DNA from: Chloroflexus sp. Y-396-1
GTDB lineage: Bacteria; Chloroflexota; Chloroflexia; Chloroflexales; Chloroflexaceae
Direction of reading: 5' to 3'
Length of the DNA stretch: 64,000 bases
Assembly (NCBI RefSeq): GCF_000516515.1
Contig: NZ_KI911784.1
Coordinates: forward strand, 4,068,633 to 4,132,632
Positions 1 to 64,000 of this stretch are shown one piece after another. Below the pieces are notes generated by a model. It was not told the DNA's origin. It saw only the letters and a program-made list of their open reading frames with translations, and did no database searches. The translations under genes were made by a program, and so were the position numbers. Every line of letters starts with the position of its first letter. The first letter of the stretch is position 1.

Positions 1-100
1 CCACGCGGGCCCATGGCAAACCGCTGCGTTGCCGTAACACGAAAGCCAACACAAATACCCCAATCGCACTCAGAATCAGCGCAATACCTAACGCTATCAT
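1..100 (-). CDS. Membrane-anchored protein, N-terminal part (cut by window edge)
   Basis: Partial gene running off the window. It begins with ATG at 98-100 and 33 codons are visible. The N-terminus is one hydrophobic helix (MIALGIALILSAIGVFVLAF) followed by a basic stretch (LRQRSG), so it is a signal anchor or single membrane segment. The ATG overlaps the stop of the preceding gene as TGATG, which means translational coupling in the rseP cascade. By context it may carry the C-terminal part (possibly the PD-(D/E)XK nuclease core) of a Cas4-like protein whose N-terminal module is in the preceding gene; this is inference, because the informative part lies outside the window. Confidence 0.6.
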   Translation of the reverse strand, partial: MIALGIALILSAIGVFVLAFVLRQRSGLPWARV

Positions 101-324
101 CAGCTTGCCCAGATAAGCAGGCTAACGCCGCCGATCAGCAAGCCCAATCCGATCCAGAGGAGACGTTGGCTCGTTGCTACTAACCATCCATGCCGGATGT
201 GAGCGATTGTGCCGAGTTCACGACGCTCGACACCGGTCGGCTTGAGGCCAACGACCCGGCGTAGCCACCACGACCGCGCACAATAGTAGTACTCACCCAA
301 TTCACTGGCTCGAATGACATCCAT
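100..324 (-). CDS. Small membrane protein with Cas4/Dna2-like N-terminal motif
   Basis: A 74-residue protein. Residues 6-25 (ASELGEYYYCARSWWLRRVV) match the N-terminal signature of Cas4/Dna2-like PD-(D/E)XK proteins: an ASE.xxY.YC.R.WWL pattern with one cysteine, followed by a G...H..HG motif near residues 38-46. The end (about residues 55-72) is one hydrophobic transmembrane helix. There is no nuclease core, so it is either a stand-alone membrane piece or the front half of a split protein completed by the next gene. Its ATG overlaps the rseP stop (TGATG) and its own stop overlaps the next ATG the same way, giving a tightly coupled three-gene unit. Family assignment rests on motif resemblance only. 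Confidence 0.6.
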   Translation of the reverse strand: MDVIRASELGEYYYCARSWWLRRVVGLKPTGVERRELGTIAHIRHGWLVATSQRLLWIGLGLLIGGVSLLIWAS

Positions 325-1490
325 CAGCGACCAAAGATTGGTGTTCCCTGTACCGCGTTCAACACGTCATTGACCGTCAATAGCACCATCAAACCCATCA
401 GGGCCATAAACCCGAAAGCGTGTACCAGTGCCTCTTTTTCAGGCGGCAGTTTCTTACCACGTACCCATTCAATCAGTGCAAAGAGAATGTGACTCCCATC
501 AAGGGCCGGAATAGGTAACAGGTTCAAAATAAAGAGATTAAGACTCAGCACTGCCGTCAGCGACCAAAATGAAATAAAGCCATCAGGTTGTCGGATCACC
601 TCACCAGTTGCCCGCGCAATCCCAACTGGGCCAAGTGGTTCGCCAGTTGGAGGTGGTGTAGGGCTGAACAGACCAGCCAAAGCAGCCGGTAGATCGGCCA
701 GCATCATCACCATGCGTCCGGTCAGTTCGACGCTGTGCATAAAGCCGACGCCGATCGCAGCAAACGGGTTAACCCGCTGATTAACAACCGCAGCACCATA
801 ACTGAAACCAAAACCGGCGCTGAACTCACGGCCATCAGGAGCTGTCCAGGGGCCTGGGGTTACCGTTAACGTTACTTCAACACCATCACGAATGACTACT
901 GCTTCGATAGCACTTCCTACGCGGCGCTGAGCTATCTCACGAATGGTGTTTTCATTGCTAATGGGCTGACCATCAAGCCGGATCAGCTCATCACCAGCTT
1001 GAAACCCGGCAATTGCTGCCGGAGTGCCGGGATACACATTACTGATCTGCATGCGACCGGTTGGAGTAGGTACACCGACGGTCGCAAAGAGCACAGAAAA
1101 AATCGCTACTGCCAGAATAAAATTCATCAACGGCCCGGCCAGCATCACCGGAATTTTGCGCCAGGGTGGTGCGGCGGCCAAACTTCCGGTACCGTAAACT
1201 GCGTCTTTCTCGCCATCCATTCCGGCAAAGCGAACAAATCCACCCAGCGGGAGCCAGTTGAGCGTGTACTTAATCCCGTTTCGCTCGAAGAGAACCAGCG
1301 CCCGTGGGGGAAAGCCAATCCCGAACTCTTCGACCTTGATACCCATTCGTAATCCTACCCATAGATGGCCCAGCTCATGAACGAACACGAGCAAGCTGAG
1401 CATCAGTAGGAAGACGAGAACAGTCAATAACGGATCAAAAATGGTGATTGTAATCTGTTGCCAGACGTTATTTGCAGTTGTCATGAGCAT
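324..1490 (-). CDS. rseP: RseP/S2P-family intramembrane zinc metalloprotease
   Basis: Site-2 protease that cleaves transmembrane substrates within the membrane, classically anti-sigma factors. The zinc motif HELGH lies in VFVHELGHLWVG near the N-terminus; the second motif is NLLPIPALDGSHIL near the C-terminus (LDG supplies the third ligand). One PDZ domain lies between (around VSNVYPGTPAAIAGFQAGDEL), and four hydrophobic segments fit the family. Start: ATG at 1490 has GGAG six bases upstream; an in-frame TTG at 1502 is less likely. It is the first gene of a coupled cascade with two small genes. dxr, its common neighbour, is absent. Confidence 0.93.
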   Translation of the reverse strand: MLMTTANNVWQQITITIFDPLLTVLVFLLMLSLLVFVHELGHLWVGLRMGIKVEEFGIGFPPRALVLFERNGIKYTLNWLPLGGFVRFAGMDGEKDAVYGTGSLAAAPPWRKIPVMLAGPLMNFILAVAIFSVLFATVGVPTPTGRMQISNVYPGTPAAIAGFQAGDELIRLDGQPISNENTIREIAQRRVGSAIEAVVIRDGVEVTLTVTPGPWTAPDGREFSAGFGFSYGAAVVNQRVNPFAAIGVGFMHSVELTGRMVMMLADLPAALAGLFSPTPPPTGEPLGPVGIARATGEVIRQPDGFISFWSLTAVLSLNLFILNLLPIPALDGSHILFALIEWVRGKKLPPEKEALVHAFGFMALMGLMVLLTVNDVLNAVQGTPIFGR

Positions 1491-1524
1491 AGCACGCTCC
1501 AAAGAGGACGAGTAGAGTAATGAA

Positions 1525-1549
1525 GGCGACGAGCAGGTAGCTCGTCGCC
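1525..1549 (-). promoter_or_regulatory. Perfect hairpin in the rseP leader
   Basis: Inverted repeat GGCGACGAGC-AGGTA-GCTCGTCGCC, a 10-bp perfect stem with a 5-nt loop, about 35 nt upstream of the rseP start. If transcribed it would fold in the 5' leader. It has no T-run, so it is not a simple terminator. Function unknown. Confidence 0.5.
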
Positions 1550-1619
1550 GCTCGTATTCAAGAGTAGTGTACCGGATTGAAGCGGCTGAGTCAAGGGAAA
1601 TTACCGTAGCCTGGGAATT

Positions 1620-1669
1620 TTCAAAGGTTTCACCCTCCTTAGCAGAGGTGAGGAGAAAGAGAGAAGAAA
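1620..1669 (+). repeat. Dispersed intergenic repeat (CACC...GGTGAGGAGA family), variant copy
   Basis: About 50 bp of the form TTCAAAGGTTTCACC...AGCAGAGGTGAGGAGAAAGA. Related copies lie at 14666-14716 and 44184-44240, and inverted at 41364-41413. All are intergenic and combine a CACC/GGTG dyad with a purine-rich GAGGAGA tail. Confidence 0.5.
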
Positions 1670-1780
1670 CAGGTTCCTTACCTAATCCGCAATGTATGCC
1701 GAGTGATGCGGCTTCCCGTCCCGCCGTTGGTCTGTAGCACGCTCCCGTGATACTGTTGATCTGGTTCGTTACATCGCACG

Positions 1781-2125
1781 ATGCGGGCCGGGGGCCCGCG
1801 CATCCATCGTCTCAGGACGAATACGTCCTGAGACCGACGTTAAAGAATGGACATTGCGCGATGCGGGCCGGAGGGCCGCGCATCCATCGTCTTAGGACGA
1901 ATACGTCCTGAGACCGACGTTAAAGAAGGGACATTGTAGGATGCGGGCCGGGGGCCCGCGCATCCACCGTCTCAGGACGACTACGTCCTGAGACCGACGT
2001 TAAAGAAGGGACATTGTAGGATGCGGGCCGGGGGCCCGCGCATCCACCGTCTCAGGACGACTACGTCCTGAGACCGACGTTAAAGAAGGGACATTGTAGG
2101 ATGCGGACCGGGGCCCGCGCATCCA
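1781..2125. repeat. Tandem array of an 80-bp unit, each with two palindromes
   Basis: Four full units start at 1781, 1861, 1941 and 2021, with a partial fifth at 2101. Period is exactly 80 bp. Each unit holds a GC palindrome (GCGGGCC-GG-GGCCCGC type, within GATGCGGGCC...CGCATC) and a second perfect dyad, GTCTCAGGAC-6 nt-GTCCTGAGAC, then a spacer ACCGACGTTAAAGAAGGGACATTG. Units 3 and 4 are almost identical; units 1 and 2 show scattered substitutions. The array fills the gap between rseP and the glycosidase genes. There is no open frame. The GC palindrome recurs singly elsewhere in the window. Confidence 0.95.
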
Positions 2126-2219
2126 GGTGATCGTGTAGGTTGAGTGTCATCGTCAGCGGGTGAGTAATGTTCGTCAGTCAGCGTCGAACGTCACGGCAAT
2201 CATAGGTTCAGCTGAGCAA

Positions 2220-3641
2220 CTATGGTTGTCGCTTGAGATAGATATTCTCAAAACCAACATTGAACGTTGCTGTGCCGCCGCTGATCGTTGGCATGATCGG
2301 ATTACCGTCTCGACTATACGCTGCTATTACAGCGCTGGCCGGTAGTGAAATCTGCCGCGTTGTATTGTCAACCGACCAGATCACATCGAGCACGAAGCCG
2401 TTGCCACTGAATCGGTAGGCTTCGAGGTCCGCACCATAACTAATAGGTTGTGATTGTAAAGGTGTTCGCAACTCCAAAAGGCGCACGTTTAGATGTTTCA
2501 GAGCGTTAAATGCCAGACGAGGTTGCTGATTCGAGTCTAACAATCCAGCCTCTTGCCAGCCCGGACCTTCCAGTACATACCAGATGAAGGCATCAACCTG
2601 TGATGCAACAGACCGCACTACCATACGGACAATATGGTTTGCTTTTGAATCTTCATAAGCTCCTGATTGACAGGCGGTTCCCATCGAGGGATGACAACGC
2701 AAACCGGTTTCATTAAGGAATAGTGGTTTATTAATCCCGTAGCGTGCCATCACATCACGGAGAAAGCGAGCTTTTCCGATGACGTACCCGCCTCGACTAT
2801 TCCAGGTTTGCTGATCGCGATCAAAGTCAATTCCAGGCTGCGTATTGTTGAAGATAGGGTATGCATGGAATGCAACAATGTCGAAGCTGTTTGCAGCACC
2901 AGCACGTAATGCCCCCTCGAAAAAATTAAACGGCTTCGAGGGATCATTAGGTCGGGTCGTTGGCCGATCCAATAGCAAGCCTCCAAACACAATTTTCGCT
3001 CCAGGATCAGCAGCGCGAATTGCTGGCGCCACTACATTCAGCATCCTACCGTAACGTTCGCCACCGTAGTATTCTTCATTCAGATTCCCCCAACAGCCGT
3101 ATGGTGAATCGGCTAAAACCAAACTAGGATCAACGTCTGGTTCATTTCCCAGTTCCCAATAGCGAACGTAGAATGGAGCTTGGCTATACCTTGCAACCAA
3201 AGCACGCATGAAGTCAGCATATTTACTAAGATGTTGATCTTGAATAGGTGAACAACGATGAACAGCACCAGTTGCCCATTCTGGATAATCGTCTACGATA
3301 GCTATAACGTTCAACCCTAACTGGTTGGCTTTGCTGACAGCGTTCTCAAATTCCTGAAAGCTCTGTGCGCTAAAGCTTATCGGTGCGGTTGGAGTAGGTT
3401 GGGCATCACGCCAGCTAAGGATATTCAAGCGTACCCAAGAAGCGCGTAACTCACTGGCGCGATCAAAAACTGCTTGATTTGTAAGTGCATGCGTTTCAAA
3501 GCCAGTGGGTAATGTTCGGTGTGAGAAGATAGCTGGCACGAAAATGCGGTTAGGTTGCTGTAAGTTAGCGAATGAGGGTATGAAGTGGATAGTCATTAGC
3601 AGAGCAGTGATGGCAAGTAGACGTAAACTCTTGCTAGACAC
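2220..3641 (-). CDS. Secreted clan-A glycoside-hydrolase-like protein (copy 1)
   Basis: About 473 residues with a signal peptide (core LRLLAITALLMTIHFIPSFA). The start chosen is GTG at 3641, preceded by GGGAGG at 6 nt; the frame stays open to 3701 but with no better site. The body is a (beta/alpha)8-type sequence with clan GH-A hallmarks: acid/base Glu in WELGNEPDVDP (about residue 167) and a candidate nucleophile Glu in KPLFLNETGLRC (about 311), plus DDYPEWATG and FHAYPIF. GH39/GH5-like is plausible; the family is not settled. It is a paralogue of the gene at 3821-5275 (same order, most motifs identical), so a tandem duplication. Likely acts on extracellular or sheath polysaccharide; substrate unknown. 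Confidence 0.8.
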   Translation of the reverse strand: MSSKSLRLLAITALLMTIHFIPSFANLQQPNRIFVPAIFSHRTLPTGFETHALTNQAVFDRASELRASWVRLNILSWRDAQPTPTAPISFSAQSFQEFENAVSKANQLGLNVIAIVDDYPEWATGAVHRCSPIQDQHLSKYADFMRALVARYSQAPFYVRYWELGNEPDVDPSLVLADSPYGCWGNLNEEYYGGERYGRMLNVVAPAIRAADPGAKIVFGGLLLDRPTTRPNDPSKPFNFFEGALRAGAANSFDIVAFHAYPIFNNTQPGIDFDRDQQTWNSRGGYVIGKARFLRDVMARYGINKPLFLNETGLRCHPSMGTACQSGAYEDSKANHIVRMVVRSVASQVDAFIWYVLEGPGWQEAGLLDSNQQPRLAFNALKHLNVRLLELRTPLQSQPISYGADLEAYRFSGNGFVLDVIWSVDNTTRQISLPASAVIAAYSRDGNPIMPTISGGTATFNVGFENIYLKRQP

Positions 3642-3730
3642 AAATGGCCTCCCAATGAAAAACGCTGGTATCACTTTCTCGAAGCACTCCCAGGATAGCA
3701 AAGCTACAATGGTATGTCAAGCTGTTCGTT

Positions 3731-3803
3731 GATCGTTATTATCCGAACGATCCTCTCATGATGAGGAGGGAAGACACCATTTAACATAATATCGTCCCTC
3801 CTC
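3731..3803 (-). terminator. Hairpins between the two glycosidase paralogues
   Basis: Two dyads lie downstream of the upstream paralogue: GAGGAGGGA (3763-3771) pairs with TCCCTCCTC (3795-3803) over a 23-nt loop, and GATCGTT-8 nt-AACGATC spans 3731-3752. There is no long T-run, so termination is uncertain; they could equally stabilise the 3' end of the upstream transcript. Confidence 0.4.
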
Positions 3804-3820
3804 TGGGTTACGATCAAACG

Positions 3821-5275
3821 TTACGGTTTGCGCTTGAGATAGATATTCTCGAAGCCAACGTTCAGAACGACGTTACTACCTGAAGAGATTGGCGTAATCG
3901 AATTGCCATCACGGGTATAGGCAGCAATGAACATGCTTGATGGAAGATTTATCTGGCGCTGCGTACCATCAACCGACCAGATCACATCGAGCACAAACCC
4001 ATTCCCGCTGAATCGGTAGGATTCGATCCCACTGCCATAGCCGGTGAATGGTTGTGGGGGTATGCGTACTTCATTCAATCGCTCGATCGCGATTTTCATT
4101 GCGGTGAATGCCGGACGCGGCTGTTGAGTAGCATCCAGCAAGGCGGCTTGGCTCCACCCTGGTCCTTGTAGGGTATACCAGATATACGACTCTACGCCAG
4201 CGGCTATTGCCCGCATTGACGAGCGGATCAAATGGTTAGCTTTAGCCTGCTCGAAAACCACAGAGGCTGCTGCACACGAGCCAGAAATAGATACATAACG
4301 ATCCTCGCAGCGCAGACCGGTTTCATTGAGAAAGAGTGGCTTATTGATACCGTAGCGTTGCATTACCTCACGTAAGAACGTAATCTTGCCAAGGGTAGCG
4401 CCGCCACGTGATTGCCATCTACTCATAGCATTCATATCAAAGTCAAAATATGCACTATTCACACTGCTCCGTTCAAAAAAGATTAGATAAGTATGAAAGG
4501 CCAGTATATCAAAATAAGGACCAGCACCAGCACGCAGCGCACCTTCCAGGAAATTGAATGGCTTACCATCAGTGTTGGTTGGTCCGTTTTCCGGTCGGTC
4601 CAGCAACAAACCACCGAAGACCACCTTCGCCCCTGGGTCGGCAGCTCGAATGTGCGGTGTGACCCGCATTAACATTCGACCGTAGCGCTCGCCGCCGTAG
4701 TATTCATCCTCGATAACTCCCCAGCAACCGAAGGGAAAGTCTTCGCCAACTAGTCTGGGATCAACGTCTGGTTCATTACCCAGTTCCCAGTAGCGCACAA
4801 GGTACGGATACCGGCTATACTTTGCAACCACTGCTCGCACAAATGCTGCGAACTCATCGTGGTACTCGTCGAGTATAGCTGCACAGATATGATTACTTCC
4901 AGTGGCCCACGATGGATGATCGTCAATGATGGCCATGACCTGCAACCCAAGCTGATTCGCAGCTAATACCTCTTGCTCAAATCGCTGGAAGCTACTAGCG
5001 TTCCAGTTAATCGGACTGGTGGCGGTCGGCTGTGCCTCTCGCCAGCTCAGCGTATTCAAACGCACCCAGTGCGCATTAAGGTTGGCAGCTTGAGTTTTGA
5101 CGGCCGAATTGTAAAGCCAGCCAGTATTTGTCTCAAAGCCAAACGGTCGGATTGTGTTTGTTGCAACCAGGGGGAGGTAGATGGTGGAAATGCTTGTTGA
5201 AGGTTGTGCTGTTACGGGTAACACAACGACGATAAGCCATACTGCAAGCAAGACGAGAAGACGATGGCGGTGCAA
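3821..5275 (-). CDS. Secreted clan-A glycoside-hydrolase-like protein (copy 2)
   Basis: 484 residues starting at TTG (5275), with AGGAGG six bases upstream. Signal peptide: HRHRLLVLLAVWLIVVVLP followed by VTAQP. It shares the full architecture of its neighbour: VRLNTLSWREAQPT, IDDHPSWATG, WELGNEPDVDP (acid/base Glu), GGLLLDRP, FHTYLIF, KPLFLNETGLRC (nucleophile Glu), IWYTLQGPGW, and a C-terminal beta-rich part ending NVGFENIYLKRKP. The two genes are separated by about 180 bp. Export and lack of a membrane anchor suggest release to the surface or mat matrix. Exact GH family and substrate not determinable by eye. Confidence 0.8.
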   Translation of the reverse strand: MHRHRLLVLLAVWLIVVVLPVTAQPSTSISTIYLPLVATNTIRPFGFETNTGWLYNSAVKTQAANLNAHWVRLNTLSWREAQPTATSPINWNASSFQRFEQEVLAANQLGLQVMAIIDDHPSWATGSNHICAAILDEYHDEFAAFVRAVVAKYSRYPYLVRYWELGNEPDVDPRLVGEDFPFGCWGVIEDEYYGGERYGRMLMRVTPHIRAADPGAKVVFGGLLLDRPENGPTNTDGKPFNFLEGALRAGAGPYFDILAFHTYLIFFERSSVNSAYFDFDMNAMSRWQSRGGATLGKITFLREVMQRYGINKPLFLNETGLRCEDRYVSISGSCAAASVVFEQAKANHLIRSSMRAIAAGVESYIWYTLQGPGWSQAALLDATQQPRPAFTAMKIAIERLNEVRIPPQPFTGYGSGIESYRFSGNGFVLDVIWSVDGTQRQINLPSSMFIAAYTRDGNSITPISSGSNVVLNVGFENIYLKRKP

Positions 5276-5556
5276 TGAATTCCTCCTTTCAACGTTTTCA
5301 AGGCTGATAGTGAATAGCAGGTAACCAGGTTGTCAGACAAGTCTGCTGCTGTTCGACGTTTTGCAAATTACTCCCTTCGAATACTTCCCGCAGGTGGTCA
5401 TCGTCACCCTGCTTAATCATAGGCTTACGACCGTTAGACGATCAGATTTCAATACCGTTTGAGGTGATAATTAAGGAGTTGACGGTAGTAGCCATAGGAT
5501 GTCTCAAGTGTGTGTTGGTATTGTCACTTCATGGAGTTCGCGCTTCGTTCCATCCT

Positions 5557-5584
5557 ATGATACACATAGTAAACCAGACGTCAA
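5557..5584 (-). promoter_or_regulatory. Candidate sigma70-type promoter upstream of the glycosidase pair
   Basis: On the minus strand TTGACG is followed after 16 nt by TATCAT. It lies about 285 nt upstream of the TTG start at 5275, which would leave a long leader. Consensus match only. Confidence 0.35.
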
Positions 5585-5642
5585 GGGAATAGTTCCGGTA
5601 ACCGGTTAAACTTCTTAGCAAACTGGTTCTATTGCAAGCGAG

Positions 5643-5746
5643 TTATTTATGCTCCGTTGGACGAGACTGATCAAGCTTATTGAAGATCGGGCTAAGCTGC
5701 TCGGATAAGCTGTTTTTCACCGTTTCACTCAACCGTTTGTGGCTTC
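5643..5746 (-). pseudogene. Severed 3' end of the glycosyltransferase gene interrupted by IS copy 1
   Basis: If the IS (5750-6658) and one TAA target duplicate are removed, the frame of the gene at 6588-7883 continues through ...RLFRSHKRLSETVKNSL... for 33 more codons to a TAA at 5643-5645. This 3' piece is now cut off from its promoter and start. The exact frame match and clean target duplication show that the IS landed inside this gene. Confidence 0.85.
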
Positions 5747-5749
5747 TAA

Positions 5750-6658
5750 GAGCCTATCCGAAAAACTGGTATACTTATCGTATGAGCACTGAACCAACAC
5801 CCAAGCGCACGCGTGCGCGCCCACCAAACAACAAGACCACGACCGACTTTCGCATCTCGGACGACCTGTGGGCCGTGCTGGAACCGCTCCTGCCGGTCCG
5901 CGTGAACACCCATCGGTGTGGCGGCGGTCGTCCCCGCGTGTCCGATCGCCGCTGCGCCGACGCCATCTTTTACGTCCTCCGCACCGGCTGTCAGTGGGCG
6001 GCGTTAAACGCGACGGACCGGTGCCCCAAATCCACGGCGTATGATCGCTTTCGGGAGTGGGTCGCCGCTGGCGGGTTCCTGAAACGCTGGCAGGTCGGCG
6101 TCGAACAGTTTGATGAACTGAAAGGCATTGATTGGGACCGGCTGAGGATGGACGGGGCGATGACCACGGCGCCGCTAGGGGGAAAAACAACCGGCCCCCA
6201 TCCAACCGACCGCGGGCAAGCGGGCGTCAAGCGGTCGTTGCTGACCGAGGGGCATGGCGTCCCCATCGGCGTGGCGATTGATGGAGCCAATCGCCACGAT
6301 ATGAAACCGGTGCGTGAGACGATCGAGCGCATCGTCGTGGCGCGACCGGAGCCGACGGAGGAGCGACCGCACGGCATGTGCCTGGATAAAGGCTATGATG
6401 ATGCAGAAGTGCGCGCGACCTTGCGCGCCTTTGGCTTCACGGCGCACATTCGCAGTCGCGGCGAGGAAGCGAAGGAGAACGCACGTGAAGCGGGCAGGCG
6501 TGCGCGGCGCTGGGTGGTTGAGCGCAGCCACAGCTGGCGCAATCGGTTCCGTCGTTTGCTGATACGCTGGGAGAAAAAGCCTGAGCATTATCTTGCCTTC
6601 CTCCACTTCGCCTGTGGCTTGATTGCCTTGCGTGCTGCCGGGTTATTCGGATAGGCTC
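5750..6658 (+). mobile_element. IS5-family insertion sequence, copy 1 (909 bp)
   Basis: Terminal inverted repeats GAGCCTATCCGAA (5750-5762) and TTCGGATAGGCTC (6646-6658) are perfect over 13 bp. It is flanked by a TAA direct repeat (5747-5749 and 6659-6661), a TNA-type 3-bp target duplication. It carries one transposase gene whose stop lies inside the right repeat. Nearly identical copies are at 23193-24101 and 28254-29165. It is inserted in the 3' part of a glycosyltransferase gene. Confidence 0.95.
5782..6654 (+). CDS. IS5-family DDE transposase (copy 1, intact)
   Basis: 290 residues, start ATG at 5782, 20 nt after the left terminal repeat. It catalyses cut-and-paste or replicative movement of the element. 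An N-terminal helix-turn-helix region (DDLWAVLEPLLP, about 27-38) precedes the DDE domain: Asp124 in RMDGAMTTAP, Asp202 in LDKGYDDAEV, Glu247 in VERSHSWRNRFRRL, the standard IS5 signature. The frame also stays open upstream to 5680, but that stretch is host DNA. Copies 2 and 3 differ by only a few residues (for example Arg80/Leu, EEAK/AEAT/AEAK, LLIR/LLIP), so expansion is recent. Confidence 0.95.
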   Translation: MSTEPTPKRTRARPPNNKTTTDFRISDDLWAVLEPLLPVRVNTHRCGGGRPRVSDRRCADAIFYVLRTGCQWAALNATDRCPKSTAYDRFREWVAAGGFLKRWQVGVEQFDELKGIDWDRLRMDGAMTTAPLGGKTTGPHPTDRGQAGVKRSLLTEGHGVPIGVAIDGANRHDMKPVRETIERIVVARPEPTEERPHGMCLDKGYDDAEVRATLRAFGFTAHIRSRGEEAKENAREAGRRARRWVVERSHSWRNRFRRLLIRWEKKPEHYLAFLHFACGLIALRAAGLFG

Positions 6659-7883
6659 TAAACAAACGTTGTTTCAACCAATAGATAGTTGCAATCCAGG
6701 CAGGAAAACTAGATAGAATGATAATCCAATCTGCTTGTTGTGGAGGAAATAGGCTATAGATATGAGTCTCCAATATCAGTGTTGAATACGTTAACAACAT
6801 GTATCCGAAAGCTCCTAGAGTGTAAAATGCCAGAAATCGAACATCTCTGCTTAAGATTGCAAATGGTACAAGCCACATAAGATATTGTATGGAAAATGCA
6901 TGAGTTCCGGCAAAGAAAGCAAGAAGTATCGTTAGGATTCCTTCTTGTGGTATCTCTCGTCTTGCGCGCATTATCCAGACCAAACCCAGTATGCCGAGTG
7001 TTAAGTACCGACCATTCTCAATGAACCACAAAAATAAAAATTTGAGGTCTGGATTCAAAACTGCAAGCATACGAATAATGGAAGTGTAACCCCACACTCC
7101 CACGCCGTGGTTGTATCCGAGAGCACGGGTGAAAACATCTACTATATTTGATGGAAATAGGATTATATATAGGATAACGCCGGTGAGAGGAATTGTGAGG
7201 GTAGCAGAAAGAAAATAAGATTTCTTTCTCCAATCACTGATGCTCTTTACTAAAGAAAAGATAGCTAATACCGGCCAGCTTTTATCAAGAATTCCCAATC
7301 CTTGCCAAAGCCCCGCTATTAGTGGTGAGCGATCAAGCCAATAGATCGCAAGTAAGATACATAGAGTGGGAATAGCGTCGAACTGGCCATGATATGCAGA
7401 TACAAGAATAGCTATAGGATTTAGAGCATACAGCAGACCACTGTGAAGGGCGATCTCGGTTTGATTGCTGCGATGAAAGTACCTGAATAATATTATCGCT
7501 ATTCCCACGTCTGCTATGATGGGGGCCTGTTTCACAACTTTTACGAATGAAAGTTGGAAGTGTTCAGAAAACCACGCTGAAAAGGCCATCCAGTACATTT
7601 GTAGTGGTAAGTATGGATAACGCTTAACAAGGTCGGGATGACTGTAGACATCTCCACCCTGCAAAATGACACTACCTACCATGCGATATGAATCGATATC
7701 ATACATTGCCCCCATAGGTAACAGAATGCATGGTATTTGTCTGACTATAAAAGCAATAGAAGCGATAAATAGGCAAGCTGTTAGCGGTGATAATTTCTGT
7801 TTCTGCACAATGGGCCAGAATTGGAAATATGCTAGGAGTACAACTATCGCCCAAAGCACGCTGATGAGAAGAGGTATACTCAT
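6588..7883 (-). CDS. GT-C-type polytopic glycosyltransferase, C-terminus replaced by IS sequence
   Basis: A 431-residue polytopic membrane protein with about ten hydrophobic segments. The N-terminal loop carries an acidic MYDIDSYR motif and the core has SAYHGQFDAIPTLC, both typical of polyprenyl-phosphate-sugar-dependent GT-C enzymes (PIG-M/DUF2029-like mannosyltransferases). Likely transfers a sugar outside the membrane in glycan or glycolipid assembly. The last ~23 residues (from about RAYPNNPAARK to the stop at 6588) are translated from the right end of IS copy 1; the native tail is at 5643-5746. The region is AT-richer than the flanking housekeeping genes. It may still function, since only the tail is altered. 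Confidence 0.75.
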   Translation of the reverse strand: MSIPLLISVLWAIVVLLAYFQFWPIVQKQKLSPLTACLFIASIAFIVRQIPCILLPMGAMYDIDSYRMVGSVILQGGDVYSHPDLVKRYPYLPLQMYWMAFSAWFSEHFQLSFVKVVKQAPIIADVGIAIILFRYFHRSNQTEIALHSGLLYALNPIAILVSAYHGQFDAIPTLCILLAIYWLDRSPLIAGLWQGLGILDKSWPVLAIFSLVKSISDWRKKSYFLSATLTIPLTGVILYIILFPSNIVDVFTRALGYNHGVGVWGYTSIIRMLAVLNPDLKFLFLWFIENGRYLTLGILGLVWIMRARREIPQEGILTILLAFFAGTHAFSIQYLMWLVPFAILSRDVRFLAFYTLGAFGYMLLTYSTLILETHIYSLFPPQQADWIIILSSFPAWIATIYWLKQRLFRAYPNNPAARKAIKPQAKWRKAR

Positions 7884-8160
7884 AGTGATAACTCATCAAA
7901 CATAACATTCTTAGGTAGAAAAACAATGTCTAGAAAGCTTGTAGTCTCGGAGCGAAGCAATGAAACGGCTTCCATTCGGTGTGTCATTTCTACTTAAACA
8001 CCTATCAGTAAGATGGCGATCATCTGCGGGTATCTTTCGCTGTACTTCGTACTGAAGGGCAGTGGACGGTAGTGAATAGCGCTGAGTTGTGCACTATGCG
8101 AACGACGAATGCGGCTATTGTGATGGTGTGCACAGATTCCAAGGATTGACCGCTGTGGAT

Positions 8161-8416
8161 GTACCTGAACAATGGCTCTTATGAGGAAGACGTGCATGCG
8201 ATCTTGCACGCATGTGGCTTCATCGTGCATATTCGCAGCCGTGGCGAGAAAGCCAGATAGATCATGTGCGAAACGGGTATGTGCGCACGTTGTTGCGGCA
8301 TCGAGTACAATCATTCTTGGTGCGATCAGTTTCGCTGCTTACCGATACACCGGAAGCGAACTCCTAGGCGGTAGATTGATCGTCTTGTGTGCTGCCTGAT
8401 TATTTCAGATAGACTC
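8161..8416 (+). pseudogene. Decayed IS5-family transposase C-terminus
   Basis: Read in one frame from about 8168 it gives NGSYEEDVHAILHACGF, then IVHIRSRGEKAR, a stop, and later NHSWCDQFR, clearly parallel to DKGYDDAEVRATLRAFGF, AHIRSRGEEAK and SHSWRNRFR of the intact transposases. Two in-frame stops break it. It ends with TTCAGATAGACTC (8404-8416), a two-mismatch version of the right terminal repeat. No convincing left half is visible in 7884-8160, which otherwise holds no gene. An old, related insertion. Confidence 0.85.
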
Positions 8417-8440
8417 TACAGAACGGACTACTCGCTGCTT

Positions 8441-9409
8441 TCATGTATTCCCAACTTCACCCCCTACTTCCGTCAACCAGCTCATCATTTCCTTAAAATA
8501 GTGTTCGCGCACCGGTTTGGCAGAGAGCGCCAGATCGTGGATGCCGCCTTCAATGGCAACCATAGTCACATCGTCGCCCAGTTTTGGACCATCACGGCGC
8601 ATATGGGCAACATCGAGCACAACGTCAGCCCGTTGAACCTCGGGGTTACCGGCTACCGGCCAGGCAGAGCGTGCCGAATGGGCAATGAAAATCGGACAGC
8701 GGATGCCGAGGCCGCGCCGCAGGCGTCGTTGGGCTAACAAGATGGCTCGTGCTGTTCCGGCACGCATTGGAATTCCGTTGACCGGCTTCCAGCGCTGGTC
8801 GAATTCCCATTCACCACCCGTACCACGGTAAATGCTCTCGCCATACACCGAAGAGAGCTTGCCAACTATTCGCGAGGGCTGAATACGACCGATAAGCATC
8901 ACCAGCGGGATTGATGCCCGTGTCAGGCGATCAATAAAAAAATCAAAGAATGGGCTATTGAGCGCAAGAGCACTAATCCGATCACGGCGTTGGCCTTCAG
9001 CAGCGTAGAGTGCGGTAACTAACCCACCAGCCGAATGACCGTGCAGTACGATCCAAGGTCGCTGCTGCTCAGCATCGATCACGGTGATGGCGGCGTCGAG
9101 AAATGAATAAAAATCGGCGATGTTGCGGTAAAAACAGGGAATCTGTCCCGGCTCGGTCGCTCGTCCGTGACCGGGGAGATCTATCGCGTAGAACGCATAA
9201 CCATGGTCACGGAAGACATCGGCAAGGTGAGCTTGAAAAAAGTAGTCAGAATATCCGTGCACGTAGAGAACAGCTCTCCCTTGTACTGGTGGATTACTCT
9301 GGCGGATCAGCACAGCTCGACCACTGACCAGGTTGATTGCTCGTACTTCAAAACCGGATAGCACAATATCAGGAACCCATTGCTGTTGGATATCAATCGC
9401 TGTAGTCAT
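8441..9409 (-). CDS. Alpha/beta hydrolase (serine aminopeptidase/lysophospholipase-like)
   Basis: 322 residues. Nucleophile elbow GHSAG in VLHGHSAGGLVTALY; oxyanion-side motif YVHGYSDYFF; DLPGHGRA; late Asp and His in VLDVAHMRR and EGGIHDLALS complete the triad. This is the pattern of the S33-type/monoglyceride-lipase-like (Hydrolase_4) group. No signal peptide, so cytoplasmic. Substrate is unknown. It follows cdsA after 35 nt, so it may be co-transcribed with the translation/envelope cluster and sits where dxr would often be. Confidence 0.85.
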   Translation of the reverse strand: MTTAIDIQQQWVPDIVLSGFEVRAINLVSGRAVLIRQSNPPVQGRAVLYVHGYSDYFFQAHLADVFRDHGYAFYAIDLPGHGRATEPGQIPCFYRNIADFYSFLDAAITVIDAEQQRPWIVLHGHSAGGLVTALYAAEGQRRDRISALALNSPFFDFFIDRLTRASIPLVMLIGRIQPSRIVGKLSSVYGESIYRGTGGEWEFDQRWKPVNGIPMRAGTARAILLAQRRLRRGLGIRCPIFIAHSARSAWPVAGNPEVQRADVVLDVAHMRRDGPKLGDDVTMVAIEGGIHDLALSAKPVREHYFKEMMSWLTEVGGEVGNT

Positions 9410-9444
9410 TTCCTGATCCTGTTTACAGTGCGGAACGGCAGTTG

Positions 9445-10341
9445 TTACTGGAGAAAGATAACAACCAGGTAGTAAATAACTGGTCCGGTAAAAAGAATGC
9501 TATCAATGCGATCCAGAATACCACCATGACCGGGAATGATAAATCCTGAGTCTTTGACGCCGACCTGTCGTTTGATAAGCGACTCAGCCAGATCGCCCAG
9601 GGGACCGAAGATACCCGCTGCCATACCTAAGATAACTGCTTCAACTAGGGTGATCGGGAGGCCTAGCAGGGGAACGCAGAACAGAGCAGTTGCAATGGCG
9701 GCTGCCATCCCACCAGCAAACCCTTCCCAACTCTTTTTAGGGCTTAGTATGGGCGCCATTTTGGTGCGCCCGAAAGCCCGCCCAACGAAAAAGGCACCGG
9801 TATCTTGCAGCCAGGTTATGGCCAGCGTAAAGAATACCCACGCCGCACCAGGAGGAATTTGGGCGAATGCAAGCCACCCATCCTGTAACGGTTGTTCGAG
9901 TTGACGTAGAAGGAGGTAACTACTGAGTAAGCCACCGACATAGTATGCGCCAGCTAATGTCAGTGCCCAACTCAGCAGACTGGTCTGGCGGTCACGACGA
10001 GCAATTTCGGCAATTAGTGTACCGATAATTGCCACGAACATCACCGCCAATAACAGATCGATAGTTGTCAGCGGCTGAAAAAACGTTGCGGCACAGATTA
10101 GCCAGCCAACGGCGAGACCCTCAGCCAGCCGTGGCTGATAGCCACCGTGGCGGAAAATCGCGAACAGCTCGCCAATCGCCAGCGAGGTAGCCACACCAGC
10201 TAGCAATGCAGTGGTTGGTGGCCACCAGACACCAGCGATAATCAGCGGTAGCAATACAACCACACTTGCGATTCGGATGGCAAGTGTATTAGTTCGGCTT
10301 GGGGAGCCCGCCGAAGCGGCGTTCGCGCCGTCCATAGTCAA
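9445..10341 (-). CDS. cdsA: Phosphatidate cytidylyltransferase (CDP-diacylglycerol synthase)
   Basis: Makes CDP-diacylglycerol from CTP and phosphatidate, the branch point to anionic phospholipids, in the inner membrane. 298 residues with about eight membrane segments. The C-terminal family signature is present: SPKKSWEGFAGG, GDLAESLIKRQVGVKDSG and PGHGGILDRIDS. The start at 10341 overlaps uppS by 53 nt; Met3 is an alternative, and either way the two genes are translationally close. Standard order in this bacterial cluster. Confidence 0.95.
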   Translation of the reverse strand: MTMDGANAASAGSPSRTNTLAIRIASVVVLLPLIIAGVWWPPTTALLAGVATSLAIGELFAIFRHGGYQPRLAEGLAVGWLICAATFFQPLTTIDLLLAVMFVAIIGTLIAEIARRDRQTSLLSWALTLAGAYYVGGLLSSYLLLRQLEQPLQDGWLAFAQIPPGAAWVFFTLAITWLQDTGAFFVGRAFGRTKMAPILSPKKSWEGFAGGMAAAIATALFCVPLLGLPITLVEAVILGMAAGIFGPLGDLAESLIKRQVGVKDSGFIIPGHGGILDRIDSILFTGPVIYYLVVIFLQ

Positions 10342-11014
10342 GAATTGCCTGATGCAGATGCTCGGGTCGAAAATCGGGCCAGAACACCGGCGTAAACCAG
10401 TACTCGCTATAGGCCGACTGCCAGATCAGAAAATTTGAGAGCCGTCGCTCTCCGCTGGTGCGAATGATCATATCAGGATCAGGTAAGCCATGGGTCGAGA
10501 GGTGAGCACTGATGATCTCATCAGTAATCTGATCGGCGGGGATACCGCTGGCAACAATAGCGCGTACAGCATCAACAATATCGGCCCGACCACCGTAATT
10601 AAACGCAATCGCCAGTGTCAGGCCGGTATTGTGGCGAGTGAGTTCGATGGCATAGTTGACCTTCTCGCGTAGATGCGGGCTAAGGCCATTAAGACGCCCC
10701 AGATGGCGCAAATGGACATTTTGTGCATGCAGATTTTGAATCTCGCGGTCGATAAATTCGCTTAAAATCTGCATCAGTCCCTGCACTTCGAGCGATGGCC
10801 GATTCCAGTTTTCGGTCGAAAAGGCGTACAGGGTCAGCACCTGTACCCCAATGCGGGCGCATTCTGTCACGATTGGGCGGATATTCTCTGTTCCGGCACG
10901 ATGACCAGCGAGGCGCGGTAAGCCACGTTGCTGTGCCCAACGCCCATTGCCATCCATGATTACCGCAATGTGTCGCGGAATCTTTGCCCCGGCCAGTACA
11001 CCATCCTCACTCAT
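10289..11014 (-). CDS. uppS: Isoprenyl transferase (undecaprenyl diphosphate synthase family)
   Basis: Cis-prenyltransferase that extends farnesyl diphosphate with isopentenyl diphosphate to the lipid carrier for peptidoglycan and glycans. 241 residues. N-terminal HIAVIMDGNGRWA with the catalytic Asp; GHRAGTENI; TLYAFSTENWNRP; C-terminal PDMIIRTSGERRLSNFLIWQ and YSEYWF. Its isoprenoid substrates would come from the mevalonate route encoded at 51.8-55.6 kb. Overlaps cdsA; 25 nt after frr. Confidence 0.96.
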   Translation of the reverse strand: MSEDGVLAGAKIPRHIAVIMDGNGRWAQQRGLPRLAGHRAGTENIRPIVTECARIGVQVLTLYAFSTENWNRPSLEVQGLMQILSEFIDREIQNLHAQNVHLRHLGRLNGLSPHLREKVNYAIELTRHNTGLTLAIAFNYGGRADIVDAVRAIVASGIPADQITDEIISAHLSTHGLPDPDMIIRTSGERRLSNFLIWQSAYSEYWFTPVFWPDFRPEHLHQAILDYGRRERRFGGLPKPN

Positions 11015-11039
11015 ACAACAGTGCCTCTCAGTGACGACC

Positions 11040-11597
11040 CTACACTGCCATCACTTCTGCTTCTTTTTCGGCCCCGATCTGCTCAAGCTCGCGGACACAG
11101 CGATCGGTCAACTGTTGAATGCGATCCTGGCCGCGGTGTAACTCGTCTTCGCTAATCAGCTTTTCCGCTTCTAGCTTCTTCAAATCATCGATTGCTTCGC
11201 GGCGCTGATTGCGCACCGAAATCTTTACCTCTTCCACCCGATGTCGTACCATCTTCACCAGCTCACGGCGCCGTTCCTCGGTCAACGGTGGAACGGGTAG
11301 TCTGATCACACGCCCGTCGTTGCTGGGGTTTAAACCCAGATCCGATTGCTGGATCGCCTTTTCGATGGCCTTGATCATAGAAGCGTCGTAGGGCTGAATC
11401 ACGATCAGACGTGCCTCAGGAACACTGATACTGGCCAGTTGATTGAGCGGTAGTGTGGTTCCGTAAGCATCAACGTGCAAATGTTCCACCAATGCCGACG
11501 AGGCGCGTCCTGTTCGGATCGACGCCAGGTGATGACGCAATGCTTCGGTCGCCTTTTTCAAGTGTACCTCATACTCAGAGATGACATCGTTTAGCAT
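11040..11597 (-). CDS. frr: Ribosome recycling factor
   Basis: Splits post-termination ribosomes together with EF-G. 185 residues, the family length. Signature segments: [66 protein letters not shown]. The ATG at 11597 overlaps the pyrH stop as TAATG, so translation is coupled. Confidence 0.97.
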
Positions 11598-12331
11598 TAC
11601 GCGCCTCCTCGCTGATTACTTACAAGGGTTCCTACATGTTCTCCCATGACAATCCGCTCGATTGTACCGGGCTCGAGAGCATTGAAGACAATAATCGGCA
11701 AATTGTTGTCCATACAGAAGGTAAGGGCTGTACTATCCATAACGGTCAGCCCACGATTGATCGCTTCGAGATAGTGAATATGATCGAAGCGGGTAGCCGC
11801 CGGATTGCGACGTGGATCATCATCGTAGACACCGTCAACACCATTTTTGGCCATCAAGATGACCTCAGCATGAATTTCGGCTGCACGTAGCGCCGCAGCC
11901 GAGTCGGTGGTGAAATAGGGGTTGCCGGTACCGGCGGCCAGAATGATAACTCGTCCCTTTTCTAAATGATGAGTTGCGCGTCGGCGAATATACGGTTCGG
12001 CAACCTCATCCATTTTGATCGCCGTCATGGCACGGGTGTCGAGTCCATGGCGTTCCAGGGCATCTTGCATAGCCAGCGCGTTGATAATGGTCGCCAGCAT
12101 TCCCATGTAGTGCGACTGGGCGGCGTCCATTCCCCGCTCGATAGCACGGTGACCACGCCAGATATTGCCGCCGCCAACTACAACAGCGATTTCCACCCCA
12201 TGGCGATGAACGCGACCGATCTCTTGGGCGAGGAAATCGAGCATATCATAGCTGATCACCTCCCCATCGCTTCCTTTGATCTGTTCACCGCTTAGTTTGA
12301 TTAAGATCCGGCGATATTTTGGCTGCTGCAT
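11597..12331 (-). CDS. pyrH: UMP kinase
   Basis: Phosphorylates UMP to UDP; hexameric bacterial amino-acid-kinase-fold enzyme. 244 residues from ATG at 12331, which has GGTGAG 7 nt upstream; the in-frame TTG at 12352 is rejected. Motifs: [73 protein letters not shown]. Lies between tsf and frr in the classic order. Confidence 0.97.
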
Positions 12332-12354
12332 AGAATAACTCACCGTTGGCAACG

Positions 12355-12391
12355 AACCGGACGGTCGTTTCCTGGCGACAACCGTCCGGTT
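12355..12391 (-). promoter_or_regulatory. Strong hairpin between tsf and pyrH
   Basis: AACCGGACGGT (12355-12365) and ACCGTCCGGTT (12381-12391) form an 11-bp perfect stem with a 15-nt loop in the 69-nt gap between tsf and pyrH. On the transcribed strand no U-run follows, so it may be a partial terminator or a processing/stability element that sets the tsf:pyrH ratio. Confidence 0.5.
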
Positions 12392-12400
12392 TCATTCTTC

Positions 12401-12928
12401 CTATGCGCCGACCTCATAGCGGACGAACCGCCGGACGACGATATTTTCACCTAGTTTAGCAATTGCCTCTTTGATCTTTTCTTCAATGGTACGGGCCGGG
12501 TCTTTGATGAACTTCTGCTCAAGCAGCACTGTTTCTTCGAGGAAGGCCTGACGCGATTGGCCACTCTCGGCAATCATTTCATCAGTTACCTCATTAGCGC
12601 TAATAAAACGTGGATTAAGCGCAACAATGTGTTGGGCTAGATCATTAGCCAGTTGGCCAAACTCTGCCGTGCGGGCGACAAAGTCGGTTTCACAGCTCAG
12701 TTCGACCATCGCTGCAATGCGTGAGCCGTAGTGAACGTAGACACCGATTAGGCCCTCTCTGGCTTCGCGCGAGGCTTTCTTCGCTGCGGCCTCGATCCCT
12801 CGCTCGCGGAGAATTTCAATCGCCTTGTTAATGTCACCACCAGTCTGTTCAAGAATATCGCGACATTCCTTGATACCGGCGCCAGTGCGTTCACGCAATT
12901 CTTTGACCAATTCAATTGATACCGCCAC
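12401..12928 (-). CDS. tsf: Elongation factor Ts (short form)
   Basis: Nucleotide exchange factor for EF-Tu. 175 residues from GTG at 12928 (GGGAG seven bases upstream), starting VAVSIELVKELRERTGAGI. The EF-Tu-contact motif IELVKELRERTGAGIKECR and the core ELSCETDFVARTAEF are intact. It is much shorter than the ~280-residue E. coli protein, with one core subdomain, as in cyanobacterial and Thermus-type EF-Ts. The frame upstream to 13009 has no usable start signal. Confidence 0.95.
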   Translation of the reverse strand: MAVSIELVKELRERTGAGIKECRDILEQTGGDINKAIEILRERGIEAAAKKASREAREGLIGVYVHYGSRIAAMVELSCETDFVARTAEFGQLANDLAQHIVALNPRFISANEVTDEMIAESGQSRQAFLEETVLLEQKFIKDPARTIEEKIKEAIAKLGENIVVRRFVRYEVGA

Positions 12929-13002
12929 AGTAGTACTCCCTCTGGCTATAGTCTCGTATATCCTTTGTGATAGTTCAACATACGTTTGGATCGTGCGACG
13001 GA

Positions 13003-13016
13003 GGGGCAATTGCCCC
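13003..13016. promoter_or_regulatory. GC palindrome in the rpsB-tsf spacer
   Basis: GGGGCAATTGCCCC, a 14-nt perfect palindrome in the 162-nt gap 12929-13090. Near the end of rpsB there is a second dyad, CCCAGCAGTAATGTGCTGGG on the minus strand, covering the rpsB stop codon, followed by another (AACCTGG...CCAGGTT). They could fold as intercistronic structures; rpsB-tsf regulation is structured in other bacteria, but no known element is recognised. Confidence 0.4.
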
Positions 13017-13090
13017 CCCGTGCGCGTCGGTTTGGCCTGTCAAACCCGGCATTGCAACCTGGCGTAGTCAGATACCAGGTTCCCAGCACA

Positions 13091-13807
13091 TTACTGCTGG
13101 GTTTCTTCACGCCGACGTATTCCCTCAAGCGCAGCATCGGCAATCTTGCCAGCCATGAGGCGAATACCGCGGATCGCGTCGTCGTTGCACGGGATCACAT
13201 AATCGATTGGATCAGGATCGCAGTTGGTATCAACCATTGCAACAATTGGGATACCTTGTTTGGCTGCTTCACGCACCGCTAGTTCTTCCTTACGCGGATC
13301 AACAATGAAGACAGCGCCTGGCAGACGATCCATTCCCTTCAACCCGGCAAATACCCGGTTGAGGCGCACGATCTTCTCTTCGAGTTTGGCCGCTTCTGCC
13401 TTAGTAAGGCGGGCAAACTCGCCACGGTCGCGCTGTTCTTCCAGATCGCTCAGTAACTTCAGACGGCGCTTAATGGTTGCAAAGTTTGTCAGCGTTCCGC
13501 CCAGCCAGCGCTGATTTACATAATACTGACCGGAGCGGGTGGCTTCTTCCATAACTGCCTCTTGCGCCTGCTTCTTGGTGCCAACGAAGAGAATTTTTTC
13601 GCCGCGCGCAGTAAGTTCAGTAATGAACTGGTACGCTCGGCTCAGACCGGCTACCGTCTGTTGCAGGTCGATAATGTGGATCCCGTTGCGGGCGGTGAAG
13701 ATGTACGGCTTCATCTTCGGATTCCAACGATTGGTAGGATGACCGAAGTGTGCACCCGCTTCCAACAACTCACGAATCGTAACAACGCGCGGCAATGCTT
13801 GTGTCAT
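13091..13807 (-). CDS. rpsB: 30S ribosomal protein S2
   Basis: 238 residues from ATG at 13807, with AAGGAG ten bases upstream; open codons to 13858 are not needed. Family motifs: [29 protein letters not shown] (positions about 10-38), [62 protein letters not shown]. It is the first gene of the tsf-pyrH-frr-uppS-cdsA run. The upstream gap to 14052 has no gene. Confidence 0.97.
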
Positions 13808-14052
13808 ACTTGGTTTGCTCCTTTTCTGGCTAAAACCCCTCCACCCGTTGTGTCTCACAGTCTGGGCCGGTGTAACCGGAGGAGCGACTGTGCCTCAGGG
13901 TGTGTGTATTTTGGCATTCCATTATGCCGACGGGCAGTATAGCACAAGGGAGCGCAGGCGGCAAGCGCTCCCTTGAAGGAAGAAGCGGGATGTAACCTGC
14001 CTGTAACGATGAAGAGGGAACAACCCACGCTGTTGGTGTTTCTATTGCGTAC

Positions 14053-14568
14053 CTAGAGGAGCGATTTGAGCACCTCTAACGCCGCATCGTAGTTTGGTTC
14101 TTGACCGGCGACCGGTACGTACTCGCTATAGCGAATGATCCCCTCGCGATCAACGACAAAGACTGCACGTTGCTCGATCCGATACGCCGGAACGTAGGTA
14201 CCGTAAGCCATGCCGAAACTCATATCACGGTGATCTGAAAGTGTCTGGATCGCGTCGGCATTGTTGGCTCCACACCAACGTGCCTGCGCAAAGGGTAGGT
14301 CGGCACTAACCGTGATGAAGTTGGCTTGTCCGGCCAGGCGAGCTGCCTCTTCGTTGAAACGAGTCGTTTGTTTGCTGCACACACCCGTATCGAGTGATGG
14401 GACCACACTAATCAACAGGGGCTTGCCGGCAAAATCTGCTAGGGTGACCGGTTGCAATTTGTTGTTGATCAGGGTGAAATCGGGAGCTTTATCCCCCGGC
14501 TTCAGTTCCGGGCCAACGACGGTCTGTGGGCCAAAGAAGACGAACGCTTCCGGGCGCTCGATGGTCAT
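14053..14568 (-). CDS. tpx: Thiol peroxidase (Tpx-type peroxiredoxin)
   Basis: Reduces hydrogen peroxide and alkyl hydroperoxides using thioredoxin. 171 residues. Peroxidatic Cys in VVPSLDTGVCSKQTTRFNEE, the Tpx-specific SLDTxVC motif; resolving Cys in PFAQARWCGANN; APDFTLINN at the N-terminus; late YVPVAGQEPNYDAALEVLK. Stands alone, useful in a microoxic phototroph. Ribosome site AAAGG lies upstream of the ATG. Confidence 0.93.
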   Translation of the reverse strand: MTIERPEAFVFFGPQTVVGPELKPGDKAPDFTLINNKLQPVTLADFAGKPLLISVVPSLDTGVCSKQTTRFNEEAARLAGQANFITVSADLPFAQARWCGANNADAIQTLSDHRDMSFGMAYGTYVPAYRIEQRAVFVVDREGIIRYSEYVPVAGQEPNYDAALEVLKSLL

Positions 14569-15033
14569 ACGTTTCGCTACCTTTCTTTGTTATACACGAC
14601 TCTTGCATGAGTAGTGTAGAAAAAGGAACGTTGTCTGTCAATATGGTGAATGTGGCTGTAGGGGCTTTCAACGTTCTCACCCGACCTGGCAGCGGTGAGG
14701 AGAGGGGAGAAGAATGAGAGGAATGTCCGCAGTGTGTGCAATGGCGTACTGCTGCCCGTGCCGAGGTGGTCTATGGTCAGGTTCCTGGTCGCTCGCCAAT
14801 GATACTCAGTAGCACGTGGTTGGGGCGGGTTCCCAACCCGCCCGCCGTCTCCAGCATTTCTGCCCGAGGCGGGCCAGCGGCCCGCGCAACCAGGGAACCC
14901 GAGCGCGTCGGAGAATTGCACGGGTTCGATCGCTCCGCTTACGAGGGGCTCGGAGACAAGGATTTCCCCAAACTCCATAGGGCACTAGATACCTTCGCTC
15001 GCAAGTGACCACTCAGGTCTTTTTTGTCGCCGT
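14569..15033. repeat. Gene-free spacer with repeats
   Basis: 465 bp without a convincing gene. It holds one copy of the dispersed repeat (14666-14716: TTCAACGTTCTCACC...GCGGTGAGGAGAGGGGAGA), a dyad GCGGGTT-CCC-AACCCGC near 14826-14842, and a GC palindrome GCGGGCC-AGC-GGCCCGC at 14869-14886 that matches the palindrome of the 1781-2125 array. Confidence 0.65.
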
Positions 15034-17343
15034 CTAGTCTATCAGGTCGAACGCCGTCTCAACAATCGACAGCGGATCGAAATGAAACGCACGGTAGAGA
15101 TCATCACGGCTTCCTGATTGCCCAAATCGGTCAACACCATGGGCGCGCAGGGGAGCGCCGTAGACTGATCCAAGCCACGCAAGCGCATGCGATGCTGCAT
15201 CGTGGACGGTCACGATTGGCGCTGTGCGTTCGTTCGGCGGGAAGAGCCAGCTCAGATCGTCGCCGCGATGCCAGCGTTCGTAGATGCGGCGGGCGCTGGT
15301 GAGATTGATCACGTTTACTGATACTCCTTCCCTGCGCAGATAGTGGGCTGCTGCAACTGCTTCTGGTACCAGAACGCCACTGGTTACGATGTGCACTATT
15401 GGTGCATCGGGATGATCCTGGTAGTCGTTCCGATCAATCACTCGGTAGCCGCCTAGTAGGACCTGTCGACGTAATTCGGTAACGCCGAGCCGGTCAAGGG
15501 CTGGTTGCAGTAGGTTCTGATCAATTGGTCGGGTTGAGAGACGCAGGTAGCTGGCCGAGCCTTGCGGATCGACACATAGACGGATGGCTTCGCGCAAGAG
15601 CCAGGCGGTTTCCAGGGCAAAACATGGTTCAAAACTGGCCAGTTGCGGTAGTTCTATGCCCAACGAAGCCGTTACTGAGGATTGATGTGCACCACCTTCA
15701 GGGGCGAGCGTGATTCCACTTGGTGTACCAACGACGATAAAGCGAGCACCTGAATAGAGTCCATAGATGAAGGCATCAAGCCCCCGACAGACAAACGGGT
15801 CATAGACGGTGCCAATGGGAATGAGTAGTTCGCCGATCAGCTCGTGGGCAAGCCCGAACATCCCTAACAGCATAAAGAGATTCATCTCAGAAATGCCTAG
15901 CTCGATGTGCTGTCCACCCGGCCAACGCCGCCAACGCAATATCCGGTAGGCTTCAGTTTCAAAATCCGGCTCTTCGCGACGGGCAAAAACACCGGTCTTG
16001 TTGATCCAGCCGGCCAGGTTGGTTGAAACCGATACATCGGGAGAGGCAGTAACAATGCGCTCACGTAAGCCGGGTAGGTCGGCGATACGCACCAAGAAGC
16101 GCCCAAACGTGTCTTGGGTGCTGATCATACCACTCGTCGGTACCGTAATTTCATCGGGTAACGGGATCATCGGCGTGGGCTTTGGTTGTGGTGGCACACC
16201 GTAGAGTCGGTGTGCAACTTCGGCACACAGCCTTCCGCCGGGTGAATCGGGTGGAAGCCGATCCCATTCGTGGCCGGGCGGAATCCCGAACTGTTCGCGC
16301 AGCGTCTCAATTTGTTCAGGGCTAAGCAACATTGAGTGGTTAAGCGGATGGCCGGCGATGGGTAGCCCCCAACCTTTAATGGTGTACGCAAAGATGATAG
16401 TTGGTTGGCGTGGTTCAGTATCGGCAGCGGCGAGTGTCTTGAGGAGTTCGGGAACATCGTGACCGCCAAGATTAGCCAGTGTTGCCGGTAGTTCCGCATC
16501 GGGTACCTGATCGAGCAGACGGGCGAGCCGTTTGTCGCCATTGATCAACCGGGTGCGTAGCTCAGCTCCTGGTAGACGGATTAGTGCCTGATATTCCTCG
16601 TTGCTCATCTCGTCGATGCGCGTGCGCAGGAGATCGCCATCGGGTTGGGCAAAGAGCGTTTGCAGGCGACATCCGTATTTTGCTTCCAATACCCGCCAGC
16701 CACTGTCGGCGAACAGGCGTTTGAGATGGGCTGCACGAATACCGGGCACCACACGATCCAGGCTTTGACGGTTGAGATCAACAATCCACAGCAGATTATC
16801 GAGTTCGCCGAGTGCTGGATCGAGCACAGCCTCCCAAACATTCCCTTCATCAAGTTCGGCATCACCCACCAGAGCAATAAAGCGTTGCGTAGCGGGTCTG
16901 CCAAAGTGAGCTGCCACGTAGTGCGCACTCAACGCGGCAAATGCCGGGGCAACAGCTCCTAAGCCAACAGAACCGGTCGAAAAATCGGGAGAATCGGGGT
17001 CTTTTGTCCGTGAAGGGTAGGCCTGTAAGCCACCAAAAGCCCGTAGTTGCGTCAGGTAACGAGCGTCAAGTCGACCGAGCAAATATTGTAGTGCGTGGTA
17101 CACCGGTGAAGCGTGCGGTTTGACCGCAACGCGGTCGCCGGGGCGTAGATAGTGGAGGTACAGCGTGGTTAAGATCGTCACCATCGAGGCAGATGAGGCT
17201 TGATGACCACCGACCTTCACACCGTCGTGGTTGGGACGCACGTGATTTGCATGATGGATCATCAATGTGGCCAGCCAGAGCACGCGCTTTTGCACCTCTT
17301 CAGTGGCGCTGATGAGCGCGGGAGTTGGCTCGGTACGGGGCAT
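15034..17343 (-). CDS. AceE-like thiamine-diphosphate 2-oxoacid dehydrogenase E1 / transketolase-like enzyme
   Basis: 769 residues with the transketolase-type TPP, Pyr and C-terminal domains. The TPP-binding region ALVGDAELDEGNVWEAVLDP ... DNLLWIVDLNRQSLD and the ADSGWRVLEAKYG segment resemble homodimeric pyruvate dehydrogenase E1 (AceE) rather than transketolase; HASPVYHALQYLLGR and GGLQAYPS fit too. Somewhat shorter than E. coli AceE (887). Start ATG at 17343 with AAGGAG at 6 nt. No E2 or E3 gene is adjacent, so the partner and the actual 2-oxoacid are unproven. Cytoplasmic. Confidence 0.78.
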   Translation of the reverse strand: MPRTEPTPALISATEEVQKRVLWLATLMIHHANHVRPNHDGVKVGGHQASSASMVTILTTLYLHYLRPGDRVAVKPHASPVYHALQYLLGRLDARYLTQLRAFGGLQAYPSRTKDPDSPDFSTGSVGLGAVAPAFAALSAHYVAAHFGRPATQRFIALVGDAELDEGNVWEAVLDPALGELDNLLWIVDLNRQSLDRVVPGIRAAHLKRLFADSGWRVLEAKYGCRLQTLFAQPDGDLLRTRIDEMSNEEYQALIRLPGAELRTRLINGDKRLARLLDQVPDAELPATLANLGGHDVPELLKTLAAADTEPRQPTIIFAYTIKGWGLPIAGHPLNHSMLLSPEQIETLREQFGIPPGHEWDRLPPDSPGGRLCAEVAHRLYGVPPQPKPTPMIPLPDEITVPTSGMISTQDTFGRFLVRIADLPGLRERIVTASPDVSVSTNLAGWINKTGVFARREEPDFETEAYRILRWRRWPGGQHIELGISEMNLFMLLGMFGLAHELIGELLIPIGTVYDPFVCRGLDAFIYGLYSGARFIVVGTPSGITLAPEGGAHQSSVTASLGIELPQLASFEPCFALETAWLLREAIRLCVDPQGSASYLRLSTRPIDQNLLQPALDRLGVTELRRQVLLGGYRVIDRNDYQDHPDAPIVHIVTSGVLVPEAVAAAHYLRREGVSVNVINLTSARRIYERWHRGDDLSWLFPPNERTAPIVTVHDAASHALAWLGSVYGAPLRAHGVDRFGQSGSRDDLYRAFHFDPLSIVETAFDLID

Positions 17344-17951
17344 ACATCGCTCCTTGTTTGTTCACGGTATGGGGTTAAAGATATTATAGCATTTGTTGTG
17401 TTGGCGTCCGTCATCGTATAGTAGGGCGGAAGTCAGCGCACGTCTCATTAGTATACCTGGCAACTCTCGCCTTTCCTCTAACACCCTTTCTCGCTTAACC
17501 AGGGGCGAAAAAGTGGGTGCCTGAGAGCATTATCAAAAACCTGGAGGTTTTTGACTCGGCTCGACAAAGGCATTGCCATAATGGTCAGGGGAGCAATGGC
17601 GGGCAACGTTTGCGTCTCCGCGATGGTTTCAGCACCTGTGCTGCGCCCCTCACCTTCCCCCTCGTCCCCTTCCTCTCCCCCACGGAGAGAGAAAGGGGAA
17701 ACGGAGGGTGCGGGAGCGAAAGAATATTGGCAACTACTCACGTAATGGTCGCATAGGTACGGTACGTGCCCGATGAGAAATCCGGGTTTTTGATCAAGCT
17801 CTGAGATAGGTTAGACCCTCATTTCTCCGGCTCACGCCGTGGTGTGCCCTGCTATTGGGGTGCAGAAGAGCGATGGTGCTTAGCATGTTCGACTGCCTTC
17901 CCATTAGCCAGGGCAGAAGGTTAGGCATGATGAGCAAAAGCTTGTTCGCAG
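17344..17951. other. Gene-free spacer
   Basis: 608 bp between the AceE-like gene and the HerA-like gene. I see no credible gene. It contains a perfect hairpin CAAAAACC-TGGA-GGTTTTTG (17534-17553) and a long C/T-rich then G/A-rich stretch (about 17640-17715) that could pair imperfectly. Confidence 0.6.
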
Positions 17952-19556
17952 CTAGTCAGGAAACAGCTCGTCAACTTCCTGCTGAGCCTGAACGAGCGTA
18001 GCAGCACGCCGGGTTCGTTGTTCAACGAAGCGGTAAAATTCCTCATCGTAGGATCGCGTTTGAACAACAACCGGCATTGGTACAGCATGGCCTAGCACAA
18101 GGGCTTGTTGGCGGGTATCGAGGTTGGCAAGCACGGCGCGGAGTCGGTTACTGCCACCGACACCGGTAAACACGGCATCGATGTCTTGCTCGTCGCTTAA
18201 CAGCGCCGTAATGCGGGTACCGAGCTGACTCAGCACTTCGCTATCAATGGATGATGGGCGCTGATCTACGACCAGCAGGGTGACACTATATTTGCGCATT
18301 TCACGTGCGATGGTGCCGAAAATCGTCTGTCGGGCCAGGCGCGGGTTGAGAAATTTGTGCGCTTCTTCAATGGTGATCATTAGCGGACGTGGCCGATCGG
18401 ATTCGTTTTTCGTTTGCAGGTAGCGTTCCGTTTGCTCGCGCCAGCGTTGATGGATGCGACGGGTCAGAACGTTGGCAACCAGCATGTATGCCAGCGGATC
18501 ATCGTAGCGACCAAAACTTAGCACGACGTGCCGACCACTCATCAAGGCATTGATTAACAGATCAACGGTCGCTAGATCTGCGTGTGGTTTCACGAAGCCA
18601 AGCCGTTTGAGTTGTAGCGTCTTCCGCTTCAATGCGTTAAGCGAGGCCTGACTGGCACTTTTCTCTTCCGCAAATGCCTTAAGCGTGTCTTGATTCATAT
18701 CCCAGAGTTTGGCCAGCCATTGTTGACCGTATGTGTCAACCAGCAATTCAGCCGTCTCAGCGGCAGTCGGGTTTAGGTTGAGTTCCTCACTCAATAAAAG
18801 CACATCTTCTGGTTCAATTTGATCGTACCCAATAGCGATCTCACCATCGCTGGGATAATGGCGGTCTGTGCCATCGGCAAGGCTATACACCAAGACCTTA
18901 CTCCCAAAGAGTTGGCGCAAACCCTTCACAAAGGAACTTCCCTCTGAACGAGCCGTCCATCCATATTCGTTGTGCATATCGAATACTAAGTTAGAGGCTA
19001 CATCGCTCAGGATGACGCCGCACAAGAGCAGACGGGTTAAAAAGCTCTTCCCGGTACCACTCTTCCCGAAGACACCGTTTGAGCGTTCAACCAATCGGTT
19101 CAGGTCAATACAGACCGGTACGGCCATATCGAGCGGCGTTCCAATCATGAAATGACTGCCCTCTTCACGACCGAAGACCTGGGTGAAGTCGGCTTCGTTG
19201 GCTTCGTACAGGGGAGCGAAATGGTGTGGCACCGTTCTCACCGGCAACAGCTCTGCACTCCCATCGAGTGGGAGCATTAAACGGAGATCGAGCTTCAACT
19301 CACCATACGTGGTTGTACCTGTCAGAACACTAGTAAAAAACTCATCGGCCGGTGGCGGATCGAGCGTTACCTTGGGGGTCGTTGCCCCAAGGCGTACATC
19401 GGTCACCATCGAGAAAAAGGTGAACCGTTGCCCCTGCACGACAACAAACTTACCGACCCGCATATCTTCGACCGATGTTCTGGCATCGAGTCGTACCGTC
19501 AATCCTTCCTGAAGCGAGCCACCGGTGACAACCCCAAGCCGTTGTCGTTGCTGCAT
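17952..19556 (-). CDS. HerA/DUF87-type hexameric ATPase
   Basis: 534 residues from ATG at 19556 (AAGGAGG five bases upstream); the frame upstream to 19676 has no support. N-terminal HAS-barrel-like region (RLGVVTGGSLQEGLTVRL), then a RecA-like core: Walker A GKSGTGKS at about residues 164-171, Walker B LMITIEEAHKF with Glu-Glu at about 387-388, sensor region TLLVVDQRPSSID, and a late QLGTRITALLS. This is the FtsK-HerA superfamily of DNA-translocating motors. HerA usually pairs with NurA nuclease, but no NurA is next to it. Divergent from the response regulator at 19701. Confidence 0.85.
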   Translation of the reverse strand: MQQRQRLGVVTGGSLQEGLTVRLDARTSVEDMRVGKFVVVQGQRFTFFSMVTDVRLGATTPKVTLDPPPADEFFTSVLTGTTTYGELKLDLRLMLPLDGSAELLPVRTVPHHFAPLYEANEADFTQVFGREEGSHFMIGTPLDMAVPVCIDLNRLVERSNGVFGKSGTGKSFLTRLLLCGVILSDVASNLVFDMHNEYGWTARSEGSSFVKGLRQLFGSKVLVYSLADGTDRHYPSDGEIAIGYDQIEPEDVLLLSEELNLNPTAAETAELLVDTYGQQWLAKLWDMNQDTLKAFAEEKSASQASLNALKRKTLQLKRLGFVKPHADLATVDLLINALMSGRHVVLSFGRYDDPLAYMLVANVLTRRIHQRWREQTERYLQTKNESDRPRPLMITIEEAHKFLNPRLARQTIFGTIAREMRKYSVTLLVVDQRPSSIDSEVLSQLGTRITALLSDEQDIDAVFTGVGGSNRLRAVLANLDTRQQALVLGHAVPMPVVVQTRSYDEEFYRFVEQRTRRAATLVQAQQEVDELFPD

Positions 19557-19700
19557 GCCAACCTCCTTCACACTGCCGCCGGGTTCGATCTTAGCACATT
19601 TCAGGAAATTACAGCTCAGTAATGACACTTGAATATTCAGAAGTATGCGGAAATTCGCTGTATCACTTCGTTTCATGAAGTAGTATTGGGAATAGTGTTA

Positions 19701-20066
19701 ATGAGAGAACCTATGCGCATCCTCATCGTAGAAGACGAAGCTAACGTGCGTTCTTTCCTGCAAAACGCAATGAAAACATTGCGACGTGATGTAAAAATCG
19801 ATACGGCGAATCACGGGGCTGATGGCTTAAAGCTGGCCCGTCGCCATTCTTATGATCTCATTATCACCGACTATCATATGCCGAAGATGGACGGTATTGA
19901 CATGACGTTCACATTACGTCAGGAAGGATATACTATGCCCATCGTGATGATTTCGGCCGATCCGGTAGTTGAGTCATACGCATTGAACGCAGGAGCTAAC
20001 CTGTTTCTACTTAAACCTATTCCATTGGAGAATTTGCGGTATATGCTCGATGTATTTGGGTTGTAA
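19701..20066 (+). CDS. Single-domain response regulator
   Basis: 121 residues, a CheY-like receiver without an output domain. Acidic pocket in ILIVEDEANV, phospho-acceptor Asp57 in LIITDYHMPKMDG, conserved Ser in VMISAD, conserved Lys in LFLLKPIPL. Start chosen at ATG 19701 (GGGA upstream); Met5 at 19713 is possible. Likely a phosphorelay or protein-interaction switch; no histidine kinase is adjacent. Confidence 0.9.
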   Translation: MREPMRILIVEDEANVRSFLQNAMKTLRRDVKIDTANHGADGLKLARRHSYDLIITDYHMPKMDGIDMTFTLRQEGYTMPIVMISADPVVESYALNAGANLFLLKPIPLENLRYMLDVFGL

Positions 20067-20316
20067 GTTTCGGTACGAAAGCTCCGTATAAGCTCCAACG
20101 CAACGGGTGGATGAGGGCAGTGTCCTCACCCACCTTTCTATGGATGCAAACAGGGTTACTCCTCATCACACGTAACGCCGAATCATCCTCTCTGTCGGCT
20201 CATCCCGTGTCGGGCAGATACAAGCGAGCTGGGAACCTGTCTGCGCCACACCAGTATGTTACCTTCCTCCCTCCCATTGGGAGAAGAGGAAGGCAAGGGA
20301 AATGCCATATTCATTC

Positions 20317-21369
20317 TCAGTCAAGTATGGCTGGTGTACGGTGTAATGGTAGGAACCCGGCTGCCTGCTGTTCAGGACTTGGTAACGCCGACTCTGCCGG
20401 CTTATCAGATGCCGCTAGGATCAATGCTCCTTGCGCTTGCAACCGTCGGCCCAGTGTGAAAAGTTCGTTACTCAGGGTTAGCCGTCCATCAGCCATACGA
20501 GCTGCCGTTGTTTCCAGCTCGGCACGGCGGAACTGCGTAAACGGTGTCGGATCACCTGCTTCAATCCGTTCGATTAATTGCTGGCGCAATGCCTGTAGTT
20601 CTACCGGAACCTGTTGCGCGGCAATTAATAACTCAAGCAGGGTTGGTGATAGACCGGCTTCTAGCTGTACCTCAATTGCCGGCAGATCGAAAACCTCAAC
20701 TGTTGCAAAGAGTGCCAGTGCGACGGTATAGTCTTGATTATCAAGCGTAATCGCATGCCATTCACGCCGACATAATTCGGTGTAATGCTGGCGAAAGACA
20801 CTGCGATCAAACCGCTCACCTAACAGATCAGTTGCTACGCGCAGGGCAGCCTCTGCTCGAGCATCGTCAATTGCACCATCGGAACGTCCACGTGGCCCCA
20901 GAAGGGTCTTATCTATATCGATTAGCACGGCTGTTTGCGGCCAGGCGATCCCCTGGTTGGTCAATGCTGCTGCCCATTCATGAACAAGCGCCCAGCGGGT
21001 AGCGTTCGCAACCACACCATCCCAGGTCAATGAGGCTGGTGCGACCGGTCGATCAGCACCTATAAATCCATACGTAGTGATCGTACTGATCGCCTGAAGA
21101 TGTACTGTCAAGAGGCGATCATTCTCGGTATCACCGATCACAACCACTGTCGTGATCGGTGGGCCATTGCGTAAGGCCTGTGCAGCTTGCACTAAGGCCA
21201 GCATCACTTGAGCATACGCCGCATCGCGTTTGCGGGGGATGGCGTTGGCCGGTAGCCCTAAAGTGGCACGCAGTGTTGTCAGACCGGGTAGACTGGTATC
21301 GTATGGTTGCAGATCGCGATAGATCACTCGATCATCGGTAAGGTCAGCAATTGTTGCCCACGTATTCAT
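20317..21369 (-). CDS. HAD-like hydrolase-fold protein, function unknown
   Basis: 350 residues from ATG at 21369, overlapping the asd stop by 4 nt (ATGA), so translationally coupled. A DxDxT motif (VLIDIDKTLLGPRGR, about residues 150-164) marks a HAD phosphatase core; GDTENDR near residue 100 resembles a HAD motif IV, but it lies before motif I, so the order is unusual (circular permutation or two half domains). The C-terminal 150 residues are helical. No substrate can be named. Coupling to asd hints at, but does not prove, a link to amino-acid metabolism. Confidence 0.65.
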   Translation of the reverse strand: MNTWATIADLTDDRVIYRDLQPYDTSLPGLTTLRATLGLPANAIPRKRDAAYAQVMLALVQAAQALRNGPPITTVVVIGDTENDRLLTVHLQAISTITTYGFIGADRPVAPASLTWDGVVANATRWALVHEWAAALTNQGIAWPQTAVLIDIDKTLLGPRGRSDGAIDDARAEAALRVATDLLGERFDRSVFRQHYTELCRREWHAITLDNQDYTVALALFATVEVFDLPAIEVQLEAGLSPTLLELLIAAQQVPVELQALRQQLIERIEAGDPTPFTQFRRAELETTAARMADGRLTLSNELFTLGRRLQAQGALILAASDKPAESALPSPEQQAAGFLPLHRTPAILD

Positions 21370-22415
21370 GCCAGCCACCCCTGTGCATGCATCAATTCAG
21401 CGTTTAAGATGGACGCCCCAGCAGCACCACGGATGGTATTGTGGCTGAGGGCGATTAACTTAATATCGAATAACGAACAGGGGCGAATCCGTCCTACTAC
21501 TGTTGACATCCCCCGACCGGCATCACGGTCACGTCGTGGTTGTGGCCGATCTGGTTCGCTGCGAACAATAATCGGTTGTTCGGGAGCAGTGGGCAAACGT
21601 AGCTCTTGGGGCAGCCCACGGAAATGACTCAAAATAGTTGCGATCTCATCTGGACTGGCTTTCTGCTCAAGCTCTATCGAGAGACATACCAGATGACCTT
21701 CAAGAACCGGAACCCGGTTGCAGTGGGCTGAGGTCGTAAAGCTGGCAGGGACGATGGTCTCATCACGCAACTGACCAAGCATCTTTTGTGGTTCAACTTC
21801 GAGTTTTGGTTCTTCCCCACCGATAAATGGAATGACATTATCGACAATATCGTAGCTGGGTACGCCCGGATACCCTGCACCAGAGAGCGCCTGCATGCTG
21901 ACCAGCAACATTCGCCGTACCCCAAAGGTATCAAGTAATGGTCTGAGTACCATTGTTGCGGGGGTTGAAGTACAGTTAGGATTGGTGACGATCGCACCTG
22001 ACCAACCCCTCCGTCGGCGTTGAACGGTAATCAACGCCAGATGGTCAGGATTCACTTCTGGTATCACTAACGGTACATCTGGCTCCATCCGATGGTTAGA
22101 AGCATTTGAGCAGACGATATGTCCGGCGGCAGCCAACCGTTGTTCGATTGGGCCGGCTACTGTACTAGGTAGGGCAGAAAAGACCAACTGTGCCGGTACA
22201 TCGGCGTCGGCATCGAGGACCGTCAGATCGGCTACTGCGGCGGGCATCGGGGTATCGAGGACCCATCGGCACACCTCGCGATACTTCTTACCGGCACTAC
22301 GCTCGCTACCGATTAATGCAACCACACGAAAGAGCGGATGTCCCTCAAGCAATTGAATAAAGCGCTGGCCCACTGCGCCGGTGGCGCCAAGCACTGCAAC
22401 GGGAATGGTAGACAT
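21366..22415 (-). CDS. asd: Aspartate-semialdehyde dehydrogenase (archaeal/yeast-like type)
   Basis: Reduces aspartyl phosphate to aspartate semialdehyde for lysine, threonine and methionine. 349 residues from ATG at 22415 (AGGAGG six bases upstream). NADP fold VAVLGATGAVGQRF; catalytic Cys in IVTNPNCTSTP; SGAGYPGVPSYDIVDNVIPFI; TSAHCNRVPVLEGH with the active-site His region. The sequence style is the archaeal/fungal branch. Confidence 0.94.
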   Translation of the reverse strand: MSTIPVAVLGATGAVGQRFIQLLEGHPLFRVVALIGSERSAGKKYREVCRWVLDTPMPAAVADLTVLDADADVPAQLVFSALPSTVAGPIEQRLAAAGHIVCSNASNHRMEPDVPLVIPEVNPDHLALITVQRRRRGWSGAIVTNPNCTSTPATMVLRPLLDTFGVRRMLLVSMQALSGAGYPGVPSYDIVDNVIPFIGGEEPKLEVEPQKMLGQLRDETIVPASFTTSAHCNRVPVLEGHLVCLSIELEQKASPDEIATILSHFRGLPQELRLPTAPEQPIIVRSEPDRPQPRRDRDAGRGMSTVVGRIRPCSLFDIKLIALSHNTIRGAAGASILNAELMHAQGWLA

Positions 22416-22559
22416 TGACAACCTCCTGACAATAGAACACAGTCACCTACATTATACTCGCCCCAAAACGGTTGCATAAACAACAATATTGGTTGCGATT
22501 CGTTCATTGAAGTTGTGAAAAAAGTCGGCAAAGGTATGGCATTTTATCAAAGAATGATG

Positions 22560-22565
22560 TATAAT
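22560..22565 (+). promoter_or_regulatory. Candidate -10 element upstream of the winged-helix gene
   Basis: A perfect TATAAT preceded directly by TG, about 125 nt upstream of the ATG at 22690. No good -35 hexamer is visible at the usual distance. Confidence 0.35.
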
Positions 22566-22689
22566 TGCCTGTGATACCTGAAACATTTTTCATTTGCGCC
22601 CCGTTCCATGCTCCTCCCACGACGTAGGAGTCGTTTATCAGGAATCTCATCACGTGATCATGGTCGATCACCGAGGAAGGAGCAACGCT

Positions 22690-23073
22690 ATGATCGATCC
22701 TCTCGTCCAACGTCTGCTTGAGCATGTACTCGATACGCCGACGAAGCTACACTTGCTCCTTATGTTTCACGAGCATCCACGCGCCGAGCTTACGGCATCG
22801 GCGATTGCCGAGCGGCTCTTTCGCGATATATGGAGTGTACAGCAAGCCTTAGAAGACCTGACTGCGGCGGGCTTTTTGTCGGTCGCTAATGTAGCCGCTG
22901 GTCAACCGGTCTATCGCTACACACCACCACCTGAGTGGCACGAAGCTATTCGCCGTCTCGTTCGCAGCTACAACGACCCCATTGAGCGCGATTTGATCCA
23001 GCGCACGATTCGCGATCTGTCTGTCTTCGCTTCGTTCCGGCGTAGTGAGCTGGAACGGTTTGAATTCGTCTGA
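22690..23073 (+). CDS. Winged helix-turn-helix transcriptional regulator
   Basis: 127 residues from ATG at 22690 (AAGGAG seven bases upstream). Helix-turn-helix core ASAIAERLFRDIWSVQQALE followed by DLTAAGFLSV and a wing (AAGQPVYRYTPPPE). MarR/ArsR-like size and layout; no sensor domain. Target unknown. It stands alone between asd and IS copy 2. Confidence 0.78.
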   Translation: MIDPLVQRLLEHVLDTPTKLHLLLMFHEHPRAELTASAIAERLFRDIWSVQQALEDLTAAGFLSVANVAAGQPVYRYTPPPEWHEAIRRLVRSYNDPIERDLIQRTIRDLSVFASFRRSELERFEFV

Positions 23074-23094
23074 GCAGTTTGCTCACCCCTGCCT

Positions 23095-23124
23095 GGTCTC
23101 ACCTCTCCCCGATAGGGTGAGACC
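23095..23124 (+). terminator. Hairpin after the winged-helix gene
   Basis: GGTCTCACC (23095-23103) pairs with GGTGAGACC (23116-23124), starting 21 nt after the stop codon. The position suits a terminator, but no T-run follows. Confidence 0.45.
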
Positions 23125-23192
23125 ACTCGCTGCAAAGGCATCGGCGTATTTAGCATTTCCAGGTGACTGCCGGGCTATCAGGGCTGCAATAA

Positions 23193-24101
23193 GAGCCTAT
23201 CCGAAAAACTGGTATACTTATCGTATGAGCACTGAACCAACACCCAAGCGCACGCGTGCGCGCCCACCAAACAACAAGACCACGACCGACTTTCGCATCT
23301 CGGACGACCTGTGGGCCGTGCTGGAACCGCTCCTGCCGGTCCGCGTGAACACCCATCGGTGTGGCGGCGGTCGTCCCCGCGTGTCCGATCGCCGCTGCGC
23401 CGACGCCATCTTTTACGTCCTCCGCACCGGCTGTCAGTGGGCGGCGTTAAACGCGACGGACCTGTGCCCCAAATCCACGGCGTATGATCGCTTTCGGGAG
23501 TGGGTCGCCGCTGGCGGGTTCCTGAAACGCTGGCAGGTCGGCGTCGAACAGTTTGATGAACTGAAAGGCATTGATTGGGACCGGCTGAGGATGGACGGGG
23601 CGATGACCACGGCGCCGCTAGGGGGAAAAACAACCGGCCCCCATCCAACCGACCGCGGGCAAGCGGGCGTCAAGCGGTCGTTGCTGACCGAGGGGCATGG
23701 CGTCCCCATCGGCGTGGCGATTGATGGAGCCAATCGCCACGATATGAAACCGGTGCGTGAGACGATCGAGCGCATCGTCGTGGCGCGACCGGAGCCGACG
23801 GAGGAGCGACCGCACGGCATGTGCCTGGATAAAGGCTATGATGATGCAGAAGTGCGCGCGACCTTGCGCGCCTTTGGCTTCACGGCGCACATTCGCAGTC
23901 GCGGCGCGGAAGCGACGGAGAACGCACGTGAAGCGGGCAGGCGTGCGCGGCGCTGGGTGGTTGAGCGCAGCCACAGCTGGCGCAATCGGTTCCGTCGTTT
24001 GCTGATACCCTGGGAGAAAAAGCCTGAGCATTATCTTGCCTTCCTCCACTTCGCCTGTGGCTTGATTGCCTTGCGTGCTGCCGGGTTATTCGGATAGGCT
24101 C
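23193..24101 (+). mobile_element. IS5-family insertion sequence, copy 2 (909 bp)
   Basis: Same 13-bp terminal repeats and the same length as copy 1. Left flank TAA, right flank TTA, so no simple target duplication. It marks a sharp change from the asd/regulator region to AT-rich DNA. Confidence 0.94.
23225..24097 (+). CDS. IS5-family DDE transposase (copy 2, intact)
   Basis: 290 residues, full DDE set as in copy 1 (Asp124, Asp202, Glu247). Differences from copy 1 include Leu for Arg80 (ATDLCPK), AEATENARE for EEAKENARE, and LLIPWEKK for LLIRWEKK. The frame is open upstream to 23045 through host DNA; the ATG 20 nt inside the left repeat is the start shared by all copies. Confidence 0.94.
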   Translation: MSTEPTPKRTRARPPNNKTTTDFRISDDLWAVLEPLLPVRVNTHRCGGGRPRVSDRRCADAIFYVLRTGCQWAALNATDLCPKSTAYDRFREWVAAGGFLKRWQVGVEQFDELKGIDWDRLRMDGAMTTAPLGGKTTGPHPTDRGQAGVKRSLLTEGHGVPIGVAIDGANRHDMKPVRETIERIVVARPEPTEERPHGMCLDKGYDDAEVRATLRAFGFTAHIRSRGAEATENAREAGRRARRWVVERSHSWRNRFRRLLIPWEKKPEHYLAFLHFACGLIALRAAGLFG

Positions 24102-24103
24102 TT

Positions 24104-24205
24104 AGTCAAAGATCGTTTGATCTAGGAGAGTTAGTTCAGAATGTAGGCTTGAGTAAAAACCCTGAAGAGGCTTATTTGTTCTTTGTCAAAGCTGTAAAGC
24201 CCTGA
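24104..24205 (+). pseudogene. 3' fragment of a coding sequence cut by IS copy 2
   Basis: Directly after the IS a frame reads SQRSFDLGELVQNVGLSKNP and then EEAYLFFVKAVKP before a stop at 24203-24205. It has no start and looks like the C-terminal tail of a protein. It is in register with the truncated gene ending at 28253 if the TTA flanks are joined. No family recognised. Confidence 0.45.
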
Positions 24206-24877
24206 CAACTTAGAGCCAATCCTGACAGCCATTGTATTATGGTCTGGGTACCAAACTAACCCAAAGCGTACCCAAAGTATATTCAGCGTTCAAATCGAGG
24301 ATAAGCAATGTTATGTTCTGAAATTTTGTCTGAATAGGTACCTATTGATTTCGAGGTAGTCGGAGGTAAACTTGTGATTTGCTATAATGCTATTCGCTCA
24401 ATATGATTTGTACCAGTTTTTATCTCGTTATGGTGAGATTTTTGGTTCAGAAGGGGACCGCTCCTACCAAATTTCCAAAACTGTGGCATGTTGTTGAAAA
24501 AATTTAATAAACAGAAGAATGATAGTTTAATTATGGATTGGACAATACCCGTAAAGATCGATCTTAACGAGAAGGTAGGTTAAGACTCCTGATGATCTTG
24601 GAACAATTGAAGCTAATGGCGACGTAGCTGCAAGGTAAAGATGTAGTTTGTTAATGTAAACACGTGTTTTGATAAGAGATATCTTGCGGTAAACGCTAGA
24701 CAGGGCATGGATGTGTATTCAGCAATGACCAAAAACAAGGTTGATACTCTAAACACGGTATGAACATCAGTAATAGTAGTTGTGATAACTAACCATGACA
24801 CAATTTATTAAGAAATAGTAGTTTACTGGCTTGTCATCCTCTTATTTCACGCGCATTGAAACCAATTTGGGGGTATT
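24206..24877. other. AT-rich gene-free stretch
   Basis: About 670 bp of AT-rich sequence with no credible gene on either strand; a 62-codon frame on the minus strand (24613-24801) has no ribosome site or recognisable sequence. Probably promoter and leader for the gene at 24878 plus decayed DNA. Confidence 0.5.
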
Positions 24878-27046
24878 ATGAGGAAGATTATATCTCGGTA
24901 TCATCGAATAATTACATTCGTACTTTTTTCTGCATTACTTATTTGGGGATGGCGTATAGGTAATCCTTTTACCAATATTCCTGGTTATAGCGATGCTCTC
25001 GAAGTAATTTGGGGAATTGAACAGTATTATAAGAGTATATTACAGGATCACACCTTGCCACTCTTTACTGATAGAATATTCTTCCCCGGCGGATTCTACT
25101 CTGCTACTCTTAACCATACGCCATTTTTATTCTTGATAGCGCAGCCTTTTCGGATTATTGGAGGACCGGCTTTTGCCTATAACTGCTTAGCTTTGCTAGC
25201 TTTAACTATCATATTTACTGGATCGTACCGTTTTCTCAGGATTTATGTGAGCCATCCCATCGCATCAATTGCAGCATTAATGCTCACGTTTTGGAATTTT
25301 CATTGGTTTCGGATCTTAGGCCATATACACGTTTTATTCATGCTATCTCTAGCGATATGGATGACTTATTTCTTGGTGTATTGGAAAGAAGGTAAAGGAT
25401 TTTCACATAGCAAAATAGCAATACTTAACGGCATCTTATGGGGATTGATGATTAACTTTTCGCTGTATAGTATCTTTATTGGGGGTTGGATAACTCTTCT
25501 GATATGTGGAAAGCGCGGAATCAGAATCTTATTGCAATCCGCAGTGATAGCATTATTATCTGGCAGCTTTACGATACTGCTGTACTATGACGGCGCTTCT
25601 AAGAGTCAATTTACTTATTTTGGGGCAACTCACTCAGCTTATTGGGGTGCAAGTATTAACAGTCTAATAATCCCTTCCGTTTTTCATCCCGTTGAACAGA
25701 TACGAAATTGGTCGCAATCAATCTATTCTGGACCATATAACGAGTCAGGAGTAGCAAACATAGGATTTGTTACCTTGCTACTCGCATTAGTTGGAACTAT
25801 AGCTATCTCAAGACAAAGAAAATTTCATAGCTATTCTTATCTAGTCCTTCTTAGCGTGGTGGGATTTGTTCTCGCACTGGGTCCGTTCCTACGTTGGAAT
25901 GGACAGTTTGTCTCCATGTGTATATTGGAACCACTAACAAGCCTAATTTGGCAAATCGGTCAAACCCTAAAACCGCAACTGTTTGATACGACATTACCAT
26001 CAGAGCTTCGTTGTGCTGTTCCACTGCCTGGTTTGCTTCTCAATGCCACTGTCCCATTCTGGGAAGGAGGACGCGTAGTATCACGGTATGCTATGGTCTC
26101 TGCCCTGGGACTTGTTCCTTTGGCAGCAATAGGGCTAGCCATGGTCCGACCAAGAATACGTGCATTTCTAATGATTCTTTGGTTACTGGAATTTCTTCCA
26201 AACCCCATTTACGGTGTACCGTTACCTACTCAGCCACATCCGGCTTATGTGCAAATTTCACAAAAGATACAGCCAGATGAGAGCATTGTAGAAGTTAGCG
26301 CTCATGGGTTACGAATTGGTGGTGAGGTTCTTTACAACTCTATGATGACTAACATACCAACAGTCAGTGGTACTGGGAGCTTTTACCCTATCCATACTAT
26401 TCCTATTTGGCAATACCTGATCAATTCATCAAGTTGGGCAGAAGAAGGTACAGTGGATGTACTACGACATTATGGAGTGCGCTTTGTACTGGTCCATCGT
26501 CTCAGTCGAGAAGAGGATTCCATGATAGAGATGATGAATCGAAACTCGAAACTTCATTTCGAGAAATGTTTTGATCAGCAGCCACAACCTTCGCCATGGA
26601 ACTTTCCAATTTGCGTCTTTGAGATAAAGGAAAGTAATGATAATTTAGTTGTACTGTTCCGCTCCAAAGGATGGTCTACTGAAGAGGAGTGGGGTATTTG
26701 GGCAGAAGGAACGGGATCAGAAGCTTCATTTATCTTATCACGACCGGAAGATCTACAAATATACATCAATGCAATCCCGTTCTGTTTGCAAGAGAAAAAT
26801 CAAGCGATTACTGTAATTATTAACAGCGTACAATTAATAAAGTATCGTTGGTCGAGTTGTAAACCTATATCAAAAACTATTATGATCCCTGGTGTTATTC
26901 TGAAATCAGGGATCAATAGAATTCAATTTGTATATGATTATGCCGCTCGTCCAATTGAAATTACGAATGGGCAGAATAAAGATAGCCGTTTATTATCAGT
27001 TGGATTTGCGAAATTAGAAATTAACAGAGTTGGGCTAAGAAAATGA
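24878..27046 (+). CDS. Large polytopic membrane protein, GT-C/YfhO-like
   Basis: 722 residues. An N-terminal membrane helix is followed by an extracytoplasmic loop with acidic residues (GYSDALEVIWGIEQYY), then about ten transmembrane helices to about residue 450, then a soluble beta-rich C-terminal part (about 470-722). This layout matches GT-C-fold glycosyltransferase or YfhO-like proteins that add sugars or modify polymers outside the membrane. ATG at 24878 has GGGGG four bases upstream. AT-rich codon use (many ATA, TTA) differs from chromosomal neighbours, a sign of transfer. Exact activity unknown. Confidence 0.65.
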   Translation: MRKIISRYHRIITFVLFSALLIWGWRIGNPFTNIPGYSDALEVIWGIEQYYKSILQDHTLPLFTDRIFFPGGFYSATLNHTPFLFLIAQPFRIIGGPAFAYNCLALLALTIIFTGSYRFLRIYVSHPIASIAALMLTFWNFHWFRILGHIHVLFMLSLAIWMTYFLVYWKEGKGFSHSKIAILNGILWGLMINFSLYSIFIGGWITLLICGKRGIRILLQSAVIALLSGSFTILLYYDGASKSQFTYFGATHSAYWGASINSLIIPSVFHPVEQIRNWSQSIYSGPYNESGVANIGFVTLLLALVGTIAISRQRKFHSYSYLVLLSVVGFVLALGPFLRWNGQFVSMCILEPLTSLIWQIGQTLKPQLFDTTLPSELRCAVPLPGLLLNATVPFWEGGRVVSRYAMVSALGLVPLAAIGLAMVRPRIRAFLMILWLLEFLPNPIYGVPLPTQPHPAYVQISQKIQPDESIVEVSAHGLRIGGEVLYNSMMTNIPTVSGTGSFYPIHTIPIWQYLINSSSWAEEGTVDVLRHYGVRFVLVHRLSREEDSMIEMMNRNSKLHFEKCFDQQPQPSPWNFPICVFEIKESNDNLVVLFRSKGWSTEEEWGIWAEGTGSEASFILSRPEDLQIYINAIPFCLQEKNQAITVIINSVQLIKYRWSSCKPISKTIMIPGVILKSGINRIQFVYDYAARPIEITNGQNKDSRLLSVGFAKLEINRVGLRK

Positions 27047-27201
27047 TGTAAATATTTCATTCTTTTTGGGGCTGTATCTTGTTGGAAGAATCACTCCATT
27101 GTCTATACCCTGGATCTAAGTTGGTACGACAAGATGTTATTCCATCACTCTATAGCTACAAATGCAGTCATACTATAGTATATAGACAAGGTCGCAAGCC
27201 C

Positions 27202-28253
27202 ATGAATAATCGTTTCCTTGTTATTTCTACCTCTGCTTTTGCCCTGTTCGTCTATCTTATCGTATCAGAGTTAACTGTTCCTGCACTTTTACCAATCAAA
27301 CTCGCCAACCTCGTAGAAACAGACGGTTTCTACGAGATCGAATCCAACGGCGAGCAATTCTTTCGTTGGGCAAAAAGTGAGTCTATTTTCCATTTTCCAG
27401 GTTTTGAAACGGCTTCATCACTATATGTGACACTAAGACTTACCGCTCCTCAGTATCCGGGTGCCATTCCCGTTACAGCTCAAATACAAGTTGGTAACTC
27501 TTCCTCCATCAACTTCAATGTATCACCGACGTGGCGTCGCTATCATATTCTTGTCAGGATAACAGAACCAAGCTGGCACCAACCAGTATTGCGACTTACT
27601 ACCGATTCTTGGGTACCTAGTACCCACGACTCAAGACAACTGGGGATTGCTGTCAGCGGAGGCATAGTACAGCGTTTTGGTCCTCCCCGACTCCTTGCCG
27701 TTTTAGAGCGTGTATTGTTTCTAACTCCGTTTGTTGTTTTGTTCTTCTCCATAACAAGACGATGTAGTAATTTGATCATAATTATGGCAACTGTATGTGT
27801 AGTTTTACTTGATATATCGAATGTTTTTTCGACTAAAATATATACTGTCAACAGACTGGTCTACTGTAGGCGAGATCATCGCGGCTATAATTGCGGTAGA
27901 AGCATTACATTCTAGGCAACGGATACCACGTAATTTCCATCTCGGTATTGCCATTACAGGCGTTGGAACCGGCACTATGCTTATCTCTGAATTGGGATGG
28001 ATCATTGCAGGTGCTACATTTCTTGTCTGTGGTGCAAGCTTAGCTGCTGTCGCAATTAATTATCCATCCCCGAAACCTTCATTATTGTCCTTGTCTTCTC
28101 CCAACCGCTGGTTAAACGTTGCTCTTAGCTGTATCATTGCAGTTGTGCTTGCAGTCTTACTTGTCACTAGATTAGAAGATATAGATAGCCACTACCACGG
28201 TGATGAAAGCTTATGGGTTCCTATAGGTGTTCAGGCATTCCGAATGGCCTTTA
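27202..28253 (+). pseudogene. Truncated, frameshifted membrane glycosyltransferase (GT39/ArnT-like N-terminal part)
   Basis: Starts at ATG 27202 (NNRFLVISTSAFALFVYLIV, a membrane helix), with a soluble beta-sandwich-like region (about residues 30-160) and then membrane helices. Around 27840 coding sense moves from frame 1 to frame 2; the second part (27809-28253) continues with helices and ends in DSHYHGDESLWVPIGVQAFR, which resembles the first-loop DE catalytic motif of GT39/ArnT-type transferases. IS copy 3 then cuts the gene right after this motif. So it is broken twice and very likely non-functional. Confidence 0.6.
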
Positions 28254-29165
28254 GAGCCTATCCGAAAAACTGGTATACTTTTATCGTATGAGCACTGAAC
28301 CAACACCCAAGCGCACGCGTGCGCGCACACCAAACAACAAGACCACGACCGACTTTCGCATCTCGGACGACCTGTGGGCCGTGCTGGAACCGCTCCTGCC
28401 GGTCCGCGTGAACACCCATCGGTGTGGCGGCGGTCGTCCCCGCGTGTCCGATCGCCGCTGCGCCGACGCCATCTTTTACGTCCTCCGCACCGGCTGTCAG
28501 TGGGCGGCGTTAAACGCGACGGACCGGTGCCCCAAATCCACGGCGTATGATCGCTTTCGGGAGTGGGTCGCCGCTGGCGGGTTCCTGAAACGCTGGCAGG
28601 TCGGCGTCGAACGGTTTGATGAACTGAAAGGCATTGATTGGGACCGGCTGAGGATGGACGGGGCGATGACCACGGCGCCGCTAGGGGGGGAAAACAACCG
28701 GCCCCCATCCAACCGATCACGGGAAAGCGGGCGTCAAGCGGTCGTTGCTGACCGAGGGGCATGGCGTCCCCATCGGCGTGGCGATTGATGGAGCCAATCG
28801 CCACGATATGAAACCGGTGCGTGAGACGATCGAGCGCATCGTCGTGGCGCGACCGGAGCCGACGGAGGAGCGACCGCACGGCATGTGCCTGGATAAAGGC
28901 TATGATGATGCAGAAGTGCGCGCGACCTTGCGCGCCTTTGGCTTCACGGCGCACATTCGCAGTCGCGGCGCGGAAGCGAAGGAGAACGCACGTGAAGCGG
29001 GCAGGCGTGCGCGGCGCTGGGTGGTTGAGCGCAGCCACAGCTGGCGCAATCGGTTCCGTCGTTTGCTGATACCCTGGGAGAAAAAGCCTGAGCATTATCT
29101 TGCCTTCCTCCACTTCGCCTGTGGCTTGATTGCCTTGCGTGCTGCCGGGTTATTCGGATAGGCTC
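28254..29165 (+). mobile_element. IS5-family insertion sequence, copy 3 (912 bp, frameshifted)
   Basis: Same terminal repeats as copies 1 and 2. It is 3 bp longer: two extra T before the transposase start (TATACTTTTATCG instead of TATACTTATCG) and one extra base in the G/A run at about 28683-28694. Left flank TTA, right flank TAA. Confidence 0.94.
28288..29161 (+). pseudogene. IS5-family transposase, copy 3, with +1 frameshift
   Basis: The first 130 or so codons match copies 1 and 2 up to APLGG; then GGGGGGGAAAA replaces GGGGGAAAAA, adding one base. The first frame ends at 28788 and the rest (from about 28691, with ATG at 28745) is in the next frame to the stop at 29159-29161. Asp124 is on one side; Asp202 and Glu247 on the other. 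Unless slippage on the G7A4 run restores the frame, no active enzyme is made. Confidence 0.85.
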
Positions 29166-29217
29166 TAAGTGCTTGCAGCCGATCTCTTTTGTTCACCCCC
29201 TTCTCTGTCTGATCAGG

Positions 29218-30015
29218 CTACGGCCCGTAAGGAAACTGGCCGCTTCCATTCACTAATTCACCCGGAGAATTACTATTCCGTGAAAGAGTAGTAAATTGTA
29301 CAGTTTCAGTCAGCACATTCCCGTAAATATCGGTAATGCGCAACGTAAAGGGGCCAGTCTCGCCGTTCGCGCAGTTGCATTGACGAATAAAGTAATTGTA
29401 TGTGGTACGGCTGAGCTGTACCCATTGATTCTGCGGAGTCAGATATTCCAGTTGCGCAATTGGATTGCGATGGTTACGTACCTGAAATGCCAGCCACCAT
29501 GGATTGCTCCCAGCTTTGAGGTGAAACTGCACTGACCCGCTCAGTATTGGACTGATGACACGCCAGGTAATTGGTACGCGGCCCCATGCTCTTGGGGCAA
29601 TGCGATCAAACGCTTCTGGGCTGAGATCGAGATGGTTTAAGCCACATCCCGGATTATCCGGACACATATCGACAATCCGAACAATGACGCTCCCTTGGGG
29701 CCCGAAAACTTCAACATACGCCCCACAATAGTCAGCATTGCCATAATTAAGGTAACTAATTGCGGCTACCATACGATCGCCAGGGATCGGGTCAAACAGA
29801 CAACTTCCGCTCCCATCAGCTTCGAGATAGTACGTAGCCTCTCCGCTTAGCAACGGATTCTGGGCCGGTCGCACGACTAATGGCAGGTGCACACGGTACG
29901 GTGGTTGGGCAGATACCGCAGGAATGCACAACGCAATCAATCCTGCCAGACAGAGGAGTAGCAGATTGGATCGTCGGCGAGAGATCAACTGTACGCTCCT
30001 AGTTGAGCATCGCAT
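29218..30015 (-). CDS. Secreted bacterial expansin-like protein
   Basis: 265 residues with a signal peptide (LLLLCLAGLIALCIPAVSA). Two expansin domains are visible. D1, a double-psi beta-barrel: GEATYYLEADGSGSCLFDP, YCGAYVEVFGPQGSVIVRIVD, MCPDNPGCGLNHLDLSPEAF with the Asp equivalent to the essential residue of bacterial expansins. D2, CBM63-like: KAGSNPWWLAFQVRNHRNPI, LEYLTPQNQWVQLSRTTYN. Expansins loosen cellulose-containing networks without hydrolysis. Start ATG at 30015 with AGGAG six bases upstream. Probably acts on mat or sheath polysaccharide. Confidence 0.85.
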   Translation of the reverse strand: MRCSTRSVQLISRRRSNLLLLCLAGLIALCIPAVSAQPPYRVHLPLVVRPAQNPLLSGEATYYLEADGSGSCLFDPIPGDRMVAAISYLNYGNADYCGAYVEVFGPQGSVIVRIVDMCPDNPGCGLNHLDLSPEAFDRIAPRAWGRVPITWRVISPILSGSVQFHLKAGSNPWWLAFQVRNHRNPIAQLEYLTPQNQWVQLSRTTYNYFIRQCNCANGETGPFTLRITDIYGNVLTETVQFTTLSRNSNSPGELVNGSGQFPYGP

Positions 30016-30046
30016 ACGTATCTCCTTTGAGCCAGCGTCCTGTTTC

Positions 30047-31858
30047 CTACTCCTCCGCTTTCACCAACGCTTCCAAACGATCAATGTACGAGGCCATCAC
30101 GGCAAAGGTACGTTCAATTGGTTCAGGAGAAGCTAGATCAACCCCAGCCCGACGTAGAATCTCTAAGGGGAAGCGCGATCCGCCCGCCTTCAAAAATTCG
30201 TTAATGTAGCGCTCAGCCGCTCCAGCCTCGCCGGCAATAATGGGTGCCGCCAGGGCATGGGCGCCGGCGATACCGGTTGCGTACTGGTACACGTAGAAAT
30301 TGGCGTATAAATGGGTTGAGAATTGGGCCCACGTATTTCCAACCCGCGCCCGATCAACGACGACCTCTGATCCGTATCCCTCGGCAAAGAGATCGGCCAT
30401 CAGTTCGTTGAAAATTGCAGCGGTTAACGGCTGTCCACGTTCGGCACGCTGATGGATAACCAGCTCGAAACGTGCCAGCGTCGGCATGATAAAGAAGTAG
30501 CGATGGAAATTCGCCATCGCCTCCTCGATAATGGCGATCTGCGCGTTGCGATCAGGTAGCGTTTTAAACAGATAGTCCCGCACCAGCGCCTGATTGAAGT
30601 TTGAGGCGACTTCAGCCAGAAAAAGACCATAATTAGTATAGATGACGGGTTGGGTGCGACGTGTGTAATATGAATGCATCGAATGGCCTAATTCGTGGGC
30701 CAGGGTACTCAGGCTGAAGATGTCATCGTTATACGACATCATAATGAAGGGATGAGTGCCGGGAGCACCGGTTGAAAACGCACCGGCGCGTTTGCCACGG
30801 TTCGGATAGACATCAACCCAGCGCTGTTCCTGTAGACCACGCCGCATGATCTGCACGTATTCAGCACCCAGAGGTGCCATTCCTTCGCAAATCCACTCAA
30901 TTGCCTGCTCGTAGGGCACGACCAGAGGCGTAGCCAGCGGTGCTTTGGTATCGTAGACGTGTAACTCGTCAACGCCAAGAGCGGCCCGACGCACGCGCCA
31001 GTAGCGATGCCAAACCGGTACATGGCGTTCAAAGGTAGCAATCAAATTGTGGAAAACCTCCAATGGAATAAAATTCGGCTTTAAAGCTGCTTCCAATGCC
31101 GAAGCGTAACGTCGCGCACGGGCGATGAAAACGTTCTGTTTGACCCCGGCAGCAAGACATTGGGCCATTGTATTCTCAACGGCAATATGGGCATCGGCAT
31201 ATCCCTCCCAGGCATTCTTACGGAGGGTTCGGTCGGGATGGGTAATGAGAGCGTTAATCGTTCCCTGTGTGATCTCATGCGCTACACCCTGACTATCGCA
31301 GGCAGGCGGAAAGCGTAATTCGGCATTGGCCAACACCCCATGGATCGCACTAGCTGCCGCGAATGGATCACGTACCTGCCCTAATAGCTCCTCGATCTCG
31401 GCCGAACGAACGTGTGCTGCACGGGCGATCAGTCGCTCGAAATAATGGGTATAGGTTGCCAGGGATTCATCGTGCTCGGCCCACGCCAGCAGTTGTTCAC
31501 CGCCTATTGCCAGCAGCTCCGGTTCTCCAAACGCCAACGCCGCACTGGCACGAGCCTGTAACCCAATTGCGCGATCACGCATAGCGCTTGCTTCGCGATC
31601 GTTGGTATCGACGGCATAAAACATTGTGGCAAACACTGTGATCTGACCAACGTTGCGGAGGATGGCTTCACTCAACCCCAGGAACTCGTTGATGACCTGG
31701 GGCCCTTCATGCAACCGACCACGAAACCGTGCAGCGTTGGCAATCATCGCATCGGTTTCATCTATTGCTGCTTCCCACGCTGACTGTGAGGGAAAGATAC
31801 TGTATGGATTCCATTTGTAGCGGTCAGGGATTGCGCTGCGCTCCGGAATTGTCTGCAT
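30047..31858 (-). CDS. pepF: Oligoendopeptidase F (M3 family)
   Basis: Cytoplasmic zinc peptidase that degrades short peptides. 603 residues, the family size. Zinc motif HELGHSMH in [16 protein letters not shown], the distal Glu in [14 protein letters not shown], upstream M3B motif [24 protein letters not shown], and [14 protein letters not shown] near the C-terminus. Start ATG 31858 with GAGGAG eight bases upstream. Follows the antiporter gene on the same strand after about 60 bp. Confidence 0.94.
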
Positions 31859-31917
31859 AGCATGGTCTCCTCTGTACGATAACGGTTCGCGGGTATTATA
31901 CTCGTTTGTGCCACGTT

Positions 31918-33462
31918 TCAGCGGATTGGTTCGCTCGTTTCCTCTTGCATGACGGTTCGCGCCTCAACCTGACCCTGAGCGCCGATTTGGAATGGACTGA
32001 GGGGCTGCAAGCTACAACTGGCGCAGAGTTTGGTTACTGCTGGCAACGCGGTTGGGGCAACGAGCAACACAAGCCGATCATTGGGTGCAAAGACGGTGCT
32101 GCCATTAGGAATGATATAGCCTTCGTCACGTTGAATCTGAACGACGAGCAGCCCACGTGGAAGATCGGCGTCAATCAGTGATTTACCGACAAGTTCTGAG
32201 TTTGGGGGAATATGAGCTTCAAGAATTTGGCTTGAGCCACTCACTTCGGGAACGAAGAGATGACTGTCAACACGTTCGGCTTGCGTTGTCATCACACCGA
32301 GACGACGAGCGACCCAACGGATCGAAATCCCTTGCAGTAGCACCGAGATGAGCACGATGAAAAACACCAGATTGAAAAGGAAGGGGGCATCGGGCACCCC
32401 AGCTAGTAAGGGGAAAGTAGCCAACACAATCGGTACTGCACCACGTAATCCGGCCCAGGCAACCATGAAGAGCTGTGAAAGCGAGCGCCGCCACCAGCCT
32501 ATCGCGATGATCACCGAGATCGGTCGAGCGACAAAGACGAGCCAGAGCGCCATAGCTAGGCCTTGCCCAGCGATAGCCGGTAGTTGTGATGGAAAGACGA
32601 GCAGACCCAGGATCAAGAACATGGTAATCTGGCAGAGCCATGCCACGCCATCGTGAAAACGCAGAATAGAACGTTTGTGAACAATATTGGCGTTGCCCAG
32701 AATGATTCCGGCCAGGTAAACTGCCAGGAAGCCGTTGCCACCAATAATCGCTGTAAAGCCGTAAGTAAGGAGTGTTAGCGCCATTGTTAGTACGACATAT
32801 AGCCCTTCTTGTTGTAATCGAATGCGGTTGATAACCCAGGTCATGATTCGACCGAATGCGTATCCGCCGGCTGCACCTAACACCATCTGAATGATGAACA
32901 GGGGGATGAGTGTCAGCAGTAATGATTCAGGGTTCATCAGCAGTTGGGTTAGGCCGACGGTGAGAAACACCGCGATGGGGTCATTACTCCCCGACTCGAG
33001 CTCGATCAACGGTTCAAGTCTGTGCTTGAGATGGATACCGCGTGAGCGCATCACGTTAAAGACCGCAGCCGCATCGGTAGAGGAGATAATCGCACCCAAG
33101 AGCAGGGCGAGTGGCCAGTCGAAGCCAAGAATGAAATGTGCACCAACAGCAGCGATGAGCGTACTGACCAACACCCCAACGTTGGCAAGAATTAGTCCTT
33201 CAGTGAGGACCGGTTTGATGATCTTCCAATCCGTGTCTAATCCCCCTGAGAAGAGGATGTAGACAAGCGCTACCACACCAATGAGCTGGGCCAGTGCGGC
33301 ATCGGTAAAAACAATGCCTCCTGGCCCATCCGAACCGGCCAGCATCCCAACAGCCATAAACAGGATGAGTGCCGGGATGCCGAACCGGTTTGATGCCCGC
33401 GTTGCGGCGACACTAATTGCCAGGAGGAGGCCAGTTATAAGCAATAATGGTTCGCTCGCCAT
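31918..33462 (-). CDS. CPA1-type cation/proton antiporter (NhaP2/CvrA-like) with TrkA-C domain
   Basis: 514 residues from ATG 33462 (GGAG seven bases upstream); the open frame to 33954 is non-coding. About twelve membrane segments with the exchanger signatures [18 protein letters not shown] and [17 protein letters not shown], the last typical of NhaP2/CvrA K+(Na+)/H+ antiporters. The cytoplasmic tail ([20 protein letters not shown] ... [10 protein letters not shown]) is a TrkA-C ligand-binding module. Exchanges K+ or Na+ for protons at the membrane; ion preference not inferable. Confidence 0.9.
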
Positions 33463-33766
33463 AGATGTTCTCCAACGTGCAGGTAAGAGTAGCATAACAC
33501 ACTTCGGGGGAACTTCGGAGAAGTGGCTGTGAGTTTGTAGTCGTTTGGAGTGGAAATGCGGGGCAACGGTTCCCTGCTGCCACTCCACAGTCTTCGCGGA
33601 CTGACCGATCGCGTTCGACAGCGAAAAATGACGCTTCGTGCCAGTTATGCCCGTCACCGTAGCGGTGGGGGCGAGTGTAAAACCCGCCCCAGATGGCGTA
33701 TTTGATAGAGGAAAGGTGAGCAAGTTACCTGTTATGATGTTGTAAACAAACACAAACCGTGCAACA
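33463..33766. other. Gene-free spacer
   Basis: About 300 bp between the antiporter and the deoxyhypusine-synthase homologue. No gene seen. The promoter of the antiporter probably lies near 33463-33540; nothing specific is recognised. Confidence 0.5.
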
Positions 33767-34744
33767 TTACCAACCCAGCACCAGCGCGAAAATGAGTGGG
33801 GCAACAATGGTGGCATCTGATTCAATGACGAACTTCGGCGTGTCAACTGCCAGCTTGCCCCAGGTGATCTTCTCATTTGGTTCGGCGCCTGAATATGAAC
33901 CGTAGCTCGTGGTTGAATCGCTGATCTGGCAGAAATATCCCCAGACCGGAACACCTTCGCGTCTTAAATCTTGATGTAACATCGGCACAACACAAATCGG
34001 AAAATCGCCGGCAATACCGCCACCGATCTGGAAAAAGCCAATCGAAGTTTCTGCCGATGTGCGGGTATACCAGTCGGCCAGGTCGATCATATACTCAATA
34101 CCGGTGCGTACTGTGTGAACATTCTTGATTTCGCTGGTGATACAATGGGCAGCATACATATTACCGGTCGTCGAATCTTCCCATCCTGGGACATAGATCG
34201 GCAGGTTTCGCTCCATTGCAGCATAGACCCATGAATCACGCGGATCAATTTGGTAATACTGTTCGAGTTTACCGGTGCGCAAGATGCGATAGATAAACTC
34301 GTGCGGGAAGTAGCGTTCACCGGATTGATCCGCCTGCATCCACTCATCGAGTAGTGCTTTCTCGAGGCGCCTCAAAGCCTCTTCTTCAGGAATGCAGGTA
34401 TCGGTCACTCGGTTCATGTGGCGTTCCAGCAGCTCTTGTTCTTGCTGCGGACTCAGGTCGCGGTAATGGGGCACTCGCTCGTAGAAGTCGTGGGCGATCA
34501 GATTGAAAATATCCTCTTCCAGATTAGCGCCAGTACAAGAAATCGCATGCACTTTGTTTTGCCGGATCATCTCGGCCAGGGAAAGACCGAGTTCGGCAGT
34601 GCTCATTGCACCGGCCAGGGTAATCATCATCTTTCCACCCTGATCGAGATGACGGCGATACGCCTCGGCGGCGTCGACCAACGCAGCCGCGTTGAAATGA
34701 CGAAAATGATGACGGATAAACTGGCTAACTGCTCCGTTAGTCAT
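33767..34744 (-). CDS. Deoxyhypusine synthase-family protein (bacterial; possible homospermidine synthase)
   Basis: 325 residues with the whole DHS fold: MMITLAGAMSTAELGLSLAE (NAD-binding entry), VHAISCTGANLEEDIFN, YVPGWEDSTTGNMYAAH, SIGFFQIGGGIAGDFPIC and GSYSGAEPNEKITWGKLAVD, where WGK carries the Lys that forms the enzyme-imine intermediate in eukaryotic DHS. In eukaryotes and archaea it modifies eIF5A with spermidine. Bacteria lack eIF5A; bacterial homologues are thought to act on polyamines (homospermidine formation) or unknown targets. Start ATG 34744 with AAAGGA upstream. Confidence 0.85.
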   Translation of the reverse strand: MTNGAVSQFIRHHFRHFNAAALVDAAEAYRRHLDQGGKMMITLAGAMSTAELGLSLAEMIRQNKVHAISCTGANLEEDIFNLIAHDFYERVPHYRDLSPQQEQELLERHMNRVTDTCIPEEEALRRLEKALLDEWMQADQSGERYFPHEFIYRILRTGKLEQYYQIDPRDSWVYAAMERNLPIYVPGWEDSTTGNMYAAHCITSEIKNVHTVRTGIEYMIDLADWYTRTSAETSIGFFQIGGGIAGDFPICVVPMLHQDLRREGVPVWGYFCQISDSTTSYGSYSGAEPNEKITWGKLAVDTPKFVIESDATIVAPLIFALVLGW

Positions 34745-35108
34745 TACTGTATGTCCTTTCTGGTAACTTTATCCCGTAGTACCGGTAATGATGTACGGCA
34801 GGCGTACTCCGCTGATTATAGCACCTTCCTCCCACTGACCCGTTACTCGTGAAAGTATCCACCCGAAACCAGGGAATAATTTACCAAAACTTTACACAAA
34901 ACTTAACCTGTGCTGAAAAAGGATTGCTACAATCATCTCACCGCGATATGAGATGCATAACCGGCATATTGTATGCCAGCCAGTGCACTGTTGTTGCCAA
35001 CCATGGAATATGGCACCTCTCACCAGGTCTGTGAGCAGTACTGGCATCGCAGGAATGGTCGGAGTGCATCGTCTGGAAGTAGCAGTGTAGCAAGTCGAAG
35101 GAGGTCCT
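34745..35108 (+). promoter_or_regulatory. Intergenic region with candidate promoter for the symporter pair
   Basis: 364 bp between divergent genes. TACAAT (34928-34933), preceded by TTGC, is a fair -10; the closest -35-like TTAACC is 19 nt upstream. It would leave a leader of about 170 nt before the DUF4212 gene. No other feature seen. Confidence 0.3.
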
Positions 35109-35390
35109 ATGTCGGATCTAACGAAGCTCCCGGTGGCGGAGCGAAATCGTCGGTACTGGCAGGAAAACCTACGCCTGATCACCATTCTGCTGGTGATCTG
35201 GTTCGCTGTTTCCTATGTGCCAGTCTTGTTTGTCGAGGCGCTGAACAACATCGTCATTGCCGGTTTTCCTCTCGGCTACTACATGGGCAGTCAAGGATCG
35301 CTCATTGTCTTCGTCGTCGAAATTTTCTACTACGCTTACGCAATGAACAAGTTGGATGCCAAGTACGGTTTGAGTGATCGTGACCGCTAA
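35109..35390 (+). CDS. DUF4212 small subunit of a sodium:solute symporter
   Basis: 93 residues, two membrane helices (LRLITILLVIWFAVSYVPVL and LIVFVVEIFYYAYAMNKL) with the DUF4212 signature RRYWQENLRLI and GFPLGYYMGSQGSL. In bacteria this small protein is encoded directly before a VC_2705-type sodium:solute symporter, as here (33-nt gap). Start ATG with AGGAGG four bases upstream. Together they are thought to take up organic acids such as acetate. Confidence 0.93.
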   Translation: MSDLTKLPVAERNRRYWQENLRLITILLVIWFAVSYVPVLFVEALNNIVIAGFPLGYYMGSQGSLIVFVVEIFYYAYAMNKLDAKYGLSDRDR

Positions 35391-35423
35391 TAAAGTCTTG
35401 TCATCTTCAAAGGAGGAGAACTG

Positions 35424-37582
35424 ATGTCTGCTTCAGCTCAGAGCCAGAGCGTTTTTCGTAACCGGTTAGCACGCTACTACGGTTACTTTACCATTGGTTT
35501 TATCGGCTTTAGCCTGCTAATGTTACTGCTAGAGGTGTTGGCTGGCTTACCAACCCAGATCATCGGTTGGATCTTCCTGCTGTTAACGATGGCCCTGTAC
35601 GCGACGATTGGTATTCTCTCGCGTACCAAGCTGCTTGATGAATATTACGTTGCCGGGCGCAATGTGCCGGCTGTCTTCAACGGTATGGCCACCGGCGCCG
35701 ACTGGATGAGCGCGGCATCGTTTATTTCGATGGCCGGTACTCTCTGGCTACTCGGCTACGATGGTCTGGCCTACATTATGGGCTGGACGGGCGGCTACGT
35801 GCTGCTGGCGCTGCTCTTCGCGCCGTATCTGCGCAAGTTCGGTCAGTACACAATACCTGACTTCGTTGGTGCTCGCTTCGGTGGGAATACGGCGCGGGTT
35901 GTAGCGGCCATCTGCGCGATCATTGTTTCACTGACCTACGTCACGGCACAGGTAGTTGGTGTTGGTCTCATTATGCAGCGCTTTGTTGGTGTTGACTACA
36001 CCATCGGTGTCATTCTTGGGCTGTCGGGGGTGTTGGTCTGTTCGTTCCTAGGTGGAATGAAGGCTGTAACTTGGACGCAGGTAGCGCAATATATCATTCT
36101 GATCACCGCATACCTGATTCCGGTAACGGCTCTGTCAATTCAGCTTACTGGTTTCCCAATTCCACAGTTGAGCTATGGGCAGGCTCTCCAGCGGATTCAG
36201 GAACTGGAAGCGCAGCAGGGATTGTCGAAGCAAACCGAATCACCCGTTGTGAAGGGCAAGTTCATTACCAGCGGCTATATTCCACCCTTTAACGAGGGCC
36301 TTAGCAACGCTGCCGCAGTCGATGCTGTTAAGCAGCTTAATACTCAGTTTGGGATGAACTTGACACCACCGGCTGCACAATCGATTCCAGACCCCAAGAA
36401 GCCGGAGTTGGGTGACTGGCGTGGGACACCCTGGAACTTCCTGGCGCTGATGGCCTGTCTCATGCTGGGGACTGCCGGTCTGCCGCACATTCTCATTCGC
36501 TTCTACACTGTGCCAAGTGTTCGTGAGAGCCGAATGAGCGTTGGTTGGTCGCTCTTCTTCATCTTCCTCTTGTACTTTACTGCGCCTGCCTACGCTGCCT
36601 TCTCGCGTTGGCAAATCCTGGAAAACGTGGTCGGCAAGCAGATCAGTGAGCTGCCCATCTGGACGAAGACGTGGGCTAGCAATGGTCTGATCGTGATTCG
36701 TGACCTGAAGGCTATCGATGGAGTTGAGATCGGTAAAGAACCGGGCTGGGTCAAGAATTTGATCAATGCCAAATCACTGGTCGTTGAGGATGCGAACGGT
36801 AATGGCAAGATCGATCTTGGAGAATGGGAGGACATCGGTGAGGGCAAGGGTCGCGCTGGTGAGATTTCTGGTACGGTGGTAACGAAGGCACGGGTCGATG
36901 GTATCTTGCAGCTTAACGAGTTGGGCCGCGCTGCGGCTGATGGAATCGATGGCGACCTGGTCGTGCTCTCGACTCCGGATATTGCTGGTCTCCCCTTCAC
37001 GATCGGCGCGATGATCGCAGCGGGTGGTCGGCAGCAGCACTCAGCACGGCTGATGGTCTGCTGGTCGTGATCGCGTCAGCAATCGCTCACGACATCTACT
37101 TCCGCACGATTAACCCGAAAGCAAGTCTCAATACTCGTATCGTGTTGGGTAAGTCGATGATTGTGGTTGCGGCTGTCGTTGCTGCACTCCTGGCAATGCC
37201 GCGCCTGGCCCTGATTGCACAGATGGTGGCCTGGGCCTTCTCGATGGCTGCCGCGACCTTCTTCCCGGTGGTCCTACTCGGTATCTTCTGGAAGCGTGCG
37301 AATGGCGCCGGTGCCATTGCTGGAATGATCGGTGGTCTGGCCGTTACTCTCTTCTACATGGCGAATAACTACGTCAATCCGGCGTTCAATGTCCTTGGCA
37401 TCTCACATCTTGGCTCCGGTATCTTCGGTCTGCCGGTTGCAGTTATCTTAATTGTGGTGGTGAGCTTGCTTACGAAGGAACCCTCGAAAGAGATTCAGGA
37501 CCTGGTAGACAATCTGCGCAACCCGATCACCGATGACGAGGGTATGTCCAAGATGCTCGATAAGATGGCGCCGGCAAAATAA
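35424..37582 (+). pseudogene. Sodium:solute symporter (VC_2705/ActP-like), single frameshift
   Basis: SSS-family carrier, about 718 codons in total. The first frame (35424-37070) has the family features YYVAGRNVPAVFNGMATGADWMSA (residues about 73-96), about ten helices and GTAGLPHILIRFYTVP. At about 37029 GGTGGTCGGCAGCAG reads GGRQQH and runs to a stop at 37070; one extra base there would give GGLAAALSTADGLLVVIASA, exactly the family motif, and continues in the second frame to 37582. So a 1-bp deletion (real or a sequencing error). A large insert before the break (about residues 420-520) contains an EF-hand-like loop, DANGNGKIDLGE (nt 36789-36824). RBS GGAGG upstream. Confidence 0.88.
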
Positions 37583-37602
37583 CCTGGTTATCTGCACAGT
37601 TG

Positions 37603-37637
37603 GTAGCGTGGGAATAGTTTCCCACGCTACTTTTTTT
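37603..37637 (+). terminator. Rho-independent terminator of the symporter operon
   Basis: GTAGCGTGGGAA-TAGT-TTCCCACGCTAC (37603-37630), a 12-bp perfect stem, followed by seven T (37631-37637). Starts 21 nt after the symporter stop. Textbook form. Confidence 0.95.
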
Positions 37638-37656
37638 GCTCGCCAGTCGAATGTGC

Positions 37657-37662
37657 TATACT
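37657..37662 (+). promoter_or_regulatory. -10 element giving a possibly leaderless mRNA
   Basis: TATACT ends eight bases before the ATG at 37671, so transcription would begin at or next to the start codon. No ribosome-binding site is visible. The -35 would fall in the T-run of the preceding terminator and is weak. Confidence 0.4.
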
Positions 37663-37670
37663 GCCAGTGT

Positions 37671-39005
37671 ATGAAATGTCGAGGTGGTTTTCCGGTCAGC
37701 ATTATATCGTGTTGGCTTTCTGTTGTTCTATTAGTTACCACCCTGGCTGCCTGTAGTCCTCCACAGGCAGTTGATCTGCTGCCGTCTGCGACTGCTACCG
37801 AGACCCCAGTACCGGTGTTGCCGTCACCGACAGGCCGGGCTACACCGACGTTACCCCGTACACCGACGACTATACCACTATCACCGACACCAGTTATACC
37901 AACAGCCACCGCTTTCCCTCAGTCGGTGCAGACTCTGAGACGCGAACCACCCCTCGGTACCTTCTTCTTCTACTGGTACAACTGCCCACAGCAAGAATGT
38001 GATGTCAGGCAATTACTCGCTGTGCCACCAGGATGGCTAACACCGCTACCTGGTGATCCCGATCCACGCGATGGCTTCAGTTACTCTTCGTATAACTACG
38101 ACTGGTACGAGCAAGAGCTGCGGACAATGGCAGCAACCGGTATTGATATGGTCTTTCCGGTGAGTTGGGGCAATCATCCGCATCCGTGGTTTCGCAACGA
38201 TCGGCTTGATCTCCTGGTGCAGGCCAACGGTGTGCTTGAGCAGCCACTAGCAATCGGGATGTTTCTCGATACCACTGCCCAGCAAGGAATGTATCAAGAG
38301 TTCCTTGGCAAAGGGTATCGTTTTGGACCTGATGTGCCACGTCTCCCTTTAAGCGATCCACGGAGCGGTTATTTCTTCTACAACCTGCACATCCGCGATT
38401 TCTTCAGCCGGGTGCCACGCGAGATGTGGGCTACAATCGATGGGCGGCCCATTATCATTACCTATACTGCTCTATGCTGTGATAATCTGGAGCTGAGTGG
38501 CACGCTGTGGCGAGCGGTGAAGGAGGCGTTTCAAGCTGATTTTGGCGTCGAACCCTGGCTGATCCTTGAAGAGACCTGGCTGAATCCCCAGGCATTAGCG
38601 CCGCCACCTGGTTTACCAGATAGTGCACAAGTGGCCGATGGTGTCTATCGTTGGGGGACTGCCCTGCTCGGCCCGTACACCGGTGAGTTGCGCGGGTTCA
38701 AGGTAAGCAGCGTCGGTCCTGGTTTTGACAATTCGCGCATTCCGTGGGTGCGCGAGCCGCGTATCCAACCACGCGATGAACCTCCTGGTGGTGGTTGGGT
38801 GGAACCCGGCGCATTTCTACGTGCCAGCCTAGCGGCTATTCCTCGCGATACCGATCTGGTCTTGATCGAGACGTGGAACGAGTGGCCAGAAAACACCGCT
38901 GTTGCCCCGGCAGCCTATACTGACCGCGAGGGGCGCTTACTTCCTCCCGATTTCTACCTCCAGATCATCCGTGAATGGCGTGCGCACTTTACCCCATTGC
39001 CGTGA
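37671..39005 (+). CDS. Lipoprotein with GH99/GH71-like (endo-mannosidase-like) domain
   Basis: 444 residues from ATG 37671. Lipoprotein signal IISCWLSVVLLVTTLAACSP with lipid-attachment Cys in LAAC, then a Pro/Thr-rich linker (about residues 35-85), then the domain: GTFFFYWYNCP, TGIDMVFPVSWG, GRPIIITYTALCCDN, and LVLIETWNEWPENTAVAP near the end. The ETWNEW(x)E motif and YW start are shared with GH99, GH71 and WbsX-like proteins. Probably a surface-anchored glycosidase; bond specificity unknown. Upstream codons to 37533 overlap the symporter and terminator and are rejected. Confidence 0.75.
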   Translation: MKCRGGFPVSIISCWLSVVLLVTTLAACSPPQAVDLLPSATATETPVPVLPSPTGRATPTLPRTPTTIPLSPTPVIPTATAFPQSVQTLRREPPLGTFFFYWYNCPQQECDVRQLLAVPPGWLTPLPGDPDPRDGFSYSSYNYDWYEQELRTMAATGIDMVFPVSWGNHPHPWFRNDRLDLLVQANGVLEQPLAIGMFLDTTAQQGMYQEFLGKGYRFGPDVPRLPLSDPRSGYFFYNLHIRDFFSRVPREMWATIDGRPIIITYTALCCDNLELSGTLWRAVKEAFQADFGVEPWLILEETWLNPQALAPPPGLPDSAQVADGVYRWGTALLGPYTGELRGFKVSSVGPGFDNSRIPWVREPRIQPRDEPPGGGWVEPGAFLRASLAAIPRDTDLVLIETWNEWPENTAVAPAAYTDREGRLLPPDFYLQIIREWRAHFTPLP

Positions 39006-39118
39006 TGGATAAAGACAGCGAACATTGTGGGTAACGTTTCCCTCTCACGCCGGTCAAACACTGGTACAATACCATTATGAAACAGGTGTTTGCCTTGTGC
39101 GCCTAGAAAGATCGTTCT

Positions 39119-39409
39119 ATGAGTTGGACGTTTCTGACCAATCACGCTTATGTTCTGTTGTGTATTGCCCGTAATCCGCGGGCCACGGCTCAAGAAATTG
39201 CACAGATGGTCGGAATTACCGAACGTGCCGTGCAACGAATTCTTCACGACCTGCACGAGGAAGGGTACATCTCGCACGTGCGTGAGGGTCGGCATAACTA
39301 CTATACGATCTACGGAGATCGTTCGCTACGACATCCGCTGTTGCAAGGGATGACACTCCGCGATTTAGTGGCCGTGCTTACCAATGGTACCGTTGTTGCG
39401 AAAGAATGA
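39119..39409 (+). CDS. Winged helix-turn-helix regulator (MarR/ArsR-like)
   Basis: 96 residues. Helix-turn-helix ATAQEIAQMVGITERAVQRI, then LHDLHEEGYISHVREGRHNYY, the wing and its basic tip. The C-terminus (PLLQGMTLRDLVAVL) is a short helix. No ligand domain. A TACAAT (39065-39070) about 50 nt upstream is a plausible -10; between them a 9-codon mini-frame (MKQVFALCA) may be fortuitous. Target unknown. Confidence 0.8.
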   Translation: MSWTFLTNHAYVLLCIARNPRATAQEIAQMVGITERAVQRILHDLHEEGYISHVREGRHNYYTIYGDRSLRHPLLQGMTLRDLVAVLTNGTVVAKE

Positions 39410-39613
39410 GGCGGAAAGCGGGTATCATCGTTTCAGGAGTATCTGAGAGTTCTCTATCCGGTATTGCGGTGCAAGATTGGGAGTCAGCGGATGCAGGTAT
39501 CTTCATTCCGAGTGCGCCATGGCCATACAACAAACCTGTCTCGACCTCTCACTTCTCGCCTCTCATACTAAACCTGCATAGTTCCCGTATTTACGGCCGA
39601 AAATGCCGGAAAC

Positions 39614-39689
39614 TGGCGGGGCTGGCGCGACTCGAACGCGCAACCATCGACTTAGAAGGTCGGTGCTCTATCCATTGAGCTACAGCCCC
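39614..39689 (-). tRNA. tRNA-Arg (anticodon UCU)
   Basis: Read on the minus strand: acceptor GGGGCTG/CAGCCCC (7 bp perfect), TA, D arm GCTC...GAGC, anticodon stem CCGAC with loop CTTCTAA (anticodon TCT), T arm GCGCG-TTCGAGT-CGCGC, discriminator G and encoded CCA. The outermost anticodon-stem pair is C-A. Reads AGA codons (and AGG by wobble). Confidence 0.96.
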
Positions 39690-39752
39690 GCACGCCCATA
39701 CTATACTGCAAAACCATCGATTCTGGCAAGAGCTATCTGGCAGTAGAATGCC

Positions 39753-40847
39753 TCAATTCGCCTCAATCTGCTCGAAGCTAAGCTGGTAATTACGGCTTGT
39801 TACATCACCTAAACGTGCTGGCCAGCGACCGGTAATTGCCTGCGTAATTTTGCCAGCGTGTTCATGACAGTTCTCGATAAAGAGGGTATACCGTTGCTGA
39901 ATACCGGCAGCAACCGTACCGGCTAGATATAAGCCAGGGACATTGGTTTCCATCGTTGCCGGATTATAAACCGGCACCCGATTCGGCCCTTGTAGCGAAA
40001 CTCCTACCTGTTCAAGCAAACGTTGATCACCACGAAAGCCGGTTGCCAGCAACACAAAATCGGTCGGATAGTAGAACTGTTCATCAGTCGGTTGACCGTC
40101 GTCATCGGTATGTGCTAACAGCACACCGCCACTATCAATGGCAACCGGGCTTGTCTGCGCTAAAAATCGAATTGTTCCGGCCTCAACCTGGGCCATAAAG
40201 TCGGGTAATAGCCAGTGTTTCACCCGATTAGGATCGAGTTGCGCTCGTCGATACGCCAGAGTTACCTGCGCTCCTGCACGCCAGCAACGTAACGCTGCCT
40301 CGACCGCTGAGTTCTTCCCGCCGATAATCAACAACCGACGGCGAAAATACTCGTGCGGATCACGGAAATAGTGGCTTACATGTGGTAGGTCTTCACCGGG
40401 AATACCGAGCCGGTTCGGATAATGCATATCACCGATTGCCAACACGACCTTTCGAGCATGATAGCGCCGTTCACCGCTGATTGGTCGGGTGATCAACGTA
40501 AAGCTATCCTGATCACGTACCAATTCAGTAACCGGCTCGTAGGTGTGGACATGGAGATCGAACAACTCAACCACCGAACGCAAGTAGGCCAGATACTCTT
40601 CGCCGGTGATGCGCTGTTGATGGTTATTTTGAATTGGTACACCGGCAATTGCTAAGCGTTCGGTAGTGCTGAAAAAGTTTGTATTCCGCGGCCACCAGGT
40701 CATAGTATAGCCGATCTGATGAGCATCAAACTGAATATAGTCAACGCCAGCCTGTTTAAGACAGACTGCCAGTTCAAGCCCGATTGGCCCGGCACCGATA
40801 ATTGCTACTTCGTGTGATGCTGTCAGCGGTAATTCCTCGTATCTCAT
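39753..40847 (-). CDS. YpdA-like FAD/NAD(P)-dependent disulfide reductase
   Basis: 364 residues. N-terminal FAD motif [21 protein letters not shown], second nucleotide motif [26 protein letters not shown] motif [11 protein letters not shown], and FAD-binding [14 protein letters not shown]. There is no CxxC redox pair, as in the YpdA group, bacillithiol-disulfide (bacilliredoxin) reductases of Firmicutes. [18 protein letters not shown] is a group hallmark. Physiological thiol in this organism unknown. RBS GGAGG seven bases upstream of the ATG. Confidence 0.8.
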
Positions 40848-41512
40848 CCTCTGCTGCCTCCGTTTATGAATGTGCTTGTGTCATATGTATCATACCCGGA
40901 ATAGGGTATGAGAGGTGAGAAATACAAAGCGGGGAGTGCGCAGAGTGGCGTGCGAACAGAGGCGTGGGTTCTAAACGAGGGGTATTCAGAGTTATCGGCT
41001 GCGAGTTATGGTCGATGACCGGACGTTGAATGACGCAGCGACACCGACGAACATTATACACCCACTGCTGGCAATCCCTGGCTCGTGCCGCTGCCCTGGA
41101 ATCGCGGGCCGCTGGCCCGCGTCTTGCGGTACATGTCTGGAAACCATCGGTTGGCCCATCAGTACATTATCACCCTTCAGTCCCCTACAAGCATCCCCAA
41201 CCCCACCCCCTCCCCCCCGCTTGCGGGGGGAAACCGCCTCTACCGGTGCAGTGACGGGAACGATCAACGAGAGCATGGCCGTAGACGTTCGTCAGAACAG
41301 AAAACTGTGTGCCATCACACGCGCTGCAGAATGGGTTGGGAATCTTTCCATTCTCTCAACTTTACTCTCTTCTCTCCTCACCTTACCACTGCCATAGAGA
41401 GAACGTTGAAAATCACTATTGTGCTAAAAATGCCTATTGACACAAACGTTCTAATATGATATGGTAATGACAGAAGACGAGTAAGTACGTGCAGGGAAGA
41501 GGAGGATACGTG
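40848..41512. repeat. Gene-free spacer with dispersed repeats
   Basis: About 665 bp without a credible gene. Contains the GC palindrome CGCGGGCC-GCT-GGCCCGCG (41103-41121), a C-run/G-run pair (CCCCCCC GCTTGC GGGGGG near 41212-41230), and an inverted copy of the dispersed repeat (41364-41413, ending GAGAGAACGTTGAAAA). The promoter of the gene at 41513 should lie in the last 100 bp. Confidence 0.6.
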
Positions 41513-42058
41513 ATGCTGACCTCAGTGGATATTCCGCAGGCTGATCTCCTTTGGGATGTAGCGCGTGTAGCTGAAGCAATTGCACGTGGCCGAGTGACGG
41601 CTGAAGATATTGGTGCCTACATCGGTGCAAAAGGTCAGCGTCAAGGGCTCTACTACATGCAGGCTGCTCGCATTATCGGGCTGATCGAGATCGGTGAACA
41701 GGCTGAAACGGCCCAGCTCACCAAATTCGGTCTCGCCTTTGTTCGCTACAACCGCGCCGATCAACGTGCTGCACTACGCCGCCAGTTATTCCGTTATGAA
41801 CCAACCCGATCGGTGATCGCCGCTTTGCGAGCCGCTCCCGAAGGACTGACCCGTAACGACGTTGCTCGTATCCTGCAGAAACTTGCCCCACTTGCCGACT
41901 CAACCGCCCAACGCCGTGCTGCAACGGTGGTTGCCTGGTTGACCGAGATTGGGTTGGCTGACTGGCGTGATAACCGGTTGTTCTACTGTGGACCTTCTTT
42001 GCCAGTTCCCCCTTCGGTGACGCCATCTGGTACCGTCTCCTTCGCTACTGGCGCCTGA
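41513..42058 (+). CDS. Hypothetical protein with two winged-helix-like modules
   Basis: 181 residues from ATG 41513 (AGGAGG seven bases upstream). The N-terminal half has WDVARVAEAIARGRVTAEDI and RQGLYYMQAARIIGLIE, helical and wHTH-like; the second half repeats the idea with GLTRNDVARILQKLAPLADS and AATVVAWLTEIGLADWRDN, where the strand RLFYCG closes a wing. Resembles DNA-binding C-terminal modules attached to AAA or restriction-associated proteins, but stands alone. No function assigned. Confidence 0.6.
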   Translation: MLTSVDIPQADLLWDVARVAEAIARGRVTAEDIGAYIGAKGQRQGLYYMQAARIIGLIEIGEQAETAQLTKFGLAFVRYNRADQRAALRRQLFRYEPTRSVIAALRAAPEGLTRNDVARILQKLAPLADSTAQRRAATVVAWLTEIGLADWRDNRLFYCGPSLPVPPSVTPSGTVSFATGA

Positions 42059-42745
42059 TTGATGTGTCGGACGACGGATCACGATACTGGTGCTCTCCTG
42101 CATAGTATATTTGTCATCGCTGCGGCCATGGCTCGTATAGAAGGGGTATGATGTCCGCTGTCACGCTGGTCGGGCTAGGGGTACGACCTTTCTGGTGTTT
42201 CCCCTCGAACGGCCTGGAAAAGTACAGCACCGCTATGTCCCTACGTAGCGCATTCGTCATCACTACGACCAGGGCTGGTGTTTTCTGGCTCCTCCTCGCA
42301 CTCAATCAACGTCGCAATGACCACACCTTTCGGCATCACTACAACCAGGGCTAGTGTTTTCTAGTTATCATGCTCGTCACCGTACCGCTTGGAGCGGGTA
42401 CTAAACCCGTTTCAATCGCCTCTGACAAGTTTTCGTGTGGGAGTGGCAGGTGGCTAGGGGAGGAAGGTGTGGCAGCTTAGGTGCGTTTTGTTGCTCGAAC
42501 CTTGGACGGCTAAAGCCTAGGCTTCAGCCGTTCAGAACGAGAACGAGTAGAGCATGTTCGTTCCCGCATTGATAGGGGCAGGTTCCCAACCTACCCCTTC
42601 AATGATGTGTTAATAAGACGGGTGCTCGTTCTTTATGCGCACCGTAAGACGCGGAGATTGCAGGGAGGTATAACATTCATCGGTGTATCACGCGACCGAA
42701 CATCGAAAATGTTGAAAAATTCTACTGTTAACGCAATACTGGTAA
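42059..42745. repeat. Gene-free spacer with a 31-bp direct repeat
   Basis: About 690 bp with no gene. A direct repeat CATCACTACGACCAGGGCTG + GTGTTTTCTGG occurs at 42258-42288 and, with three changes, at 42334-42364 (76-bp period). A dyad GGGGCAGGTT-CCC-AACCTACCCC lies near 42575-42598, similar to the one at 14826. Confidence 0.55.
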
Positions 42746-44011
42746 TCATACCGACGGCGTCTGTTTAACCTGAAGCGGTACCGTTACCTGCCACTTTAGC
42801 AAACCTATGCCGATCATACCTACTAATGCTAGTAGAACGAACACAGTGTGATAACCGGTGAAAGTTGCCAGTATGCCAACGAGCATTGGCCCAATGGCGG
42901 CTACAGGCGCCAATGCCAGATTTGCGACTCCGATGTAGGTTGTTCGTTCTGCTGGTGGGCTGAACGCAAAGACAAGCGTAAAACCGGAAAGTTGGTAACC
43001 GGCCTGTGCTGCTCCAACCAGAGCAAAGACGCAGAAAAACCAGATGCTTGTCGGTGCGATCAATGCCAGTAGCAGTGCTATCATACCCATACCTGCCGAC
43101 AACACCAGCACCTGCTTGTGTCCCCAACGATCGGCCAGTGCACCTAGACTGATATTCCCAACTGCCTGCGCTGCCAGCATAACACCGGTGAATAACCCAA
43201 TATCGGCTGCCGGTAACTGAAACCGCTCAAGTGCGGCTGCCGTTAGAAAACTGTGTCCTGTTAAGCCAAACGCAATTGCTGCCCGACAAAAAAGGTAACG
43301 ACGAAATGCAAGATCACGGCGTAGCAACGGTATGAGGCCCCGTAAGAAGACATGAAACGGTCGGGCAGGAATTGGCGCCTGGGCCGGTTCTACCGTCAAG
43401 GCGAGAAAGATGTATGAAACCACCATCGCCGCAAAACAGATAAGGGCGAGGATACCAACGCTCTGTGGAAATGGTTGTTGGGCCAGAATCGTTGCTGCTA
43501 ATACCCCGCCGCCAATGCCAAACAGACCGCCTAAGCCGGCTTGCAGACCAAAGAACAGACCCCAACGTTGGGCTGGTATGATGCGGGCTATCAAATCTTG
43601 CCAGGCAATGGATGTTAAGCCGGCACAGGTTGCAAAGGTGCCATATAAGCTTAGTACGATAACCAGCAAGATACTTGCTGGGAGGTCAGGAAGCGTCAGT
43701 AGAATGACCCCTAGTATCAGAAACGGTAAACGCTCACCGATTGTAGCCAATAATACCCATGGCTTACGTCGTGGTTGTGCTGCAATCAAGGGCGCTGTAA
43801 ATAACCCCGGCAGTAACCAGCCAGCAAAAAAGATTGCCGGGATTAACCCTTGTATCCAACGGGCATCGGTCAGTCGCTCAACAATTAACGGTAATACTGT
43901 AAATCGCGAAACAAGACTGATCCCAAATGTAAACGCACTGCCGTCGAGAACGTTTAACCAGAAGTTTCGTCGGGAATAGCGGGCCAGTATCGCTTCTGAT
44001 GATGAGAACAT
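42746..44011 (-). CDS. MFS transporter
   Basis: 421 residues, twelve predicted helices in two sets of six. Between helices the loop GALADRWGHKQVLVLSAG is the MFS motif-A-like segment of the second half. The first half has a weak A motif (AAQPRRKPWVLLATIGERLPF). No soluble domains. Substrate unknown; stands alone on the minus strand. RBS AGGAA upstream of the ATG. Confidence 0.83.
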   Translation of the reverse strand: MFSSSEAILARYSRRNFWLNVLDGSAFTFGISLVSRFTVLPLIVERLTDARWIQGLIPAIFFAGWLLPGLFTAPLIAAQPRRKPWVLLATIGERLPFLILGVILLTLPDLPASILLVIVLSLYGTFATCAGLTSIAWQDLIARIIPAQRWGLFFGLQAGLGGLFGIGGGVLAATILAQQPFPQSVGILALICFAAMVVSYIFLALTVEPAQAPIPARPFHVFLRGLIPLLRRDLAFRRYLFCRAAIAFGLTGHSFLTAAALERFQLPAADIGLFTGVMLAAQAVGNISLGALADRWGHKQVLVLSAGMGMIALLLALIAPTSIWFFCVFALVGAAQAGYQLSGFTLVFAFSPPAERTTYIGVANLALAPVAAIGPMLVGILATFTGYHTVFVLLALVGMIGIGLLKWQVTVPLQVKQTPSV

Positions 44012-45024
44012 AGCGGGAATTCCTGCCTTTTTCGTGCGAATGATGCAACCACAATAGCTCTATCGTAGCGTTGTTTTGTAGGCCGTGGATCGTCCACACG
44101 ACGGATCATATTCGGACGTGTCTAGTCTTTGACCGACCTAGTGATGTCCTTCCACGAGTAGAACACTGCTACCTCTTATGACCTTTCAACGTTTTCACCC
44201 TATCCGGCAGTGTGCGGTAAGGAGAAAGGAGAGGAGCGGGTGAGCGGAAAGGGGCGGATTTACTCCCCCCTGCTTGCGGGGGTGCTAGTGGCGCTACTTG
44301 CAGAGGTTCTAGGGACGCTTATGGAGGGATAAGGTGATGGTATGCTGATGCGCCAACCATGGATTCTAGGCGTGCAGTACGCGATACGGGTTGGAGGTCT
44401 ACGTTCTCGGGATACCTGTGTGAATCGGGAATGTTCGTGTTGGTGGGAAAGACGTTTATTGGCAAACGCGCCCCAAAACGGAGAACTCTGAAAACTCTCA
44501 TCCCAATGCGGTCAGGCGAAACCTTGCATGCCGGTGCGCAGACCAGAGGCCTGCATCTTTCTCTGTCTGGACGAACGATGATACCTTCTACCAGCCCGCC
44601 ATCGCGCCCCGCAATCGGGAAGACTGGGAGATGCTTACAGGGAGAGGTAGATGATGGGGCGCTGATGCACTCTCCGATGGGCTTCAGTCTCCCGCGGCAC
44701 CTGCGGGCCGGAAGCCCGCACACCTAGGCGCCCAAGTACATCAGCGCAGCGCAGCAGCGAAAGAAGCAAAACCCTCTCTAATCTACGCTTCTGTTCGCTG
44801 GGACGACATACCGGGTTTGTAGAATGATGCATGATTGTCACAGACAGGATTGATCTTAGGTGTCCTTCCACAAGCGGAACACTGCTACCATCCCTTGCTC
44901 ACTTCACGTCAACCCTTACCAAATCCTAACAAAACCCTCGCATGACTCTAACGTTCGCGCAGTATGCTACGGTTGTAGGAAAAAATGTGCGTCGGTTCAC
45001 AAAAAATGAAAGGGTTGAACAGCA
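44012..45024. repeat. Gene-free kilobase with repeats
   Basis: About 1 kb with two overlapping antisense frames (44319-44723 and 44359-44727) that look non-coding: no ribosome site and low-complexity Arg/Ser/Pro content. Contains a 29-bp direct repeat (TGTCCTTCCAC....GAACACTGCTACC at 44145-44173 and 44861-44889, 3 mismatches), the dispersed repeat (44184-44240), and a GC palindrome GCGGGCC-GGA-AGCCCGC (44703-44719). The last 100 bp should hold the promoter of the sulfur cluster. Confidence 0.6.
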
Positions 45025-46206
45025 ATGACATTCACACAAGATCAATCAACTACCACTGAGATCTCACCACGCGAACTGTATGCCCGCCTTCTGAGCGCAC
45101 AACCGCTCTTCATCCTTGATGTGCGCAATGAGGAGGAGTTTAAGCGAATGCCGATTGAAGGTCATGCGACCCTGCGCACGCTTAATCTCCCGTATTTCGA
45201 CTTCATTGAGGACGAAGAGGCGGCACTGGCCCGGATGCCGAAAGATGTGACAGAGGTGGTTGTAGTCTGTGCCAAAGGTGGCGCCTCGCAGTACGTAGCC
45301 GAAGTACTCAATAATCACGGCTATCGAGCGGTATCACTCAGTGAAGGGATGATTGGTTGGGGTAACTATTACGATGTCCGTGATGTGGTCAGCAAAGAGT
45401 GGGGGCAGATCGTACAAATTGCCCGGCCCGCTCGTGGTGATCTGAGTTTTGCTATCATTAGCGGTGAGCAAGCGGTACTAATCGATCCGCTGCGCCATAT
45501 CAATGTATACCGTGAGCTAATTGACAGTGCGGGGGCGAAACTCACGCTGATCCTCGATACGCACGTCCATGCCGATCATATCAGCGGCGGGCCGGCGCTG
45601 GCAAAAGAGACCGGTGCACCGTACTACATTCATCCTTACGACGCCATTCATCCAATCGATATGTTGCCGGCGGTGATTGCCTACGAACCGCTACGGGATG
45701 GACAGGTGTTCCAGATCGGCCAGGTGCGAATTACAACAATTTGGTATCCTGGTCATACCCTCGGTCAAGTCAATTTCCTGGCCGAAACACCTGATGGTGG
45801 GCGCTATCTCTTCACCGGTGACGGTATCTTCTTACGCTCGTTCGGACGCCCCGATCTTGGTGGAAAAGGCGAGGCGTGGACACCAATCCTCTACCGCAGT
45901 ATGTTCGAGTGGCTGCCGCGTCATTTAACCGACGATACGGTCATCTTGCCAGCCCACTTTAGCTCACTTGAAGAGGATGCCGGGAATGGTATCTTTGCGG
46001 CACCGTTTGCACAGGTACGTGCTCAGAACGATAGTCTGCAACCGCGCTCGCTCGAAGAGTTCACTACCTTCGTGTTGAGCCATCTGCCGGTGTTCCCGCC
46101 CGAATATGTTGAGATCAAGCGGGTGAACATCGGTCTGGTTGAGCCGTGTGAAGGCAAGGCCAGCGAGCTTGAACTAGGCAAAAATATTTGTGCATTGGCC
46201 GGGTAG
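45025..46206 (+). CDS. Rhodanese-MBL fusion, persulfide-dioxygenase-like
   Basis: 393 residues. N-terminal rhodanese domain (about 12-120), LFILDVRNEEEF and active loop VVVVCAKGGAS with Cys82; then a metallo-beta-lactamase domain (about 125-360) with LDTHVHADHISGG (His180, His182, Asp184, His185), WYPGHTLGQ, FTGDGIF and late LPAHFSS. MBL proteins of this type (ETHE1/CstB-like) oxidise glutathione or other low-molecular-weight persulfides to sulfite; the fused rhodanese would pass sulfane sulfur. Order here is rhodanese first, unlike CstB. First gene of a co-directional sulfur cluster. Confidence 0.87.
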   Translation: MTFTQDQSTTTEISPRELYARLLSAQPLFILDVRNEEEFKRMPIEGHATLRTLNLPYFDFIEDEEAALARMPKDVTEVVVVCAKGGASQYVAEVLNNHGYRAVSLSEGMIGWGNYYDVRDVVSKEWGQIVQIARPARGDLSFAIISGEQAVLIDPLRHINVYRELIDSAGAKLTLILDTHVHADHISGGPALAKETGAPYYIHPYDAIHPIDMLPAVIAYEPLRDGQVFQIGQVRITTIWYPGHTLGQVNFLAETPDGGRYLFTGDGIFLRSFGRPDLGGKGEAWTPILYRSMFEWLPRHLTDDTVILPAHFSSLEEDAGNGIFAAPFAQVRAQNDSLQPRSLEEFTTFVLSHLPVFPPEYVEIKRVNIGLVEPCEGKASELELGKNICALAG

Positions 46207-46281
46207 ACGTTATGCAATAAGGAGAAGCAACGGCGGTAGGTGCATTACCACCGCCGGCAATTCATAGGGAGGAGAAACATT

Positions 46282-46530
46282 ATGCCGCATTTCGATCAGA
46301 CACTCGACGTAAAGGGGGCCAAGTGCCCAATGCCATTGGTCAAGAGCCGCAAGGCGATTGCTGAATTGTCGGTAGGGCAGGTCTTGCAGGTCATCTCAAC
46401 TGATCGCGGGTCGGTGGCCGATTTTCAAGGATGGGCCAAGACTGCTAAAAATGTCGAACTGATTGCGCAAGAGACTGTGCAAGAGAATGGACAGGAACTG
46501 TACATTCACTACCTGCGGCGCACGGCCTGA
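46282..46530 (+). CDS. tusA: TusA-family sulfur carrier protein
   Basis: 82 residues from ATG 46282 (GGAGGAG upstream). Carrier Cys15 in DVKGAKCPMPLVKSRKAI, the CPxP hallmark, and the fold segment VGQVLQVISTDRGSVADFQGWAK. Carries sulfur as a persulfide between rhodanese and DsrE-type partners. Placed 75 nt after the rhodanese-MBL gene and 30 nt before DsrE2. Confidence 0.93.
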   Translation: MPHFDQTLDVKGAKCPMPLVKSRKAIAELSVGQVLQVISTDRGSVADFQGWAKTAKNVELIAQETVQENGQELYIHYLRRTA

Positions 46531-46560
46531 TAGGAAAATTTCAGCGTAGGAAGGAAACCC

Positions 46561-47136
46561 ATGTCAACTTCAACGACAGAAGTAGTTGATACGCAGGCGC
46601 TGCTGGCCCGGATTACGGAACTTGAGCAGCGAGTGGCGGCACTTGAGCAATCACCGGCCCAGGGGATTGAAGATCGGTTGGCGATGGTAGTTTTCTCTGG
46701 TGATCTCGATAAGGCCATTGCCGCGTTTATAATCGCTACTGGTGCTGCCTCAATGGGCCTGGAAGTGAGCATGTTCTTCACCTTCTGGGGGATCAGTGCA
46801 GTAAAGAAACAGAAGGTCTTCAGCGGCAAGAACATTCTCGAACAGGGCTTCACCGCGATGCTCCCCGGTAAACTGGGTGAGCTTGGTCTGTCGCAGATGA
46901 ATTTCTTCGGCATTGGTGCGCAGATCATCCGGAATCTGATGAAGAAGCACGACGTAGCGTCGCCGGAAGAACTCTTCGCAATGGCCCGCGATCTGGGAGT
47001 GCGGATGGTTGTGTGCGACATGTCGCGTGAACTGCTTGGTATCAAAGATGAAGAGCTGGTCGAGGGTCTAGAGACCGGTGGTGTCGCTACCTTCCTTGGT
47101 GACGCTGCCCGTGCTAAAGTAACCCTGTTTATCTAA
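46561..47136 (+). CDS. DsrE2-like sulfurtransferase/carrier (DsrE/F family)
   Basis: 191 residues. An N-terminal coiled-coil (about 8-38, LLARITELEQRVAALEQSP) precedes the DsrE/F domain: LAMVVFSGDLDKAIAAFIIA, GLEVSMFFTFWGISAVKK, MNFFGIGAQIIRNLMKKH, and the conserved Cys152 in MVVCDMSRELLGI. A hydrophobic stretch near 55-80 suits membrane association, as known for DsrE2. In sulfur oxidisers the trio rhodanese-TusA-DsrE2 forms a sulfur relay. RBS AGGAAGGA upstream. Confidence 0.9.
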   Translation: MSTSTTEVVDTQALLARITELEQRVAALEQSPAQGIEDRLAMVVFSGDLDKAIAAFIIATGAASMGLEVSMFFTFWGISAVKKQKVFSGKNILEQGFTAMLPGKLGELGLSQMNFFGIGAQIIRNLMKKHDVASPEELFAMARDLGVRMVVCDMSRELLGIKDEELVEGLETGGVATFLGDAARAKVTLFI

Positions 47137-47171
47137 AAATCTGGTAAACGCAACCTGGATTATTGATCGGC

Positions 47172-47205
47172 GACGGCGCGATCACCGCTCAGCGAGCGCG
47201 CCGTC
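47172..47205 (+). promoter_or_regulatory. Intercistronic hairpin after the DsrE2 gene
   Basis: GACGGCGCG (47172-47180) and CGCGCCGTC (47197-47205), 9-bp perfect stem, 16-nt loop, followed by GTTTATT. In the 93-nt gap before the next rhodanese gene. A weak terminator or processing site that would lower expression of the distal genes. Confidence 0.5.
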
Positions 47206-47229
47206 GTTTATTGTGAAAGGATAAAGCGA

Positions 47230-47598
47230 ATGTTTCGTCAACTATTTCGTAACCTGCGTGAAGCACAGCAGAATCAGGTCGCAACGATGACGGTGCAAGA
47301 GTTGAAGACGCAATTGGAAGCCCACGCCCCAATAGTGCTGGTTGATGTGCGTCAGCCAGAGGAATTTGCTTACGATGGTCATGTCGCCGGAGCGCGCTTG
47401 CTACCTTTGCCGGTACTGGCAATGCGGTTAAACGAACTTCCGAAAGACCAGCCGATTGTCTGTATCTGTCGTTCAGGAAATCGCAGTCAGGTGGCCTGTG
47501 AAATGCTCCAACGCTATGGCTTTACCAATGTTATCAACGTTGTGGGTGGGATGATCGCCTGGCAACGCGCTGGTTATCCGGTCAATCGTCAGTCGTAG
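47230..47598 (+). CDS. Single-domain rhodanese
   Basis: 122 residues. Active loop CICRSGNRS with Cys80; preceding VLVDVRQPEEFAYDGHVAGA; end VINVVGGMIAWQRAGYPV. Moves sulfane sulfur to a thiophilic acceptor. Cytoplasmic (no signal). Its core is closely similar to the exported rhodanese at 50003 (both PIVCICRSGNRS), pointing to duplication inside the cluster. AAAGGA lies upstream of the ATG. Confidence 0.92.
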   Translation: MFRQLFRNLREAQQNQVATMTVQELKTQLEAHAPIVLVDVRQPEEFAYDGHVAGARLLPLPVLAMRLNELPKDQPIVCICRSGNRSQVACEMLQRYGFTNVINVVGGMIAWQRAGYPVNRQS

Positions 47599-47701
47599 GA
47601 TACACAGCAGGAGAGACAGCCGGAGTGAGTACCCTTTCGGCGCACAGGACGGTCGTCTCGCCTCGTATGGTCGATCTACTAGAAACGTTAAACGATAGGA
47701 T

Positions 47702-48214
47702 ATGGACACCGTTATGCAACACCAGACTACTTGCAACGCTCTCCAACAGCAAACCGAAGTTGCACCGTTGCGCAGTTATGCAGTCACTGACCGCGTTTTA
47801 CTGGCAGCACAACCACAGCCAGAAGACTGGCAACGCTTTGTTGAGGCTGGGTATCAGACAGTTCTCAATATTCGGAGCGACCCTGAACGGGCAGCCGCTC
47901 AGGCGGTAGCGGCCCGTGCAGTGGGGCTACGTTATATACATGCACCCTGGCCAGCCTATGAACTCGAGCTCGAGCATCTCGCCGAGTTTGCACGTATTGT
48001 CGAAGATCCGGCTACCGGTAAACTTGTGTTCCACTGTCGGAGTGCCACTCGGGTGGGCTTGATCTGGATGCTCTACCGGATGGTGCATCAAGGTTGGAGC
48101 CGTGAGCAGGCCGAGGCCGAATTACGTGCCGCCGGTTACGATGATGATGCTATCGAGACATTTGATTTTTGCGCGAGCGATTTCTTTGAACGGTTCAATC
48201 CACAGCAGAGGTAG
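47702..48214 (+). CDS. Protein-tyrosine/dual-specificity phosphatase-like protein (BLH family)
   Basis: 170 residues. P-loop HCRSATR (Cys112, Arg117) fits the Cx5R signature of cysteine phosphatases; TVLNIRSDPERAAAQAV and RYIHAPWPAYELE match the 'beta-lactamase hydrolase-like' phosphatase domain (DUF442), which is often encoded beside or fused to MBL persulfide dioxygenases and rhodaneses (as in Blh/BigR operons). So it likely takes part in sulfide or persulfide handling rather than signalling. Start at 47702 or 47714 (Met5). Confidence 0.83.
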   Translation: MDTVMQHQTTCNALQQQTEVAPLRSYAVTDRVLLAAQPQPEDWQRFVEAGYQTVLNIRSDPERAAAQAVAARAVGLRYIHAPWPAYELELEHLAEFARIVEDPATGKLVFHCRSATRVGLIWMLYRMVHQGWSREQAEAELRAAGYDDDAIETFDFCASDFFERFNPQQR

Positions 48215-48223
48215 GGGAGTGTT

Positions 48224-49990
48224 ATGACACCCGTTTCAGCCCGGCAGCTTGGTGTACACGCTGCGCTGTTAGCGGCAATCTATCGATACCTTCCATTTCT
48301 CAACTGGCTGCGCCATTACCGTCGTGAACATCTACCGAGCGATGTCGTGGCAGGGATTGTGACAGCCATTATGCTCATCCCGCAGAGCATGGCTTATGCC
48401 CAGTTGGCCGGTCTGCCTCCCCAGATCGGCCTCTACGCCTCAGTTGCACCGCTCGTTGTATATGCCTTGCTTGGTACTTCCGGGCAGCTTTCCGTAGGGC
48501 CGGTGGCTATTACCTCATTGCTGGTGTTTAACGGGGTGAGTACGCTGGCCGATCCGGGGAGCGAGCGGTATCTGCAACTAGTGCTTTTACTGGCCTTCAT
48601 GGTCGGTGCAATGAAACTAACGTTAGGTGTACTGCGGTTAGGCGCGATTCTGAACTTTATCTCGCATCCAGTCCTGACGGCTTTTACCAGTGCTTCGGCG
48701 CTGATCATTGCGGTTGGTCAGTTGAAATATATTCTCGGTTACCGCATTGGCGGTGAACATCTGCACGAAACCATCATACAGGCTATCGCTGGCTTAAGCC
48801 AGATAAATCTGGTCACGTTCACCATCGGGCTGTTGAGTATCGTTCTGCTCGTCTTCTTCCGGCAGGGCTTGCGTCCGCTTTTGCGCCGCGTCGGTTTGCC
48901 ACCATTGGCAGTGACACTGATCGTTAGCGGTGCACCACTCTTAACCGTCATTTTGGGTATTCTGGTCGTGCAAGGATTGCAGCTCGATCAGTCTGCCCGC
49001 GTTGCTGTGGTGGGTGCGATTCCGCCCGGTATTTCGCCGATAAGTGTACCGCCGTTCGGAATGACCGACATGCAGGCGCTCTTACCGACAGCACTGACAA
49101 TTGTCCTGGTAAGCGTCGTCGAGTCGATTGCTGTGGCAAAGGCGTTAGCCAGTAAACGACGACAAGCTATCGATCCCGATCAGGAGTTAGTTGCCCTGGG
49201 TGCAGCGAACATTACTGCCAGCTTCTTCAGTGGCTATCCGGTTACCGGTGGCTTTGCTCGCTCGGTCGTTAATGCCCAGGCTGGTGCGGTCACCGGTCTG
49301 GCGTCGCTGGTAACAGCCCTTGGGATCGCGGTGATCTTGCTCTTTTTCACACCGATCTTTTACTACCTGCCGCAAGCTGTGCTGGCGGCGACAGTTATTG
49401 TGGCTGTTATCGGCCTGGTAGATCTGCAAGAACCGCTGCGCATCTGGCGTACCAATCGTGGCGATGCGTTTACCTGGCTTATCACCTTTCTGGGTGTGCT
49501 CACCCTGGGTATCGAAAACGGTATCTTTGCCGGTGTTGCCTCGGCCCTAATCCTCTACCTGTGGCGGACCAGTCGTCCACATATTGCGATTGTTGGTCGC
49601 CTTGGCAATAGCGAGGTATACCGCAACGTTGAGCGCCATCAGGTCAAGACCTGGCCACACGTTGTGGCAGTACGGGTTGATGAAAGTCTCTACTTTGCTA
49701 ACACGCGCTATCTTGAGAGTGCGTTGTTGCAGATCGTTGCCGAACGACCAGAGGTGAAACATCTGGTATTGATCGGTTCAGCTATCAACTTTATTGACTC
49801 GAGTGCACTCCACACCCTTGAACATCTTATTGATGAACTACGTGATGCCGGGGTTGAGTTTCACCTGGCTGACATTAAGGGACCGGTGATGGATCGGCTC
49901 AAACAGTCGGAGCTAATCAATAAAATCGGTTACGATCATATCCATATGACAACCCACGCCGCAATGCTGGCCCTGGGATGTAACGATTAA
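48224..49990 (+). CDS. SulP-family sulfate permease with STAS domain
   Basis: 588 residues. Signature DVVAGIVTAIMLIPQSMAYA (about 39-58) and LAGLPPQIGLYAS; about ten to twelve helices; SVVESIAVAKALASKRRQAI and GAANITASFFSGYPVTGGFARS; C-terminal STAS domain from about 450 (LYFANTRYLESALLQIV; VLIGSAINFIDSSALHTLE with the phospho-acceptor-like Ser). Imports sulfate or related anions, or exports sulfate/sulfite formed by sulfur oxidation; the direction is not inferable. GGGGAG upstream; 9 nt after the phosphatase gene. Confidence 0.92.
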   Translation: MTPVSARQLGVHAALLAAIYRYLPFLNWLRHYRREHLPSDVVAGIVTAIMLIPQSMAYAQLAGLPPQIGLYASVAPLVVYALLGTSGQLSVGPVAITSLLVFNGVSTLADPGSERYLQLVLLLAFMVGAMKLTLGVLRLGAILNFISHPVLTAFTSASALIIAVGQLKYILGYRIGGEHLHETIIQAIAGLSQINLVTFTIGLLSIVLLVFFRQGLRPLLRRVGLPPLAVTLIVSGAPLLTVILGILVVQGLQLDQSARVAVVGAIPPGISPISVPPFGMTDMQALLPTALTIVLVSVVESIAVAKALASKRRQAIDPDQELVALGAANITASFFSGYPVTGGFARSVVNAQAGAVTGLASLVTALGIAVILLFFTPIFYYLPQAVLAATVIVAVIGLVDLQEPLRIWRTNRGDAFTWLITFLGVLTLGIENGIFAGVASALILYLWRTSRPHIAIVGRLGNSEVYRNVERHQVKTWPHVVAVRVDESLYFANTRYLESALLQIVAERPEVKHLVLIGSAINFIDSSALHTLEHLIDELRDAGVEFHLADIKGPVMDRLKQSELINKIGYDHIHMTTHAAMLALGCND

Positions 49991-50002
49991 GGGTGTATCA
50001 CA

Positions 50003-50413
50003 ATGCAACACGCTTTCAAATTCGTTGCGCTGTTCGTATTCGCCATCTTAACTGCGTGTGGGGCATCTACGCCCCCCCCCAGTGCAACGTCCACTCCAAA
50101 AGAGATAACCGTGGCTCAGTTGAAGACCATGCTTGATCAGAACGAAAACTTCGTGCTGCTTGATGTGCGGACTCCCGCCGAATTCGTGCAAGATGGACGA
50201 GTTGCACAATCAATACTTATTCCCTTGCAAGAGCTTGAACAGCGCTTGAATGAACTACCTACCGATAAGCCGATTGTCTGTATTTGCCGGTCGGGGAATC
50301 GTAGTGCTACGGCGTGTGATCTGCTAAGGTCACGCGGCTACGAGGCAATTAACGTTGCCGGTGGTATGCGAGCATGGAAAGCTGCTGGATATTCGATAGT
50401 ATTCGGCCAGTGA
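50003..50413 (+). CDS. Exported rhodanese lipoprotein
   Basis: 136 residues. Signal FKFVALFVFAILTACG with lipobox LTAC (Cys19), a short Pro/Thr linker, then a rhodanese domain with FVLLDVRTPAEFVQDGRV and active loop CICRSGNRS (Cys95). Anchored on the outer face of the membrane, it could accept sulfane sulfur from sulfide-oxidation products and hand it inward. Last gene of the cluster; a terminator follows. Confidence 0.9.
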   Translation: MQHAFKFVALFVFAILTACGASTPPPSATSTPKEITVAQLKTMLDQNENFVLLDVRTPAEFVQDGRVAQSILIPLQELEQRLNELPTDKPIVCICRSGNRSATACDLLRSRGYEAINVAGGMRAWKAAGYSIVFGQ

Positions 50414-50736
50414 GCGCACCAGTCGTTCTCTGGAAGATGCAAATCGTGGGGCATGAGTACCGTGCCCTCGAAGTTTGCAAGGTTTCCGGTTTTCGGTGAT
50501 GCTTAGTGCCTATCCGAATATCTCATCATCACGTCCACGACGGATGAACCCTATCGATGGAAGGAACACGATTGACGACTAGCCGATACCGACGGGAACA
50601 CATATTGGGTTGTGACACCGCACAGGGCGAGACAGCGTCTCGCCCTTCCTTTCGTGCGACAGACAAGTATCAGATGTAAACCCTGCCTGCCATCGTACCA
50701 ATCAGCGACCCACACGCTTGGAAAAAATCATTCTCC
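50414..50736. other. Gene-free spacer with IS-end-like and repeat remnants
   Basis: 323 bp without a gene. Contains TGCCTATCCGAA (50507-50518), like the IS left end, and a 39-bp block at 50538-50576 (GGATGAACC, TCGATGGAAGGAACACGAT) that is repeated at 56596-56633. Then a terminator. Confidence 0.5.
50625..50652 (+). terminator. Terminator downstream of the sulfur cluster
   Basis: GGGCGAGAC-AGC-GTCTCGCCC (50625-50645), 9-bp perfect stem, followed by TTCCTTT. It lies about 210 nt after the last cluster gene. Confidence 0.75.
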
Positions 50737-51132
50737 TCACGATAGCCTGGGCCGAAACTTATAACCGTACACTAAGACGCCATCCTCACCGGTATCCATT
50801 AACCGTCGTGTGACCATCTCAACCGGCATACCAATTGTGAGTTCTGATTCGTCGCAATCAGTGAGCTGTGCGGTCACCAGCAGGCCTTCTTCTAACCGCA
50901 CCAGTGCTACCGGATAGACCCCAAAGCTGGTAAAGCCTTCTGGTGCCTGTCGTAGCACACTAAAGCTGTAGATTTCACCCCGTCCACTCAATTGATACGG
51001 CTCCCAATCGTTGGGGTCTTCATCGAGAGCCGGTGGCTGAGGCGGAAAGCGTACCTCACCAGTGTGGCGATGACGTTGTCCTTCAAGACGATAGCGGGGC
51101 ACACGATCCCGCCAGTGTCGCGCTATTTTCAT
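50737..51132 (-). CDS. DUF35-like OB-fold protein lacking zinc-ribbon cysteines
   Basis: 131 residues from ATG 51132, which overlaps the Yip1-like stop as ATGA. DUF35 proteins have an N-terminal zinc ribbon (YRL..x.C..C....FPPR..C..C) and a C-terminal OB fold; in archaea one bridges acetoacetyl-CoA thiolase and HMG-CoA synthase so that the intermediate is channelled. Here the ribbon region is VPRYRLEGQRHRHTGEVRFP: the frame and FPP are kept but no Cys remains. The OB part is intact (GRGEIYSFSVLRQAPEGF, YPVALVRLEEGLLVTAQL). Probably a structural partner of the thiolase-like and HMG-CoA synthase proteins of this operon. Confidence 0.82.
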   Translation of the reverse strand: MKIARHWRDRVPRYRLEGQRHRHTGEVRFPPQPPALDEDPNDWEPYQLSGRGEIYSFSVLRQAPEGFTSFGVYPVALVRLEEGLLVTAQLTDCDESELTIGMPVEMVTRRLMDTGEDGVLVYGYKFRPRLS

Positions 51133-51758
51133 GGTGCAAAACCTCCTGCAAAGATCGCGAGAGTAGCAGCAAGGCCAATCGCGATACACCAGAAGAAGAG
51201 ACCAATGACCAGCAGGATGATCGAAATATAGAGCGCCTTCTGCGATGGCAGGTTCATCCCAGACTGGATTGCCAAATAATTGAGATAAATCCCGTAAATG
51301 ACCAAGGCTAGTGAAAGGATCCAGCCCACAAGTGGGATAGAAGATACAATAAATTGGGCCACAGATAACGGTGACGAGAAGAGGGAGATACCCCAGGCCA
51401 ATTCGCCAAAGCTGCCAGTACCACCAAAGGCCCGACCTAGCAGGTAAATGAACCCCCAAATCACTAATGAGCTGATAATTGTGCCAAAGATCCCTCCGAA
51501 GACAGTAAAAATTGGATTGGATTGCTGAGCGATGGTTGTCTCGATCACATCTGGGGGTAACCCTTGAGCCTCAAGTTGCGCTCGAAGTTCCCCTATCTGA
51601 AAAGGGGATGTGATAGCCGAAATAATCCCATTGATAACACTGGCAATGGCCGCATAGATCAATGCCCAACCAAGATTATCCCGCTCGTGCCGCTCGAACG
51701 TTTGTACCGACGGATTGGTAAGAACCGCAACGCTACCGTTAATCATCTCTTGAATCAT
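51129..51758 (-). CDS. Yip1-domain membrane protein
   Basis: 209 residues from ATG 51758 (AGGAG upstream; codons to 51839 not needed). Five hydrophobic helices: WALIYAAIASVINGIISAI, IFTVFGGIFGTIISSLVIWG, ELAWGISLFSSPLSVAQFI, ILSLALVIYGIYLNYLAI and YISIILLVIGLFFWCIAIG, a Yip1-type arrangement. It lies between thiolase-like and DUF35-like genes, ATGA-coupled to the latter, so it may anchor that complex to the membrane or simply be co-expressed. No enzymatic motif. Confidence 0.78.
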   Translation of the reverse strand: MIQEMINGSVAVLTNPSVQTFERHERDNLGWALIYAAIASVINGIISAITSPFQIGELRAQLEAQGLPPDVIETTIAQQSNPIFTVFGGIFGTIISSLVIWGFIYLLGRAFGGTGSFGELAWGISLFSSPLSVAQFIVSSIPLVGWILSLALVIYGIYLNYLAIQSGMNLPSQKALYISIILLVIGLFFWCIAIGLAATLAIFAGGFAP

Positions 51759-51835
51759 GGGGTATGCTCCTGTATTGCAAACAGCGGAAGCAGCCATATT
51801 GTACCCCATGCAACGAATATTGTGAAGAGGATGGC

Positions 51836-53002
51836 TCATGATTCGCGAATCAAGACATGACTAACTGCCGTTGTACCAATACCTCCGAGCGATTGTGCGA
51901 ATCCAACACGAGCGTTGGTCACCTGAGTAGCACCGGCCTGACCACGAAGTTGTTGGGCAATCTCGATTACCTGATAGATACCGGTTGCGCCACCGACATC
52001 GCCACGTGCTTTGTAACCACCTGCCGTCGCAATTGGTGTCTTCCCGCCTGGGGTAATCGCTCCCTCGGCAGCATGACGCGGAGCAGTACCAGTTTCGTAA
52101 CAGCCGATTGCCTCAAGAGCCAGAGTTGCCGCTATTCCATGAGGGTCAGTCAGTTCCCACACATCAACATCACCGACACCTAAATGAGCGCGGCCAAGTG
52201 CAATATGGGCGCTGGCGCGGGCTGCACTCAGATCGAGTGGATTCCGTCGCCGGTGCAAGGCTGGATGGTCGGTCGCAACTGCTGCACCGGCAATGCGGAT
52301 TCGCACCCCATCAAGTTCACGGGCCAGATTCTCGTTCACAATCAATAATGCAGCAGCGCCATCGGCCAGCGTACTACAATCGAGCATATTGATCGGTGAG
52401 GCAATCTGGGCCGCCTTTCGGTATTTACTGGCATCTATCGGAAAGCGATACAGTGCCAGCGGATTCTTCGTGCCATTGGCATGAGCGTTGATCGGGAAGG
52501 GGGCAAAGGCATCAGCAGAGTAGCCGTATTCGTACATATAGCGACGCATAAGCATGGCCCACTGCGCGGTCAAGGTTACACCGTGCATTGCCTCTTCGTT
52601 GCTATCGGTTGCCATTGCTTGGGCCGCTTCGCTCTCGTCTTCCAGATGATCGGTGACCTTCTCAACCCCGATCACCAACGCGACCGGTAACCCATGCTGT
52701 ACTGCCTGCACCGCCTGATACAGCGCTAGTGCACCGCTCGCACCGGCGGCTTCAACGCGCAGAGCCGGAATTGAGGCTGACAGACCTAATATGCCGGCCA
52801 GATATGCGCCAAGTTGACCCTGCCCGTACAACTCCTCGCTGTAGGCACTACCAACGTAGAGGGCGCCAATGTGATGCGGAGCAATACCTGGGACATTCAT
52901 CAGTGCAGTACGCGCTGCTTCGCTCGCCAGATCGGCCAAACTGCGCTGATAATGCTCACCAACGGCGGTTGCGCCCATCCCTGCAATATAGACATTTGAC
53001 AT
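51836..53002 (-). CDS. Archaeal-type thiolase homologue with all catalytic residues replaced
   Basis: 388 residues, full thiolase fold of the archaeal acetoacetyl-CoA thiolase/SCP-x branch (DLASEAARTAL, VALVIGVEKVTDH, RRYMYEYGYSADAFA, CSTLADGAAALLIV, GGATGIYQVIEIAQQL). The nucleophile position in VEAACASG-type motifs is Gly87 here (VEAAGASG; codon GGT at 52742-52744 instead of TGT). The HDxF histidine is Thr285 (WELTDPHG). The GHP histidine is Asp335 (KARGDVGGATG). With three catalytic positions lost it should not condense acetyl-CoA. It is 15 nt after an intact HMG-CoA synthase gene, so a scaffold role is likely. RBS AGAGG upstream. Confidence 0.88.
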   Translation of the reverse strand: MSNVYIAGMGATAVGEHYQRSLADLASEAARTALMNVPGIAPHHIGALYVGSAYSEELYGQGQLGAYLAGILGLSASIPALRVEAAGASGALALYQAVQAVQHGLPVALVIGVEKVTDHLEDESEAAQAMATDSNEEAMHGVTLTAQWAMLMRRYMYEYGYSADAFAPFPINAHANGTKNPLALYRFPIDASKYRKAAQIASPINMLDCSTLADGAAALLIVNENLARELDGVRIRIAGAAVATDHPALHRRRNPLDLSAARASAHIALGRAHLGVGDVDVWELTDPHGIAATLALEAIGCYETGTAPRHAAEGAITPGGKTPIATAGGYKARGDVGGATGIYQVIEIAQQLRGQAGATQVTNARVGFAQSLGGIGTTAVSHVLIRES

Positions 53003-53017
53003 AATAGACCTCTTGTC

Positions 53018-54067
53018 TTATCCCATCACCAGCTTGCCACGCCATTTGGCGTAGATAGCGTAATCAATCATCACTGCCCGCTTCAGATATGTAGCTGTAA
53101 GTGGTGCTCGTTCGCGGCGTTCCAGAACTGCCTCGGTAACGGTTAGGGCATAGGCATCGGAACCGGCGCCACTGCCATAAGTGGTCATAAAGATCGTATC
53201 ACCTGGTTGGGCGATATCGAGGATTGCACAGAGACCTATGAGAGCTGCCCCCGAATAGGTATTGCCGATCTGTGGACTGAGCAACCCGGGCGCTATTTGC
53301 CGATCGGTAAAACCGAGTCGTTTAGCAACTGCTTGAGGAAACTTGGCGTTGGGCTGGTGAAAAACAGCATAGGTGAAATCGGCAGCCGTGCGACCCAACT
53401 GCCGCAGTAATTCACCGGCTGCTGATTGAATCTGGTGGAAGTAGGCCGGTTCACCGGTGAAGCGATTGCCGTGCACTGGGTACGGACGATCAGCGCGTCG
53501 GTAGAAGTCGGGAGTATCGGTGACATACGAGATCGTGGCATCGACGGTTGCCAATGCCTCTTCCGCCGGGCCAACGATCAGGGCAGCGGCGCCAGCAGAA
53601 GCAGTATACTCCAGGGCATCACCGGGACGACCCTGCGCGGTATCGGCGCCGATTGCCAGTGCGTAACGTTGCATTCCACTGCCTACCAATGCCATTGCGG
53701 CAGTTAATGCCTCGGAACCGGCCTTACAGGCAAATTCCCAGTCGGCAGCGCTTACCCACGGACCTACCCCCAGTGCATCTGCAACAACTGTTCCTGATGG
53801 TTTTACACTGTACGGATGGCTTTCGCTCCCAATCCACACTGCTCCCAGCGCTGAAGCTGGGATGGCGGCGCGGGCAAGTGCGTTACGCGCTGCTTCGATA
53901 GACATCGTAATTGTATCTTCATCAGGGCCGGGCACACTCTTAGCTTCAACTGGCGTACCGCTTTGTCCGTCCGTCCAGATTCGGGCTATTTCACGAGCCG
54001 CAATCCGGTAGCGTGGGATGTATGTCCCGTACCCAATAATGCCAACCGGCTGTTGTGGTTTCATCAT
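53018..54067 (-). CDS. Hydroxymethylglutaryl-CoA synthase (archaeal type)
   Basis: 349 residues. Condenses acetyl-CoA with acetoacetyl-CoA to HMG-CoA. Catalytic set looks complete: Cys114 in DWEFACKAGSEAL, His237 in YAVFHQPNAKFP, the Glu in WIGSESHPYSVKP, plus GNTYSGAALIGL. The N-terminus VGIIGYGTYIPRYRI is the usual archaeal/bacterial form. In methanogenic archaea this enzyme is complexed with a thiolase and a DUF35 protein, and homologues of both follow here. GGAG eight bases upstream of the ATG. Confidence 0.93.
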   Translation of the reverse strand: MMKPQQPVGIIGYGTYIPRYRIAAREIARIWTDGQSGTPVEAKSVPGPDEDTITMSIEAARNALARAAIPASALGAVWIGSESHPYSVKPSGTVVADALGVGPWVSAADWEFACKAGSEALTAAMALVGSGMQRYALAIGADTAQGRPGDALEYTASAGAAALIVGPAEEALATVDATISYVTDTPDFYRRADRPYPVHGNRFTGEPAYFHQIQSAAGELLRQLGRTAADFTYAVFHQPNAKFPQAVAKRLGFTDRQIAPGLLSPQIGNTYSGAALIGLCAILDIAQPGDTIFMTTYGSGAGSDAYALTVTEAVLERRERAPLTATYLKRAVMIDYAIYAKWRGKLVMG

Positions 54068-54209
54068 GAGAGATGCTCCGTGCTGATATTCAAGGCATAT
54101 TATGACATTGCTCGCCGCTCAGCGACGAACATGCATCGCAACCGGCTCACAATATCTGATTGCTGACAATTCAGGGTGAACAGCGCGGCATTGCGCTCTT
54201 CAGATGAAT

Positions 54210-54241
54210 GGCGGCCTGCTGAAATTCATATACAGGCCGCC
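54210..54241 (-). terminator. Hairpin between HMG-CoA reductase and synthase genes
   Basis: GGCGGCCTG (54210-54218) and CAGGCCGCC (54233-54241), 9-bp perfect stem with a 14-nt loop, 13 nt after the reductase stop. Followed on the minus strand by ATTCATCT. May be a partial terminator separating the two genes (186-nt gap). Confidence 0.5.
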
Positions 54242-54253
54242 AGAGTCATCGGA

Positions 54254-55573
54254 TTAGTTACGGGTGGGATCGCCGACGCGCCGTCCTTCAAGCTCGGCGA
54301 TAATCTCTTCGGCGCGAGTCAGCTTGATATTGCGTTCGGCAACCATTCGCCGGGCAACTTCATCGACCAGCGTGCCACTAGCGCCAGCGGCCATCGCAAT
54401 CTGACGGGCATGTAAGCTCATATGACCCTGCTGAATACCTTCGCAGGCCAGTGCTCGCATCGCAGCCAGATTATTGGCCAACCCCGCCGCTACACAGACT
54501 TCTGCCAGCTCGCCGGCACTGCGTACACCAAGGAGTTTCAATGCAGCCTGTGCCGTAGGATGAACCTTTGTCGCACCACCGACAATACCGACTGCCAGCG
54601 GCATTTCCAGGGTACCGACCAGGTTCCCCTGTTCATCGCGCTCCCAGTGTGAGAGGGAGGTATAGCGACCGTTGCGACTAGCGTAAGCATGGGCGCCAGC
54701 CTCAACCGCTCGCCAGTCGTTACCGGTAGCGACCAGCACCGGATCGATCCCGTTCATAATGCCCTTGTTGTGCGTCGCTGCCCGATAGGGATCAACGACT
54801 GCAAAGGCGTAAGCCCAGAGAATACCTTCAACGACTTCCTCACCGCTGAGACCGTCACGGGCCAGTGAGGCTGCCGGTACCACACAACGAGCACGAGCCA
54901 ACCGGCGGTCGGTCAAGTTCGAGAGGATGCGCAGGTATACGCGCCCTCCGGTCATCTCAGCCAGCAGCGGTGCGACCGCCTCGGCCATGGTATTCACGGC
55001 ATTCGCCCCCATTGCATCGCGGCAATCGACAATCAAGTGAACGACCAGCATTGGCCCCATGGGGCTAGTTGGGAAGAAGCGTACCTCAACATCGCGAGCG
55101 CCACCACCGAGACTGACCAGTGATCGGCTTTGAGCATTCGCTAGCGCGAGAATCTCTTCTTTACGCGACAGGATGGTCTGGCGGGCCTGATCGGGATCGC
55201 TAATATTAACCAATTGAACCTGGCCAATCATCAACGGCTCGGTGCTACTCGTCTCAAACCCACCACCATCGCGTACCATACGTGCAGCGTAACTGGCCCC
55301 GGCCACGATTGATGGCTCTTCAACCACCATTGGTATCAGATAGTCGCGGCCATTAATACGGAAGTTGGTCGCAATTCCGAGTGGTAGGTTGTATGTACCA
55401 ACGACATTCTCAATCATCTTGTCGGCGCGTTCGATAGTGAGTGCACCACCCTGACCGCCGTGCAAAGCGCGTAAATCTTCATCTAACAATCCATCAAAGG
55501 ACTTAACCATCTGTAGTCGCTCAAATGGATTAAGTTGATAAAACCCTTGTAAGCGAGAATTCTTGGTCCCCAT
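54254..55573 (-). CDS. mvaA: Hydroxymethylglutaryl-CoA reductase, class II
   Basis: Reduces HMG-CoA to mevalonate. 439 residues, the class II size without membrane anchor. Catalytic residues as in Pseudomonas mevalonii: Glu in [14 protein letters not shown], Lys in [13 protein letters not shown], Asp in [16 protein letters not shown], His in [13 protein letters not shown]; nucleotide motif [25 protein letters not shown]. Class II enzymes are often NADH-dependent and degradative, but here the neighbour is HMG-CoA synthase, so a biosynthetic role is more likely. First gene of the operon; AAAGGAGG upstream of the ATG. Confidence 0.95.
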
Positions 55574-55749
55574 AAGAGGACTCCTCCTTTATTCATAGAC
55601 CAGATATTTTCGTATCCGCAATATACGATACCACGACAATAGCTAGAAGGTGGTTAACAACAACTGTCAAAACCTATCATGCACCTGTCGGGGGGCTGTC
55701 ATGCAAGCTTTTGAATGCTGAGTAGCCGAATTATGGTACAATGCACGAT

Positions 55750-56448
55750 ATGATACAAAAACACTTGTTCGTTCTTTTCGTCAGTCTGCTCTGGGTGAGT
55801 TCCTGTTCATCGACACCATCTCTGCCATTGCTGGCCGAGCTTCTTCAAAATCCGCCGGCTTATTCCCAACCGATGGTTGCCTTCTTCTACCGCGATGAAC
55901 AGGGAGCACGGCTCGTCAGTCATATCAGTGTTAGTTCAGAGCGACCGGTGCCACTCGATCTGCCAACGCAGCAGGTATGGCTTGGTGGTCTCGATCCTCC
56001 GCCTGAACTGGTTATCCGCGAGGTGGACGGTGTGCAATATGGGCTGGTTATTGCACAGGGTGTCTGGCGATCTGCCGGTAACTATGGGCCGGGCGGGGCG
56101 TGGCTTTATACCATTGAAACGCCATCGTTACGGCCGTTCAATCTGGTTGAGGTTGAGCTGAAACAATTGTTGGCCGACAACCGCTACGATGGTCAGGTTG
56201 TCAAAACGAAGGCTGCTCTCCTTATTTCCAGCAGTACCAGTTTGCTGGTCGATCTGATCGGACCCGGTGGTGTACCGGCTGCTAATGCGTACCAGATCAA
56301 ACTACGGAATGGTGATCGGGATCAGGCTGCGCTTGCCCGGTTGCAAGTGAGTGGTGCGGTGCGCTACGGCTACGTTGAAGTGATTGGTCTCTGGAAACGT
56401 GGGCAGCTTGAGCCGTTGTTGATCTCACCGTTGCCGCAAGCACCTTGA
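55750..56448 (+). CDS. Hypothetical lipoprotein
   Basis: 232 residues from ATG 55750 (55741 also possible). Lipoprotein signal HLFVLFVSLLWVSSCSS with Cys in VSSC. The mature part is beta-rich with GPGGAWLYTIETPSLRPF and YDGQVVKTKAALLISSSTSL; no recognised domain. TACAAT at 55737-55742 may be a -10 just upstream, giving a very short or absent leader. Diverges from mvaA. Function unknown. Confidence 0.65.
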   Translation: MIQKHLFVLFVSLLWVSSCSSTPSLPLLAELLQNPPAYSQPMVAFFYRDEQGARLVSHISVSSERPVPLDLPTQQVWLGGLDPPPELVIREVDGVQYGLVIAQGVWRSAGNYGPGGAWLYTIETPSLRPFNLVEVELKQLLADNRYDGQVVKTKAALLISSSTSLLVDLIGPGGVPAANAYQIKLRNGDRDQAALARLQVSGAVRYGYVEVIGLWKRGQLEPLLISPLPQAP

Positions 56449-57093
56449 TAATCCATAGAGATGGTTTCGTCTATGCAACGGCTCGCCCACCAAATGAGCT
56501 AAGCGAACGTTCTGTCTGCGCTCTGCGTTCCCTCGGGTGATGTGAGTCGTTCGGGTGTGGATTGCACTCGTATTCCGTATAATCGGCTCACGGTTCGACA
56601 GATGAAACCTGTCGATGGATGGAACACGATGGACTCCTTGTCCTCACGAGCGCATCCTGATAGACGGGCACAGCAGTGCTGCGCCCCGATCCATCTTTTT
56701 CCGCGCCAGGATATGTCAGATAGGCGCTTCATCCCGCTCTAATCGGTAAGAACGACGAAAAAAGATGATTCCAGGCGCGGTACGCGCCATCTATGCGGGC
56801 CGGAGGCCCGCGTACCCAGGTGCAGGCTTGACGAAGGTTCTCTACCTTGTCTTGTCGTCTGTTCATGATACGGCGACGACACTGGAAGCGCCACTGCAAC
56901 TGCATGCCTATCCGAAGAATCGTCTCACGGTGTAGAAGCAGCGGTGCGCCCCGGCCCATCTTTTTCTGCAACAGGATAGGTCGGATCGGCTCTAAAACAT
57001 ACGCCTGTTGTTTTTGTAGTATCCTGGCACCGACATCTGGGTTCGGTACGCTACTACTGCTTAAGATTGCGAGTCAAAACGAAAGGAATGCTC
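56449..57093. repeat. Gene-free spacer with degenerate mobile-element remnants
   Basis: About 645 bp without a gene. An 89-bp element (56905-56993) has ends TGCCTATCCGAA and TCGGATCGGCTCT, close to the IS5-type terminal repeats, with no coding part. Two related blocks (56673-56730 and 56938-56993) share TGCGCCCCG..CCATCTTTTT and CAGGATA. Block 56596-56633 matches 50538-50576. A GC palindrome GCGGGCC-GGA-GGCCCGC is at 56794-56811 and GGCGCG-GTA-CGCGCC at 56774-56788. Confidence 0.65.
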
Positions 57094-58173
57094 ATGACAG
57101 AACGACTACAGCGGCTCCGTACAGCATTAGCGGAACGTGACTTGCCGGCAATCTTACTCACAGCCCCGGCTAGTCGTCGCTACATTAGTGGTTTCACCGG
57201 TAGTGCTGGTGCATTGTTGATCAGTGCCGAAGCAGCATTGTTGCTCACCGATGGTCGCTATGTGGTACAGGCTGCGGCTGAGGCACCGGCATTCAGTCTG
57301 TGTGAGATACGCCCACCTGCCAGACCGTTACCCAAACTCCTTGCCGAATTGACTACTGAACTGGGAATCGGAAGGTTAGGTTTTGAGGCTGCCGCGATGA
57401 CAGTAGCCGAATATCGGCAATTAACTGCTGCCCTGGGTAATGCGGTTGAGCTGGTTGCCACCGAGAACATCGTTGAAGAGCTACGAATGGTTAAGGACAG
57501 TAGTGAGATTGCTCTTTTGCGAAAGGCGGTGGCGATTACCGATGCTGCGCTGGCGGCTGTGTTGCCCACTCTTTCGCCTGCCATGACCGAGCGTGAAGCG
57601 GCATGGAAGATTGAAGTCGCTCTGCACGAGCTAGGGGCTGAGGGACCATCATTTCCGATAATTGTCGCTGCTGGTCGTAACAGTGCTCGTCCGCATCATA
57701 CACCGGGTGAGGATCAATTGGGTGAAGGACAGCCGATCATCATTGATATGGGTGCTCGCTACTCAGGCTATCACGCCGATCTGACGCGCACAATTGTATT
57801 AGGGCAAGCCGATGATATGTTCCGTGCCGTTTATGCTGCTACCCTCGCTGCTCAGCAGGCAGCAATACAGGCGTTGCGTCCTGGATTGCCGTGGTCTGAA
57901 GCCGATGTAGTCGCCAGGCGGGTTATCGGTGAGGCTGGGTATGCTGATGGTATTGCGCATAGCCTTGGTCACGGGGTCGGTCTTGTGATCCACGAAGCGC
58001 CATGGCTGCGGATGACAGCGCCTGATGCACCGCCGAGTCCACCTCTGCAAGCTGGTATGGTCACGTCGGTTGAACCAGGAATTTACCTTCCTGCCTGGGG
58101 TGGTGTGCGAATTGAGGATTTGGTACTGATCACTGCTGATGGGTGTGAGGTGTTGTCGCAGTCGCCACGGTGA
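57094..58173 (+). CDS. Xaa-Pro aminopeptidase (M24B)
   Basis: Removes N-terminal residues preceding proline. 359 residues from ATG 57094 (AAAGGA six bases upstream; 57088 also possible). N-terminal creatinase-like domain (RYISGFTGSAGALLIS, LLLTDGRYVVQA) and pita-bread catalytic domain with metal ligands in DMGARYSGYHADLTRTI (two Asp), HSLGHGVGLVIHE (His), SVEPGIYLP (Glu) and GVRIEDLV (Glu). Cytoplasmic. Confidence 0.94.
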   Translation: MTERLQRLRTALAERDLPAILLTAPASRRYISGFTGSAGALLISAEAALLLTDGRYVVQAAAEAPAFSLCEIRPPARPLPKLLAELTTELGIGRLGFEAAAMTVAEYRQLTAALGNAVELVATENIVEELRMVKDSSEIALLRKAVAITDAALAAVLPTLSPAMTEREAAWKIEVALHELGAEGPSFPIIVAAGRNSARPHHTPGEDQLGEGQPIIIDMGARYSGYHADLTRTIVLGQADDMFRAVYAATLAAQQAAIQALRPGLPWSEADVVARRVIGEAGYADGIAHSLGHGVGLVIHEAPWLRMTAPDAPPSPPLQAGMVTSVEPGIYLPAWGGVRIEDLVLITADGCEVLSQSPR

Positions 58174-58268
58174 ACGATGGTGATGGTTCTGGCAATTGAC
58201 AATCGTTCGGCAGCGCAGGAGTCGTGCTACAATAATGCACAAATGTTCGCATCCTCCGAGTGCGAGAA

Positions 58269-58306
58269 ACACGAGACCCACTGGCGGCTGCCAGCGGGTC
58301 TCGTGT
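58269..58306 (+). terminator. Long hairpin after the Xaa-Pro peptidase gene
   Basis: ACACGAGACCC...GGGTCTCGTGT flank an inner CTGGC/GCCAG stem, about 16 bp in total with one bulge. No T-run directly after (GGGGGGG follows). Probably a terminator-like or mRNA-end-protecting structure, 96 nt after the stop. Confidence 0.55.
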
Positions 58307-58387
58307 GGGGGGGGTAATAGTATAGTAACGATTTTTTTACGTTTTCGCAACCCCCCAAAGGTACTACTTCATGCCAAGAATAAATAG

Positions 58388-60556
<2,169 letters not shown>

Positions 60557-60615
60557 TCATTCCAGCTTTCCCGACCTTGGGGAAGAATGGGGAGCAACGG
60601 GGGTACCGTCTAAAG

Positions 60616-60646
60616 AAGGGGCGGACATAGAACCCGCCCCTTTCTC
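60616..60646 (+). terminator. Terminator after ligA
   Basis: AAGGGGCGG (60616-60624) and CCGCCCCTT (60634-60642), 9-bp perfect stem, then TCTCTC. It lies between convergent ligA and the zincin gene and could serve both. Confidence 0.75.
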
Positions 60647-60649
60647 TCA

Positions 60650-61825
60650 CTACTGTCGATCCATTCGCGCTATCCACTGGGTCGGAGCGCGAATCTCATC
60701 CATGGTCGGTAGGTTTTCCGGTCGTTCCCACACCCGACTAGCAAATTGAATCCCGCGCGCTGCAACGACAGCGTTGACAAACGCCTCGCCCTGCTGATAT
60801 TGGGCCAGCTTCAGGTCGAGACCGGTCAGACGGAAGATCATCAGATCGAGCATCGTGCGCTGCTTCTGCCGCTGAGCGACACGCTGCTCGATCTGGCTAA
60901 AGCTGGGCAGCAAGCGACGACCAACGGCGTTCATGACGTGGTTTCCATACCCTTCGATCAGTGACATTAGCGCCTGAATGCGATCAAAGACGGCGCGCTG
61001 TTCAGGTGTCAGCACCATCTCGATCCAGTGTTGGCCGCTACCAATGCCTTGTAAGAGACGCATCAGCATATCAACCAGGTTATTACCACTGCTTAGCATT
61101 TGACTGCTGATAAGCGCGAAGTTTTGATCGATCAGCTCGCGGAAATAGCGGCGCACCCACGGATAAGCCTCAAATTCAAACGCATGGGTCATCTCGTGCA
61201 GCGTAATCCAAAGACGGAAGTCCATATCGCTTAGCCCCAACTGCTGTTGTACGCGCGCAATGTTGGGTTCGACGAAATAGAGGGAACCACCGGTGGTCTC
61301 TGCCGAAAGCAGGCTTAGATCGTACTGCCCTAGAACACGCTGAGCGAGATAGCCTAATAGCCCACCGATCTGCATGCCTAGTAGTTTACTACTCACGTCA
61401 TTCATCAGCAGACCTAATGCCCCGCGACTGCCGCCGTTCTTCTCGTACATCTCTTCAATCGGGCGGAAGAGCTGGCTGAACGAAACGATGTTGGCTTCCA
61501 GCCATTCTCGCCGGTCAAAGACAAAAATGCGGCTGACCGGTTCGGGTAATTGTACACCGAGATACTCGGCGATCAATGGCTCGCTCAGCGTGACCATGCG
61601 TGCATACTGTTCACGACGAAAGTCACGATTATCTATCGGCGCCTGCTCCCATTGTGACAGGCGCAGAGCAGCCTGGCGGGCCTGTTCCCAATCGATGAGA
61701 CCGGTTGCGGGCCGACCTCCGCTTCGTGTGCGTGCCTCAAAGTAATAACGTGCCGCCAAACCGGCTGCCACACCTAACAACAGAGCAGCCCCAAAGCGGC
61801 GTAGATCATTTTGATTACCGGTCAA
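60650..61825 (-). CDS. Zincin-like metallopeptidase (DUF2342 type)
   Basis: 391 residues from TTG 61825 (AAGGAG six bases upstream); ATG 61876 has no site. N-terminal hydrophobic FGAALLLGVAAGLAARYYF suggests a membrane anchor or signal. Zinc motif LHEMTHAFEFEAYPWVRRYF (HEMTH) places it in the DUF2342/'zincin type 2' family found in Actinobacteria and Chloroflexi, sometimes near F420 genes. Also VISSQMLSSGNNL-like and LIEGYGNHVMNAVG, a family motif with the third ligand region. Peptidase activity is inferred. Confidence 0.83.
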   Translation of the reverse strand: MTGNQNDLRRFGAALLLGVAAGLAARYYFEARTRSGGRPATGLIDWEQARQAALRLSQWEQAPIDNRDFRREQYARMVTLSEPLIAEYLGVQLPEPVSRIFVFDRREWLEANIVSFSQLFRPIEEMYEKNGGSRGALGLLMNDVSSKLLGMQIGGLLGYLAQRVLGQYDLSLLSAETTGGSLYFVEPNIARVQQQLGLSDMDFRLWITLHEMTHAFEFEAYPWVRRYFRELIDQNFALISSQMLSSGNNLVDMLMRLLQGIGSGQHWIEMVLTPEQRAVFDRIQALMSLIEGYGNHVMNAVGRRLLPSFSQIEQRVAQRQKQRTMLDLMIFRLTGLDLKLAQYQQGEAFVNAVVAARGIQFASRVWERPENLPTMDEIRAPTQWIARMDRQ

Positions 61826-61906
61826 GGTTGTCTCCTTTCCAGCGGGGATATATGTTAAGAGTCTATCATGCTTCATCGGCTTGTGTCCAATGTAACGATG
61901 AGAATT

Positions 61907-63757
61907 TCAACGGGCTAGGACCCGCACATCGCCAACCCGACGGGTTATCCGTTGTTCATCGAGATGTTCAAGAAATGCTACCGCATAACGACGCGAGCAG
62001 CCAAAGTAATCGCGTAGCTGAGCAACTGTCACACTACCCTGGGTTTCAATGGCGGTGCGAACCCACGCTTCCATCGCGGAATACGTCGCCGGAAGTAGAT
62101 ACAGGTCTGGGGCAATCTTTACCAGTAATCCCTGAGCACAAGCCCAAGCCAATAGTTCATCGCCGGGTTCAACCGCTGGTATTGTATACGGCAGGCGCTT
62201 CAGCGCAGTCAGATATTGATCGAGCAGCCGTTGTTGCTCGGCGGTTGGCCGAGGTGTAAAATCGGCCAGACGTACTGTTGTTTCATCGGCGCTAATGAGT
62301 CCTTCGGTGAGCGCCGCCTGTAACACTCCCGGCCAGAGGCGGTTTGATACCTGTAAGCGCTGACGCACCTCTTCCTTCGACATGCCACGACGGAGCGGAA
62401 AGCGCTGATGGTATGACGTTAACAGATCACGCAATGTTGCGCGCAAGCGATCCCAGCCTACGCTGGTGATCAACCCATCTTTACCTAAAGCTACCAGATG
62501 TCCGCTGGCGAGTAATGGCGTTAAGGTGGCTTCTACTTCTGAGTCCGTAATCCCGGTCGTGGCTACCACATCGGCCCGCAGCCGTGGCTGACCATCGGCC
62601 AGGGTTTGAAGGATGCGTTCGGATAGACTGCCCTGAGCGCGGAGATTGAGCGCAGTAATGACTTCGGCGCGAAAACGGCGATGGCGTACTGGATGAGGAT
62701 CAACCACAATACCACCGGCAACCGTCCGACTGGGTGAAGGCAGGCGTAAAATGAAGCGATCGCCGACTGTGGCAACTACCGGCGTTGCCAGGCGAATCTG
62801 TGCCCATCCTTCAGCGCCACCCGGTAACTCATCGGCATCAAGTAACGTGACCCGTGCGGCGGCTTCACTACTCCCGATAAACATATCTAGAGCAGCGTTA
62901 TGACAGACTGGTGCGGCCTCACGAACGATCTGGACCCTAGCATCGAGCAACGTTGTTGGTCGTAATACGCCTGGAAGTGTCAGCACATTTCCGCGCTTGA
63001 GATCACGATGATGGACACCGGCCAGATTTACAGCAATGCGTGTTCCGGGTTGTCCCTGTTCGATAGGACGTTGATGACTCTGCAAGCCGCGAATTCGTGC
63101 CCGTATTCCTTGCGGTAATATCTCAACCTCCTGGCCGATAAACAATGGGCCATCGCGAAGGGTACCGGTGATGACTGTACCAAAACCGGCGATTGCAAAA
63201 CTGCGGTCAATTGCCAGTCGCGGCACACCGGTTGTCTGATGACGAATTGGCAACGTATCAAGAAGTTGGTCGAGCGTTTGGATCAGTTCAGACAGACCAA
63301 CCCCGGTGCGAACCGAGACCGGTATGATCGGTGCTGCGGCCAGGCCTGTCCCGGCCAGGACCTCGCGTACCTCATCACGGACCAGCGCCAGCCAATCGGC
63401 ATCAACCAGGTCAACTTTACTCAAAACCACAATCCCGTGGTGTATCGCCAGCAGATCGATGATCGCCAGATGTTCTCGAGTCTGAGGCATCACCGATTCG
63501 TCGGCGGCAATGACGAGTAGTACGGCGTCGATACCACCAACGCCGGCGAGCATATTCTTAATAAAGCGCTCGTGCCCCGGTACGTCTATCAAACTTACCT
63601 CACGCCCGCTCGGCAAGGTAAGCCAGGCGAAACCCAGATCAATCGTCATTTCGCGTTGCTGTTCTTCGCGCAACCGATCGGGATCAATACCGGTGAGCGT
63701 CTTAACTAGCGTTGACTTCCCATGATCGACATGACCAGCGGTACCGATGGTAAACAT
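61907..63757 (-). CDS. selB: Selenocysteine-specific elongation factor
   Basis: Delivers Sec-tRNA to UGA codons with a SECIS hairpin. 616 residues. GTPase domain: G1 GHVDHGKST (about 8-16), switch REMTIDLGFAWL, DVPGHERFIKNMLAG, SKVDL. Domains II and III follow (GFGTVITGTLRDGPL; AGVHHRDLKRGNVL). The C-terminal 250 residues are winged-helix repeats that bind SECIS RNA (GMSKEEVRQRL; SVTVAQLRDYFGCSRRYAVAFLEHLDE). Implies Sec use in this genome; selA, selC and selD are not in the window. Confidence 0.94.
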   Translation of the reverse strand: MFTIGTAGHVDHGKSTLVKTLTGIDPDRLREEQQREMTIDLGFAWLTLPSGREVSLIDVPGHERFIKNMLAGVGGIDAVLLVIAADESVMPQTREHLAIIDLLAIHHGIVVLSKVDLVDADWLALVRDEVREVLAGTGLAAAPIIPVSVRTGVGLSELIQTLDQLLDTLPIRHQTTGVPRLAIDRSFAIAGFGTVITGTLRDGPLFIGQEVEILPQGIRARIRGLQSHQRPIEQGQPGTRIAVNLAGVHHRDLKRGNVLTLPGVLRPTTLLDARVQIVREAAPVCHNAALDMFIGSSEAAARVTLLDADELPGGAEGWAQIRLATPVVATVGDRFILRLPSPSRTVAGGIVVDPHPVRHRRFRAEVITALNLRAQGSLSERILQTLADGQPRLRADVVATTGITDSEVEATLTPLLASGHLVALGKDGLITSVGWDRLRATLRDLLTSYHQRFPLRRGMSKEEVRQRLQVSNRLWPGVLQAALTEGLISADETTVRLADFTPRPTAEQQRLLDQYLTALKRLPYTIPAVEPGDELLAWACAQGLLVKIAPDLYLLPATYSAMEAWVRTAIETQGSVTVAQLRDYFGCSRRYAVAFLEHLDEQRITRRVGDVRVLAR

Positions 63758-63940
63758 TGCAGTACAAGTTTGATAGTCGAGTACAATATCTCTAAACGTG
63801 TGTCCGCGAAAAGGTACGGTTCGCGACTTTCATTTGTCCTTTGGCCCTTTTCTTTGCCCACAATAGGAAAGACAAGGAGAAGTTGTAACTGAAAACTCTC
63901 GCCAGAGGACGGTGCTCTAGTATTATAGTACGATGAAACG

Positions 63941-64000
63941 ATGGAACATGCACTTCATCATCTTTGCCGCGTTGATCCAACCTTAGCGCGATGGATCGAG
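63941..64000 (+). CDS. AlkA-like DNA-3-methyladenine glycosylase, N-terminus (cut by window edge)
   Basis: Twenty codons from ATG 63941 to the window end: MEHALHHLCRVDPTLARWIE. The pattern HL...DPTLAR.IE is typical of the start of HhH-GPD DNA glycosylases of the AlkA type, which excise alkylated bases. Divergent from selB. A TATTATAGTA stretch 20-30 nt upstream may hold the promoter. Too short for firm assignment. Confidence 0.5.
   Translation, partial: MEHALHHLCRVDPTLARWIE

Follow-up and report, generated by a model that had tools for sequence, protein, structure and literature searches.

A thiolase homologue without its catalytic residues, retained beside an archaeal-type HMG-CoA synthase in Chloroflexus, is probably a non-catalytic subunit of the synthase complex

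Introduction

The thiolase, HMG-CoA synthase and DUF35 protein of Methanothermococcus form one complex, described in PMC6392133, PMC12329534 and PMC6996347. Its reported advantage, according to a passage of PMC12329534, is that acetoacetyl-CoA is passed from the thiolase to the synthase without release, and in the structure 6esq a passage of PMC6392133 places CoA at the interface of all three proteins. Glu82 and Cys114 are named as key residues of archaeal HMG-CoA synthase in a section of PMC6392133, which also covers PhlABC: there the key Cys and Glu are missing from the synthase-like subunit PhlA, and Cys88 of the thiolase subunit PhlC is present and was observed in a partly acetylated state. 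As for DUF35, an excerpt of PMC12329534 gives three zinc-binding Cys as conserved in other DUF35 homologues, including those of such complexes, and the same excerpt gives YDHF/YDCY as the aldolase motif of Ltp2 and Sal.

Here we describe a locus in which the same three families occur together and the thiolase homologue has lost its catalytic residues. Among titles, abstract openings and passages in the open-licence literature we found no description of a Cys-less thiolase beside HMG-CoA synthase. Kanno et al. (2024), reportedly on a mevalonate pathway of archaeal type in a member of the Chloroflexota, and Vogeli et al. (2018) could each bear on novelty.

Results

The locus lies in a stretch of 64,000 nucleotides from Chloroflexus sp. 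Y-396-1, called the window throughout. The genes for the thiolase homologue, HMG-CoA synthase and DUF35 are all present together, with a Yip1 gene separating the thiolase from DUF35:

54254..55573, minus strand: HMG-CoA reductase, 439 aa, upstream (PF00368 394.8 bits and TIGR00532 446.1 bits, both above cut-off)
53018..54067, minus strand: archaeal-type HMG-CoA synthase, 349 aa (TIGR00748 495.7 bits, cut-off 353.35)
51836..53002, minus strand: putative thiolase-fold pseudoenzyme, 388 aa, ATG ORF without internal stop (G87/T285/D335)
51129..51839, minus strand: Yip1-domain membrane protein between thiolase homologue and DUF35 (PF04893 81.6 bits, cut-off 28.6)
50737..51132, minus strand: DUF35 protein, ATG at 51132 (PF01796 77.3 bits, cut-off 27.1)

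Only 15 bases separate the stop of the HMG-CoA synthase gene from the start of the thiolase homologue. The Yip1 ORF as listed overlaps both the thiolase homologue and DUF35 by a few bases, and it may begin further in; by tblastn, many same-family loci (e.g. L088-L107) have a match to this ORF close to the thiolase, and none was seen at L108, L112, L113, L115 and L116. The HMG-CoA reductase matches a model named 'degradative' (TIGR00532) despite the HMG-CoA synthase gene next door. Elsewhere in the window, two very similar ORFs that by eye are transposase-like (23045-24097 and 28288-29161, plus strand, the latter broken into two frames) enclose DNA of about 41% GC that holds a large ORF, again by eye membrane-protein-like (24878-27046), and rhodanese-like ORFs (47230-47598 and 50003-50413, plus strand) flank a SulP-transporter-like ORF (48224-49990), all three named by eye.

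The HMG-CoA synthase has 6esq_I as its best PDB match (E 3.4e-122) and contains E82, C114 and H237, the last of which we take to be the third key residue. With TIGR00748 above its cut-off, these residues bear out the claim of a preliminary description of this DNA, made from the sequence alone, that the adjoining synthase is intact. That description had also given the ORF of the thiolase homologue (51836-53002, minus strand) exactly. Its product is a full-length archaeal-type thiolase of 388 aa that passes the Pfam cut-offs for PF00108 (Thiolase_N, 63.1 against 26.4) and PF22691 (Thiolase_C_1, 132.6 against 28). Compared with solved structures, an AlphaFold2 model with a mean pLDDT of 94.8 came closest to 6esq_A, the thiolase from the Methanothermococcus complex (383 residues aligned at an rmsd of 1.3 Å, Z 62.2), in agreement with the complete thiolase fold proposed earlier.

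Three thiolases of known structure, 7yvy, 6esq and 7pxp (BbsB), served for alignment; all have Cys/His/His (C/H/H) at the catalytic positions. The Chloroflexus protein has G87 at the Cys nucleophile, T285 at the HDxF His and D335 at the GHP His, confirming both the three replacements and the motifs VEAAGASG, ELTDPHG and GGYKARGDVGG as first read. Below, copies without the nucleophile are called dead and C/H/H copies live. At the positions of W148 and H288, N and F are found in live relatives, and the homologue, reading T285-D-P-H, has no counterpart of the Tyr in the aldolase motif (YDHF/YDCY). Although the thiolase fold matches, we rejected filing the protein as an acetoacetyl-CoA thiolase: it lacks the defining C/H/H, and its score with NF053570 (archaeal acetoacetyl-CoA thiolase) is 279.5 bits, far below the 600-bit cut-off. 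With NF004720 it scores 328.6 bits, likewise far below a cut-off of 420 bits.

The replacements are shared by close relatives. All eight distinct sequences of the genus (the window, L001-L004 and L092-L094) are G/T/D, and the nucleophile Cys is absent from 66/66 distinct operon-type sequences of the same order, which we take to be Chloroflexales from the named loci within it, all Chloroflexus, and from general taxonomy. A sequencing error or a lone mutant is thereby ruled out. Gly stands at the nucleophile position in 64 of the 66, Thr in one, and one has a deletion; residue 285 is T in 37, S in 25, C in two and H in two, and residue 335 is D in 62 and N in four. W148 and H288 are invariant across the same 66 sequences, as are N and F across 78/78 C/H/H copies. 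The preliminary description had proposed looking for C/H/H in close relatives; none was found in the order, and C/H/H same-operon orthologues appear in more distant Chloroflexota families.

Among live copies, 96 columns reach 95% conservation or more; in dead copies 54 of these are still conserved to at least 90%, and 18 fall below 50%. The 18 include 87, 148, 285, 287, 288, 330, 335, 336, 337 and 340, of which 87, 285, 287, 288, 335, 336, 337 and 340 are the catalytic motifs themselves, and judging from these motifs the lost columns would cluster in the pocket. Because W148/H288 are invariant in 66/66 same-order sequences, the pocket appears to be altered in a fixed manner in the window's order, for which simple decay would be no explanation. 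Just five positions tell live copies inside the operon apart from live ones outside it, and one of the five is retained in most dead copies, a comparison that yields no clear signature of an interface.

Within the genus, the dead thiolase has a median dN/dS of 0.053 (range 0.033-0.068, 23/28 pairs usable), and its partners HMG-CoA synthase and DUF35 have values of 0.029 (25/28 pairs) and 0.025 (19/28 pairs); among pairs at 80-98% identity dead operon copies have a ratio of 0.082, live ones in the operon 0.095 and live ones outside it 0.047, all of these values being rough because synonymous distances are near or above 1. The ratios place the dead thiolase under strong purifying selection.

The thiolase homologue is not the only altered partner. 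DUF35 (50737-51132) keeps its OB-fold domain and has 6esq DUF35 chains as its best PDB matches, and none of the four zinc-ribbon Cys is present (GQRHRHTG...); its zf-ChsH2 score is 16.9 bits, below the cut-off of 23.2. When 131 DUF35 sequences were aligned, 42/42 of those with a live thiolase kept all four Cys, whereas with a dead thiolase 23 kept four and 66 had none, and the 66 Cys-free sequences are exactly the same-order ones (66/66). In the window's order, two of the three partners, thiolase and DUF35, are thus without hallmark residues, and those of the synthase are kept. As a cause of the thiolase loss, Cys loss in DUF35 is unsupported, as 23 dead-copy loci keep all four Cys. At 23/111 dead-copy loci, versus 3/44 live-copy loci, the stretch examined yielded no DUF35 gene, so the thiolase, synthase and DUF35 genes are not always close together.

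To describe the spread of such operons, a first contig scan used the thiolase homologue as query and covered the best 80 of 128 relatives. Since this sample is biased towards thiolases like the query, we searched 400 Chloroflexota genomes with HMG-CoA synthase (E <= 1e-60, completeness at least 80). The archaeal-type HMG-CoA synthase was found in 93/400. Its partner thiolase lacks the nucleophile in 77/93 synthase genomes and has Cys/His/His in 16/93. In 92 of these genomes the partner was read from fetched stretches (77 without Cys, 15 C/H/H), and in the 93rd (G406) a C/H/H thiolase adjoins DUF35 on a different contig from the synthase. Nucleophile loss occurs in 11 of 18 families by group code. 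An archaeal-type thiolase is present in 93/93 synthase genomes and directly downstream of the synthase in 91/93, the thiolase lying on a separate contig in G034 and G406. HMG-CoA synthase itself retains E/C/H in 148/148 sequences, among them 107/107 with a dead thiolase partner. In five same-order genomes (G039, G103, G482, G489 and G492) there was no thiolase match at E <= 1e-30.

For the thiolases we compared 196 distinct sequences of at least 300 aa, shorter ones and eight identical copies being excluded. Beside the synthase (n=156), 112 lack the Cys, 43 are C/H/H and one is C/H/N; the states include GTD (33), GSD (24), GHF (20) and DHN (9), as well as DHH, ESF, GTN, GYN, QDN, SHD, NHH and others. 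Away from the synthase, with enough upstream sequence (n=32), 30 are C/H/H, the two exceptions being L100, a same-family orthologue adjoining DUF35, and L128, with Thr at the Cys position. The eight thiolases at contig ends comprise five C/H/H and three without Cys. L128 belongs with L129, L130 and L219 to a separate thiolase-fold lineage that has Thr at the nucleophile position (AATATGAA), retains both His and was not seen adjoining the synthase. L220 and L221 (genome G214) are further thiolase-fold proteins, with Gly at the nucleophile position.

We then considered where acetoacetyl-CoA might come from. The window's genome (one contig, 4,890,986 bases) holds three canonical thiolases with complete motifs (C-G/A-S-G, NEAF, GHP, CxGGG). 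An intact archaeal-type paralogue was not found in this genome, where the query matches only itself at E <= 1e-20. A search for canonical thiolases (PF02803) covered 80 of the 93 synthase genomes, the 13 left out being 12 dead and one live. A canonical thiolase occurs elsewhere in 64/65 genomes with a dead operon copy versus 9/15 with a live one (Fisher p 1.0e-4, a value weakened by kinship because the six live-copy genomes without a canonical thiolase represent three families). The lone dead-copy genome without a match, G384, is a draft of 92% completeness in 310 contigs, and a strong Thiolase_N match besides the operon copy is present in 8/8 other searched genomes of its genus. These counts fit a rule by which the operon thiolase may die where another thiolase can make acetoacetyl-CoA. 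The mevalonate route is very likely needed, because class Chloroflexi is without homologues of the DXP pathway according to a passage of PMC3857490, and two Chloroflexi representatives would rely solely on the mevalonate pathway, a DXR-II gene being present nonetheless, according to a passage of PMC3847144.

To follow the history of the losses, thiolase trees were built with the altered columns removed and archaeal thiolases as root, from 103 representatives of the 196. Near-copies (>78% identity and same state) were left out, L186, L128 and L129 were excluded from the rooted trees, and the careful thiolase tree was additionally made without 7pxp and 4yzo. In the rooted trees the Cys-less rows nest inside Cys-bearing operon thiolases, and C/H/H same-operon orthologues occur in distant Chloroflexota families; for both reasons the ancestor of the operon thiolase was most likely active. 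The quick thiolase tree has three changes, one of which is the Sulfolobus outgroup, the careful tree has four, two of them forced, and the HMG-CoA synthase tree has seven, three of them forced. A single origin of all 61 Cys-less rows was rejected with L032 included (p-AU 0.0044) and was not rejected without L032 (p-AU 0.46). Taken together, the thiolase trees, the AU tests and the synthase tree support at least two losses, with up to about seven possible; because fast-evolving rows may attract each other, a solitary origin cannot be assigned with confidence to further Cys-less rows. The variety of replacement residues had at first suggested many independent losses, an impression set aside in favour of this range, the thiolase trees giving three and four changes and the synthase tree seven.

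Discussion

We consider it probable that the thiolase homologue is a pseudoenzyme kept as a structural or CoA-site subunit of the synthase complex, with acetoacetyl-CoA supplied by another thiolase. The ancestral protein would have been an archaeal-type acetoacetyl-CoA thiolase that joined HMG-CoA synthase and DUF35 in a single complex. In most sampled operon-bearing Chloroflexota lineages, a canonical thiolase elsewhere in the genome would have taken over the condensation of two acetyl-CoA, and the nucleophile Cys would then have been lost from the operon thiolase, in many lineages together with one or both His. We propose that the archaeal-type synthase needs the thiolase body as a structural partner, and probably also as part of a shared CoA-binding site, and that the operon thiolase would for this reason not be deletable; as CoA lies at the three-protein interface in 6esq, losing the body would remove part of the CoA site. 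The dead thiolase would hold HMG-CoA synthase and DUF35 in a working arrangement, acetoacetyl-CoA would enter from outside, and the chemistry would be done by the synthase only. The best support for such a subunit is that, in 93 genomes, the synthase gene never appears without a thiolase-fold partner. From synteny and fold we infer the role as scaffold or CoA site; complex formation, the structural requirement, CoA binding and the source of acetoacetyl-CoA are likewise what we infer. The preliminary description had suggested a selected non-catalytic protein, which is favoured by loss throughout the order (66/66), dN/dS of about 0.05 and the intact synthase partner. Its proposal that acetoacetyl-CoA comes from elsewhere is favoured at the level of sequence by the three canonical thiolases of this genome and by the presence of another thiolase in 64/65 dead-copy genomes.

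The best rival, which we regard as unlikely, is that the protein is neofunctionalised, its pocket having been rebuilt for another acyl-CoA reaction (e.g. aldol-type, as in Ltp2/Sal) or for acyl-CoA sensing that regulates the synthase. Enzymes do occur among thiolase-fold partners of DUF35 whose active site is altered, as PMC12329534 describes for the aldolases TcLtp2 and CtSal, and the presence of W148/H288 in 66/66 same-order sequences, against N/F in 78/78 C/H/H copies, is more regular than decay alone would produce and may indicate that the pocket was rebuilt for a task of its own. However, the aldolase Tyr is replaced (T-D-P-H) and Tyr stands at position 285 in just 3/196 rows (L155, L162 and L196), the Cys replacement varies by lineage (G, D, E, S, N, Q or T), in no column do 90% of all dead copies agree on a new residue, and the gene remains directly downstream of the synthase. 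We think it quite unlikely that the dead thiolase and the zinc-less DUF35 make up a rebuilt, non-catalytic regulatory module in which HMG-CoA synthase is gated through the binding of an acyl-CoA, or of some other metabolite, in the W148/H288 pocket; were this so, a catalytic subunit would have turned allosteric where an essential pathway begins.

It would surprise us if the protein still supplied acetoacetyl-CoA itself, some thiolase activity having survived by means of a relocated nucleophile or of different acid/base residues: C209 is found in 59/66 same-order sequences and could be thought of in this role, but it is absent from the other 7/66 and from about half of the 117 dead rows, no Cys column is universal, and canonical thiolases are at hand. 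We give hardly any credence to a decaying gene carried along in the operon, a pseudogene in the making. The catalytic residues are gone and the L207 lineage has a deletion across the Cys motif, as such decay would have it; the genus dN/dS of 0.033-0.068, the open frames and the retention in 93/93 synthase genomes all speak against it. A subunit of the synthase complex, non-catalytic and kept for its body, thus remains our preferred reading.

In most of the sampled Chloroflexota genomes that have the synthase, the genes stay together after the catalytic residues of the first enzyme have been lost, and therefore something other than channelling would hold them together. Live and dead versions of the operon thiolase exist in related families, which makes a direct comparison possible. 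As the curated models that come closest carry the name thiolase or acetyl-CoA acetyltransferase, mis-annotation is easy; judged by their residues, proteins like the dead thiolase are very likely unable to carry out the annotated thiolase reaction.

Among known systems, the nearest is the Methanothermococcus complex (6esq), which consists of the same three families and is the top match of the synthase and DUF35 by sequence and of the thiolase by structure. Its thiolase is C/H/H and its DUF35 has CxxC Cys, whereas the Chloroflexus thiolase is G/T/D, its DUF35 lacks the zinc-ribbon Cys, and a complex is here suggested by the genes. ST0096, a thiolase-like protein of Sulfolobus tokodaii (4yzo), has the thiolase fold with Ser at the nucleophile position and resembles the Chloroflexus protein in its changed Cys, but unlike it keeps both His. 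The aldolases Ltp2-ChsH2(DUF35) and Sal-Shy(DUF35) (6ok1, 9myr) are structural matches in which a DUF35-bound thiolase fold has an altered active site. In contrast to the Chloroflexus protein, which lacks the catalytic Tyr and has a synthase as partner, Ltp2 and Sal are enzymes with that Tyr (YDHF/YDCY) and a hydratase partner. MucABC (9vbo) is alike by PDB title and matches only. In principle, the closest parallel is the Friedel-Crafts acylase PhlABC of Pseudomonas protegens (5m3k), with the same three-subunit architecture and one subunit without catalytic residues. It is a mirror image of the present case: in PhlABC the synthase-like subunit is dead and the thiolase live, whereas in Chloroflexus the thiolase is dead and the synthase residues are kept. 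Together, the two suggest that, in this three-subunit architecture, catalysis can be given up in either half with the body of that half kept.
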